DNA of 64,000 nucleotides from Erodium maritimum. Lineage: Eukaryota; Streptophyta; Magnoliopsida; Geraniales; Geraniaceae. Below the pieces are notes generated by a model. It had not been told where the DNA came from and searched no databases. It worked only from the letters and a program-made list of their open reading frames with translations. The position numbers and the translations under genes are program-made. Where the stretch lies: NCBI GenBank assembly GCA_963921825.1, contig OY997589.1, positions 83,560,523 to 83,624,522 on the forward strand, written 5' to 3'. Below are positions 1 to 64,000 of this stretch, one piece after another (the stretch's first letter is position 1; each line of letters opens with the position of its first letter).

Positions 1-170
1 GCTCAGAACGACATTGTTTAGGAGTAAACACCGCAATCGGCGAAATTCGTAGATGCCACTGTCTGAAGTCATATTCATAGTTGGGGGGAAGCTCATACCG
101 TTCCTACTACCCAACCATCAGCCCCAGTCCGTCGGAGGGACACCCGATAGTCCCCCCACCCTAATACTGG
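1..170. other. Unassigned sequence
   Basis: No open frame, repeat or recognisable motif is visible upstream of the RNase H-like remnant. It may be the decayed 5' part of the same remnant, which would run off the left edge of the window. Confidence 0.3.
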
Positions 171-624
171 CAAACAGTCAATGTGGATGACGCAGTCTTC
201 TCAAACACACCCGATGGGATGGAGCTGGATCTGCAAAAAATTATAGATGGAAGATCTTGAAAGGGTGTAATGTTACACTACTTGACACACAAAGAACGGA
301 ATTTGTGAAAGCAACGGTAATACACATGGCTCTTACTTGCATAAAACTCCATGGGAATACCATAGTCATTATTAGGAGTGATGCCTAGTACTTGGTAGGA
401 TTAATGACGTGGAGTATCCCCCTTTCTCACCGGTAGGATAGATCATTGATAATTATTGTTTCGCTTTATATTCTTTTAAGGGTGTCAAACTCGAATATGT
501 GTTTAGATCAGCGAATGACACAACTCACGAATTAGCCAAAAAAGCTCGTTCATCGCTTGTTTTCTTGTGGTCCGGTTTTATCATGTCGGATACACTATTA
601 TGTATTCTTCGTCATTTCAAGTAA
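171..624 (+). pseudogene. RNase H-like (RVT_3 type) domain remnant
   Basis: Conceptual translation in shifting frames gives the ordered signatures of the plant RNase H-like domain found at the end of LINE ORF2 and in small nuclear proteins. They are QTVNVDDAVFSNT at about 171-210, EFVKATVIHMALTCIK around 299-345, IIRSDA around 370-390 (the catalytic Asp context), and RSANDTTHELAKKA followed by a stop at 622-624. At least two frame changes and an in-frame TAG directly after the SDA motif show that it is dead. A LINE origin is likely but not certain, because no reverse transcriptase is visible to the left. A retroelement has landed 43 bases after the stop codon. Confidence 0.65.
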
Positions 625-667
625 TAAACTTTTGTTCTTGTGTTTCTAAAAATATATACATCAAATT

Positions 668-1805
668 TTTTGAAAGGAAATATCTATTAATAAATTAATA
701 AACCTTACATACCGAATACAACCCAAACCATACAAGCGTTGCATCCACCGGTCGTACTCGAGAACCCGAGAAACGACCAGCGAGATGAATAGCTCTTGAG
801 AAAGGCGACGCAGCGCCTAGAAAACAAACAACTACCAGACCGATCTTCCTTATCGGCTGCCCTGAAGGATCCGCCGATAAAGAGTCTCGACCAAACACGC
901 TACCAAAGGCAGCAGCTACCACTTGCCGGATATCCGAGATCCGGCAAGGAGAACAAGACAAAAACATACTAAAAACAAACAACAAAATAAACAACGACGA
1001 CAAACAACAACTACTCGTGGTCGGCCTCCGATAACCATATTTGAGATCAAGGCGAGGTGGATGGCGCAAACGGGTACAGATCTGTTCCGTTAGGGGCTGA
1101 TGCACGGGACTGGTCGGGTAAACACGAAAAGCAGGAGCACAGCTGAACGGCTTCGACTGCAGTGTTCCGACAAAAACTGGGTACAGATCTGACCGTTGGA
1201 CCGGAGAGGGAGCGTGACGAAGAGGCTCGGCCGGAGATAATCGAGTTGTCGTCGTTGTCGGGGTGCTTGTGGTCAACCGTCGTCGCAGCGGGGGGAGATT
1301 CACCGGCAGATCTGTCCGGTGAGAAGGAGGGAGCTGGGGGCGGGCTGAGGGCGGCGAAGGGGCACGGTGGGGGGCGGAGGTGGTGGAGATCCTTCGTCGG
1401 AGCTGGTCGGCCTGACCCATGACGGTAGATCTAGCTAGGGCGAAGCCCTCAAGGCCGGATCCGGCGAAGGGGGAAGTGACGGAGCACAGGGAGTGAGGGG
1501 GGGCTGCTGGCAGGGGTGGGAGATGGCGGCCGGAGCGACGCACGGCTGCGGCATAGCATGGCTGCCGGAGCAGCCATGGAAGCCGGCTAGAGGGGAAGGC
1601 TGGGAAGGTGACTTCGGAGGAGGGCGACTGAAATTTATCGGTGAAAGGTGGAAGAAGAGGAATGGATGGGAGGAGAGGAGAGCCACCGGCAGCCCCGTGG
1701 CTGGAGCCCCGGCAGCCACCGACGGCGATGGCAGATCTATTGTAGAGAGGCGTTAGGGTTTGTTTCCTTGAGAGAGACTGCGTTTTGAAGTTGATCAGAA
1801 CCTTT
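668..1805 (-). mobile_element. LINE-type non-coding retroelement with 19-bp TSD
   Basis: The block is flanked by perfect direct copies of AAAATATATACATCAAATT at 649-667 and 1806-1824, the long variable duplication typical of target-primed reverse transcription. On the minus strand it begins with a gene-like leader ending in AAACCCTAA and finishes in a short A tail next to the left duplication. It has one 282-codon open frame (695-1543, minus) that is Ser/Pro/Arg-rich with no domain I recognise and is probably fortuitous. A related sequence lies on the plus strand near 23040-23965, sharing a motif near the 3' end (CATCTCGCTGGTCGT). Enzymes must have come from elsewhere. Confidence 0.75.
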
Positions 1806-1824
1806 AAAATATATACATCAAATT

Positions 1825-2550
1825 AATTTGAGAGGTAACTATCAAAGAAATATCATATTAGGGATGCACCGGAGAACAATTAGTATTCAACTGTATATCT
1901 TTAAAGTGGAGGTACCATTTTCATGTTCAGAGAGCATTTAAGGATATGTGATAGCTCTTTTTGACTGAACTTCGGTATCATTTTGATTTTGTTGGGAATA
2001 TTAAAGGTTGAGGCCAAGACTGGTGCAACATGAAAACACTTTCTTATTAAAGAGTTTTGAGGTTCACTACAATGGTGAACAGGTTTTCAATGGCAATAAA
2101 AATGTAAGCTTTCTGATGATAAATAGCCCACCCAACCCTTTTGAGGGTGCTAGTGCTGGGAACATTTAGGGCAATTAAATAATGTATAGCTCCTAGCTTG
2201 TCATTTCGAAGTTTGAAGTTACTAATAATAACTTTCATTCAAAAACTTTTGAATTAATCACTTGCTTGTATTAATAACAAAGATAATTCATCCACTAATA
2301 AGAAACCCTAGAGCTCTCTAGAATTTCTGGCCTTGCGTGGTGTCGCCCTCCTCAACTAATTTCATGTTCGGCACTACAGTACTTAGAACGATTAATATTA
2401 GATCATAAGTGTTTGTGGTTAGGATGAGTTCTCATGCTTATTAGGATAAGAGGAATATCTAGCCGATTTCTTTTTTATGATTGCATGAACAATCTTATTT
2501 TGATGGCATCCTATATATTTGCTAGGTCGAACCCGTTACGCCACTCTTAC
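1825..2550. other. AT-rich intergenic sequence
   Basis: No supported gene. The only open frames are short, low-complexity translations. It ends at the TTA target site of Harbinger A. Confidence 0.5.
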
Positions 2551-2580
2551 TTAGAGCATGTACAACAGAAAGGACATTGG

Positions 2581-2696
2581 TGAGGTCCTGGGAGTGCAGA
2601 ACTTGTGCTGACTGGACAAAAGTCAGGGAGTGGGAGTGCAGAAAAGTGGGTGTTTTGCAACAGAAAGGACCTCTGAGGTCCTGGGAGTGCAGAACA
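2581..2696. repeat. Subterminal direct repeats of Harbinger A
   Basis: Three spaced copies of a motif close to GAGGTCCTGGGAGTGCAGAA occur at about 2581-2602, 2626-2643 (diverged) and 2674-2695. A second motif, CAACAGAAAGGAC, appears at about 2563 and 2658. The same motifs recur in the matching arm of element B (about 16220-16345). Repeated subterminal sites of this kind are candidate binding sites for the transposase or its Myb partner; that role is inference. Confidence 0.6.
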
Positions 2697-2922
2697 ATGC
2701 TGACTGGATTATTAATTGATATTTTGCTGTTTTATTTAATTCGTTATCAGAAACCGTTTAAATTGTTTATAATTTAAACAATTTTGGAAATTAAATAAGT
2801 AATGACAAACAATACAAACAATAATTAATAAATAAATTCAACACGAATATAAATGAACTTCTAATTTTATTCAACCCATTTTAATACAACACCAAAAAAA
2901 CCAGCTCCACGAGCACAAACGA

Positions 2923-4309
2923 CTACTCGTCGTCATGGAAACCAGCTCCAAATCGACCCCATAAGTGCTCCATAAGATCTTTTTGTAGTTGATGGTGGAT
3001 CTCAGGATTTAGGACACTTTGTTGAGCATCCACTCGTTGCTGGTATTCCAATGGCCCTCCGTGGTGCCATCGTTCTGGTGGTGTCCAATTCGGCATTTCT
3101 GGAGGTTGCGCGTACAACAACTCTTCATCCCCATACTCGTACCGGTCGCACTCATCCTCTACAATCATGTTGTGTAGAATTATGCAAGTGTGCATGATAT
3201 CAGCCAAAAAGTTGGGGCTCCAAGACCGAGCGGGACGGGAAATGATTTTCCACCTTGCTTGAAGTACTCCAAAAGCCCTTTCAATATCTTTTCGAGCACC
3301 TTCTTGCCATTTAGCAAACAACTTCTCTTTGGGCTCGAAGGGATGCCGAATAGTCTTCACGAACCGTGCCCATGTTGGGTAAATGCCGTCCACCAAGTAA
3401 TAAGGTCGGTCGTACCGATGCCCGTTGATCTCGTACTCCACAGCTAGCTCACGGCCGTAATAAGCGTCTTGGAATAGGTGGCTGTTGTTGAGGACGTTGA
3501 TGTCGTTGTTCGATCCAGCCATCCCGAAAAATGCATGCCAAATCCATAAATCACGGGACGCTACAGCTTCAAGCATAATCGTCTTGTCCCCGTGGTGACC
3601 TCCCCGTCCATGGGCTCCCTGGTCTTCGGTTGGGCAGTTCTTCCACGTCCAATGCATACAGTCAAGACTCCCCGCCATTCCGGGAAACCCTCGGTTGTAC
3701 CCTTCTCAGAGTAAGCGGTCCATGTCAGCCGGTGTGGGTGTACGCTCATACTCGGCTCCGAATACCTCAATGACGGCCTTGCAAAACTTACGTAAACATT
3801 CAAGTATGGTGCTTACCCCCATGCGCAGAGTTTCGTCCAATGAATCGGCCGCGGACCCATACGCAAGCATCCGTATAGCGGCGGTGCACTTCTGTTCCGT
3901 TGATAAGCCCGGTCGTGAGGCAGCGTCGGGCTTCTGTTTGAAGTAGCTGTTGTGAGCCTTCACCGCGTCCATAATCCGTTGGAAATGTGGTTTTGCACAT
4001 ACGGAACCGCCGCCTGAACATTTCAGGGCCATATAGGGGTTGTTCGTCAAAATAGTTCGCCATCAATTGGATGTGGGCTTCCAAACGACCTCTGTTAATC
4101 TCTCGGCGCATTGGTTCCCCACAGATGGCCCTCTGGACCCTTGGCATTACTCTCTGCATGTGCCTATCCATCATCCGCCGGAATCGTCGCTCAACTGGCC
4201 GCATTTGGGCTGCCATCTCCTCATATGTCGGCAGTTGGGCTGCCATCTCCTCAAACGTCGGCATCCGGGGAGCCAGCTCCTCGTACGTCATCTCCTCAGC
4301 GTCGGACAT
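2923..4309 (-). pseudogene. PIF/Harbinger DDE transposase (HARBI1-like), disrupted
   Basis: This was a DDE superfamily 4 transposase, which cuts and joins transposon ends in the nucleus. Read from ATG at 4309 it has 462 codons if one extra base is discounted. Motifs in order: RRRFRM near residue 100; KCTAAIRMLAYG; GFPGMAGSLDCMHW with the first Asp at about 216; GSNNDINVL; YYLVDGIYP with Asp at about 308; and DIERAFGVLQARW with Glu at about 343, 35 residues after the preceding Asp. The acidic residues are therefore all kept. Two lesions break it: one extra T in the run 3991-3994 shifts frame, and a TGA at 3706-3708 stops translation just before GFPGM. The N terminus has a short tandem repeat of the type PTYEEMAAQ. 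Decay is light, so movement may be fairly recent. Confidence 0.93.
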
Positions 4310-4408
4310 AACCTCGTCGTCGGATATTTTCGAAAATAACGAGTAGGAAGTGAGAATGAAAGAGTGAAAGTAGAGAATGGTGTGAGAAAAATGAGGAATG
4401 GGGTTGGG

Positions 4409-4417
4409 TATTTATAG
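4409..4417 (-). promoter_or_regulatory. TATA box of the transposase gene
   Basis: CTATAAATA on the minus strand, about 95 bp upstream of the ATG at 4309, sits in CCCTATAAATACCCA. The identical context is found at 14385-14393 in element B, ahead of the Myb-like gene. Confidence 0.7.
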
Positions 4418-4715
4418 GGTTTAAATTATCTGATTTTTGAATTAAAAAAATAGCCGTTGGAACGACTGTTGGAAGGTCAGACTCGACGCCGCCACGTGAC
4501 GGCACAATTGAGGGCCACGCAGCACAGGGAGCGAGGAGCGCGGGAGCGGCCAGCAGGTAGCGAGAGGGGAGCGAGGACCGAGGGTCGGGGAGCGAGACTG
4601 CGTTTTTGGGGAGCGGGAGCGCGTTTTTTCGGCCCTACAGCGGAACGACCCGCAGTCCTCAGACCGGACGGCGCTCGGAGCGGAGCACGGGTGCGTTCCC
4701 TTGTGCATGCTCTTA

Positions 4716-6013
4716 GATCCACTGCACTTATTCAGTTATTCTATCATCACATCTCCTCTACGTGTGCTCCATCGTTTTCCCTGCCTAATATAAAAATAAG
4801 CATTCGTCAAACAATAAAACAAGGTGGTTACACCATTAGATCATAAAAGACAAATAAAAGATCGTCTTCACTGATTAATTAATTGATTAATCAATATCAT
4901 TAGCTAATCAATTGTTTAGACGTAAGCAACGAAGCGAGACATGCGGCGACTCACGTGGGTTAGTCATCAATGATGGCCGTCGTTTCGGTTTTGTTGTCGG
5001 GTAAAAGGAAAAGAAAATCGTACCGTCGAATCGTTCCATGGTCGGCCCCACGAACACATCCGTGCTGTCCGAATACCACGTGGCGGGACTTGTCCCGGCG
5101 ACCCTGACCATCTTCGATACATCCGAAGCCCTTGTGTCAGAACGACATTGACTCGCCAGTTCCATTCTCCACCTCTCAACTATTTCTCACATTTTCATTT
5201 TTCCCCCGAAACTTCCACGAAATTGCAACATTTTCCCGTTTTTGAATTTCGCCCGAAGTTTCCCGGAAATTATACAACTTTTCCATTTTGGTTATATATA
5301 ACGAAATTGATTTGACATAATTGGGAAATTTAGCATATATTTATTTTTTAATTTATGAAATAATGACAAAAAAAATATTTTGATCAATTCACTTTTCATG
5401 ACTTATAATCATTTTTCTTGATAATTATATAAAAAAATATATGTTAGATTTCATGTTCTTCTAATATGAAACTGGAATTTCATTGATATGAATGGAAACT
5501 TGGAATGAGGCAATAACAAAAAGTGTAAAAAATAAAGGGGTGAGCCAGAGTTACAAACAACAAGTTCGAGAGCGAGTCCTATTGCTAACATACTTCGCTA
5601 TTCTTGGTAAAAATTTAGGGGATAGATCCTCTTGATAATAGTTGCATGATTGTAGCTCATTTCGCTCTTTTTTTTTACTATACCTAAAAAAGTTGTGGTG
5701 TTTGATAAACATACAGATCTCTCGACAGAGACCTCTCAGAGACATCTTGAAGAATATCGACATCTAGGGAGAACACCAGCAAAATAAAGAGGTTTGGGAT
5801 TGAGTGGTGCCCAACCTTAATAGGGTCGGAATAGAAACAATGGGATAGATGGGGGAGGTGGTGGTGGTGGTGGTGGTGGTGATGGAGAATTAGTGATAGA
5901 TGGTCGAGACGATACCCATAGAGGAGAGCGGCGCTTTCGTCGTAAAAAATTAGGGCCGGCTAGTGAGAGCTCCATTCCAAGAAAAGTTCACTCAAGTCTC
6001 TGTTACGTTTCAT
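4716..6013. other. Intergenic sequence, no supported gene
   Basis: It contains a moderately GC-rich stretch (about 4900-5170) followed by AT-rich DNA. Small open frames lack any recognisable domain. A perfect (GGT)8 microsatellite lies at 5857-5880. Confidence 0.5.
5857..5880. repeat. (GGT)8 microsatellite
   Basis: Eight perfect GGT units, likely polymorphic in length between individuals. Confidence 0.85.
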
Positions 6014-6474
6014 GTAAATTTATGGGGTAACCCCGTTTTCTAACTTAGTTTTAGCTTTGTTCCAACTTTCCTAACCGTGACTTACCTTTCGTGACAATTT
6101 CCAACTACGAACTATTACCTTTTTACACGGGCCAACGAAATCCGTCAAAGTTAACAGAATTGTTAGTTTCTTGTGTAAAATGTCGAAAATTCCCTACAAT
6201 CTAACTTATATTGGCTGGCTTTTTCGTGACGATTCCCAACTGTGAGCTGTCACGTTTATGGATTAAATACATTTTTTTCAAAATTTCTTCTTTAATAAAA
6301 GGTATCAGATCTGATTTTTATATTATTTTTATGGATTAAATACTTCTTTCACAATTTCTTCTCTGATAAAAAAAATAAAAATTACATAAATCAAAAAACA
6401 AAATGGATGAACCACTCTCTGTTTGTATCCCTAATCTTCATCAACTTCACTTATCTCTTTTCTGTAATGAAAGG

Positions 6475-8770
6475 TGCAATTTTATTAACTCAAATATCGG
6501 CTACAAATGAGTGCATCAGGAAGAAGTCCATGATCACAAAATATTAAAAAAAAATCATTATACTATAAAGAGCCCCAGTAGGTCCCTTTATAAAAACCTC
6601 TGAGACAAAATATTCAGTACAACTGGTGTTGGAAATGTCATAAAGGCGTTCTGAAAATAAAACTAAACTATGACGAAACCAATGATTGCTGCTCAAGGTG
6701 TAGCCTTCATGCTCTATTCGCTATATTAAACCGAACATGCGATCATTGATTTCAAGAGATGGTAGAGCTCTTTTCAAGGACCCCTCCCAAGGCCAGTCCT
6801 TGGAGCACTGAATCCCTTTCATTCCTCCATGCATGCAACTTGCCCGCCCTGTCCTGATTATCCAAGGGTTCTCTAGTGGACCCTTTCTTAACTCCCATGG
6901 TTCCTGCTCCAACTCCAGACTCAATTCAAGCTCCAAGTCCAGTTCTATCTATGTGCTCACCCAGGACCAGGGCGTTAGCTTTCCCGCTATCTAAGGGTCT
7001 GCCAATTACCAAGTTTTTCCAACATGGATCGATCGAGCGGGTCGCACCGTTAGGTGCAGTAATAGAGGACACTATTAGGCCCCTACCTAGAGACAAGGGC
7101 CTTAGGTGCAGAATTCGAGGATACTAATGTACGAGAAGCCTGATCGTCCCAATCTATGGCATATACCCTAGATTGACGGTCCTTCTGGAACTCCAGCATC
7201 AAGGATTCGAACTGGGGAGTACCCATCACCTCCCGGTCGCACTCGGACACCATGCGACCTATCATCCCACAATTATAACAAAACGCATGTAGTTTTGTAT
7301 ATATAAGAGTGACACGAACCAGGTTAGGACATTCTCAAAATTGAACTAGGCGGTGTCCATGAAGGGGGCGCTCCACAAGATGCTAAAAGCGAACCTTTAC
7401 TGATCCTCCCCAACATGTACCCTATTGATCGCACGGGACATGCACATAGAGCCCCAACATTGCACCAATTGTTTGTCCAGTGGTTTTGGTATAGACCAAA
7501 GAATGGATGCGACGGGCATGCACGTGTAGTTGGATCCTATCTAGGGTGAGGGGCTCTCTAGCCATCAGGTTCAGGTCACCATACAGTAGTGGTCTCCCAT
7601 CGAAGCACCACAGTTCGTTATCTCGAACCCATACCTGAGCTCTCTCTGTCTCGAAGTAAAACCCGAAGATCCCTGGTCCGATGTTTTTGATCACCATCCC
7701 TTAGGCTGATTTACCACATTCCTTGGTGATGATCAAAAGGAGAACTTATTTCTGGGGCAGCTTGGACGACCACAACTTACCCATCATGGAAAATCGTTGC
7801 TTAGCCAATATGGATGGGCTCACCGGAATGTACAGTACCATTACCTCAACCTCCTCATCTTCCTCCAAAGAGAAAGTCGAGATGTCATCTTGAAGGTTGA
7901 TCAGTTGGGAGTCTAGAAATGCCAGAGAGGGAGGCGTCATCGAGATTGAGCAAGCTACCTTGGGTCTGAAGGTTTTGTAGTTGTGGGTTTTCCTTGGTGG
8001 TGGTGTGAGCAGCGTCGGGATCATAGGGACACGAGCAGTGTTGGAAACCCTGACCCCCTATCAGAGAGCAGCCATCTCCGCCCTTCTTGGCTCCGGTTCT
8101 CTCCTGTTCAGGCATGGGGGATTTCCCTTTAAGAGGGTCCCGGACCAGTTGGGGCAATGGGTTGGTGGCGGGTACTATAACAGGCGGCGCAGTGATGGTG
8201 AGAGTCGAGGCGGCAACGATCAGAGAAGATGTAGTGATGGGAGGAGCGGGTTCCACCGGTGGTCGGAGAGAAGGGGCAGTCATAGGAAGCAGCGGAGCCT
8301 GCACATCACCGGGAGCGGGCGCCCGGGCCTTCAACTCGACTGTGGGGCGGCAAGATGGAATTCACCAAAACCCTAGCGTTTCTTGTAGAGGAAGCTAGGG
8401 TTTGGTTCTTCGAAGGCCGACCCCGTCGAGCTTTACCCAGAGGTTCAGATGTAACGGGGGAGAAGGCCACGGCTTTCGTAGTCAGGGGAGGAAGGAGAGG
8501 CGTTGTGGAGGGGAGGGAAAGAGAGATCGGGTGGGAGAAGAATGCTTAGCGTTTCTTCTGCACCTCGGTTTAATGGTAGGCCTCATGGCCAACGAGGGAC
8601 GAGGTGGAGGCACACGTGAGAGAGACTGCACTAGGGTTGATTGTGATGGGACAAGATTGACGAGGCTAGCAACAGTCAAGTCGACGATATGGGTAGGAGA
8701 CTCCATAGGTGGGGTAGGGTTTTCTCGAGAAGGAGAGCTCGACAATCGCGAGAGAGTTGTTTTGTTGTAT
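6475..8770 (-). mobile_element. ORF1-only LINE-derived element (copy a)
   Basis: The minus-strand order is a short CT-rich leader (about 8770), an ORF1-like pseudogene, a short 3' UTR, and a terminus reading AATAAAATTGCACCTTT at about 6475. The 35910-38071 element has the same organisation and the same terminal motif (TTAATAAAGTTGCACC). No endonuclease or reverse transcriptase lies between ORF1 and the tail, where LINE ORF2 should be. It sits inside the Mutator-type element. Ends are approximate. Confidence 0.65.
7083..8745 (-). pseudogene. DUF4283 / zinc-knuckle gag-like protein (LINE ORF1), broken
   Basis: The N-terminal part (about 8745-7885) is Pro/Ser-rich in one frame; the rest lies in another frame with several stops. 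The DUF4283 nucleic-acid-binding region is recognised by LEEDEEVEVMVLY, MGKLWSSKLPQK, GPGIFGFYFETE, and LWCFDGRPLLYGDLNLMAREPL, which align with the homologous gene at 36396-37984. A zinc knuckle follows at about 7240-7290, CYNCGMIGRMVSEC: three Cys are present but the His is replaced by Arg. Such proteins package retrotransposon RNA. At least one frameshift and several stops make it non-functional. Confidence 0.72.
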
Positions 8771-9544
8771 TTAGAACAAGATTATCGATGGCTTCACCTA
8801 TCTCTAATCTCATATTTATCTTATATTTACAAAAAAGAAAAATTAGATCTCAATCATCCTCACGCATTCCCCAATGGATGAACCATCATCAAATCCACCA
8901 TCCCAAAGTCCCCCCCACCCTAAAAAAATCGCAACTCGTGTACCGAAACCCCTAATTTCCATCTTCATCTTTGATTCAAAGAAACACTTGAATCAAAACT
9001 CGTGTACCCAAACCACTTTCATCATCTTCCCAATATTTAATGAGTTCTCTGATGAGATTCGTTCAGACCCGACCGTGTTGTAGACAAAAACACGAAGAAC
9101 ATGCTTGTGATTCCTCATCCGTGTAACAAGTGGGTAGTTCAGCGTTAAGAATTGTCACGAAAGGTCAGGCAATATGAAGGAAATACATTTAAGAAATTTT
9201 TATTGTGCATGTGACCAGCACGTGTCCAAAGTCCAAACATCAGCGTTAGAACGGACGGATTTCGTTAGTCTGTGTAAAAACGTGATAGTTTGCAACTGGG
9301 AATTGTCACGAAAGTTAAGTCGCAGTTAACAAAATAAAAACAATGCTAAGACTAAGTTAGAAAACAGGGTTTCCCGTAAATTTAATTCAAACTAAAGATT
9401 TCATGCTTAAATTCTAAAACATAAAGAATTATAATTAAATTATAAAAATATATTAATTTTCATATCCATAAATGTTTTGAAAATTGAGGATATGAAAATT
9501 TATATATTTTCTATTTTCGAAATTTAAATTCTAAAGTTTTTTTT

Positions 9545-10150
9545 AAAACGAGTAATTGGGGTATTGTATTACTGTGAAACATAAACCATACAGGTTAGGG
9601 CATAACAACCCAGGATTCCAGATATTAGTCCAGGTCGACCGTAGTCCACCAGGCGCTCATGGATCTGTAGAAATAGTCTGTTTGTGTTCGCAGATCTTAA
9701 CGCAGGAGTTCCCCTTACCGACATTTTAAAATAAAAGAAAAAATATACCTAAACCAACAAAGCCAAAGACCTAACCGAACTAAAGACATGTAATAAGCAA
9801 CATTGAAGAAAACTGGAAATAGTGATCTGAGTGCGGCTTTCCCGAGACTCCCAGCAACGGTAGTCCCAGGTCTGTGGGCATAGTCCGTAGAAGGACCCTC
9901 CCACCCCCGTCGGGTCTTCTCATTCTTCCGAAGGAGGTTGTGACGCCTTCGCCTGTGGATACCGGACCAGAACGACGACTTGAAGTACGTCGTGACCCTT
10001 GTGTTGCAGTACTCCGGCGCCCCGAGGACGATCTCGTAGTCTAGCGTGATGGCAGTGAGCTTTGCCTCGTCGTTGACACAAGCCAGATCCGAATTCGTCC
10101 ATGGATGGACTGGTGAAGAGAACCACAGCTGGTGACCTGATCGGGCATGG
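9545..10150 (-). mobile_element. 5'-truncated LINE-type fragment (tail family CGTTTTAAAA)
   Basis: The minus-strand 3' end reads ACTCGTTTTAAAAAAAAC at about 9545. It is shared with plus-strand copies ending near 27935 and 41635. An ORF1 C-terminus ending in ASQPPSEE lies at 9920-10126, matching VSQPPSEK in the copy at 27361-27552. The remainder is 3' UTR. The body is interrupted at 10151 by another LINE fragment and may resume near 10807. Confidence 0.6.
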
Positions 10151-10806
10151 TTTTTTTTTTGAAAAGCAATACGAATTTTTTTATTGCGCACTCAACCTTT
10201 GGTTCTAAGATGGATCCAAAAGGAAAAGGACCATAAAGATCCCTCTCACCAAACACAATAGGAACCAAACTAAACGAAACACAGTAAAAAAACGTACACC
10301 AAAGCCCACCCGGTTCCAAACAGTTGGAGTCCCACCTAGCCCCTTACCCCTCGGACTGACCCCAATCCGCGTCCCTTCCTCTGCAGACACTTCAAACACT
10401 CCGACGGGTCCTCCTTCCAACCAGCAAAACTCACGCCCTGCACTAGCAAGCCGGCGTCTTAAGCCAAACCATATGTATAATTTTGAATTCTAACCATCAC
10501 AGCGTCCAAATGCGACATATGATGATTGAAAAGGGCCGAATTCCTCAACAACCATAGAAACCACATAACCGAATAACCCGTGTGTAGCCAAGCCACCCTC
10601 CATTTCTTAGACCCTATACCCTGTCATACGCACAACAGTTTTCCCACTGTTTGGGGCATCACCCACCTGACCTTCCACCACCCCATAATCCTGCCCCACA
10701 CCGCCCAAGCCACATCACAGTGCAAGAGGATATGATCTATTGCTTCAAAAGATGCCATGCACATTGGACAAAACATTGAGGCTCTACCAATGATCGGTGG
10801 GGGTTT
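10151..10806 (-). mobile_element. LINE 3' fragment with RT zinc-binding (zf-RVT) remnant
   Basis: Minus-strand translation from about 10785 gives FCPMCMASFEAIDHILLHCDVAW, the Cys/His signature of the zinc-binding domain after plant LINE reverse transcriptases, followed by in-frame stops. The element ends in GCAATAAAAAAATTCG and a ten-base A run (T run 10151-10160). The 5' part, including reverse transcriptase, is missing, the usual result of aborted reverse transcription. Flanking TGATCGGGCATGG and TGATCGGTGGGGG are only a weak candidate duplication. Confidence 0.72.
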
Positions 10807-10909
10807 TTGGGACGGTGGCCAACGGGGAACAAATCTTCAGATCCGGTCCTCGTGATGGCGATGACGATTGAATTCTAAAGTTAAAGTTACTATTTTGACA
10901 GGAAATATA

Positions 10910-12362
10910 ACGAAAGGTTAAGTTTGGAATGTTTTTGTGCAACTACCGATAAAATATGCTCCAAGCTACATAAAGAAAATACTTTAACATACCAAAAAAA
11001 GCTCTCCACACACCTCCAAGTGAGGTTCTCTCTACCCTACTTAGGGTTTCCAACCGTCTTCGTCGCCGCCGTCGCCGCTCCACCGTCAGCCACCGTCCCT
11101 CCTTCATCGTTTTCAGCCCCTTCCTCATTGTCGTTCCTCCCTTTCGTATCAGCAACATGGTTCTACCCTTCTCACGCCACCATCATGATGGCCATCCTCC
11201 TAGGGCACCATGGTCGCCGGACCAATATCCCCATCTTCGCTCCTTCGCTCCCGGCCATCTGCGACCCTCCATAATCGACCACCCCAACCCCACTTTGATC
11301 CTGCATAATCATGGTTGGTCCATGCATGGTGCGATCCACGGTCCGACGTGGTTGCACCCGTCTCCCTGGAGTCGATCCGTACCGGAGCCTGTACGGTCCC
11401 TCGCAGCCAGTCACGACAACCGCCGCCCCCTACCAGACTGGGACCAGGAAATTCGGCGACAGGAGGCCTTGTATCAGGGTCTGGCCCCACCCCCCCACCG
11501 GCGCACACCGCGATCCCGTCCTACCAATGGGATCCGGTGCAATGCTTCTCCTGGTCTTCGGCTTATCAACCAGGGTTTGCTCACTCGGTATTGGGCTACA
11601 CACTAGAAGGTCTCCTCACTCCACGGGGCCAGCAAATCCTAGGAGATTCGCGAACAGTAGGATCCATACACACCATGATGCTCGGAGTACAATTGTTAGG
11701 GTTTTGGTCCCGTCTCCAACAATAGCCAAACACCATGGCAAGGAAGCCTCAAGCCCTAAATCACATCTGAAGATCGGGACAAAGTGGAAGATACCTGATC
11801 CAAGAGTGGGTGACCTGAAGGACTGCACCTTGGCCCGCCGGGGGATCCTGCGATTCACCACTGCCGTTGGACCAAGACCCATGGTGATAAAGACGGGGCA
11901 CAAGCAGGAGTCCAAGAAGCTGTCAACCACTACCGAGCAAGTACAGGAACGGGAAGTTAGTCCGGGGGACTACAATCCCCCGGGGGATGAATGATCCCCC
12001 GGGGCGGGGGTGGGGAGGACCGTCAGGGACCTATACCCACAGACCCGGGCCGTCTAAAGTCGGGAAGTCTCGGGGAATCCGCAACCCAGGCTATATTTCA
12101 TTTCAGTTTATTTGGTTTAGGGCGAATAATGTTTTGGCTAGTTAGTTTCTATTCTTTCATTTACTTACCTGTCGAAACGTTGGATCGAGGAGCTCTTGAG
12201 TTCGGATCTGTGAAAAAAAAAAAGCAGACTATATGTATGGAACCATGTGCGCCCGATGGGCCACGGCCGATCAGGACAAAAGCTGGTGTCCAGGACTGTT
12301 AGGTCCCTCCTTGTAAGCCTGATAAGATCGTAATACTACTTTTTTCCCGTTTCAAAAAAAAA
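10910..12362 (+). mobile_element. LINE-type element, ORF1-like remnant (plus strand)
   Basis: It starts with a CT-rich leader and TTAGGGTTT near 11030. Open frames follow at 11157-11606 and 11311-11994; the second ends in REVSPGDYNPPGDE, reminiscent of the SQPPSE ending of the family copies at 9.5 and 27 kb. The 3' UTR contains GGGACCTATACCCACAGACC and GAAGTCTCGGG, also shared with those copies, and it ends in CCCGTTTCAAAAAAAAAA at about 12362. No ORF2 is present. Protein function is not recognisable beyond likely LINE ORF1. Confidence 0.55.
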
Positions 12363-12734
12363 ACTTTTAAATATTTCTTACAATTATTTTTAGATTGTCA
12401 AACAACTATACCCTTCATATACCGGTACTTAACTTGACTTAGTATTGGTTAATATTCTTAAATCTTAGGACGAGGAGAATTGTGAAATTTAATTTTGTGG
12501 AGAAGTCACCATTGATGGGTCATATTCAAGCAATAAATTGATTTGGAAGCTTGATATATGCAAGCACGATATATACATGCATATGTTGAGAGAGACATAA
12601 ACAATAGACAACCAAAATATTAATATCAAAACGAAATTATAATTGATTCGGATTTATCTGAAAATATGTTTCTTGAGATACATAATTCGTGACATTGAAA
12701 TGAAAAAAAAATTACTTAAAGATATTTGATTTTT
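12363..12734. other. AT-rich intergenic sequence
   Basis: No gene or motif seen. Confidence 0.5.
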
Positions 12735-14050
12735 TTATCAACAAAATTTTTATTAGAGGTATAAGTTTTCAGAACGAAAATGAGTCATCATCCACATGTC
12801 AACTTACCCACATTTTACTAACATGAAGAAACCAGAGCCCTACCAGGGACAACAACAGGTCTAAAACCAGAAAGCAGAGGTGAAGCAAACTGAGGAGGGA
12901 TTTAACAATTCTAAACCCAACAATAATAAAGAATAAGCAAACTAGAATTTGAGCCAACAAAGAAGGTCTCATAACCAAATTTACCCAACATTAAGCCTAC
13001 AAATGCAAACAAGGACAGAGGGAATCAGAGAAAAAAAGACGATAAATCTCGGAAATCCCATCAAACGAAGACCCCAACACACATGACAAGCACTGTCCTT
13101 CTTCAAGCAAACAACCTAATCCGAAGTGGTAGTGATTCCTACCGGACAGTGAAGAATTAGTTCGGTCCTTCGTCACCCAAAAGGTAACCACCTCTAGCCA
13201 ACACTGAGAGGTGACTCAATGGGGGAAGAACCGGTATCATAGAGATATCGAGCTAATCGAACGTTTCTAACCCTAAAAAACCCCAAACAGACCAAGAGGG
13301 CCGCCGGCCAGCACCGGGAACGACCGGTTCTTGACTCCAAAAACATAGACAATAGGGGTTATAAGGAAAAGAAACCAAACCTCAGACGTGACGACGTAGC
13401 AGGAGAAGCACATGTGAACGTCATGAACCAATGGGCAATAGGAACCCCACCTTCAAGCCAACGAACCTTCGAACAAGACTAAATGCACCAGCCAAAACCC
13501 CTCGTCGGGGGACAACACGCACTGGCGAGGCTCGGGACACTCCGAGAAGAAGAGAAGGTAGAGGACCTGAGGTAGATGAGGCCCACACGCCGTCAATCAA
13601 AGTCCTGGAGAAAAACTCGAGCAGATCCACAACCATCAAACCAGTTGAAAGGCGTCCCACTTCAGATCCTAATCGAGACGCCCTCGGACAGAAGTCAACT
13701 TCGCGGTAAACATCTAGAAAAGAAACGGGAGCGAGTTAGGATGGAAGCTTGACCCTAAACCTCGATAATCCCCACCAAGGTGATGGGGAAAAGCGCCCCA
13801 CAAGGAATAGGAAATAACCGGCTCGAAAAGGGAGAGATTGTCGGAGCTAAGGGAGAGTGAAAAAGAGGAGCGGGGAACAGAGAAGGCGAGGGGTTTAGGA
13901 GGTGAAGAAAGAACGTATCTGAGAAAAAGAAGCCAGATCCAAGAAGAGGGTGAGGAGACGAAGTCAAAAACACCACTGACGACTTCCCAATCGACCAAAA
14001 TGACCAGAAAATCATCGGCGGTCACCAGGATTCCGGGTTTTAAACGAAGA
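12735..14050 (-). mobile_element. Non-coding A-tailed retroelement (GATAAAA-tail family)
   Basis: The minus-strand 3' end, CTAATAAAAATTTTGTTGATAAAAAAA at 12725-12760, matches the tails of copies ending at about 34035 (minus) and, on the plus strand, at about 44928, 53308, 55466 and 56452. The other end has a CT-rich leader near 14050. Internal frames are short and unlike known proteins. The left boundary is good; the right boundary is approximate. Confidence 0.45.
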
Positions 14051-14384
14051 AAAAAAGAAAAATTAAAGTAATGTTACTTGATTATTTAAATATTACATAT
14101 TCAGACATCTACAATACTCTCCTTAGAGCACGCACAACAGAACGGCCCCGCTCCCCGCGCGCACGGTCCGAGGACTGAGGACCGACCCGTTGTGGAGCCG
14201 GAAAAAACGCGGTCCCGCTCCCCAAACACGCTCTCCCACTCCCCGATCGTCGCTCCTCGCTGGCCGCGCTCCTCGCTCCCTCACTGCGCTGGACGCGTGT
14301 GGTGCCGCCACATGTCCACCCGACCGTTGGCAACGGTCAATAAACGGCTACTTTTTTTTAATTAAAAAATCAGCAAAAAAAACC

Positions 14385-14393
14385 CTATAAATA
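14385..14393 (+). promoter_or_regulatory. TATA box of the Myb-like gene
   Basis: CTATAAATA lies 107 bp ahead of the ATG at 14500, in the same CCCTATAAATACCCA context as element A. The following leader (CACACCAATCTCCACTTTC) is also alignable with that of element A. Confidence 0.7.
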
Positions 14394-14499
14394 CCCATCC
14401 CTCTTCTCATTTTTTCCACACCAATCTCCACTTTCACTATCCAACTTCACTCTCTCCTTCCCAGATTCTCCTCTCTCGTTTCAATTATTCTCGTGAAAA

Positions 14500-16024
14500 A
14501 TGTCGGGCGACGCTGGGTCTCGTGCACAATCAGCTGGTGACGAAGTCGGATTCAGCTCCGACGAACTGGCACGAGGTTTCGAAGACATTCTAATGGACAA
14601 TCGGGACAACTCCGCTTTCTCCCCATACTCGCAACCGGGGTCGAGTTAAGGTAAGTGCAAACTTATTATTTATGTAACGTAATTTTTTTAATTAAGTTAT
14701 TGTATTAATGCATTCTACTAATTTTTTGTTATTAATTTACTATATTAATGCATTGTTAATTAATTTATTGTATTAATCTTTTGTATTAGGGCAATACCGT
14801 CCCCAACAATTTCAAATGGCGCCAGGGTTCCAGGTGCCATTACAATTTGGTATGCACCCACAAGGGTTCCAGACGCCACCGTTTGGGATGACCCCGCAAG
14901 GGTTCTCGCTGCCACCCCAATTCTACAACTACGAGGGGAACCCACTACCCGACGTACAAATCCCCCAAACATCCTCTGCCGGACCTTCCCAACGACGAGC
15001 CCGAGCCCGAGCCCGACCCCGAGGCCAACCCCAAGAACCAGATCTGGAGGGCCGGACATTCAGCAAGCAGGAGGACCTCCACCTCATAAGTTGCTGGTTG
15101 AGTACTACAAAAGACCCCATCAAGGGAAACTCTCAAACTGGCAACACATTCTGGTGCGAAGTTACGAGGAAATACAACTCGAAGGGAGGTCTCCCAGAGC
15201 GCCTCTAGCCAGCTATCAAGAAACGTTGGCTCAGAGGTTCTGGGCAGACAAGGAGGTTCCTCGGCTATTTGAAGAGGTCCAAGGACGAAAATCCGAGCGG
15301 CGCCAACCCGGAAGAGCACATGAGACGTGCGAAGGAAATGTGGGAGGCTGCAGGGAAAGTGGGTGACCACCCACTAAGGTTCGACTTGGATCATTGGGTG
15401 ATGAGGCTCGAGGGCGTCGTGAAGTTCACTGCCAAGGAGGGCACAATGGGAAATGTCCACCGTCAAGTACGCCAACAACGACAACGGTTGGATGAGGCTG
15501 GGGCTTACAGCTCAACCCCACCCACAAGCACAAGGGAGGAGTGCACACCTCTCAGTGGTGAGTCACAACCACCAGAATGGGGAGCAAGCGACAACTACGA
15601 GGGGACTCAGGTCCCTCTAAGCGACACACCCCCATCCCCTGAGGCCGCCCCAAGTCCCCCTAGTCGAACCCGACCGCAAGGGAAGAAGGCAGCGAAGGCC
15701 TCAAACAAGTCGACCGTCCTCACGGCCCAAATGTCTGTAGTCGCCGACCTGGAACGTACACGGTTGGAGGCTGAACGTACAAGGGAGGCACGCTTGGCAG
15801 AAAGGACCCGCTTGCTAGAGAAGATACACGACAAGTGGGAAGCAAGCATGGCCTTCTACATGACTTTGTATAACACTGATACCTCCAGTTTCAACGAAGA
15901 ACATTTGGCAGAGCACAATGCATTGAAGAGACGAACGCGAAGAGTCTTGGATGCCCTTGAAGATGAACTTGAGGCTCTTCGACGACAACCACCACCACAA
16001 CTTGGGGATGCTTCCACCTCATAG
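14500..16024 (+). pseudogene. Harbinger Myb/SANT-like accessory protein, disrupted
   Basis: This is the second Harbinger protein, a DNA-binding partner that helps recruit transposase to transposon ends. Predicted exon 1 is 14500-14650 (donor GTAAGT), the intron is 14651-14789 (ends TTGTATTAG), and exon 2 is 14790-16024; phases agree and total 462 codons. Order: acidic N terminus; Gln/Pro/Phe-rich repeats (PQGFQ, PQGFS); an RARARARPRG basic patch; a SANT/trihelix-like domain from about residue 139 (TFSKQEDLHLISCWL, TFWCEV, then AIKKRW); a NAM-associated-like stretch (PSGANPEEHMRRAKEMWEAAG); and a C-terminal Arg/Glu coiled coil (about 361-450). TAA at 14647-14649 and TAG at 15206-15208 interrupt it. 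A shorter start at 14816 would avoid only the first stop. Confidence 0.85.
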
Positions 16025-16366
16025 ACTTTTTTATGGGTTGTATTAAACGGGGTTGAATAAAATTAGGAGTTCATTTATATTCGTGTTAAATTTATTTATG
16101 AATTATTTGTTGTCATTAATTATTTATTTCCAAAATTGTTTAAATTACAAATAACTTAAACGGTTTCTGATAAAGAATTAAATAAAACAACATAATATCA
16201 ATTAATAATCCAGTCAGCACTGCTCTGCACTCCCAGGACCTCAGAGGTCATTTCTGTTGCAAAACACCCACTATTCTGCATTTCTAGGACCTCACTTTTG
16301 TCCTGTCAACACAAGTTCTGCACTCTCAAGACCTCACCATGGTCCAATCTGTTGTTCATGCTTTTA

Positions 16367-17720
16367 GTCCTTACACAGATGGTAATGGAATTGATTGATG
16401 CTTACTCATTGGGGGTAAAGATTTGGTCCCCAAGTATTTCCATGGTATGCATGTGCAGGTCTTTGTAGGTTTAGGGTTTTGGTTATTAATGGTTTTGGAC
16501 CCAACTTTGAGAAATTGCTATGGAGGTACAAAATGTTAGGTTGCAGTGCATGTGCCCTAGACGCATAGACCACTTGTGAAAGCTACAAATGTGCATTGAC
16601 TCCATAAATGGCTCCCAATTTTGATTTTGGATTAAACAAGTCCTTTCAAAAGATAAGCAATCACAGGTCAAATGTTACTATTTTCGAAATTCAAACCTAC
16701 CCTAACTTAAAAGGAGAATGACCAAAAAAGAAAGTATTTTGAGTGAGTGGCTTATAATTACAAAAAAAAAGGTGTCATATATTTTTATTTTCAATAAATT
16801 TTGTGTAAATTTATACAAAATAAATATTTTGTAATTAAAAAAATTATAAATAAATGAAAACCTAATGTCAGAATTTTCATATCTATGAAATCTTCTGAAT
16901 TTGTGTTATTTATTTATCATTTTTAAAATTCAAAATCATTTCACACAAAAACAATAAATTCAAAACACTTGTTTGTTTGTTGAGAAAAAAAGATGGATTT
17001 ATTATATATCTACAACAATAACACAAGGAAATGCATTGAACAAAGGTTATTCTGACCTCGGGGGGAATATAAAACACTTTTTTGACAAATTAATGATAGG
17101 CTTTGTTTATTGACCTTTTGACGAATTCAAGTTTAATATCTTCGAGAAAAAGAATGTGATGAAAAATAACACTATTAAAGAGATAGATTATTCTTAATGT
17201 GATCATGTGAAGTACAGCCTATACAAAGTAAATATTTCAAAATACTATTTCGCACTTGTATCTCACACCATCATCACAACCACAAGATTGGGTTGATATT
17301 GAAAACATTTAAATCAATCAAGTAGGCTTCATTACAATTCCATTTCAGATAATACAAGCTAGTAAAAAAGGGCTCATCACTACAACGACCCTTAATCACA
17401 TGCTTAAGAAAAAGATTACAACTGATAAAAACCAGTAACCCAAATCAATATTCAATACTAGCTGCGACCTGCGGGTGGCAAAAGTCCACCTCAGCGGAGA
17501 AAAGACCAAAAAGGGTCCTTAAATAAGACACCAAAGTCCCAAATTAAGAATAAAAAAGGGTCATTTTAAAATAAACCCCTCCCTAAAAGGACCTAATTAG
17601 AGGACAATTAAGTCAAGACCATTAGTGTCAAATGACCATTTTGACCCTCTAATACGTGACATTGGTACTAAAAATATATACTTTTGTTACTAAAACTTAT
17701 ACGGGTATGCTCCGAATTGC
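16367..17720. other. AT-rich region downstream of the expansin gene
   Basis: No gene seen. The last few hundred bases before 17720 must hold the expansin 3' UTR and polyadenylation signals on the minus strand, which I cannot place precisely. Confidence 0.5.
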
Positions 17721-19079
17721 TCATCGGAATTGGGCGCCGCTGTAGGTCCGGCCGAAGGACCAACCGGCGGGAGCAACATTGTTGGAAACAACCGTCCGGC
17801 CGTCGCTGGTGGTGACCTTGAAAGACAGGCTCTGTCCGTTGAGGTAGTTGTTGCTCTGCCAGTTCTGACCCCAGTTCCGGGACATCGCTTGCCACCCCGA
17901 CCGGGACCCTTTCACGGCGACGGAGTGCACATCTCCGGCGCCTCCGACGTTGGTGATGAGCACAAGGTTGAAGTAGGAGTGTCCGTTGATTGTGAACCTT
18001 ATTCCTCCCCTCCTCTGGCAGGGTATCCTACAAGAAGAACCCACAAAAACCCAATTCAGTTTCAGCCAAATGACCCTAAAATTGGATTAAAGATTCGATT
18101 TTTAAGTTCCAAGTGGCAATTTCGTAATTATAAGAACCCACAAAACCCTAAAATTGTGTTAAAAGTTTCGATTTTTTAGGTTCGAGTGGCAATTTCGTAA
18201 TTATAAGAAGAACCCACAAAACCCAGAACAGTTTCAGCCAAATGATCCAAAATTGGTTTAAAGATTCGAGTGGCAATTTCGTAATTACTCAAGAAGAACC
18301 CACAAAACCCAGAACAGTTTCAGCCCAAATGATCCCAAAAATCGGGTTAAAGTTTCGATTATTAAGTTCCGAATGGCAATTTCGTAATTATAAGAACCCA
18401 CAAAAACCCTGAATAGTTTCAGGCAAATGATCTCCAAAACCAGGTTTAAGGTTAAGTTTCAGTGGCAATAAAAACCCAGAACAGTTTCAGCCAAATGACC
18501 CCAATTTTTTTGGTAAAGTTTCGATTTTTAAGTTTGGAATGGCAATTTGGTAATTACCTTCGGTAAGAGACGGGGACGATTCCGGCTTTGTACTTGGCAA
18601 TGTGTTGAAAAACGGGCTGCGAGAGGTCGAAGTGTTGCTGAGGAGGGTTGCACCAGCCGCCGGCGTTGTTGGGGAGGGCGTTGTTCGGCGGGCAGAAATT
18701 GGTGGCGGTGACGAGGATCGAACCCGGGAGGCACCACTTTCCGTCGTTGACGCACCGGATCTCGAAGCAAGCGCCGCAGCTCATGCCATTGTTGAACAGC
18801 GCAGTGCTCAGCGCCGCCGTGTTGGTGCCGTAGCCCTGGCTGTACAGGTTCCCATACCCACAAGCCCCACCTGAAAAAGATCGAAACTTTAAGCATCGGA
18901 GAGCTCAAAAACATGAATCGGGTCTATCTTTGACTATGTTAATACATACCCATTGTGCCGGAAGCGTCTCCGCCGCCGTAGAAGGTGGCGTGAGCCTCGC
19001 TCCAGCCTCCGCCGCCGTACCCATTGACGGATGAGACCATTGCGAGAAAACCCATTAAGAGAAAAACAGAGAGAGCCAT
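17721..19079 (-). CDS. Alpha-expansin (EXPA)
   Basis: Secreted wall-loosening protein that disrupts non-covalent cellulose-xyloglucan contacts during acid growth. Coding exons are 19079-18950, 18870-18558 and 18027-17721, all GT-AG with consistent phase, giving 249 residues, the usual EXPA length. Residues 1-20 form a signal peptide ([20 protein letters not shown]). An N-terminal GH45-like domain carries [14 protein letters not shown], conserved Cys, the alpha-type insertion GGWCNPP, and HFD at 123-125. The C-terminal CBM63-like domain carries RRGGIRF, WGQNWQ, and [13 protein letters not shown]. All hallmarks are intact, so it is probably functional. One extra Arg follows the usual GAQF end. 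The second coding intron is unusual: it is built of tandem repeats. The paralogue number cannot be assigned. Confidence 0.96.
18028..18557 (-). repeat. Expansin intron made of about six tandem 75-105 bp units
   Basis: On the minus strand the unit runs roughly from GTAATTACGAAATTGCCA through AATCGAAACTTTAA and TCATTTGGCTGAAACTG to TTTTGTGGGTTCTTCTTG. The core GGCAATTTCGTAATTA (plus strand) or a variant recurs near 18114, 18188, 18271, 18374, 18465 and 18540. The first unit begins exactly at the 5' splice site and the last ends exactly at the 3' splice site. Confidence 0.85.
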
Positions 19080-19083
19080 TTTC

Positions 19084-19166
19084 CTGCAGAAAGGATTGAA
19101 CTTTAGTTTTGTTAGCAACTTGATAAGTCTCTTATTGAGAGCTCAAGAACAAGTTAGAGAGCTTAC
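19084..19166 (-). other. Putative 5'-UTR intron of the expansin gene
   Basis: On the minus strand, CTTCAT followed by GTAAGCTCTC gives a donor, and CAATCCTTTCTGCAG followed by GAAAATGG gives an acceptor four bases before the start codon. The 83-nt spacing suits a short plant leader intron. No transcript was available to confirm it. Confidence 0.5.
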
Positions 19167-19255
19167 ATGAAGGTTTTGAGTGAACTTGTGAAGAAGAAGA
19201 AGCAGTGAGAAGAAATGGTTGTGAGTGATGAAGAAAATGGAGGGAGAGTGAGGGA

Positions 19256-19265
19256 CATTATATAG
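19256..19265 (-). promoter_or_regulatory. Expansin TATA box
   Basis: CTATATAATG on the minus strand lies about 180 bp upstream of the ATG, leaving room for the putative leader exon and intron. Confidence 0.6.
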
Positions 19266-19430
19266 AAGTTTTGGGGGGAGATGGTGGGTCATATTACTCA
19301 ATGAAATTAATCAAACTATCACAACACAATTTTTATTTTGTTATGTTCATTTAAATCGATCAATGAATTAATTACTCGATCTTATAACGTTTTTAATGAT
19401 ATCAGTTAATCAAAAGAAGGATAAAAATAA

Positions 19431-19756
19431 GGGATAACGTCGATTTCTAACCTAGTCGGAAATATCATTTGCACATTCTAACTGTGTTTCACCTTTTGTG
19501 ACAGATCCTAACATAAAGGTGGTACACGTTTACAAAAAAAGTACCTGTCACGTCACGTATAAAATTATTTTGAAAAAGGGGATTATGATTTGTAAAAAGG
19601 AACCATATTTATGATATTTTTTGTAACAAAATATCACTTTTATGTTATTTTTTGTAACAAAAAACCACCTTTGTGTTAGGATATGTCACAAAAGATGGAC
19701 TACGGTTAGAATGTGCAAATGACCTTTTTAACTGAGCTAGAAAATAAAGTTTTCCC
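19431..19756. mobile_element. Mutator-type foldback MITE
   Basis: Nearly the whole 326 bp is inverted repeat: the left arm contains TCATTTGCACATTCTAAC and TTTTGTGACA.ATCCTAACA, and the right arm repeats them in reverse complement. Direct repeats TAAAAATAA (19422-19430) and TAAATATAA (19757-19765) match at 8 of 9 positions. Ends start GGGATAAC and end in CCC, related in style to the larger element at 6023-9375. It lies about 165 bp upstream of the expansin TATA box. Confidence 0.75.
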
Positions 19757-19765
19757 TAAATATAA

Positions 19766-21521
19766 AGAACGAGTTAATAACAGTGATATTTATACAGACC
19801 AGCCTAATAACTTAGGTAATGCAAGGTGATACGTTGGGCAAAAATAGACGTGTGAAAGTTAATTCATTGAAGTAAAAGGATTCATCGTAAAAAACAATCG
19901 TTTAGTTTTCGCCCAACTGATAAATCTAATCTAAATTATTTCATAACTATTCATCTAAATAACTTAAGATAAGTAAAAACTAGCTGATTTGGATCCTCAG
20001 ATAGTTCCAATCTTTGTTTTGGGTGTAAACTCAATGGGATCATCTTCATGTTCAATAAATGCTTTACCTATTAATGTGAACAATTGGGAAAGCAAATTGA
20101 TTGAGTTCAATGGTCAAGTGTGTTGATTCTCATACAAAATTTTCATCACATGGAACACTTGAAATCAAAGCCGTTGATATCTGGATGAGTTGTAGCATCA
20201 TCAACGGTCGTGTTTCATCACATCCACTTCATAGAAGGTAAGCAAAGCACATGGGTGATGACATTCTTGAGCCACACCTTATCATCAAAATCAAAGATTA
20301 AACTAGTAATAATTACTCAATCAAGAGTTGGTAACGAGAGCTTTGAAAAGAGTATATTAGGTAATTAACAATTCACCCACCCATGTGCTGCTAATATTTT
20401 CATGGAAAATGAGATGTCAATTAGACATCAATTTGTATATATAGATGTTTATCTTATCACACATGTTGTGTTAAAATATAATTTATTCATCAAATAAATT
20501 GATGATAGTGACATATTATTTTCAAAAATAAATATGGAAAATGTATTCCAAAATATTAATATATATACTTTTTGTAATTTAAAACTTTTGTCTGAAACAA
20601 AAAAATATTATGAGATTGTATTTTTTGTTACCCTTTGTATAAATTTGTTCTAAAAACACATATTCATCCCTACATATTTAAATTTTAAAATTCAAATCGT
20701 CATATCTCTTAAAAAAAGTTGCCCTTTATACGGTACAGAGAGGAAGAAAATTATAAATAAAATATAAAAAATGGAATATTTACCAGTTATGTTTAAAAAT
20801 ATAATTCTCAAAGCAAAATCATTTGTTTTAAATAGACTAGAGCAAAAGAAAACAAGTTCGGAATATTATTTTATGAGTACAAAAAAATGACAACAAATTA
20901 CAATGAATAAACTCAAAATGTGTCGGTAAGTATAAACATCGTCCATCTAATAATTAATTTTGACATGTACATGTTTGAAACTGATTATAAGACAACTATA
21001 AGCTTCATATTCTTTCTGATTGTGATGGTAACTCATTTGAAAATCAAGTTTTTTAAACGTTAATCTCGATGTAATTCAACTTCAAAAGCATAAACAATAT
21101 TTCGAAATAGTAATCGAACCACAATTAAATTTGTTTCGGAAAAACTGTTACACATGTGTCGTTCAGGTACAAAACTTAGGAAAATTCGATGCGAAATGAT
21201 GTTTGTCTTACATTGGTGTTGGGTAGCTCTTAAAGTGCAGCGAATCGTAGAAGCAGCACATGCAAAAGAATTGTCATTTTATGAAGAGAGAGTGCACAAT
21301 TCGATATCTTGTTCTGTCTGAAATAATCTGTTTTTGATTTTGACAGATTCTCCCAAGCATTACCTATCCCATTCAATGCTGCGGTTGATTGGTAAAACAA
21401 ACCCGCCAACAACACTACAAACATTTAATAAAGTCCCCAAATTCAAAATATTTAATCACATCATATTACTATAATATTTTTAAATAAAACATATGAGAAA
21501 TCACTCAAAAGAACCTATTTA
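19766..21521. other. AT-rich intergenic sequence
   Basis: No gene, RNA or element ends recognised. Confidence 0.5.
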
Positions 21522-21524
21522 TAA

Positions 21525-22265
21525 GAACAAGAACAGTGGATCGAACCGTATTCCTTTCCGCACACCGAATCGTTTTTTATGGTTCGCGGTCGCGGGTTGA
21601 TCCGTTGTGGGGATCAATTTTGCGACCCGTGAACCAAAAAAATACGATTCGCGGGGAGACGTGCGACCCGCGCACCGTATTTCTGGTTCGCGGGTCGTTC
21701 GGCCCGAGTCGCGCGTCAGCCATCCGTGTTGTGACACGTGGTCATCTCGGTTTTTTTTAAATACATAAAATCAGATTTAACTAAATAAGATTAGTCCAAA
21801 ATTAAAATATAAATAGATAATTTTACACTATAATAAAATATTAGGCAACATTTAAAATGGACCCAATACTTTTTTTTCTAAAATGTAAAACTCATCAGTG
21901 TCCGTTTCCGACGAAATCTTAGTATTTTTTGGATCGAGTCGGGCTCCCGAGCAATGCAATTAAACATACAATGCAATTATTAATTATTTTCTTGTGTTAA
22001 GATTATTTATTTTATTATTAATTATTTTTACCAAAATTTGTTTCAATTTTATAAAACGTGTACTGTTTTAATAAACCATTTAATTAAATCAGCAAAATAT
22101 CACTTCAGCATCCAGTCAACATATACTCACAATACGGTTCCCTATCCGGTCTGTACCATTGTAGAGCACAATTTATTTTAAGGACCGCAAACCGTAATTT
22201 TGCACAGTCAGTATACAGTTTGACCATCCGGTTTGATCATCCTGTTTGACCCATTGTACATGCTC
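21525..22265. mobile_element. Non-autonomous PIF/Harbinger element C
   Basis: TAA duplications lie at 21522-21524 and 22266-22268. The ends read GAACAAGAACAGTGGATCGA and, reverse-complemented, GAGCATGTACAATGGGTCAA. The left arm is GC-rich, as in A and B. The right arm has GTTGACTGGATG and GATATTTTGCTG (reverse complement), which align with GCTGACTGGATT and GATATTTTGCTG near 2699-2732 in element A. No protein gene is present in 741 bp, so it would need transposase in trans. Confidence 0.78.
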
Positions 22266-22268
22266 TAA

Positions 22269-23030
22269 GTCAAGTATACAGGGATGGACACAATCCGGCT
22301 AATCGGACCTAAAAAAGATTTCGATATCGAGTTGACTGTCTCATAACATTGAACACCGACTTATATTTATGTTGTTCTGTTTAAAATACATATATCTTCA
22401 CAGGATGTATACATATATTTGATAACCTACATAAGTATCATATAATTACTTAATCCATATTTTTCGATGCTTTTTTTTTTTAAAGTTTTTATGTCTGTAA
22501 TTCTTTTAATAGAAGAGTAAGAAAAGAATAACGGCTGGTAACCAACTTGGGGTTCGGATACGTACAGAAGAGGCAACTTCCTTAACAACTAGTCGCGGTC
22601 TTTGTGGTTTGTGGAGGATGTACTAAGACTAACCCATGCCCTGCAGTGTAGCTAGCTACTATTAAGCCTATCACTGTTGACTATCCAACAAAACCTAGAG
22701 TGTGTAGTTGAGTAGTTCTGACTCTTTTCTTCTTTTCATGCCCTATCCCAACTATCTTTGCGATTATTCTCGTTTATTCCTATACTCATGAGTTTAATTA
22801 CATTCCCACGTCCATAATGTAAAATTGTCAAGTACCATCGAGTGCCGATTCCTTCCTTCCCAGAGTTCATTTTTAGGGCGTGAGATGAAATTTACTCTAA
22901 ACATAACGTTAAGAAAGTGGGTTCCTTACAAACAGAGTTGGATTAGATGAGGTCTATGGGTCGTGAGAGTGAATGTATAACATGATTATAAACTCCAATG
23001 CTTTATTAGAACAGAGCTCAATTAAGGACG
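22269..23030. other. Intergenic sequence
   Basis: No supported feature. Confidence 0.45.
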
Positions 23031-23039
23031 TAAGTAGTA

Positions 23040-23965
23040 TTCTATGTACACGACCCTTCTTCAACCTCTGAAGCTTGCGAAACCCTAATCTCGTCTTATT
23101 TTTTCTAACTATCGCCATTATCGGTGGCTATCTTGGCTCAAACCATGGGAGCTACTCTCATTAGCTCCTCCCTTCCCTTGCCTCAACGTGGTTACGGCTC
23201 TCTCCTCCCTCTAACGCCTCCGCTTAGCACGACGACTGTGTTTTCTAGTCATCGGTCAGCCTCCCCTATCTCCTCGTCGTCGGATTGGCTAGATATGTTG
23301 CCCTCGCCCTCAATCTAGTAAGATCTACTGGTTGGGCTCCATTAGCGCCTTTCACCGCTCGTTCCCCCCTCTGCCCTCATCTCCTAACGCCAACGACCCG
23401 AGCTCCTCCAATCGAGCCTCTTCGTCACGCTTCTCCTCCAGCCAGATTTGCACCCACCTTCCGCCAGAGCTCCGCAATCCGAGCTGCTTAATTGGTCTCC
23501 TGCTCACAGCAGTCATCCGGTCATATCTGTGCCCCTCACCCCAAGCGAATCAGATATGTACCCTCTGGTGCCGACCAACTGTCTCTGATCCCAGCCCCGG
23601 ACATTAGAGGCCGGTCGCGAGTATTTCATGTTCGTTGTTGTTGTTTTGTGTTTTGTTTTTTTGTGGGTTCCGTCTACCGTAATCTCATCGTCAGAGACCC
23701 GTTTTTCTCCGGCGAATCTCCGGTAGGTGTGGACTGCTTTTGGTGGTTTGTCCGGTCTGGTCTCTCTATCTACGGCCTCTCCTGGTCATTGATAAGAAAA
23801 ACCGACCTGATAGTTGGTTGTTTAGGCGATGTGTTGACCTTATGGTATTCGAGTGTGTATTAGTATCGAAGAGGTCAAACTCAAGGTCTAACAGATATCA
23901 TCTCGCTGGTCGTCTCTCTGATTCTCGAAAATAGTCGATAGATATAACATTTATATTGTACAATG
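23040..23965 (+). mobile_element. LINE-type non-coding retroelement, relative of 668-1805
   Basis: Gene-like leader with GAAACCCTAATC near 23080, CT-rich first half, and a 3' part sharing CATCTCGCTGGTCGT and neighbouring sequence with the minus-strand element at 668-1805. Frames at 23124-23318 and 23332-23607 are Ser/Pro-rich without a recognisable domain. No clean target duplication found. Confidence 0.45.
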
Positions 23966-26135
23966 GGTAAGATTTATCAATTAACCTCTTTCAAAAGAAC
24001 AGGACTCACACCGGAAATTCTTACCTTATGCTTGGATTCACCGTTATTTACAAAGAACAACCCATGTGAGCATTGTGAACATGTGAAGGATGGAAAAATC
24101 ACAAAGAGCAACCCATTGGTGGACAATCAAAATGATATCTGTTAGGACTTTATAATAATCTAAAAGATCAAAGTCCTCCCAATGAAACAGACCCATCATG
24201 CTCCCAACAGCTGAATCTACACCGAGTCACAGAGTTTGCAGGATTCCCTTGCAGTAAAGCTGGTCTTCTGCCCCTTAATAAGACCTCCCATCCCCACTCT
24301 CTCTATCAGTAAGTGTGCCTCACTTTGAAATAAACCCTATTGTGTATGTTGGAACAGATTAAGAACTTAGTAGAGCATTGTTTTGTCCTATTTTATGATA
24401 TTATAATCTTATCAAGGTTAAAGGAATTATAATTTGAATACACCATAACGACTTACGAACGAGTGAGTACGTTTATGTCATAGAAAAAATCAGACAAGAC
24501 GACATTTTCGATCTATTTATATGTGCCACTAGACCTGAGAATTTTTACACGATAATGAGGGTAACAGTATCATGTTGACATGATGTTTTGTTTTGAAAGA
24601 AAATGTGAACTTCATCAAGAGGAAAGATCATACCTTACACTACGAGCAATAGAGGAAGTGACCAAAGCAATCCATTCTTGAGCCATTGATCTACGAAATG
24701 AAAACTGAGTTAGGCTTTGGGAAACCTTTTTACAACACTGAGGCACGCAAAGAATTGCCACATCTCTTAAAGCATCTAAAGAAGACCAAATGTCCTCCAC
24801 AACATGCCCTTCTACGACATCAAGTCATCGATTGCGGACAGTCGAAACTACATTCGAGGCATCCGACTCCATCGAAGACCAAATGACATGATGTATTCAA
24901 CATTAGGAATGCCAACACAAAAATGTTTTGTACTCCCGATCTGATCCCGTATCTTTATTCTCGACCAAAAGCCTGATTTTTTTATTGTTGTTCAAAACTT
25001 ATTCGATTTTAGTCGTGTCTGAAGAATCTCCATCCCAGGTAGAATGAAAATCTGACTAAAACGGATACTATATATCATATATTAGCTTGGAAGGAATGAT
25101 TGTCTTGATCCCGATCGTGGATTTTCAATCTCAACCCTAAAATTATTCAATCATGTCCAACTTTGATAGAGTAACAACATCGAGTTTAAGTCATACCCAG
25201 TTCTTTTTGTCTTTCTGTTTAGAACATATTCAATATCACCCGTCCAATAAATCGTTCAATCCTAACGCATTCGTCTAGACGAAATATTTAAAATCTCGTT
25301 CGCCTCGAACCATTCATCCTTGTTAAAAATGCTCTAGAAGAGTGAGTCAAAAGTGGAGGTTGAGCATGGCCGCAATCAAAGGAGGAGAAGATGCTTAGGA
25401 ACAGGGAGAGATCTTAAGACCAAGATTTTGGTTTGTCTTATTAAAGAACCGAATAGTGTAAAGATAGGGGTAGCTGACCTAACGACCTCACCTTCTGTGC
25501 CTTTTTAATTAATGGTTGATTATCAATTTAAACTCTAATTTATATAAATAAAATAACAACTACTATATCGTTAGAGAATCTGAGTAACTGCTATTTAATA
25601 GCTACTCCAACTACCCTCTGAGTTTGGAGAGGACTGGCTTTAGTTTGTTCCCGATGCCTTTGACCGTTCAAATCTATGATGGTCCAATCAGATCCGTACG
25701 ATTCCCTCTACAATTACCTTTTTGTTTCGAGGAATTATTGTGGGTCGATATTTATTAACATAAATATGTTTTCTGTTAGTGTTACCGACACTAATGCTCC
25801 ATAGATTATGATCTTTTACTTCTTTTTTTGTTGGTTGTTTTTGGTTAGATAACGACATTAACGGATTGTTGTCTCGAATCTTGCTTTATAATAAATTAAG
25901 AACGTTTTTTTTAAAGATGTTGCATCGTATATATGACATATGATGAAACGCACGAATAAAACGGTAGATATTGTCGGTTTCAGATTAACTAGATAATGAT
26001 ACTACCGATTTCTAATCGAAAAAACAAGGCAGCACAGCGTGCCTGAGAACGTACAACAATGTGCACGTCAAAAGTGTAACATAACGTGCACACCAAACAT
26101 GTAGCTAGTGCACACCAAAGCTTGCAACAAGTGCA
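23966..26135. other. Unassigned sequence
   Basis: Short frames at 23963-24145, 24615-24800 (minus) and 24686-24886 have no recognised similarity. Composition is ordinary AT-rich plant intergenic DNA. Confidence 0.4.
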
Positions 26136-26139
26136 GTTA

Positions 26140-26640
26140 TTAACTATAAGTCATCTATCGGAAGACGCCGAGTTGGGCCAACACCATCATGATGTCCGAG
26201 AAGTGGACATATCTGGGTCCACGAGGACCTGATCTGCATCGCCGACAACTGTAGACCAAAGATGAGACCAGGAGAAACCGAACGGACGACCACCAAGAAG
26301 ACTCGACGAGCTCTAACACGAGACGCCATTAGACCACCGAACGGCCCGATCTTTACCCACAAACGACCAGCCACCACTACGAGGAGAGGATGACACAAAC
26401 CTGCGACATAAGCTCCTGGGTCTGAGACAAAAACCGGAAAGACGAGGAGCAAGGCCAAATCGATGGAGAGAACCTCGACGTCCATGCCCAGCAAACAATG
26501 GGAGGGGGAGAATGAGGAAGGCAAAGAGGAGAGGAGGCCACCGCCTGTGACGTCCAAGGCTGAGCCAAAACTCGCCGTCGACGGAGGAGAAAACGAGTGT
26601 CGACTGTTAAAATGCTAGGGTTTTTAGAGGTTCAAAAGCG
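26140..26640 (-). mobile_element. Possible retroelement 5' fragment
   Basis: On the minus strand it starts with a leader containing AAAAACCCTAGC near 26620 and has a 137-codon frame (26144-26557) without a known domain. The style matches the 5' parts of the other A-tailed elements, but I see neither tail nor target duplication. Confidence 0.3.
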
Positions 26641-27009
26641 CGAGTAATCGAAGATGTAGTTGAACAGTTGGAATAATATCGAAACTTAAGAAGGAAATTT
26701 TTTAGTCCGGCATAATGTTGTAAATATTAAAATAATAAGAGTATGAAGTTGAATTTTGTGGTTAGGGATCAACACTATTAGTCGGACTTGACAATTGAAT
26801 TTATATAACTTGCTATCTTTATGACCTTCTCGATAATTTTTAGTTTGTTAATGATTAATCGTTGTATTCTGGGATACCGCTACACATACGAGACAGTAAG
26901 CGTCTTAAGATTGTAGGAAATAATGTTAGTGTATTAACGAATAAACGAATCCAAATAATATAAAATTACATGACAAAATAAGCAATAGTAAAAACGGAAT
27001 CTTGTACCG

Positions 27010-27945
27010 AACTAGTTTATTGATTAAGGGTTAAGGAAGTTAGAGTCTTAGTCGAGGCCTTAGACTAGGTCAGGTACCGGTAAGGGTATTCTAGCACCCC
27101 CGGGGGATTTCAGGTGATGGGGGGACAGGAGGATTCTCATTCGGTGTCTGGCAACTTGGCTAAAAATGCCCCAGAACGGGTAGATCCTAAAAAGCTAGGG
27201 GCATCTCAAGAAAGGGTTAGCGGGACAGGCGGGTATTGCAAAGCTTGGCAACCTGGATAACATCGAAGAGGGTGTGGAGAATATCTTTCCTGATCTATTT
27301 GCAGGTTAGGTGGCCTCGAAGCAAGGGAAGTAGAAGGACCCGCAAGACCAAGTTGGGGGAGTGGGTCCCATTCGGTCGAAGGCGATGAAGTCCAAGGGGA
27401 AAGGACGAGGCGGACACCAAAATAACAAGCATGTTGGTATAAAGAAAGCTCTGGAGCTTATAGGTCTGATCTCACAAGGTCACAAGCTGCAAGTGGAGGA
27501 AGAGGCTCAGGAACCACAGGCGGAGGTGTCACAACCTCCTTCGGAAAAATGAAGAGGTCTGGCGGAGGTGGGAAGGTTTCAACAGGGCCTGTACCCACAG
27601 ACCCGGGACAGCCGGTGGTGGAAAGTCTCGGGAAAACCGCATTCAGAACACTTAATTTTTCCCTGTCTTACTATGATACCTGTTTTAGGTTGGGTTGTAC
27701 TTTTCATTTCGGTGTTTGGACTCTTTATTTTCTGTTTGTCCTTTTGAAATGCTGGTAAGGGGATCTCTTGAGGTAGTGTTTACGATCCAAAGTAGACTAT
27801 TTCTACGGATCCATGAGAGCTGGTCTGACTACGGTCAGACCAGACAATATTCTGGAAACCGGGGTTTTTACGACGTACTTTGTATGATTTATTTTTCACA
27901 ATGATGCATATCCCCAATTTACTCATTTAAAAAAAACAAAGATAC
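27010..27945 (+). mobile_element. LINE-type fragment (tail family CGTTTTAAAA)
   Basis: The frame at 27361-27552 ends in AEVSQPPSEK, the ORF1 C-terminus seen also at 9920-10126 (minus). The following 3' UTR includes CCTGTACCCACAGACCCGGGA, AGTCTCGGGAAAACCGCA, CTTTGTATGATTTAT and a terminal TTTACTCATTTAAAAAAAAC. The 41.2-41.6 kb copy aligns through GATCCAAAGTAGACT. The 5' boundary is approximate. Confidence 0.6.
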
Positions 27946-28014
27946 AAATAAAGTATATTATTGTATTGAAACTCGATTCGCTTAAAAATTCAGTACACAA
28001 ATAAAATATAATTA

Positions 28015-29999
28015 TTAGCCAACAAAAAAAACTATTTTTTCGCTCTCGACTTGAGAGCCTAGTCTAACCCTAGCCCTAACCTCGCCGCTATGGAGCTTTC
28101 GTCTACTGCTGCTACTGATGTGCCGCCTGAGGTGGTCGGCTTTGTCGTCCTCGTATTCGCCTACCCTGTCTAGATGACCTCGCAGACCACGCCTGGTGCG
28201 GGGTTTGCGTACGGGTCGGCGTGGCTGGCTTTTCACCAACCCTATGCGCCCCTCCCCTCCTCCGACCCGCTGATGTCCTCGGCGGCTCCTACTTCGATCG
28301 CCATGTCTTCTTGTCCTTCTCCCCTAGCTCCATCCGGTCGGCCTGCCTCGACTGATTAGCAGGTCCTCTCGCCTATGGTGATCCCTCCCTCTTTCTCTAT
28401 CGCTGCACCCGCTACAGGCACGACGTCAGCACTGGAAGCCACTATCCCGGATGGTGGATCTCTCCTTCATATCTATCCTCTTCGGCATCCTGGTTCGGCT
28501 GCTAGGCCACCCTCTACGATCCCCCCGTCTATGGGACTAATACCGGAGGGAGGCTCCTCTCCAAGATCAACGTCTTTGGTATCGACCGCTGACTCAAAGC
28601 GAGGGAGGCATCTGCATCGCCCAATACCTTCCTCCCTAATTAATTGCCCTTACCTCCCCCGAACCCTGGCGAGACGGTTCCTCCACCTAGTCTCCCGTCC
28701 TACCCAATCGGCCACAACCTTGCTCTGGCCTTGTTCGGTTCTGGCGAGGATTCTAAGGTTTCTTCGACTTTCGGTGTTACCCAGAACTTGCCTAGGGCCC
28801 CACCAATCCTCGGTGCCACCAAGACCCTGCCTAGGGTTTCTACCCCTACCCTACCTAGGGTCTCTTTGGGTACATAAGCGGAACATGCTCTGGATCCACC
28901 TGGCCCATTGGATGTGAAAGCGGCCCATCGGACCTTCAAACTCCCTCGGCAGGGGGAGCCCGGCCTCAGTTTGCTCATTCCCCAGTGCTATCGAAGCCGC
29001 ATCCGAGGAATGGGGACTTGATCGCATGTGAGGACTTGGATGCAGGGGACCTACAACTACTGACGACTAAGTCTCGACGTGGTTGGCCCTAGGCCCTTAC
29101 ATCCTTGGCCCGCTATGCTAGGGAGAAGTTGTCCCTACCGACCCCGTCATCGCCCGCGCTGTAGGACGCCGTAGAGGGCATTGATCTCGCTGGGGGACCC
29201 CCCTGGGTTGGGGGTTAAACAGGTGGGGGCTAGTAAGCAGCCCAGGTCTCGACGAGGTCGACCCCATGCCCTTACATCCTTGGCCTGCTATGCTAGGGAT
29301 AAGTTGATCCTGCCGACCACGTCGTCTCCCGTGTGGGAGCTCGCCATAGAGGATACTGATCTCGCGGCTCCAGGGCACGATACACACCCGCGGACTGAAG
29401 CAGCACCGGACAACCAGGCGAGGGCTGGGAAGCAGTCCAGGTCTCGACGAGGTCGGCCCCAGGCCCTTACATCCTTGGCCCGCTAGGCTAGGGATAAGTT
29501 GTCTCTGCCAACCCCGCCGTCCCCTGCGATGCAGGTCGTCGTCGAGGATACTGATCTTGCGGGGGGACTCCTTGTGCTGGGAGATGTGTCTCCTCCAATG
29601 GTCCCAGGGTAGGCCAAGCGCCAACGGGCTGAAGCATCACCAGACAACCAGGCGAGGGCTGGTAAGCGGCCTCGCGAGGAGGGATGGTAGACGCCCGGGA
29701 CCTCAGGGACTGACCTTGGGAGGGGTCCCTGTATGAGGTGTTGCCTTCCGCCTTCATCATTACCGTCGAGGTCCTTCAGAATCTCCGATACCCCGTCCCC
29801 TCTGTCCGCTTTCTGGCTTTGCCCATGGGGCACCAGCTCAATACCGTCGAGGACGAATCTATTATGAAAAGAACTGCGAGTATCTTTACATACTCTATGT
29901 CCGTTCTTTATGGTCAAAAAGTCTCTGGTGCACTGTCTTATTATTACACCTCAATTGACTAATGAATATCTGTGCCCTTCGCTCAAAATAAAATAAAAT
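28015..29999 (+). mobile_element. LINE-type element with AT-hook-like tandem repeats
   Basis: Direct copies of AAATATAATTA at 28004-28014 and 30000-30010 flank the block. It opens with TCTAACCCTAGCCCTAACC and closes with CTTCGCTCAAAATAAAATAAAATA, the same tail (TTCGCTCAAAA) as the copy ending near 31435. Frames at 28174-28359 and 28375-28917 are Pro/Ser-rich, ORF1-like in style. The distal part repeats a module encoding RRGRP.ALTSLA. The 3' region (CAGGGACTGACC..GGGAGGGGTCCCT) resembles the 3' UTRs of the ORF1-only LINEs. Confidence 0.55.
29068..29500 (+). repeat. About 185-bp tandem repeat encoding RRGRP motifs
   Basis: The core GCCCTTACATCCTTGGCC, preceded by TCTCGACGAGGTCG in the later copies, occurs at about 29090, 29268 and 29461. 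Translated, each unit gives a variant of SRRGRPxALTSLARYARDKL and then an EDTDLA motif. The RGRP core resembles an AT-hook; DNA binding is inference. Confidence 0.75.
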
Positions 30000-30010
30000 A
30001 AATATAATTA

Positions 30011-30590
30011 GCTGATAATAGATGTTCTTCAAAATTGGCATAACACCTTTTGTATCTGTTTGCGATATTCGTCTGATGTGTAGATCCAATTCTGTGATGC
30101 AACGGCTAAACTGCCGATTAAGATGGGTGGGTCAGTTTCTGGGAAATCACATGATGAAACATATATTCTAAGATTTTGTTTTTGTTCGTATTTACCAAAA
30201 ATATGCTTAATTTGATGCGTAGAAAATTAAGATAACACAGCTGATTAGCATACAGATAATTGCGTAGATTGCATGAAATCCGCAACTTTTTCTTTTCTGT
30301 TCTTTGGATCGGGACACATAAAGATCAATTCAAGTAAATAAATTCTCTAAAAAGTTGGTTAAAATCCTTGCCTCCCATTTGCTTTTAATATTTGTGTAAA
30401 GTAATAATTTTTTTTTTAAAAAAAACACTACTTCACGGATGAGAGGAAAAATATTAACTAATTCTAATGAAGCTATAATGTGGGGAAATAATTTTCTGAG
30501 CCTCTGCTAGGACTTTGATACCTCTGATGTCGTACCCCCATCAAAGCTATGATTATGGTAATTGTCATAGTTTATGTCATGTTTTTTCTT
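30011..30590. other. AT-rich intergenic sequence
   Basis: No supported feature. Confidence 0.45.
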
Positions 30591-30599
30591 CTCTCCTTT

Positions 30600-31435
30600 A
30601 TACACTCTCTCTTCTGCACTTGGTCTTTGGGTCATACGAGAGTTTTCTCTACTAGGGATCATCTTGAGCCGCCGCTAGCCACCGCACCGTGGAATCTCCC
30701 CACCACCACCGACACGTCACCCGATCCTGTTCGGTTCCCCCTCTACAATTCCGCTGGTTGTCGTCTGGCTCACCTCGGCGTCAACCAACCTTCAAGACGC
30801 CTGAAGTCGGCGACGTCTCTGCAGTCCCTATTGCTGCACCTGAAGCACCTCTGAATCTGCCGCCCCGAGGGTATACGTCTCTACAGTCGTCATCCCTGAT
30901 GCTGCCATCGCCGCTTCTAATGCCGCCGCCGTCTCGGATGCCGACGCCATCTCTAGAGTCTCCCTTGAAGTCGCCGCCCCCGGATCTGCAGTCGCAGCCG
31001 GCACGTCCTTCTCCCTGGCCTCCACCGCCGCAACTGCCTCGACCCCTTTCACGATTATGGATCTAGCTAATCGAAATGGTCTTTTTTATTTTATTTGAGT
31101 TTGTCTTTGCAGGATCAATGGCTGCCGAACAGAGAATCGAGGATTTCTCTAGGGAGGGGAGCATCGGGGACTGGCCCTGAGAGGGGTCCCATGCAGATGC
31201 TTTGCCTCCCACCATCATTGCTGTTGAGATCTCTGATTTTCGACGCCCCCTTCCCCCTTTTCGTATTCTGTCATCGCCTATATGTCGCTCAAATACCGTC
31301 TATGATGGTTCTAGTGGAAAAAGTTTAAGTGAGTAATTTCTCTTTTTGTCTGACCTTAGTGGTCCGGGAGCTTGTTCCCTGGCGCACATCGATGTTCTTA
31401 TATAAATTTAATATAATTGTAACTTTCGCTCAAAA
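30600..31435 (+). mobile_element. Short LINE-type element (TTCGCTCAAAA tail)
   Basis: It ends in ACTTTCGCTCAAAAAAAA near 31435, like the element ending at 29999. It shares GGGGACTGGCCCTGAGAGGGGTCCC with the 3' region of that element (GGGACTGACCTTGGGAGGGGTCCC). Its first half encodes only Ser/Pro-rich frames (30549-30854, 30689-31066). The middle of the longer relative is missing. Confidence 0.5.
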
Positions 31436-32040
31436 AAAACTAATTCCAGTCATTTTTAGTACATACGTTCTTTTCTATTAATAATAGTAATAGATAACAT
31501 AGGCATAAATATGGAATAATATATGAGGATGAGATAAAGTCTGGAACAACGTGTTATTTCATACGCTAAGCCTATGATTAATATACTCGGTTAATTCAGA
31601 GGAAAAACATGGGAGGAGATCTTTTGGTTGGTGGTAGCTTGGCCGCAACTCACAATGATAATTTTCTGGCTCGACCTGGAAATGCCCGTGGTATTTGATA
31701 TGAGGCATTTGAGGGGATAACGGGCATATAAGGAGAGCACCAGGAAACGGGGGCTACAATAAGTCGGGTTGGATTCGACCCTAGTAGGGGGAGGTGTCCG
31801 TCCCCTCACACACCCTGATACTCGACGTTAGCTGCTGATTCCACTCTCCATGACTCCAATAGAGGGTGTCAAGGTCCCAATCCAGCGGATGGGGATGAAG
31901 CGTCCTTGCACGGAATCCATGAATGATTAGGTGTGCAACTGTCATAGCGTTGGAACCAGTTTTGGGTCTCCGATGAACTTGGGTTGCCGGCGGGTGGCTA
32001 AAGAGATGTGGGAACTCAATAGATCCATAACACCAAGGTA
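31436..32040. other. Unassigned sequence
   Basis: No feature supported. Confidence 0.4.
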
Positions 32041-32245
32041 GTAAGCAGACACGTGACAGAGGCGGCGCAGGAGGCAGTAGTGGTGGCGTGGCGACTCTAG
32101 TGGTAGAAGGGGAAGGAACAGTGGCGGCTCTGGTGGCAGAGGAGCAGGTGGTAGTGCTAGATCATGACCAATGGTGGTGGAGGGCGGCGACGCTAGTGGC
32201 GGTGGATCAGGATGCGGAGGCGCTGGTGGTGGCCTTTGGATCGTC

Positions 32246-32267
32246 GGGGGGGGGGGGGGGGGGGGGG
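32246..32267. repeat. G22 homopolymer in a GGT/GGC-rich tract
   Basis: Twenty-two consecutive G lie inside a G-rich stretch (about 32060-32280). The minus-strand frame 31942-32451 is Pro-rich only because it crosses this tract. Length is likely unstable in sequencing and in nature. Confidence 0.8.
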
Positions 32268-32639
32268 AGGTGGATGGGTGACGATTTTTTTCCACAAGGA
32301 GATAGGGCCGACTACGAAGAGGGTCATGACTACTGTTGCAATTGAGTCTCGCAGGCCTAAAAACTGCGGTGGATGCAACAGATAGGATGGGAGGACTTGC
32401 TACGTTTACAATGGTGGCAGACAGAGCGATACCCGAAAGAATGAGCTCCATGATCAGAGAGGTTGCAACAATTATTACAGTTATAATATTTAGTATTATA
32501 CAGGTAAATCCACTCTCACACTCTCTACTTTTTTCTCTAAAACACAGATGACGATTTTTCTTTTGACACCACCAAATGCCGGCACCGCTATCCTCTCTTC
32601 CCTCGTCATCTCACCTCTCAACTTCCCAACGATGACTCC

Positions 32640-33760
32640 TACACATTGTCCTTCTCTTTTCCTTCTGTAACCCTTCAAGGGCTTGGTGAAGCAGTTATGC
32701 AGGGACGGTCCTTGACTTTGGAAACTGAAAGGACGTCCTCCTCCAAAGAAGACGCCCCTTCCCTCTACTGGTCTTTTTGTTGGGTCTCCATAAAACGGTG
32801 GCCCTCAACAACGCTAGGACCAATCCGGATGCGAAGAAAGACGGAGACGACCATACATAGCTCCGTAAACGAGAGAGGCGATTGTGGTAGAGATACCCCT
32901 AGGGAAATGGTCGGTGTGCACTCTAGAACAATTGGTCGCAACGAAGGATAAGTTGTTCGTAGAATGTCCCTCGACAAGGCCTCGACTCCCCTTTTGGATA
33001 TGCTCTAGAAAGGGACAGAAGTACAACGTGACGACTTTTGGAAGCGCTATGCGTGATCCGTGGAAGATCACAATCATGGAGGAGAGATTCATAGGCAACC
33101 TGGTGATGTCATTCAATTTTAGAACGAATGAGGATTTGCAACGAATTTTGGTAGGGGAACCATGATATTTCAGTTACACCTTGCTGATTATAATAAGGGG
33201 GGATCCGCTGGTTCCACCGAAAGATACCCCCTTTTACCCACAGGTCGTTATGGGTTCGTGCCACAAGCTGGCGGTCGGAATGAAAAAATAGGAAGTTGGC
33301 GAGATGATCGGAAGCAAGATCAATACTTGCATGGAAGTGGATACATACTCCACTCGTCGAGCCTAAGATGGTCCTCTTGGGATTCACATACACATCAACC
33401 CAGCCCGTCCCTTCTATTGCTAACTCCTACTCACACTTGGGGAAAAACGACATAAGGTAACAGTTCATTTAAGTTATGAACGTTTAACCATTGTTATAAT
33501 TGTGAGCTATAACTGTGACCAGATAGGACACATCGCTTGAAACTGTGGATACGATATCAAATCCCCCACTTGCAAGGGATGGGTAACGGAGAGGGGGGAA
33601 ATACCCTAAGTAGACGGTCGAAGACCACAAAGGTTTTTGGTCTTATCCTACAACCATGTTTAGGTCCCTTCAGTCAGGAGCGGGGTGGGCCCTTATTCCC
33701 CCCAACTAACCATCAATTAACCCCGTTAGGGGAGATAGTCCCCGGTTAGGCCCATCAAGA
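32640..33760 (+). pseudogene. DUF4283 / zinc-knuckle LINE ORF1 remnant (copy c)
   Basis: The DUF4283 signature FNFRTNEDLQRILVGEPWYFSYTLL at about 33110-33190 (one frame) is followed by HIHINPARPFYC around 33385-33420 and a zinc knuckle YNCDQIGHIA.NC at 33505-33546. There the first Cys of the knuckle is Ser and the codon after IA is TGA. Several other stops and frame changes are present. It has the same domain order as the minus-strand copies at 7, 36 and 39 kb. No ORF2 follows. Confidence 0.65.
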
Positions 33761-34034
33761 CCGTAATAGCGACCAATTCTGAACTTGAAGAAAACAAATC
33801 CCTTCCAACAAGTGAAGACATGTTTTTCAAGAAAGTGTTTAGAACGTCATAGGTCAGGGTATCTATCAGCCCCCAAAAAATAAGACAATTTTTTTTTTAA
33901 TTTACTAACAGAATGAGTTTAAAATATAGAGCCAAGGTTGGGTCTCACAAGAGAACTCACACAAATATACGAGTTGAAAATAAGGGTGCGTGTCTTATTT
34001 TATAAAGAGAGGAACAAACATTTGAGTATGTTTT

Positions 34035-34845
34035 TTATCAACAAATTTTTATTAATGAACTTAAATTTTCGAACAGGAAATAGAAGCATGGAAGCTGTAT
34101 CAGCTTACCACTTACAATCAGAAACTTACATCCAAACAAACCAAGGAAGGGTGTACACTATACCCAGATTTTATAGAGCTGAAGCAACCAAATGAAGAGT
34201 CTAACATTCCTATACCCAGGAATGTTAGACTCTTCCTTTGGTTGCTTTAGCTCTATAAACAGTTTGAACCAGTTCGTGCGGTCTACACTGGTAACGAACC
34301 CCGAGTCTACGCGTTGTACACCGAGCGGCTAGAAATCGGAACAAACTCCTTATTGTGAGCAAGGACGATCCGGTGACGAGAACAACATCGCCACCTGAGG
34401 AGAAAGCGAGATCTGGAGCCATGACCTAAAAGATCTATCGGACAACACGGTCACAGAGACCGAGGTTGAGGAAGGAAACAAGAAAGAGGGCCACACCCGA
34501 GAGAGCAACACCGCCGCACCCCGATGAGCGGAGGAGGATCATATCTGAAGCCAAAAGGCCATATCTGAGGTGTCGAGCCTCAAGCGAGAGGGAGGAAAGG
34601 TAGGCTTCAAATCGTGGAGAAAGAAAGGGGGAGAGGGAGGTTAGAGAAGATGAGAGAAGAAGCAGGTATCAACGTTAGTAACGACGACCGAAGCCTCCAA
34701 AACCACCGCCGGTGGCGACGACTGAAGAAAAGTGTACTAGGGTTGGGGAGTTTCGGTAAAGAGAGAAAAGAGAGAAGTTTTTTACCACTCAAACATTTGA
34801 GTATAATGTGGATGGTATGAGACTTGAAAGATGTCACGAAAGGCA
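34035..34845 (-). mobile_element. Non-coding A-tailed retroelement (GATAAAA-tail family)
   Basis: On the minus strand it begins with CCAACCCTAGTACAC near 34745, and its 3' end is TTCATTAATAAAAATTTGTTGATAAAAAAC near 34030, matching the family tail. A 41-bp-arm palindrome lies within it at 34171-34258. Confidence 0.45.
34171..34258. repeat. Near-perfect palindrome, 41-bp arms, 6-base loop
   Basis: Arms 34171-34211 and 34218-34258 pair with only two mismatches around a loop of ATACCC. Each arm contains GAAGAGTCTAACATTCCT (left arm) or its complement. The loop is too small for a typical plant microRNA precursor; a foldback formed during reverse transcription or a small hairpin locus is possible. 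Confidence 0.85.
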
Positions 34846-34849
34846 TAAG

Positions 34850-35893
34850 CGTTATCTATATTTTTATTACACAAATAGACTACAAGCATAAAGTTGTGTT
34901 GCTTGAGTTGCAAAAGTGGCCCAAAAACTAACCAGAGATCGTAGGTTGTACTAGTTGAGTTGGTAAAACATGATTCATAGACCAATAAGTTGTGGTATTG
35001 AATCACGCTATTAGACTTTTCTTGAAAAATTATATATTTATTTCGTGGGTACACTTACTAACGGGGCGGGTTTGGGGTCGGGAGTACCAGCCTCGGCCCC
35101 GATCAACGTCATGTTGGTGAAATTCCCCGCCTTGAACCCGCCCCGATCGGGGTGTGGGAATCGGTTCCTCATCAAGGTCGGGTTATTTTGTCATCGTTAG
35201 ATAGAAACAGAGTCCATATGTCCATTATATTCTCCATTAGACAAGGTCGAGCCGGGAAAGAGCCAACACGAGGAATTATGGAGGGGGAAGGAGAAACCAT
35301 CAGGGGCTGGAAAAAACTCACGCTCCACAAAGAAGAGGAAGGAATCAGAGCCTTCAACATCGAGTCCTGAAGACCCACCAAGTGGCATGTTGGGGGGAAG
35401 ATATGGATCTGGTGCAACAAGTGAGGACCTTTTCCAAGGGAGGGGGTACCCTATCTAGGGTGGTGTCGACACCACCAGGAATAAGTTCGCCTCATGTCAC
35501 GTAGGATAAATCAACACACACAGAGCTCTCACATCTATCTAAGGGAAGACATCATGCTTGATAATCAAGACATAAGACAACCTACATGCGCCAAACCAAC
35601 TCATCTAGGACGGGAAAACTAAGCCTCCTACTAAGTTGTCGAATACTTCCAGATTAGTCGTACTCACCCGATATTTTTAGTAAAACCGAATATTATTTGT
35701 TTTTCTATTGTTATTTGACCCACTAAGAATTTGTATTTCAGTTCATTATGTTCCGTGTTATGTTTTTCATGATTTTCCATTGATCATTTGATTTCTTATT
35801 CTTGTAGTCTTTAGGCATCTTTATTTTTACTCGTACCTTCAAAAATAATTTTCGTTACTATAACTTAAAGATCAATGTGAACGAAGTATTATG
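34850..35893. other. Unassigned sequence
   Basis: GC-rich stretch around 35060-35160 and short frames without known domains. No element ends found. Confidence 0.4.
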
Positions 35894-35909
35894 AGATATT
35901 CATATTTAT

Positions 35910-38071
35910 TTAATTTTTTACTAAAAAGGTGCAACTTTATTAATTTAGAAACGTGGCCAAGGAACATACTCCTTGACAATTAGGAAAGAACATACATAGA
36001 ACATATACTATTCGTAGTTCTTTAAAGTATTAGAACCGTCACTAACGGTATTGAAATGCCATATAGACCGTCATATAGGCAGGAAGAAAGGGTAGGGGAT
36101 GAGGAAACGGTACTGGTAGTCCTGCTCCAAAACCTGGCCAAGGACTGCATCAGTAGTAGGAGGCAAATATTTCACTAGGGACCCTTCCCGGAATCAGTCC
36201 CTGAAGATTGGGGGCCATATCATTCCTCCTGGAGGGGCTGTTTTCCAACCCTCACCTGATCATCCCGGGGAGCGTCAACCGTAGTCTTATTCACTCCACC
36301 GGTAGCAGTTCCTCCAATATCTCCAAGCCCAGGTGAAATGGGCGCTAAAACTTCAGTAACCCGACCACTAGAGAGCTGGCCGGTCACTAAAATTTTCAGT
36401 CGAGATCCACCTTCCTAAGCTGGGTGCACACCTGATCCTCTATACGGTTAGATACAGTTCTCGGGGAAACACACATGCTCCTTCCTCGAGACGAAGATCC
36501 CTTAAATACAGTGCTCAAGGAAGCACTCCCCAGGCCGGGTGGTACACTCGGTGGTGACTCAGTCCAAACTATTGTGTATGGCTTCACCTGCTTATCTTGC
36601 TGGAACTCCAACAGAGCGGTGTCATACCTCAGGGTACCCTGCAGCTCCAACTCATAGTTACGTACAATATGACCCATAAGCCCATAGTTGAAGCAAAAAA
36701 TTGGTAGATTAATGTAGGTGAGATCGACCTTCACGGGATCCGGTAACTCCTTGAATCGTAGTACCAGACTTCGCCTGAGAGGACGCTCCGGTAGGTGCCA
36801 ATAGCGTACATGCTCAATACCTCCCCAGCACATACCCCACTGATCGTAGGGTACCACAATACAAGCCCCTCATGCGGCCCTGATTGCTTCTCCGGTAGAT
36901 TTCGTTCGGACCAACGACGGCAGCCCCGAGCGTGGACCCAAAGCTGCATCCGGTCCAATGCGAGAAGCTCTCGAGAACACGGATTCAGATCACCGAGCAA
37001 TAGGGGTCGCCAGTCAAAACACCAGGGCTCATTACCCCAAACCCAGAAACATGCCTCCGCCGATCGGAAGTAGAAGCCGAAGAGTCCCGACCAGAGATCC
37101 TTGAGGACGAGGCCCTCTACTGCTTTCCCCTACACGGTGGTAATGATCCGGAGAAGCGTTTCCTTCCGAGGAGGCTTAACCGTCCACAACTTACCTAACA
37201 GCCCCCACTATTGACGAGCAATAATCGTGGAGGCAGCCGGAGAGAATGAGACCACGATCTCGGTCTCTTCCTCATCCTCAATGGAGTAGCTCAAAAGCCC
37301 CTCCTGAAGCGCTGTCATGGAAGCCTGCAACTCTGGTAAGGCCGTAGTAGGAAGCGATGTGGGATCATCTAGCGAAAGAGCCACCTTCCGGCCACGACCC
37401 ATGCCAGCCGGACTAGTGAGAAGCGAGGGGATGAGCGGGATTCTATCCCGGTTGGGAAGACATTGCCCTAATCCTAAAGCCTCCACCGCCTTCCTTGGGA
37501 GGACCTCCATTAGAGCCTTCCCACACGCCGGATCCCGTTGAAAAAGGGGAGAAGGATCAACCCAAGGAATCTAAACGTCGGGAGGGGTTGGCGAAGGGAT
37601 GTTGGGCTGTGGCAGCGGAGGAAGATCCAACACAGGATTACTTGTGGACAAAGTAACGGCCTTGGGCTTCCCCGGGCGTCCTCGTCGCGGCTTGGAAGAA
37701 GGTGGTGGAGTGGAGGTACCCACAGAGAAGGATACGAATGCCGTGGATGAAGAAAGGATCGGGGGAACCGCCGAAGGTGGAGAAAGCGTTGTAGGGGACC
37801 TGAATAGGGTTGACTTTGGCTTTGTCCTACGCCGTGGTTTTAAGGCCAGAGATTGCCCATCGGTCCGCGTGGTCTTCGAGAGGGAGGAATGTACCAGAGG
37901 CGACGTGACGGGGCCAACAGGGACTGCATGAGCGACTTTAGTTGTGTCGGTGAAGGAAACAGAGATGGGGAGCACCATGATCACAGAGGGTGGGCGACTA
38001 GAGCTAGGGTTTAACTCTCAATTAGCGAGATAGAGTTTTTTTTGGTCTTAACTTTTGATCAAATAATAATT
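35910..38071 (-). mobile_element. ORF1-only LINE-derived element (copy b) with 16-bp TSD
   Basis: Perfect duplications AGATATTCATATTTAT at 35894-35909 and 38072-38087 flank a minus-strand unit. It has a leader (CTCTATCTCGCTAATTGAGAG near 38030), an ORF1 pseudogene, a 3' UTR and a terminus TTAATAAAGTTGCACC. Between the zinc knuckle and the tail there is no room for endonuclease or reverse transcriptase. The clean target duplication shows the short form itself was inserted as a unit. It is homologous to copy a at 6475-8770. Confidence 0.75.
36396..37984 (-). pseudogene. DUF4283 / zinc-knuckle gag-like protein (LINE ORF1), broken
   Basis: Starts at about 37984 with a Pro/Ser/Lys-rich region that includes an AT-hook-like KPRRGRPGKPK (about 37670). 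DUF4283 follows (SIEDEEETEIVVSFSP, GLLGKLWTVKPPRKETLL, LWSGLFGFYF, PWCFDWRPLLLGDLNP), then a zinc knuckle CFNYGLMGHIVRNYE near 36660-36700, in which two of the three Cys have become Tyr. Stops occur at about 37571, 37208 and 37131 in one frame, and a frameshift near 36800 precedes the knuckle. RNA-binding gag-like role is inferred from the family. Confidence 0.75.
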
Positions 38072-38087
38072 AGATATTCATATTTAT

Positions 38088-38400
38088 CATATAACGTAAA
38101 GATCAATGTGAACGAAATATTATGAGATATTTATTTTTAAAATTTTAAATTTCTTTAATAATTGTTTTCTGATCTTGTTTATGTTGTAATTTGTATAAAA
38201 TTGATGCATTTACCCTTACAATATATATAAATCTATAACGGAAAACTATAAATCTAAGTACTCACATCTCTTAAATTTCTTTTTCTTTTTATAATTTTAA
38301 TCGTAACTATCATATTAAAGCAAGATAAAACGGATCTAAAGTAGGATAACCAGAAAATAATAAACCAGACATAACAATATATAGCTGAACTGAAATGTCC
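38088..38400. other. AT-rich sequence with duplicated flank
   Basis: AAAGATCAATGTGAACGAA plus neighbouring bases at about 38098-38135 repeats the sequence at about 35870-35905, left of the LINE insertion. This suggests the insertion split an older tandem repeat of about 60 bp. Confidence 0.55.
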
Positions 38401-40560
38401 GTACATCATGGAACCAGAAAAAAAGAATAAAAAATGCTCATAAGATGAAAATCTCCAGGTGGATGTCGGGAGAGAGAAGTTGCGATAGTGACCGAAGACA
38501 CCGGTACAACTACTCCAAACGGTGAGCTGAGACAGAACAGACCCATTTCTAGAGGGTTGACGCTGAGGCAGATTAAGTACTTTTTCGAGGATCCAGCGTG
38601 TGTCATCCTACCTTGATTGATAACCTATGGCTCTAAGAACACGAGAGTTCTGGCTCCTATGGTAGTAAAAGAATACTATGTCGGTACTTGGTAGAACCAT
38701 TATCACCATATATCTAGTGGGGTGATAGTACCCGCAGACCCTACACTGGTCCACAAACTCCTTATTAGTCGATGCGAGGGTGTTTATATTGCCCTTTGCC
38801 ACTACTCGAGACGCCCCATTGGAACATGTAGATCCATATGACTCGAAATCCTGAATTTCTCACATAGGACACTTCCTACCTGGCGGGAGGGAATTCGTAG
38901 CTAGACGGGGAACGCCCTCCATCCTTTCTTCTGTGCGACTCCTCAAGAAAGAGTTTGACGGCCTTTGGTTGACGTCCGAAGTGGCAGAGGGCCTCTTCCT
39001 CGCAATGGGGGACCATAGAGGAAAGTAAAATTCCAGATGGAGCCCCATGCCAATAAAATACCCTACTCGTGCTTGGGATGTCGTGCTTGGTTGCTAACTT
39101 CTAACGGGAAAAAGCCTAACCTACTCGGATTGACCTGCCTCCTCGTCCACCATCTTCCCTTTCACTTTCCGGTCACCTGGTACAGAGGTTCCCAGTACAA
39201 ATCCAGGGGTCTAGGTTTGAGAACCCTTCTCCCATGTGAAACCTGTTCGTCCATAGGGCCCCTCGTCCATGACCAGCCAGAGATCGAACGACCCGTGGGT
39301 TATTTGGTGTCCTTAGGGATAGACCCCTGGTACCAGGTTTGTCTGGGAACGCCGTGACCATATACCTGTTGCAACTACTCCAAAAACAATGGTATAGAAA
39401 GTTTTCATAGGTAAGATGGAGAAGGAACCGTACCTCAGATTCTGAGAGACGAAACCACAATTGGCTTTAGAGCGGGAACCACACGTCCATGAGAACTCGA
39501 ATCCTCATGAAATCACCCTAGCTCATCCAATCCGCGTCATCGTCCACAAAAAGACAGGTGCCCAACGTGCCTCCAAGTCGGAAGCCTACTTCTCAGTTCT
39601 AAGCTCCGGCCGAGAGATTGAACATGTGTAACCACACCAAAAAATGGGTGAACTTCATGTCCCTCGGGTGAATCTAAATGTGTAGATCCGCGGACATGAT
39701 TAGAGATCGATGAAAATCCCAAGGTTCCCCAACAAGAACCTGAGCCAGCTCCCTCTCCGTACAGAATATGATAAAGATCCTCCACCACGTCCGACATATG
39801 CTAGCCTGTGCGGGAGCCTAACTTGTCAACCCCCGATGGCTGGGTACATGTGAGATGCAAGGAAGAGGCCGAGAACTAGCCCGCCTCTTTGGTGCTCCAC
39901 CACGTAGCTCTCTGTCTGGATCCAACTGATCCAACGAGGTGGGAGTCGCCCTGGCCTTCCTTTGGCCATGCCTTCGCTGCCACAGTCCACCCATACCAAT
40001 TGAAAGTTCAGACTCTCTCTCCAACAAAGGAAAAGCTTTGTGTCTTGGAACGTGTCATGCTTCGCCTCCGTCCCTTAGTCCTCCTCAATAGAGCCCCATC
40101 GTATACCTAAGATCCCATCCTGTGCCTCACTATTTCCATGCATGGACGAGACCGGCCAAGGAACTCCCTCGACGCCCGTGTGCTCCAAAGAGGCCCGACG
40201 AAGGTGAACGGGCTCCATCCCCACATGCTCCCATGCCTCGGCCGCGTCCCCTTGCTAGATCCCATTAGAATAGACTCCTATACGCTCCCACCAGAGCTCC
40301 ATATTGGAGATCTCGGCCACCCAACCCGAGAGAAGGCGAGACATCCACACCCCGCATAGCAAACAACATCCCCACGCTCGTCGTTGTTGTCGACCCATCA
40401 GCGCATCAATGAGAGAGAAGGGGAGGGAATTACTGGGAGATGACTCACCGGACGGTGAATTTTTCGTTACTACCGCCGTTAGGAAAGACGAAGTACTTGT
40501 CATTTCCACTGACCCTAATTCTGCAAAAATAAAATGGGCAAACAATGTGATCTCTTAAAT
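38400..40560 (-). pseudogene. DUF4283 / zinc-knuckle LINE ORF1 remnant (copy d)
   Basis: Minus-strand translation across frames gives RIFIIFCTERELAQVLVGEP then WDFHRSLIMSA near 39690-39785, FTHFLVWLHMFNLSAG near 39600-39650, GDFMRIRVLMDV near 39500, and a degenerate zinc-knuckle-like segment (YHCFWSSCNRYMV near 39370-39400). These follow the DUF4283-plus-knuckle order of plant LINE ORF1. Many stops and frame changes are present. The region up to the frame at 40255-40545 may be its N terminus. Ends are uncertain. Confidence 0.55.
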
Positions 40561-41150
40561 TTCTTATGCTTTAGGCAAACAATAAGAAATTTAAAATATA
40601 TGATAATCTTTATTTTTTTGTTCCTTAATTATTATTTTTAAAATTTAATTTATAAGAGAATTTTTATTTGAAACTAATTGTATAAAATAGAATAAAATGA
40701 GTTCAATGATACATCAAAACATACATTTTTGATATCCAAATACTTTTTACAATTACCCTATAAGCTATCAGCTGAACCTGAGATCAGAAGAGGATGCGAT
40801 AAATGAATTAGACATATAATATTGATTCTTGTAGCACAAAATCAACTATCATATCGTTGAAACTCATACATTAACTTCATAATACTTCTTCCGAACCTTA
40901 GGGTTTCCAAACACCAAAGAGAAAATCCCTAACCATGAAAAGGGAAAACCTTAAACGTCATCAAGGGATTTCTACCATTTCGGTCGTCGATCAGACCGAG
41001 TCTAAGAGAATATACCGAATCAAAAAGACAATATCGAGCCTCTAGTTTTGTTTCAAAATCGTTTTCTCCATGTACATGGTACTATCGCCATACCTCCGTC
41101 TTCTAGTTTGTTATGCACTGGTGTTTTGAGGTTTCGATGATCATGTTTAT
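40561..41150. other. AT-rich intergenic sequence
   Basis: No supported feature. Confidence 0.45.
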
Positions 41151-41159
41151 GGTTTGGAA

Positions 41160-41638
41160 CTGCCGAAATGTTGGATAGAACACAAACCGGCAGCCGCTAC
41201 AGACTTATCAACCAAACACGCACACGGGTCTACTGAAGAAGGTCTTGGAGCAACCCTATCGGTAAGTTTGGGATCTGGGGGTTGGGACGATAACACGAGA
41301 CCTGGGGTGGCTGGTGCTGGGACGCCTCGGGAAAGCTATGGGAGCAATGTATATTTATTTCTTTTACGATTATATCTGTCTTAGTTTGAGTTATACTTTT
41401 CATTTCGGTGGTTGGACTTTTTCTTTTCTGTTTTATTCCTTTGAAATGCTGGTAAGGGGATGTCTTGAGGTATTGTCTACGATCCAAAGTAGACTGTTTC
41501 TACAGGTCCAAGATAGATGGGCTGATTACGGTCAGGCTGGACAATATCCTAGAGCTCAGGGCTTATACGCACTACTTTGTATGGTTTATATTTTACAGTA
41601 ATGCCCTTCCCCAGTTTACTCGTTTTAAAAAAAAACTA
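41160..41638 (+). mobile_element. 5'-truncated LINE tail (CGTTTTAAAA family)
   Basis: It shares TTTTCATTTCGGTG, TTTGAAATGCTGGTAAGGGGA, GATCCAAAGTAGACT and the end TTTACTCGTTTTAAAAAAAAAC with the copy ending at about 27945. Only the 3' UTR remains. Confidence 0.65.
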
Positions 41639-41839
41639 TCATACTCTTCGTTTTCCACTTCATGCATATTGCTGTATCGATGTTTTATTTATTGTTTCCT
41701 TCTATATCACCATGTCTCAAGTATAAACATTTGTTGGCTTCTTATTATGAAATTAAATAAAGAAAAAGATCTCATTCAAACCAGTGCAATGTATAATTGT
41801 TATGCATGGTGAGTTAATAACACCCCTAAGATACCAAAA

Positions 41840-44800
41840 AGACGCTCTCTTCCATATTCATAGTCGTAACCGTATTCCACCACCACCCTTGTTTTTCCTC
41901 GTCGGTGATGATCATGGCTCTAATCATGGTTGTTGTTGGCAGAGGTCCATCTTCCCTTCTTCCCTTTAACCCTCCTCCGACCTTCACCTCCTTCACCCAC
42001 TCAGGTCCCCTTTCCCCTTCTACCTCGGCTCGTCAGATCTGCTCCACCGATTGTCGGAGCTCGACGCAGACGGTGAGGGCTCAGTGGCATCTCTGCGGTC
42101 TCTACTCAGTGGGGATCTACAGTTGGAAGCTGTTGTGTTCTTCGTCTCTACTCCTTTTCCTCATGCTTCGTATGGTGTTTGGGAACCAGATCTGGTAGCC
42201 CCTGTGTCCTCTATGGATGGTGATGTCGGTGTTCGTCGTCGGATCCTAGAAGGTCTCGGGTTTTGCTCGGGGGGTCGGTTTCTATTTTTTCTCGGTTTTC
42301 CAGAGTCAAATGCCTCTTCACCACCGTCCTTTCATCTGGGCACTGGAGCTTGAGGGAGTCTAGGCTTGGGTGAATTCGTTGCCGACGGTTTTGGGCTGGT
42401 TGGTCGCCATGGTGAGTTAGTCGGAGGTTTCAGGTCCCTTCATATATTATTTCGTCGGGTTCTATCAACAGTTCGGCTCTCCGCTCGAAGTAGTGCAGAT
42501 TTTGGAGGTGCTATGTGGTTGGCCTCGGTGATCTGCTGGAGCTCAATGGCTCGGCTCCTAGACTGTAGTTGGTCATGGCTTCTTTCGCTGGTCTTGCTCG
42601 GTTTGTTCTTTGCTCGATAAAGGTTTCGGTTTCTTTTCTTTTCTGGCTTCCTTCTTCTTTATGTGCTTTGATTTTGTTGTTGGGTGGTGCTGCCCCATCG
42701 GTGTTGAAGATTAGTTAGGGTACTGTTTTTGGAGACTCTCCTGTAGGCCTGTGAAGATTTTGTTTTCGTTGCCTCCGCTTTTGTATTTTCCACTAATTAT
42801 GGTTCCTCCTTACTTAGTCACTTTTTATCTTCCTTCCATGGTCAGATAAAGATTGGTAGTCAAAGAGTTTAACTCTCCGTTTGGATCGTTGGATTGTGGT
42901 GCCTTCTAGCGGGTTATCTCGGATAACCGAGCAGTGTTTAGAGGGCTGTCATTGAGGTTTCTACATAGGTATTTGGTTCTCTCCTACCTGGTTCATAGTC
43001 TAGGTGGCTCATTGAGCTCGGGGCTAAAGCTCTCTTTCCCGTTTTTCGTCTATGATTTGAGGGTTTTTAGTTCTGAATCCCCGTTTAGGGTTGACTGTTG
43101 GTGTAGGCCTTGGTTTGGAACTTCTAGTAGGTTCCAAGTAGTGTTCGACGCGGGAATTAGGGCTTTTTTCGCAAGTGGAGAGTTCTCTCGGTAGTTTGTT
43201 ACTAGGGATCGAGGTTTCGATGAACGATAGTTTATAGGCTTCCGACCTTCCCCTCCTTCACCGACTGAGGTCCCCATTTCCCCTTTTGCCTCAGCTCGTC
43301 AGATCTGCCCCATTGGTTGTTGGAGCTCGACGCAGACGGTGATGGCTTAGTGGCATCTTTGCAGTCTCTTCTTAGTGGGGATCTGCAGTTGGAAGCTGTC
43401 GTGTTCTTCGTCTCTACTCCTCCTCATGCTTCGTATGGTTTTTGGGAGCCAGATCTGGTAGCGCTACGCCCTTTATGGATGGTGCTATCGGAGTTCGTCG
43501 TCAGATCCTCGAAGGTCTCGGGTTTTGCTCGGGGGATCGGTTTCTACTTTTTCTCGGTTTGCCAGAGTCAGATGCCTCTTCACCACCATCCTTTCGTCAG
43601 GGCATTGGAGCTCGAGGGAGTCTGGTCTTGGGTGAATTTATTGCCAGCGGTCTTGGGCTGGTCGGTCGCCATGGGGAATTAGTCGGAGGTTTCAGGTCCC
43701 TTCATATCTGATTTCGTCGGGTTCTATCAACGGTTTGGCTCTCTGCTCGGAGTAATGCATATTTTAAAGGTGCTCCGTTGCTGGCCTCGGTTATCTGCTG
43801 GAGCTCAGTGGCTCAGTTCCTTGATCGTAGTTGGTCATGGCTTCTTTTTCCGGTCTTGCTCGGTTTGTTCTTTGCTCGATGAAGGTTTCAGTTCCTTCTC
43901 TTTTCTGGCTTCCTTCTTCTTTATGTGATTTGATTTTGTGGTTGGGTGCTGCTGCCAAATTAGTGTTGAAGATTAGCTAGGGTATTGCTTTTGGACACTT
44001 TCCTGTAGGCTTTTGAAGATTTCGTTTTCGTTGCCTGCACTTTTGTAGTTTCTTCTAATTATGGTTCCTCCTTACTTAGTCACTTCTGATCTTCGTTCCA
44101 TGGTCGGACAAAGATTGGTAGTCAAAGAGTCTAACTCTCCGTTTGGATCGTTGGATTGTGTTGTTTTCTAGAGGGTTATCTCAGATAACCGAGCAGTGGT
44201 TGGAGGTCTGTCATTGAGGTTTGTACAAAGGTATTTGGTTCTCTCTTGTCTGGTTCATAGTCTAGGTGTCTCATTGAGCTCGGGGCTAAAGCTCTCTTTT
44301 CCGTTTTTCGTCAACTGTTTGAGGGTTTTTAGTTAAGAATCCCCGTTTACGGTTGACTATTGGTGTAGGCCTTGGTTGGGAACTTCTAGTAGGTTCTGAG
44401 TTGTGTTCAGCGCAAAAATATGGGCTTTTATCGCAAGTGGAGAGTTCTATCGGTAGTTTGTTGCTGAGGATCGAGGTTCCGATGAACGATAGTTCACAGG
44501 CTTCACAGGTTGTCGTCTCTATTCCTTTGGGCTTTGTGTTGGTAAAATTTGGATATCAAATATTTTTTTACGTGCTTCATTGTAGAAAAATCAGGGTTAT
44601 AGACCTTATAAGCAGACGTAGTTAGCTTCTTTGCTCTTAATGGTTGCAAAATTTGGGTATTTAGACCTCTTTCATTGTATCTCCCCTTGTTGGGGTTGTC
44701 TTGAGGCTGAGCTATATGCCAGTGCTTGCGTCTGTTTCTGGTTGTGGTTTATTTTCCAGGTCTATAGTTAGACCACCTTCTTGTATCTATTCAAGTGGTT

Positions 44801-44928
44801 CGAGGTGTCGGTGGCAAACTCTTGTTGGTTGTAGCTTTCAGGGTTCATCCCTCGTTCTTTGTTTTCTTTTCGAAAACAAGGTCCTTTTAATTTAAATTTG
44901 TATTGCTGATCAAAAAATAAAAACGAGT
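41840..44928 (+). mobile_element. A-tailed retroelement with internal 1.27-kb tandem duplication
   Basis: The 3' end TTCGAAAACAAGGTCCTTTTAATT then TATTGCTGATCAAAAAA belongs to the GATAAAA-tail family. Most of the body consists of two direct copies, about 41972-43237 and 43238-44505, offset by about 1265 bp. Frames such as 42051-42353 and 43317-43682 are the same translation in both copies (ELDADG, SLLSGDLQLEAVVFFVST) but match no domain I know. Confidence 0.6.
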
Positions 44929-44929
44929 G

Positions 44930-46280
44930 TCATGTAAATTTTAAAAATGAATTTATCAGATCATACTCTACATTAAAGTGAAAATAAATATTAGAAAACG
45001 ATCAAATGACAAGTATGTGTTAATGATAAAATACCCTTACTTTTGTAGGCAAAATATAATCTAAAAAACTATGCCTCCAGGTTCCTCTTCTCCTTCTTCC
45101 ATCTCTTTTCTCCTATCGCGTCGTCACCTACAACTCTTCCCGTGTCGGTTTTATTGAGAATCCACCTTTCTCCTTCCTAACCCTCGCTGGTTTGACTAAT
45201 CTGAGCAGCGTTGTCTTCGTGCTTCCTGCTAGTCATGACAAGTCACGATGTCCTCCCACGTACCACCATAATAGTTGAGCCACTCCCCACCCACTTGGTG
45301 CCATCATCTCCTCGTGTCATGCCGCCGACCCCACCTTGAGGATTTATAAAACCGATCCGCCCGAAGAAGAAGCTAGACCATCCATCTCGTCCTCTGTCCT
45401 CCTCACGATCAACACCATCACTGCTTGTTCCTTCCTCCACTCTATCGATGTAGATCATGATTGTCACCATCGTACCTATATTGGGTGCGCTTGAGCGGGT
45501 TTCTGCGATCTACATTGCTATCGTTGTCGAGGAGCACTAGGTCAGGGACGTAGAATACTCCACTCCTATTGAGATCTCTCCACCCGAACGTGTGACTGAC
45601 CACCTCCCTTTATCAGTGATCCGAACAACCGAGTCCACCGTTGGGAAAACTGTACACGATTTGACCTACCCATTTCAGAGGGGAGGAAGTACTAGAGCGT
45701 CATTCCTGGCCATTGACATGTTGGCATTGCTCCCATCACGGTGGCAGTTGGCTTAGCCACCTTACATGGTTCACCATTCTTCTATTCGAAGAAGCCCTCC
45801 ACAAACCTCCACAACAGTCTCATTGAAGGGATGCCACGAGATCGGAGACACCTCTTTTTGAGTTCAAGCCGAAAACATTTGTCGCAAGCCACTCCCACCG
45901 ATATCGGCTGCTCTGGATAGAAGAGGAATGTTGGGGGTCTCCTGAATAATCTCCTGGTTAGCCAAACTTTGGCTTCCCGCTCCTCTGGGACAGAAGACCG
46001 TGATCACAATCCAAGATCTCCTTCCAACCACGATAGCACGTCCGCGATGCTGGAAGCGCGTGTGCTTTGCTTGGTACCACCGCCTCACACTCCGGAGGCC
46101 ACATGACCAAGTGAAGCTGGTGCAACACAAGATCTCCTGGTTAACCAAGAGAAGCTTCTCGTGTGCTCCCGACACCTGCTCGTGCCACGGGCTAGGGCAT
46201 TGGCTTACCCTGGAATCTCTCAGGCGAGGACTACACAACAACCTCACCCAAGACAATGAGTGGGTCACCGAGCATTGAGG
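44930..46280. other. Unassigned sequence
   Basis: Leader-like CT-rich sequence at about 45070-45200 and frames at 45864-46313 (minus) and 46000-46278 (plus) without recognisable domains. The right half may be the 5' part of the LTR that ends at 48861. Confidence 0.35.
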
Positions 46281-47165
46281 ATCCCTCCTCAAAATCACTA
46301 CCATCTTCTTCATCTCAACAATCTAGAGGTAATGGAACTCTCTAATCCTCATTTCTCTTCATCTCTTTTCATGGGTTTTGGGTGAAATTGCTAGATGTTG
46401 TTGGGTTTGAGTAGAAATGGTGGGAGATGTTGTTGATGAGAAGCTTTGTTGGGTTTTTGTTGAGAAATCATTAGTTTGTTGGAGCTTTTGAGTTGGGTTT
46501 GATTTGATGAATCATTGGAAACTTGTTTGTGTGTTGATTCCTACCATGGGTATATGAGAATTGAAGGATTTGGACTGTTTTGGGAGTTGGAAGGGGTCAA
46601 ATTTGGGGTTTGAAGGTGGTTTTTCGGAGAAAAGGAGGGCTTTTGGTCATTTGACACATCTAGGTATTATATGAGTTTGGAAAAGCAAAATCAACTCATT
46701 TCTTTTGGTGTAGCCGAAATTTGGAGGAGGAGCAAGGGAGAAGAGCTCCCATGGAGCTTTGAAGGAAAATCAAGGAAGAAGAGGCCACTTGAAGTCTTCC
46801 TCTAGCCATCCCTCCTCAAAATCACTACCATCTTCTTCATCTCAACAATCTAGAGGTAATGGAACTCTCTAATCCTCATTTCTCTTCATCTCTTTTCATG
46901 GGTTTTGGGTGAAATTGCTAGATGTTGTTGGGTTTGAGTAGAAATGGTGGGAGATGTTGTTGATGAGAAGCTTTGTTGGGTTTTTGTTGAGAAATCATTA
47001 GTTTGTTGGAGCTTTTGAGTTGGGTTTGATTTGATGAATCATTGGAAACTTGTTTGTGTGTTGATTCCTACCATAGGTAGAGGAGTATTGAAGGATTTGG
47101 ACTGTTTTGGGAGTTGGAAGGGGTAAAATTTGGGGTTTGAAGGTGGTTTTTCGGAGAAAAGGAGC
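46281..47165 (+). repeat. 358-bp direct repeats separated by about 169 bp
   Basis: 46281-46638 and 46808-47165 are almost identical, from ATCCCTCCTCAAAATCACTA to TTTTTCGGAGAAAAGGAG. The repeat lies inside the LTR. Confidence 0.9.
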
Positions 47166-47194
47166 TGGAGGTTGAAGAAGGGCGAAACTGCCCT

Positions 47195-47335
47195 GGTGCG
47201 CCACGGATCCGTGACGGATCCCGTGACGGGCGACGTCACGGCTCCGTGAGGGAGTCCGTGACGACACTCGTCACGGCTCCGTGATGGTAACCGTGATGGT
47301 TGGCCTCACGGATCCGTGACCAGGTCCGTGGCAGA
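47195..47335. repeat. Cluster of CACGG..CCGTG inverted motifs
   Basis: At least five short palindromic units of the type CACGGATCCGTGA, CACGGCTCCGTGA or GTCACGGCTCCGTGA occur within about 140 bp, just after the 358-bp repeats. Confidence 0.75.
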
Positions 47336-48861
47336 CCAGAGTGGGGGTTTCTTTGAGGGTTTTTCGCCTTGGTTGATCTTGGTTTTGAGCTGAACTTTGG
47401 AGGGGCTTTGGGGGTTTTGCTTGTTGTTTAAGTGGAGTCTAATTAACGTTTCGTTGTGTCCAAGACTTTGGGGATCGAGCTAGAGGAGAAAAGATCACGC
47501 CGGGACCCGAGTGAAGAACGGAGTGGTGACCACCGGGCTTCATTAAAGTGTTGAGAGGAAGACCTTGAGGTAGGGAAAGCCTTAACCCCTCGTTTATGAT
47601 GCTTAGTATGCATGTTAGGCTAATAAAATCGGAAAGGTCCTAGAAATGCCTATAGGATGCGAATAACTAGTATAATTGTCCTTCAATTATTAATAACCGG
47701 AAGTGTCTAGTGGTGAATGAATAAGATGCCAATCACTAGTGTAACTCGCTTTCAATACTTGGGAATTGCTTGTCTGGTAGAGGAGCCTTGGCAAAGCCCT
47801 CGGATTAGTTGCGTGTTAGGATCACATGTTTGGTTGTTGGTTGTTAGTGGATAGGCTAAAGGGTCTAACGGAACTAGTTGAATTGCATGTGTGAATGCTC
47901 GTTTGAAGGTCTATGATTGGTTGACTAAACTCCCTCATGACTATTGAATGTCTTTGAATGATTACTTGATTTACTTAAATGGTTGCTTGGAGTATCGAGT
48001 ATGACTGGTTGTACCGAGCGGTGCAATCAGGTGATCGATGCCCCGTTGGTTCGAGACTGGTAAGTGAACGGTAAGTGGGGATTGTGTGATTGATGTGCTA
48101 TAATTATGTGATTCGTGTACAGTGTGTTGTGGTGAATTTGTGATGTGTGAGCTATGTGTGGTAATGAATTGATGGTTGTTGGGATTGGATTATTTCGTGT
48201 TTCGGTTGAGTGCGTTATTCAATTATTAACTGATTATTATTGAATTGTCCAAGTGTATGCTTCCTATGGGAGTAATACCTTGGTTCCCGAGGACATAAAA
48301 TCCTTTGGAGACGTTTCTAAGAATCCCGATGTTAAGCGCCCCGAAGGGTTGTTTCCGGTCGCCTCAATGTTATGCGTCTCCTCTGGATTTGAGGGAAAAT
48401 CCGAGAGGACACATCATATGTGGATCGGAGGGTGGAGACTTCATGTGCCACGGCATTTGCTGGTTTACCTTTTTCCCGTATTTGTTATGAGCTATCTTGT
48501 TGACTTTGCTGTTGATTGATGGAGTTTAAGGTTCACCTTGTTACGTGTTTTCCCTACTGAGCGTAAGCTCACCCCTGTGAGTTCATTGTTGTGTTTACAG
48601 GCTTGATTGAGGAGTAGAGGCTCGGGAGCTTCTCGGTGTGGGTGTCTGTAGAGACTTCGCTTTTATTTCTTTTCGTTTAGAACAAATTTTGTGGAGGATT
48701 ATTATTACACCCCTGGAGGGTTATCTATGTTTTAAACTGAATTTTGTGGATTTGAGTTTGTTATTGGAGTTTTCAGGAACTTATTGTTGAGTTGTTTTTT
48801 ATAAATCATTTATTCTAGCCATGCCTCGAGTCCGGGCAAGAACCGGATTTGGGGCGTGACA

Positions 48862-51060
48862 AGCGTGTATGGGAATGCACGCCTCGTCCTGCCAATGTCA
48901 GTGCAAGTCCGATAACCCCCTCCCTCCCATTATCTGGAGGTTTCCCTGACTGCCTGTTATCCCTTTAAACGTCTCAGGTCTTTCGTCACAGTTAGTTTCA
49001 TGTTGATTAATATAATGAGTATTATGCGCTACAACTGAGTAGTCATTCGTGTGGAGATTATCCATTGTCAGCTCCTTAGCTAGATATCTTGTTATAAGAT
49101 TAGCGTATGGTATTTATAACCCACGACTTAAGTTTCACCTTTTTATTTCGTTCCATATATTACTCTTCCCTTTTGTGTTGTTAGCTTTTTGGTCTTGTAA
49201 GTCTCTTTCCTTCAACACATTTCCTCGTATGCTCATAAAAAAATACCCTACTTATTCTTCTAGTAATTGAAGACAGCTTTGCACCATTATATAAGGTACA
49301 TCCATTCGAAGTTGGGTCTATCCAAAGATGGAGAAATTCCAAAGGAAATGCGCATGTCTTTATGATTATGAAAACGACATGAAACATAAACCCACACACA
49401 AAACAAATAACTCATTAGCACCTCACCCTTCCATCTCTTAGTAATTAGCTTTCCTAACTACAAAATGTTAGGAGAAATTAGGGTTCCATGTTGCAAGAGG
49501 ATTGAGAGAAATTAATTTTAAACCAGCCTTATATCTGGTAATTGAAGAATGAAAATAATTTACATGTATTTAAATTCGCGATGTATCAGACTAACATTTT
49601 AGATAAAAAAAAAATATGTTCAATAACTATATCATGATCTTGGCATGATTAGGTTAATAGATAATCCAGATGTTTTTGGTCTATAAAACCCCGTTATTTT
49701 AGACTTCTAGAGTATGTCTTGGAGGGTAACATGCAAAATCACATACCAGAATAAATTCAAAGAGGGACCCATTTTGTGGATTCGTGTGAATGTATGAAGG
49801 AAAGTCTCATAGTCATGGTATCTTTTCCAAGTTTCCTCCTTTTTTGATGATGAACCTTTAAATCTTTCCAACCATGACCAAAATTTGCATAAATAAAAAG
49901 GGACAAAACGTTGACGGGCAACCTAAATGTCGCTATATTAGGTTCGAGGTACAAATACAATCCAATTATACGAACTCTCCTATAAACAATCCGAGCGATC
50001 TCTTAACATTTTAGGTCAGCAACATCTGAAACCATGACTACTAACGATGACGGTGTCAGGAGATCATAGATTTGTAGAGTGTCTATTTCAAGCATAATTT
50101 TACATATCTTTCAAGGTAATGAATGGAGGGTCCTTAAATCTTAGTTGGGGACCAAAAGCAAATTGGTGGAGAGTGACAATGGTTTTGAGGCTAGAACATG
50201 GCAAGTTGGCAACAAGGGCCCATATATGATTCGAGAATGGCAACAAACAATAGGCAATACCATGGAAGATCCAAGTTGGGTCATTGTTCTCTCTTTCAAT
50301 GTGCCATTGCTCAGGGTCATCCCAACATTGCACATGAGTGTGGGGTAGAGGATAATGGTCCCCTTTTCAACCTATAACCCACTCTACAATTTTGATGGCT
50401 AGGGTTCTAGACATTATGGTCCATAGGTTTAGTTGAAGGTTTCATGGATTAGCTCAATTTATCCACCCACAAATCAATCTTTTTATCACTATAAGACGAC
50501 GGATAAATACATCTAACTTAATTCGATTTTTATACAACTATTCATCTGGATAATAGTTTAAACTATGTGAAAATTAGATACCACACGTAATTTATAAGTA
50601 GATAGTCACTTGAGATTTACAAAGTCACTTGAGATTTACAGCGTACAACTTGGTAATTAGTTTGAATGCAAGATTGGTATTCATAATTTCGACTAAACTT
50701 GTCTTGATGAAATAGTCACTAAACAAGAGGAAAGAGCTTTCGATTATGCATGGAGAGAGAAAGAAAGATACTTGGTACAATATGATATTGACTTTGATGG
50801 TGATAGAAACATTTCTCGACAAGTTGCTCGTGTACATAGAATGTTTTTGTGTTTGTTTTATTAATTTGTTTTTTAAATACAATTGCTTTAAGATAGATTA
50901 TATGTTTAAGTCGTCATATTAAGATTACTGAAAATTAGAAGAAAAAAATTATTCATATTTTTTTTTTAATTTGTAGATATTTTTTTAATTTTTTATAAGC
51001 TCGAAAATTTATTAATAAGACCGATTCTAAAAAGAACTGAAAGGTCTGATTTAAGAAGAA
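48862..51060. other. Unassigned, mostly AT-rich sequence
   Basis: Frames at 49757-49960 and 50100-50333 (minus) are not recognisable. No element ends seen. Confidence 0.4.
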
Positions 51061-51185
51061 GTAGGGTAAAAGAAAACGATTACAAATTGAGCTCCAGAAA
51101 GGGGAGTCAAAAGGTCAGACATTTTCCTAAGAAACAAGGGAACAAAAACTGAAAAGGTGACCCCGCTAATCCTCGCCTCCCGAAG

Positions 51186-53400
51186 TCAGAGACGAATCTT
51201 CGCATCTTTCTTCTTGAAAACCAATTCACGGATTGTAGTCCAAGTGTCGATTCCATGAGACGAAGCTGTAACTTGAGTTTTTCCAATTCGGCCTTGCTCA
51301 ACCTGTTTCCCGATGTCGATAGGACGTACGTATCTTTCCCGATCTAAAGAACGACTCCTTGGTTTACACTGAACGATATAAAAATCCGATAAGTGCTTGG
51401 GAGGCCCACTCTCCCTTTTCGGTTTGAGTAGGACCTCCTTCCAAAGACTACCCTCCGAGGGATCAACATACTCACCTTGAGCATCTTTCATGCTACCTTT
51501 ATCTAGTTGGATTGAATGAACGAAGCACCTTTGATGAGTCAACAGGGTCAGCTGGAAAATGTCTATCACTAGTGGGATTGGGCACAACCTGCTGAGATAT
51601 AAGGGCCAAAGCATCTGGGCAAGAACAAAGCCCACCCATAACCACAACGGGCTGTACATGATCAGGCCCTCCTACGCAAAAGCCACCAGCGCAAACAGAG
51701 GCATCTTCAACCTGCGATTCGTCTTCCCCAAGCAATGAAACAGCGTTATCCTCGGGAGATCGAATCAGAATCAAAACCAGATTGCGCATCCGGCTTCGAA
51801 TCACTAGTAATCCGAGGAAAAAGAAACCGACTCATCCTGAAGCCCACTCTCTCTCTACAACCTCGCTCTGCCGTCTCTCTAAACAGCTAACCCTAGTTTG
51901 CCTTCTTCGGAGCCGCCGGCGACGTTCCTTGTCATCGGTGGCTCCCCTTCTCTCCTCTCCTCCCTTTACCTTCCCCCCTCTTCTCTCGACCCCCCTCGCT
52001 CCTTCTCTTCTAAAACCCCCTTCTCTTTCCTTCGTTTCTGGCTCGCCGGAGCTTTGGCCTCAGATCTGGAAGTGGGAGGCAGTTCTCCTTCGTTTGAGGG
52101 TTGATAGCCCCAAATCTGAGGCCATCTTTTCCGATCTGAGCCTCCCCCCCTTTTATTCTTTGTCCTTCTTCCGCCTCTTTGGTTACCTTCGTATCTGGCT
52201 CGTCTCTCAGCAGATTGGAGTCCTTGAGGGGCTCGGCTTGTGGATCTGGGCTCTCCATGCCAGATCTACGGCTTCCACCTTGGCTCCGACGTCTGGGTCC
52301 GCCGCTCTCCAACCCCGACCCTCCTTGGTGGCTTCACAGGCTTCCCCAGCCGGTTGGAGCTTCCCAAGGTCAGATCCGTAGCCCCCCTCTCTTGGCTCTG
52401 GCATGGAGAAATCTTGGGCCTCCTCTCACGTTCTCGGTGTTGGCCGGAGCGTTTTGAAGACCCGCCGTGAGTTCGAAGTCGTCTGAAGTTGCCATCGCGC
52501 GTGGTTCACGTCTGTCCTTCACCTGCACCATGTCGGAGTGGCAAGGGCTCGGTCGCTCTGCTCAGGGGCTCTCCGGCGAAAGTTGGGACGCGTGAGGCCG
52601 TGTGGAAGCACCTTCGTTCGTTGTTAGGCGTGGCTGTCCGATCTAGGGTTGGGTCGAAGTGGTTTGATTCTCTTCCCTTCTAGATTTATTTTCGGTTTCT
52701 TCCCCATCTTCCTCATCTATTTATTATAAAGGAAAAACGGGTGTTTCTGGCCACCTCGGTGGACCGGCCTCGTCGGATCTCGGTGCTGGCCGCCGGCGAG
52801 GACATCGGGCTTTTGCCCTCTGTTTTCACCTTCTTAATGTAGATGTTTGGAAAGTGGTTCTCGGTCGGACGTGTTGGCGTCGGAAAAACCTTGAAATCCC
52901 CTAGGGTTGCTGGTTTGAGATCTTGGGATTGTTGTAAATCCGGATTTGAATTAGTGTAGGGGGATCTGGGTTGTTGGTGTCTTAGGTCTTCAAGCGCTTA
53001 TTGTTTGCTAAATTGGGTCTTTAGGGCTATTTTTATTTAGGGCTTATGGTTAGTCCTTTTCATCTGGTTCTTGGGTTCTTTTCATCACCCCTGTGTGGGT
53101 TCATTTCATCACCCCTGCGTGGGTTTCTATTTCATTCCCCTGTGGTGTTCGTCAAAGCTCAGTTGTATCTGGGTTGCTGTTGAAGGGGCTTCATTCATCC
53201 CCCGTTTCAGTTTCGTCATTTGTTTTTTGGTGCTTGGTCTGTAGCTGGACCTTAAGCTTGTACTTTACTTTTACTATATATATGTAAAAAAATTGCTGAT
53301 AAAAAAAAACTAGTAATCCGAGGAGCAAACTCCGGTGAGGCACTGTAAGGGCTTCAACCATCCCTCCAGTCCCCTGAATCAGCATATTAGTCTCAGCCAT
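51186..53400 (-). pseudogene. Unidentified ORF split by a retroelement
   Basis: Reading from ATG at 53400 (MAETNMLIQGTGGMVEALTV), the frame runs to the insertion site, and, if the insert and one target copy are removed, continues in frame through IRSRMRNLVLILIRSPEDN to 51499. A second frame (51659-51186) overlaps and continues with DAQGEYVDPSEGSLWKEVLLKPKRE, so a frameshift is likely near 51550. I do not recognise the protein. The minus-strand 3' tail near 51000 (TTATTAATAAATTTTCGAG) suggests the host may itself be a member of the GATAAAA-tail family. Confidence 0.5.
51819..53308 (+). mobile_element. A-tailed retroelement with perfect 16-bp TSD
   Basis: ACTAGTAATCCGAGGA at 51803-51818 and 53309-53324 are identical. 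The element starts with a CT-rich leader containing CTAACCCTAG and ends TAAAAAAATTGCTGATAAAAAAAA. Frames (for example 51782-52381) are Pro/Ser/Leu-rich without known domains. It is non-autonomous, inserted antisense into the ORF on the other strand. Confidence 0.85.
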
Positions 53401-53409
53401 GACGAGATC

Positions 53410-53995
53410 CTACCTGTTAAACCGCGACACGATCTAACAATACGTATCGTAACTTGATAACAAAGTCGAACAAAAAAATGAGACATGGCTTGATGTTTCA
53501 TAGACATTCTCTAGGGTTTTCTAAAGCCCGTCCTTATTTTTTTTGACAATTTTAAAATGTTAAACTTGTCCTTTTATAGCATTCTGTATAATTTTGTTTC
53601 AAAATTATAATTTTATCCCTAAAAATAATTAAAGAACAAAAAAAATGCATTTTTTTCGTATCCGTCAATTTTTTATACAATTAATTCCCTATTATGAAAT
53701 TAAGAACAATACGTTGACAATGGAAGAACAATTTTAAGAGAAAACAAGAGAATATGAAGAGAGTAGAATAGATTATTATTCATCATATTTCATCATTTAC
53801 AATATCCTCTATTTATAGGCTCATAACATGAGGCATAACCCTAATGACCTACATTAATCTATACATATATAAGGGAATTAAAAATACACAAGTCTTGTAA
53901 TTCTCATCTAGAGTCTTCCATGTAATAAAGTGGTCATCCAATACAAATATTCATAACATTCCCTAAATATTTAACACATAATCATAAATCAATGG
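53410..53995. other. AT-rich intergenic sequence
   Basis: No supported feature. Confidence 0.45.
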
Positions 53996-53999
53996 TACG

Positions 54000-55466
54000 A
54001 TGACCTCTCTCTAGAAAGCACTTCAAACCCTAGATCTAGAGCCTCGCTTTCTTCCTCCCCTGCGTGTGGCCGCCGGTGACGACCTCTTTTGGCTGTCGCC
54101 GGTGGCTACTACCCTCGTCCTTCTCTTGTTTCTTTCCTTCCCTTCCCTCTTCACCTTCCCCTCCAGATCGTGTGGCTTCTCGACTCGGCGTTTCTCCTAC
54201 CTCGATGGTCAGATCTACTCCCCGGCGTCGCTTTGAAGCCATTTCTCTTGCCTTAGATGGTCCTCCGGCTGGTGTTGGCCGCCGTTGGGGTCTCGGGACT
54301 TCGAGATCGGAGAGAGGGGCATCTGTTCTTCGTTGAGGTAAGTATTCTCCTTCCTCATCTGCGCCCTCCGATTTCCCGGCTCCCTCTCTTCTCCTTGAAG
54401 TTTGGGTGGTTGTCTCTCTCCATTTTGGCCGATTGGTTGGTGTTGGCCACCGCTGGGATCTTCAATTTGGAGATCGGAGAGATGGGTTTCGGGTTCTTTC
54501 AAGACAGACCCTAGGCCTCCCCTCCTCCTACCACATAATTTTTTCCTTAAACCCCTCTCCTTCAGTCTTCCTTTCCCGGCCATGGGGGTTTGGTCCGGGG
54601 CCCACAGTCGGCGTTGAACGTCGTGAGTTGTTTTTCCTTCGGGCACCGTTGAAGCTGTTGAGATTTGGTCCGGGGCCCATAGTCGGCGTTGACCGCCGTG
54701 GGTTGTTTTGCCTTCGGGCACCGTTGAAGCTGTTGGGGTCTGGGTTCTGAGGGATTCTCTCTGGTGGTGGTTGGTAGGGTGGGGATCTAGAGATTTAGCT
54801 TGATTTGGGTCGACGATTGGAGCTTTTCCGACGTCGGGGTTCCTTTTTGGTTCCTTGCTGGGTGTGGGGGAGTTTCGGAGTGCTGGGGATGAGTTCATTG
54901 CGGCTCCTGTTGGGGCTTGGTCCCGTAGTCTTCGCTTGTGGCTCGCCGGATTTTGGGGCTTCTTTCTTCTCTTCTCTGGGTTGCGGACCGGTGGTGGTCC
55001 TTGTTGCACTTCATTTCCAGAAGATGGTGTCCGTTTGTTGCGGTGAGCTTTTACGGTGACTTGGGGCTTGTGGTGCTTCGCTGTTAGTTTTTAGGTTTAC
55101 TTGTTTGGTTTGTGCTTATCATTAGACTTTTCTAGGTTTTTAGACCTGTTGTTTTTTCTATCCCCTTGTTGGGATTTTGTTTGCTTCTTGGTTGTTAATT
55201 TCCCTTGGGTAAGAGTCCCGTGTATCATCCCCTGCGCGTGATTGTTTGTTTGGAGTTGTATTTGCTCCTTGTGTGCTTATTGTGAGTTATTTGGGTTTGC
55301 AGACCCGAGTTTTACCCAATTTTGGGTTAGTTGTTTCTGGTTTGAGGTGCTTTCATGGCATGCTCTCGTTTGTAATTGATGTTGAGGGTTTACCCTTGGG
55401 GCCTTGTTTTCACTTTGAAAACATGGATCTTTTATTAAAAAAAAATTGCAGATAAAAAAAAAATGG
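54000..55466 (+). mobile_element. A-tailed retroelement (GATAAAA-tail family)
   Basis: Leader with CAAACCCTAGATCTAG near 54030; 3' end GAAAACATGGATCTTTTATT then AATTGCAGATAAAAAAAAAA. An internal duplication is visible: GGTCCGGGGCCCA.AGTCGGCGTTGA.CG.CGTG recurs at 54590 and 54670. No protein recognised on either strand. Confidence 0.55.
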
Positions 55467-55689
55467 TTAGACTACACAGACCTGGTCTTATTGTTCTCCT
55501 CTATGCAGCAGCAGCCTATCAATTTGAAATTTCCATGTATTTATAATTTTAGTCAATATGTTATTATATATTTTTTGTTCTTTTCTTGGCACACACTCCA
55601 CCTTATGTCATTTGACAGAAGATTAGGACCACATGCTATCGACTACATGTGTTATTTTGATCGTTTGAGTCTTTGATTCACTGTGAATC

Positions 55690-56452
55690 TGGTCTCGTCT
55701 TTTATTGTTGCGGAGGGTAAAAACCTCGTTTCTTCTGCGATTTTTTCTGTGGTTTGTTGAGACCTTGCTCTTGCGCTAGTTTTAGATTCCTCTGAATTTC
55801 CTTTGTTTCCCTACTCTGTGATGGCGGGGACTCGTCAATGCTTTAAGTATTGGCTGTTAACGGGTAGTTCTTGGTCTTTAGGTCATTGTTAGATTTCGAG
55901 GAGTTATGTTATTTTGGGCTTTGAGTTTTGGTGATCCTTCACCAGATTATCTTTGTCGATTAGCGGTGTTGACCGCCGGCGTGTTGGTGCCTCTCAACTC
56001 CTTGAGTTTGGGTTCCGATGAGATATAGTGTTTTCCTTAAATTCGGTTAAGGTTTAGGGTGTTTCAAGTGGTGGACGGCTTTCTTTTTTGAGCTTTATGG
56101 TTGACAAATCGGGGTTGTAGAGCTCTTTTTCTGTGAGCTTCATAGTTGCTAAATTCGAGTTTTAGATTCTTTTTTGTTATGTCTTGTGCTTAAAGGTTGT
56201 AAAATTTAGTCTTGAGACCTTTGTCCCCCTTTTGTTGGGTTTGTATTGAGGATGTGCTTTCAAGCCAATGCTCAGGTTTGTATTCCCTCTTTATTGAGAT
56301 TGTGTTGAGTCTGTGCTTTGATGCCAGTGTTCGTGCTGTTTTCAAGTGCATGTTGGTTTGCAAGGATTCTGTAGCTACATCCTTTTGTCCTCTTTTCTTA
56401 AGCTTTGGAAAGAGGGAGATTTATATAATACTTTGCTAATAAATAAAAAAAC
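55690..56452 (+). mobile_element. A-tailed retroelement fragment (GATAAAA-tail family)
   Basis: Its 3' half (GTTGTAAAATTTAGTCTTGAGACC, CTTTGTCCCCCTTTTGTTGGG) aligns with 44640-44700 of the 41.8-44.9 kb element. It ends in ACTTTGCTAATAAATAAAAAAAC. Likely 5'-truncated. Confidence 0.45.
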
Positions 56453-57355
56453 TACAAAGCTTATCTTAGGTTAGTCGGATGGTAAATACCTCTTCACATC
56501 TTATCTCTCTTTAAAGATCACATGTTGAAATTTCGATAAATACATTTATTTAGGAACACGTGTGAATGACTTATCTTTTTTTTTCTTTCTATTTCTTTCA
56601 ATTTTTGTTTTTCCATACACTATTAGGTTTGTTAATATGTAAAGATTTGTAAGGACCATTTCTTGATAGTTAGGAGCTGTGGAAAAAAGAGAAGGTATAG
56701 GCTCGATTTTCAAACAATATTTATTCATAAATTAGTTTTATTGTAGAGTTTTCAAACGACCTTTCTATCAATTAATTCATGAAGAATATTAATGGAATTG
56801 TATAGTATGAGTACATGCACGGTCCAGAGAAAAATACTTCTTTGAAACCATATGGGCCGATTTGGGCTTGTACAATCAATCTTCCGGCAATCCACGGAAT
56901 ATGACTGATGTGAGTGTAGATATAAAATTTGAGCCCATCTTCCGAATCAAGTTTTTGAAGTGCCCTTACTAGAATTTATTTACCCTTTTTGTAGTTCAGG
57001 CCCATATGTGTTCTCAGGCTGCTGTACTCATTAAGATTCGAACTTCTGACCGTTAGAATAATCCGAAAAGATAACAGGGAAAGAAATTCCATGAAACATC
57101 CGGCAAATTTTAATATCGTGTACATATATAGAAATTTGAAATTTTAGGTTAAGTACCCACCTCGTATGGATTTATAATTTTTTTTTTAATTTGTTATGTT
57201 TCTGTTATTGGAATGCATGATGATTTTGATCAATGTTTTAGATTGTGGTTGATCAATTTATCCAATTACAAATTAGATATTATATTTGATCATGGTTATA
57301 TTAATATTTAGTTTGGAAAATGTTCTCTCAAACAAAGTGAGTATCTAACTTAATG
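56453..57355. other. AT-rich intergenic sequence
   Basis: No supported feature. Confidence 0.45.
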
Positions 57356-57359
57356 TGTT

Positions 57360-58930
57360 TCGTCCATTGTTGTTGGAAGGATATATCATTGAGATTGGCA
57401 TTGTATACTACAGTAACAGGTGGGAATGGACAATAAGATCCGAGAAGGATTACAAACCCAATAGGATTAAAGGACAATGACGCGGACATAAAATGAATCG
57501 GTTTTGGATGTTTTAGCCCATATTATTGACCATTTTCATTCCGGGGTTGTATAATTTGGTACACTTTTCTCTCGTTTTGTTTTGTAGGTGCTTTGATCGA
57601 AAAAAGGGGTAAAATACAGGAAAAAAAACGGTTTAAAGAGTTTTGGAAGCTGGCTGATCTTGCGAGGGGTATAACTTCTTCCTACGAACTCAGATTGCCT
57701 CATATTTTATATCAAATCGAAGAGAATTCAAAGATCTAAAACTTTTGTTAAGGAGACGTTTCTTCCCGTGTCCGTTTGGATTCCCGGAACGGGCTCCGAA
57801 ACGGGCCGTTATGCTGCCCGCCCAGGACAGCCAAACGGGCCGTTTTCCAGCCCGCCCCATATCTCACTCAAAACCGCGCGCAAAGCCAGATTTTCAAATT
57901 CATTTCTTAAGAGTAAAGTAGGCAAATTTCCTCTTCCTAAATTCGATTTTTAGGAGGAAAAGACCACCTAAACTCTTATAAATAGAGGAGCAGGAATTTA
58001 GGGAGGGAGAACTTGTATTGGGCATAATTTCAGGGAGATTGAGAGTTACGGCTTGAGTTTTGGTGAGAGAGAAGTGCTTAGCAACAAGAATTGAAGCAAA
58101 ACCATTGAGTGTCCATCATTGAATTGGTATTATGTATCAGTTTTACCTTTCAAATATGTGTTTAGCTTGTTCATCTTTTTCTTTGTGTTCCTGCTTCATC
58201 TGCATGAGCTAAATTTTCATTGATCTAGGACTAAGGGAAACAACATGATGACATAATTCAAAGCTTTTGTATTCAGGTTATTGTTTGCATGATTTACACT
58301 TAATGTTTTGTCAACTTGATCACTTGATAGATGTTTAGGTTTTAGCATTCAACAATCGAGAGATGAGAATTGCTAAAATGACTAAGGATTATGCAACTCA
58401 GGTTTAAATCTAGTCTCTAGTAAAGTTAGGTTAACACGAGTGCAATAACTATAGGATTACAACCCCGAAAGCTATAGGAATTCACGAATCTTAATGCTTT
58501 ATGTCTCTCTACACCTAGATTAGAAATAACTAGGCGGTTAGATTATAATAGTGTCCTAATTCGATCGAGAGATGTTTAGGACTAGTTGAGAGAGTGCCCT
58601 TTGCCTTTAAACCAACCTTGTTTGCACATGCAAATACGAATGCCTGTAAATTATTAATCATATTGTAACTTCGTCAAAGTCCTAGATCACTTTTTCTTCT
58701 GAATTTCACAACACCTGATATTTTTGACTCGTACTTGATTTCAATTTGTTTTACTTGCATTTCAAAAATTTTATTTAATTTTTCAAAACCAAAACAAAAC
58801 TCTTTTCAGAAACAGATTAATAACGGATTTTAAATCGAGTGACTGTTTTACTACTTCATTGGGTACGATAACCAGACTTGAATCGATTTACTACTTGACG
58901 ACCGGTGCGCTTTCCGCGCCCTTTTTGTGA
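57360..58930 (+). mobile_element. Ty3-type LTR fragment
   Basis: The sequence has the look of a plant Ty3 (Tat/Athila-like) LTR: ATATCAAATCGAAGAGAATTC and AAGATCTAAAACTTTTGTTAAGG in U3, a run of CGGG/CCCG motifs (57770-57860), TATAAATAGAGGAG at about 57978 as promoter, and a distal TTTACTACTTGACGACCGGTGCGC at about 58889. No primer binding site or gag follows; a Copia scrap abuts it instead. Family assignment rests on remembered motif style and is tentative. Confidence 0.5.
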
Positions 58931-59215
58931 GTTAATTCTCAGGGCGTCAGACAATATTGGCAACCTTAGGATATTCGACTTTAATATTAGATCGAGAAAT
59001 AGTAGTCGACACTGAAGATCTTGCAACCAAACTGTCGCGTAGAAGGCAATATAGCCAGATGCGGACCGACGAGTATTCAAATTGCGAGCACAATCAGCAT
59101 ACGTGTAAGAGATAAGAGACATGGTGACAGACGAATAGTACCCTGAAGATAACGTGTAATCCATTTACGTGCACTCATATGTCCCTCCCGTCGGTCATAT
59201 GTATAAAGACAAATT
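58930..59215 (-). pseudogene. Copia (Ty1) RNase H fragment
   Basis: Minus-strand translation gives GHMSARKWITRYLQGTI at about 59130-59200, then SYTYADCARNLNTRRSASGYIAFY, and after a frame change SRSNIKVEYPKVANIV. These correspond to the RT-RNase H junction and the DADWAG, RRSTSGY and SRSSTEAEYRA blocks of plant Copia polyproteins. The catalytic-region residues are partly replaced. Only about 95 codons remain. Confidence 0.75.
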
Positions 59216-60396
59216 TATTACACGACATAGGATAAGTCAAGTCAGGAAAATATAAGGTATCGTAATACCCCTACAAGACTATGGTATAACATGGACAGCC
59301 AAACGAGAAATTCGTCGAGACTCCCGACTTAGCGTTGGTATCAATTAAAGTCACAAAGGAAGAAAACGAACTCATATCAACTCGTCAAATAATATATTCA
59401 CCATACTATCTTCGAGACTAAAATAAACCACCAAAATATTGTGCCACTACTGTCACGCCCCAAATCCAGTTTTGGCCGGACTCGAGACGTGACCTGAAAC
59501 AATCGAGACAAAGCGGTAAAACAGTAATAAATTCTTTTAAAGCTGAAAGCGAATCAATAATTCAATCCAAAAGTCTAATATAGCGTCAAAACTTGACAAG
59601 TAACAAAAGGTAAATAAAGTTCAACAATGTGGACCAACACATCCCTAATACAACCCTCGAAACATCCGGAAGCTCCCAAGCCTCGAATTCCCCAGATCTC
59701 AAGTACACCTGTACACACAACAGATATACAAATAGGGGTGAGCTTACGCTCAGTAGGGAAAAATCATAAACAACTTTAGCCTCCAGTGTTTTATGATAAA
59801 ACTGCTTTAGTTTGTTGCCACAAGTACTTAAAACCCTTAGACTAAAAGCTTATAATAAACAACTAAAAGTAACGAGAATAATAGCGCGTTCTCAAGGATA
59901 ACGATGACTTCCCAGAGAACAATTAGAAAACATGGTAGTAAAATAGAAAACCATCACAACTGGAAACGAGTAAACACTAATAATCGATGCAAAACTATGG
60001 AATCAGCGTAATGAAATAGCATCGCTTTTTCAACGATAACAGTGATTTAAAAGATTCCATGGAAATACTATAGCGAATCATAACTCATTAAAATGGGAGT
60101 AATTTATATCACGACAACCACTCGCTTTCTCAAGCCTCCGATCCATGGATAGATTCTGGGATCACATCGGTTCCCATATCCCGATCCACCATAGTACCCA
60201 TATCATATCAGATTTTCCCTCGGTCCAGAGGAGACACATAACATCGGGGCACCGGAAACCATCCCATAGGGACGCTCATCGTCGGGATTCTCGGAAATGC
60301 CTCCAAGGGACCATATGTCATAGGGAACCAAGGTAGTGCTCCACTGGGACGCACGCCCTTGGGTGAAACCGTTGTAACCATTTCTCATGAAGTAAT

Positions 60397-60511
60397 CCAC
60401 TCAATATCCCGCAGGATCTGCCGAGCCCTTAGGCCCCTCACATCACTCTATAACCACTCAATATCCCGTAGGATCTGCCGAGCCCTTAGGCCCCTCACAT
60501 CACTCAATTAA
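60397..60511. repeat. 57-bp tandem repeat, two copies
   Basis: CCACTCAATATCCCG.AGGAT and the following sequence through CCCCTCACATCACTC repeat at 60397 and 60454, differing at a few positions. Confidence 0.85.
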
Positions 60512-60578
60512 CCACTCCATAATCACTCAATAACCACTGTCTCTGTCAAACTCCAACCACCACAACGGCACCAGATTA

Positions 60579-60597
60579 CCCCCCCCCCCCCCCCCCC
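60579..60597. repeat. C19 homopolymer
   Basis: Nineteen consecutive C inside the solo LTR; length is likely unreliable. Confidence 0.85.
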
Positions 60598-62689
60598 GGT
60601 GTAGTACCGAACCAAACAAACAAACAAACAAACATTTCAAGTATAAGAATAAAGAACCTACATTATAACACATCCGACAACCAACGCTTATCGAATCCCA
60701 ATTTCACCACAACACACCAAAGACAGCCACTTAATCCTCAATCTTAGAAGTACACACGTTCATCAATACATATCACACGGGATTCATACCCACAATTACC
60801 CTTACCGTCATACTTACCTGTCACGAACCATCGGTACATCGATCACCTGATTGTACCCCTTGGCACAACCAGTCATACTCGATCATCCGTTCAATCAACA
60901 ATTATATCCACACAATCATTCAACCAATCAAGTAAACATTCAACTAATCAACAGTAAAGTAAACTAGTTCCATTAGACTCTTGATTATCCTAATATTTAT
61001 CAACCAAGCATGTGAACCTAGCACACAACTAATCCGAGGGCTCATCACGGCCTCTCTACCAGTAAAACAATTCTCAAGTATCGAAAGCGAGTTGTACTAA
61101 TTATTCTCATCCTAAGCTTACATTCTAGCAACTTCCGGTTATTAGTAATTTAAAGACGATTATTCTAGTTATTCGCCTCCTACATACAATTCTAGGACCG
61201 TTCCGATTTTATTAACCTAGCATGCGTTCTAATAATGAAATACTCGAGTAGTTAGGATTTCCCCTACCTTGTGGTCTTCCTCTAAATACTCTGCTGAAAG
61301 TTGATCAGTCTGTCCTCCGTTCTTCACACGGGTTCTGGAGTGGTCTTCGTCTTCTCGGGCGAAACCCAAGCTCTCGGGCGAAGTCCGAGTCTGATTTTAA
61401 CACGAGAGACTTACACTCAGAACCGATACAATCTAAATAAGAGCAAGTTGATCTTTAACTCGAACGGGCCAAAAGCGGGGTTAAACGACGAGTCAGGTTC
61501 GACTACTCGAGCCACAAGCACATAACCCGATACACGTTTTCCGAAGTACGGTTCCCGAGGTATGGGTTTCGTGGCACGATTCCCGAGGTACGAGTTTCGT
61601 GGCACGAATCCCGAGGTGCCCGATTCCCGTTCCGCTTTTGTCCCGTTCTAGTCCGATTAAACGTCCAAGTATCAAAACCGTTCCACAGTCCCAAAAATAA
61701 CGTCTTAATTCTAACAGAAATCAACCCCTTTTTACACCTTTTCAAAATTAGGTCAGATTTCGTTTTAAAAACGATTAGTTTTATTTCTTTACTCCTCTGT
61801 CTCAGTCAACAATCCAGATCCAACAAGATTTCAGTTCAACAAGCTCAGATCCAAGAGAAAACATTTTTGTTTCACCAAAACCAGATCTAGAACGTACGGA
61901 CAAAACCAAGGAAAGGGAGAGAGGTCCGGGAAAAACTCCGACCACCGGCGAAAACATCGCCGGCGATCGAACCCAAAGGGTGAGAATCTCACAGTAGGGA
62001 AACAGAGGACGACGGCGGCGGTTTAGGGCTCGGGACGGGGACCGAGTGTGAGGTGAAGAGGGTGTGACCGTGGTCGGCGACCGGCAAGGTCAGGACGGAG
62101 AGGAAGGAGGTGAAGGAGGGCGGCCAAGAGCTCGGCTAAGGGAACGTGACGCCGGCGAGGGTCTGAGTGGACGGGCTCGGCTGACGGAGTAAACGAGGGA
62201 GAAGGAGGGCCGGAGGTCGGGAACGGCGGCGGTCGACGGCGTGGGTTGAGCAGAGAAGAAGAAAGCGAGGGGAGAGGGTCAGATTCGAAGGGAAGGAGAA
62301 ACGGCACTGATGGATCGAAAACTACGTGTAACCCTAATTTTCAGCATTTTATACTTGGAGTCAAGTCCGGGCTTGGGCCTAGGAACGGGCGGGCTCGTAA
62401 CCGTGGGCCTCTAGTCAGCCCAAAGCGAGAGGAGGGGCTCGGGTCATGCTGGTTGACCGGATCGCTGATCGGGTCTGGCCCAGTCCGGTCCAGCTCCTTC
62501 TACACCTTTTTTTTTTCTTTTTCTTTTGAAGTCGATCCAGTTTTTCCACTCGATTTCCACCCACGACGTTGCGAGACGATCAAAATTAATATTTTACTTC
62601 TTCTAGAAATTCACTAGTTGCAATTTCCCACCCTAACGTTTCCAATTGCGAAAAGTACCCCTTGTAAACAAGGCGGGTTTTACAACTAC

Positions 62690-64000
62690 GACATCCGAAA
62701 TATCAGAAAATGGTCAGTATCTTTCATTGCAAATTTGAGCTTGGGAGAGAGATGACACAAAAAGAATGTAAGTAGTGTCAGTTTATCGATAAGAGATAAA
62801 CAAAGAATGATCAAACTTATTGTGAGACAAAATAGTAGAGGAATCATAATCAATAAAATATTGGTAAGAGTTTACTTTAGACTATAACGAGAACCATTAA
62901 ACATGAAGACATTAAGGGTGTTCAAAAATGTTTGGTGGTCCGTATCGTCTATTTATCCGCCTGGTCCATTATTCATCTACATATAAGTGGATTGATAGTG
63001 GAAATGATTTTATTGTGTTAAGACCTTGACTATGGGGTTGCGTTACAAGGCTGTAATACGCGACTGAGTTGAAGCTTTGACTTTGCGACGACGAGCGTTT
63101 GTTCTTCTTTCTCGCAATTGTGTTTGTAACAAACTTGTTAGAGAGAGCTTACACCTCAATAAAACTAAAATTCGTTAGAGAGAACTTACACCCCAGTTAA
63201 ACCTAACCAAACTAGATTTATTTTTCTTATTGTACTTATTTGATTCTTCTCTGTTGGTATATATATCCAAAGAGGTAATCAAAAACTTAAAGTCCTAGGA
63301 CTACCATAATTGGTATTTTATACCCAAATTTCATATTTCTAATACAATTAGCCAACTACAGGACTTTTGTTAAAAAGAAAATAAACTACTAGCTCCCAAA
63401 TTTCACCCTTAGCTGGTCATTGTTGGTGGGTTTATCTCTCCTTATACCGGCTCATATGTGGGTGGATTACGGATTACGATAGATAGATTCATGGATCATC
63501 AGCTGCACATGATACCAAGCTCAATTTAATACAGAGTGCAATCAACAATACTACAAATCTCATCGCCAATCGACCAACCCACATGTGTGAAATCCATACT
63601 TTTGTAATGTAATCAAGTGCAGTACCTTTGTAATTTAAGAAGGTTTATGAAAATTACTCAAATCAAAGAATGATGTTAGTTTTTTTAAAATCAATTTCAT
63701 TTTAGGCTTGTGTATACATTTTGCGTGTCAAGCGGATTGTATTCGATCCACCCACATATTTTACAGGTAAAATCCGCCAAATATTTATTTTCCATGAGCA
63801 GGTCGTGGATTGTAAAAATCCGAATCACATTCGTGTGGATAGATGAAAATTCACTCCTTACGGACAGAAATCCGCCCATAACCACCCCTACAAGGCACGT
63901 TCAAAGTGAGTGGTACTTGAAGACCCCAAGGCTAAACTGTATTTATGAGATTTTGATGTAAAAACGTACTCTTCACATCCAAATGAGAAATAGGTCAAGA
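62690..64000. other. Intergenic sequence to window edge
   Basis: No gene or element with defined ends. Short frames at 63697-63885 (minus) and 63710-63961 (plus) are not recognised. Confidence 0.45.

Follow-up and report, generated by a model that had tools for sequence, protein, structure and literature searches.

Harbinger elements normally carry their two needed genes together on one element. The window, which is the whole stretch of 64,000 nucleotides analysed here (Erodium maritimum, Geraniaceae; GCA_963921825.1, contig OY997589.1, 83,560,523–83,624,522, forward strand), raises the question of how a transposase gene and a Myb/SANT-like gene came to lie on two different elements of this kind, and whether these elements are partners or remnants. 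According to passages of PMC2836001, PIF/Harbinger transposition requires both ORF1 and the transposase. The host evidence below comes from a single genome, the E. maritimum assembly.

Two elements with common arms and different genes

The elements are referred to as A, B and C, and their features are given in Table 1. The coordinates, TTA duplications and common arms of A and B matched their description in the first-pass annotation. A had been described as holding only a transposase and B only a Myb/SANT-like gene, and neither gene was found in the other element by protein-against-DNA search. The region 2926–3705 of A matched PF04827 (E 1.3e-86, 289.8 bits) and PF13359 (E 2.8e-13, 50.2 bits), both above the cut-off, and these profile matches identify a transposase of the DDE_Tnp_4/Plant_tran kind. 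The placing of its DDE residues is presumed. A search of solved structures with this transposase gave no match. The window copy of A is disabled by a changed start codon, one frameshift and one in-frame stop. In the window copy, the first ATG comes 18 bases after the position of the family start codon, at which this copy reads ATA. With the start codon corrected in this way, both family proteins still begin with MS, as had been noted.

The protein of B is a putative Myb/SANT-like protein, and the profile evidence for this assignment is weak. Against a PF13873 cut-off of 21.7 bits, the window copy scored 16.9 and copy L050 scored 19.2, whereas copy L048 (21.8 bits) and the domain of copy L055 (25.1 bits) exceeded it. 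Single-sequence structure prediction of the B domain gave a mean pLDDT of 39.8, too low to be of use. In the solved-structure search, the domain had one chance-level match and the C-terminal part of the protein had none. The window copy of B is also disabled: exon 2 holds an in-frame stop, and with splicing at the usual donor a second stop ends exon 1.

Table 1. Features of the three elements in the window
Feature	Position	Strand	Remarks
Element A, transposase-only	2554..4712	-	2159 bp; TTA at 2551-2553 and 4713-4715; terminal repeats; 43 long genome matches
A AT-rich 3' arm and 3' UTR	2554..2922	-	similar to B 16028-16362
A, three 30-base repeats in 3' arm	2572..2694	-	spacings 42 and 51
A transposase frame, disabled	2923..4327	-	PF04827, PF13359; family frame 467 codons
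A GC-rich 5' arm, TATA-like box, leader	4328..4712	-	similar to B 5' arm
Element B, putative Myb/SANT-only	14126..16363	+	2238 bp; TTA at 14123-14125 and 16364-16366; 40 scored genome candidates match
B GC-rich 5' arm, TATA-like box, leader	14126..14499	+	similar to A 5' arm
B putative Myb exon 1	14500..14650	+	donor GTAAGT aligned over 10 copies; spliced frames of L048, L050, L055
B putative Myb exon 2	14790..16024	+	in-frame stop 15206-15208 in window copy
B AT-rich 3' arm and 3' UTR	16025..16363	+	similar to A 3' arm
B, three 26-base repeats in 3' arm	16218..16336	+	spacings 51 and 42, as in A
Element C, cargo-less relative	21525..22265	+	741 bp; TTA at 21522-21524 and 22266-22268; terminal match

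The arms of A and B are alike. The 3' arms are identical at 299 of 339 aligned bases (about 87–88%; 346 columns against B 16028–16362) and the 5' arms at 247 of 360 (about 69–70%; 356 columns); their BLAST E values are 8e-120 and 9e-37. No shuffle reached the A/B score for the whole 3' arm (0/100), for its first 100 bases (0/500) or for the 5' arm over its first 250 bases (0/500). The similarity reaches far past the terminal repeats, whose two ends match at 12 of 15 bases in both A and B by direct reading. Only the coding part differs, as first proposed: the coding parts are without similarity, and 100 of 100 shuffles reached their score. The leaders had been said to align up to the start codon. 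This is clear only to about 50–75 bases before it, and the last 60 bases are marginal (17/500 shuffles reached the score). The 3' similarity, said to start just after the stop codons, does so 3 bases after the Myb stop but only about 22 after the transposase stop. The GC-rich arms are of low complexity. The repeat spacing (42 and 51) is common to the 3' arms of A and B, and the repeats of the A arm are candidate protein-binding sites. When the two arms within one element were compared for motifs, no hit was stronger than all 300 shuffles (best 7/300). The 3' arm of C also resembles those of A and B (0/200 shuffles reached the score), and 40 of 1725 genome candidates for C, those scored, were 78–100% identical.

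Copies, cargo and reading frames in the genome

The search with A gave 5225 candidates, of which the 40 scored yielded 43 long matches, 35 of them within 25 bases of both ends. With B there were 3659 candidates; every one of the 40 scored matches the Myb-type element, and 25 come within 20 bases of both ends. Identical 3-bp flanks were found in 23 of 24 end-to-end copies of A and in 12 of 13 B copies (L040–L055) with both ends recognised, and the window copy of B is likewise flanked by such a duplication. The idea that each half moved as a separate unit is borne out, as both are abundant families with their own 3-bp duplications and open-frame members.

Cargo was tabulated per copy. Myb sequence occurred in 0 of 43 A-type matches, and transposase and Myb together in 0 of 18 B-type copies, which B sequence fills end to end or nearly so. 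AT ends numbered 1098 with up to 2 mismatches allowed. Thirty elements picked by exact ends on contigs C1–C4 only comprised 9 with transposase, 1 transposase derivative, 13 with Myb, 5 Myb derivatives and 2 with neither; two-gene elements numbered 0 of 30, for which the 95% bound allows up to about 9.5%. A majority of copies with both genes, which would speak against the first-pass reading, was seen in none of these samples. Deletion derivatives of both the transposase and the Myb type are present in the genome. These derivatives would suit a reading in which A and B are internal-deletion lineages of a conventional element that has both genes between these arms, persists at low copy and mobilises both lineages, which would then depend on it rather than on each other. 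Conventional families are reported to have lost one gene: in passages of PMC2213677, orf1 was recognised in 11 of 22 Medicago transposase elements (14 in Table 2 of the same source) and two were judged internal deletions, and passages of PMC6327408 describe defective copies of orchid PePIF1 that lack one gene or the other. However, this origin is unlikely. None of the 30 end-sampled elements has both genes, and A and B each lack any trace of the other's gene. Their unlike parts are bounded near the start and stop codons, a placement that two independent deletions would have had to match. Moreover, several copies of both types keep open frames, which passengers would not require.

The A frame is free of stops and frameshifts in 8 of 43 matches over the aligned frame, and the spliced B frame is uninterrupted in at least 3 of 18 copies. 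Changes in A after insertion fall almost equally on the three codon positions (605, 599 and 605) and look neutral. Internal and terminal branches of A gave dN/dS of 0.65 and 0.69, with no extra constraint of the kind expected from purifying selection. The corresponding B values, partly open to misalignment, were 1.26–1.45 and 0.72–0.81. For the window pair, a neutral-decay simulation at the 3' arm rate predicted about 8 disablements per frame, as against 2 seen in A (P 0.014) and 1 or 2 in B (P 0.006 or 0.015). This result is weaker than it appears because the 3' arms are exchanged and hence do not date the genes. Open Myb frames have dN/dS above 1 and lack an overall excess of silent changes. 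The latter would suit a self-sufficient transposase element accompanied by B as a non-autonomous passenger, with an ORF1 useless to A. The transposase-only Medicago family MtPH-E, without orf1 in passages of PMC2213677, and ZmPIFa and OsPIF1, for which a table in PMC6327408 gives ORF1 as not found, also favour such a reading. It is nevertheless quite improbable. The tested PIF/Harbinger systems require both proteins, according to passages of PMC2836001, and the Myb frames are open in several diverged copies, albeit copies selected for openness.

The 3' arms have been exchanged between the two families. On the tree they intermix by cargo, with six label changes and ten mixed clades listed (support 83–99), unlike the 5' arms, which group according to cargo. 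The closest sampled cross-cargo pair, L061 with L057, is 97.9% identical over 341 bases of the 3' arm; L075 and L072 share 96.5% over 342 bases of the 3' arm and 91.1% over 315 of the 5' arm. An origin of the arm similarity by chance, or by convergence of Harbinger families that are not related, has no support beyond the low complexity noted for the GC-rich arms. It can be dismissed in view of the BLAST E values, the same repeat spacing and these nearly identical cross-cargo arms.

A proposed two-component mechanism

The two required PIF/Harbinger genes probably lie apart, each on an element of its own that is individually mobile and high-copy, forming a two-component transposon with a Plant_tran-type transposase. 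This is the best reading because PIF/Harbinger transposition is known to require both proteins. Abundant separate elements with matching ends were found, and therefore each kind probably needs the other for movement. The two-component system suggested at first is thereby upheld as to separate families with common arms; from the known PIF/Harbinger biochemistry and the arms shared and exchanged, we infer that each kind would mobilise the other in trans, most likely through one complex moving both halves.

Type A would supply the DDE transposase alone and type B the Myb/SANT-like DNA-binding partner (ORF1) alone, and both would be needed here. The GC-rich 5' arm, of the same kind on A and B, serves as leader and may also act as promoter, and the AT-rich 3' arm, with its three repeats of conserved spacing, serves as 3' UTR. 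The Myb protein of B would bind the arms, possibly at these repeats, and recruit the transposase of A. Together, the two proteins would excise and reinsert A, B, the deletion derivatives and perhaps C. The 3' arms pass between A and B by recombination, and this would keep the recognised ends alike on both.

Known systems and biological meaning

The elements have the features of PIF/Harbinger transposons: the kind of transposase, short terminal inverted repeats, a 3-bp duplication that is mostly TTA or TAA, and a putative Myb/SANT-like ORF1 partner (PF13873 above the cut-off in L048 and the L055 domain). In passages of PMC2213677, the terminal repeats of the PIF-like lineage are marked by a G(N)5GTT motif. 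By direct reading, this motif is absent from the ends GAGCATGTACAACAG and GAGCATGCACAAGGG, which are without GTT. Scans of viral and prokaryote contigs revealed no relative, and NCBIfam gave a single match, far below the cut-off.

Rice Ping/Pong with the MITE mPing is like A and B in encoding two proteins, a Myb-like ORF1 and a DDE transposase, in its 3-bp TTA/TAA duplications, and in gene-less elements moved in trans (passages of PMC2836001 and PMC10288884). Rice Jing also has Myb-like and transposase domains, but in the opposite arrangement, within a single frame (excerpts of PMC6850418). Like A, Medicago MtPH-E and further PIF/Harbinger elements that carry only a transposase lack orf1 between their ends, although the passages of PMC2213677 mention no ORF1-only family that matches them in its arms. 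HAL1 (half-L1) likewise codes for just one of its family's two proteins; it is, however, a retrotransposon whose full-length partner holds both genes (excerpts of PMC5753468). Ping/Pong keeps both genes on one autonomous element, whereas E. maritimum has them on two, and the Ping/Pong layout, with ORF1 next to a transposase in a single element, was seen in none of the 30 end-sampled elements, 43 A-type matches and 18 B-type copies. Maize Mu elements have unrelated interiors, and the genes of their regulatory element all sit on that one element. Like A and B, they comprise several elements with alike long ends, repeats of about 215 bp in the abstract of PMC2774946, but they belong to a different superfamily. 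A pair of ORF1-only and transposase-only elements was not recognised in the titles, abstract openings and passages covered from one open-licence library.

More tentatively, the system might be a multipartite DNA transposon with a logic like that of multipartite viruses, in which two obligate partners, each a high-copy family with half of the machinery, would gain mobility from their halved length. Their ends would be kept matched by repeated 3' arm exchange, C-like relatives and deletion derivatives would exploit them, and the DNA-binding protein would be under positive selection. Autonomy usually belongs to one element, and here it is apparently split across two dispersed families. Such a split makes the persistence of cooperation among selfish DNA directly testable through copy-number balance, end exchange and cheaters. 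It is also a warning for annotation, since elements with only a transposase or only a Myb gene may be partners of each other and not debris.

Two elements with related arms and different genes

By its transposase, target duplication and ends, the pair formed by the transposase-only element A and the Myb/SANT-only element B is a PIF/Harbinger system. The gene of A was identified as a transposase by profile search (PF04827, E 1.3e-86; PF13359, E 2.8e-13); the position of its DDE residues is putative. In the window copy of B, the Myb profile PF13873 matched only weakly (16.9 bits against a cut-off of 21.7). Among its open-frame relatives, the same profile was above the cut-off in locus L048 (21.8) and in the L055 domain (25.1) and below it in L050 (19.2); L048 had an additional sub-threshold NAM-associated match. 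The B protein presumably resembles Pong ORF1. The window copies of A and B are both disabled. Relatives of the third element, C, were 78–100% identical (best 40 of 1725 candidates scored), and C may parasitise the A/B pair.

Positions and character of the features in the window
Feature	Position	Strand	Remarks
Element A	2554-4712		Insertion with 3-bp TTA duplication
Element B	14126-16363		Insertion with 3-bp TTA duplication
Element C	21525-22265		Cargo-less, ~0.7 kb, related arms
Expansin C-terminal domain	17721-18086	minus	PF01357, E 1.4e-35; ordinary plant gene adjoining element B
DUF4283 weak match	7422-7700	minus	E 1.9e-4, below cut-off; possibly a retroelement remnant

In gene sense, A and B have a common order: a GC-rich 5′ arm, a TATA-like CCCTATAAATACCC with a leader, a single gene and an AT-rich 3′ arm. 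Identical bases number 299 of 339 aligned in the 3′ arms and 247 of 360 in the 5′ arms. No shuffled sequence reached the corresponding score in 100 shuffles of the whole 3′ arm, in 500 of its opening 100 bases or in 500 of the initial 250 bases of the 5′ arm. CpG sites do not account for the difference between the 5′ and 3′ arms, the identity without CpG being 70% and 89%, respectively. The 3′ arm contains three repeats of 26–30 bases each, with spacings (42 and 51) identical in A and B. The leader had been described as alignable up to the start codon; its similarity is clear until ~50–75 bases upstream of the starts and marginal over the final 60 bases (score reached by 17 of 500 shuffles). 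Similarity between the coding regions of A and B is no better than that of shuffled sequences.

Gene content across the genome

The host assembly (763 Mb, 40 contigs) was searched with A and B, and only the best candidates were scored, so that the samples favour copies close to those of the window. With A, the best 40 of 5225 first-look candidates gave 47 rows, 43 long and 4 short. The long matches showed 85–100% identity, and 35 of them ended at most 25 bases from both query ends. All 43 were read, spread over 39 loci, and none contained Myb sequence (protein-level check on the first 28 loci). Identical 3-bp flanks were found in 23 of 24 end-to-end copies from the first 28 loci. The aligned transposase frame was without stop or frameshift in 8 of the 43; a second tally, covering the loci read up to L085, gave 12 open frames of 445–470 codons. 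At eight of the 39 loci (L003, L004, L010, L013, L018, L023, L028 and L033), the flanking sequence read holds a further member of the family. B-type sequence directly adjoins the A element at L018, L028 and L033, and at the first two the junction is with the GC end of a B element and has a shared TAA/TTA.

With B, the best 40 of 3659 candidates were scored; each of the 40 leading rows covers 1.2 kb or more of the B element, and in 25 the match stops no more than 20 bases short of either end. Eighteen copies of 2.2–2.4 kb were read (window, L028 and L040–L055). An uninterrupted spliced Myb frame was present in at least three of these, and the splice search was without result in five. Flanks were identical in 12 of the 13 copies from L040–L055 with both ends recognised.

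Cargo was also counted from the element ends. Genome-wide, the 26-base AT end of the A type occurred 538 + 560 times with at most 2 mismatches, and exact copies of the B-type end numbered 96 + 88 (controls 0 and 0 for each). Every fifth of 100 exact A-type places and every tenth of 100 B-type places among the matches listed were taken, giving 20 and 10. In each sample, two places on copies already read (A copies in the former; one Myb and one transposase in the latter) were replaced by the next place. From each end 2.75 kb was read inward. The A-type ends led to Myb (10), transposase (4), Myb deletion derivatives (4), a transposase deletion derivative (1) and neither gene (1); the B-type ends led to transposase (5), Myb (3), a Myb deletion derivative (1) and neither (1). 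Many of the counted genes are themselves broken. Reading was extended by ~2.6 kb at four places that had yielded no 5′ arm: one is a transposase element interrupted by an insertion of ~2.9 kb, and the others (L059, L069 and L082) showed neither a 5′ arm nor a second gene over that distance. The 5′ arm was thus reached in 27 of 30 elements. Transposase and Myb occurred together in none of the 30 end-sampled elements (first 100 places listed, on contigs C1–C4). Two deletion derivatives, L058 and L073, combine a 5′ portion from a Myb element with a 3′ arm like that of A.

Histories of the arms and genes

Arm trees were built from loci up to L075 with midpoint rooting. The 5′ arm tree (77 tips: 45 transposase, 32 Myb) has a single change of cargo, against a mean of 24.9 and a minimum of 18 with shuffled labels. 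In the 3′ arm tree (82 tips: 48 transposase, 32 Myb, 2 unlabelled) cargo changes six times (shuffled labels: mean 25.1, minimum 18), a count of exchanges that is not a rate, because L056–L075 were picked by an exact A-type end and Myb elements with A-like 3′ arms were thereby favoured. Ultrafast bootstrap values of 83–99 support ten mixed-cargo clades, each with no more than 30 tips; in one (99), the Myb elements L057 and L065 group with the transposase elements L061 and L013. Among the closest pairs inspected, L061 and L057 are 97.9% identical over 341 bases of the 3′ arm and 78.8% over 226 of the 5′ arm, and L075 and L072 are 96.5% over 342 and 91.1% over 315. The 3′ similarity of L061 to L057 begins 22 bases downstream of the L061 transposase stop codon.

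Substitutions in A fall almost evenly on codon positions 1, 2 and 3 (605, 599 and 605), and its post-insertion changes look neutral. Its dN/dS is 0.65 on internal and 0.69 on terminal branches. The open transposase frames gave 0.62–0.82 in the 12 most diverged of 66 pairs, and the eight open Myb exon-2 frames (L028, L048, L050, L054, L055, L057, L060 and L063) gave values above 1, with a median of 1.17 among the pairs whose dS exceeded 0.1 (19 of 28); these copies were picked for open frames, so openness itself is no test. By region, exon 2 gave 0.89 in the Myb domain, 1.16 in the N-terminal and 1.35 in the C-terminal part. Strongly diverged forms of the C-terminal part occur among the open copies. 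The excess of replacements could stem from diversifying selection, from recombination or from misalignment.

Mechanism and origin of the split

PIF/Harbinger elements usually carry two genes on one element, whereas this feature is absent from every A/B copy read. The split organisation proposed in the first-pass annotation is real, with the hallmarks of the superfamily present. According to one paper (PMC2836001), both genes are present in virtually all characterised coding elements, and both ORF1 and transposase are required in Ping/Pong and zebrafish Harbinger; in zebrafish, the ORF1 protein attaches to the ends and interacts with the transposase, whose nuclear localisation depends on it. 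By analogy, A would be the source of the nuclease and B that of the end-binding protein, and together they could move any element with matching ends.

The split may have arisen by precise deletions from a two-gene ancestor, for which breakpoints would be needed near both starts and both stops. Alternatively, the interior may have been replaced during repair using the shared arms, an option raised because partial and chimeric copies such as L058 and L073 occur. Mutual dependence of A and B is strongly suggested, if unproven. In yeast, excision and insertion are more frequent for smaller PIF/Pong/Harbinger elements, as described in PMC10288884, and this is a possible reason for the split to spread.
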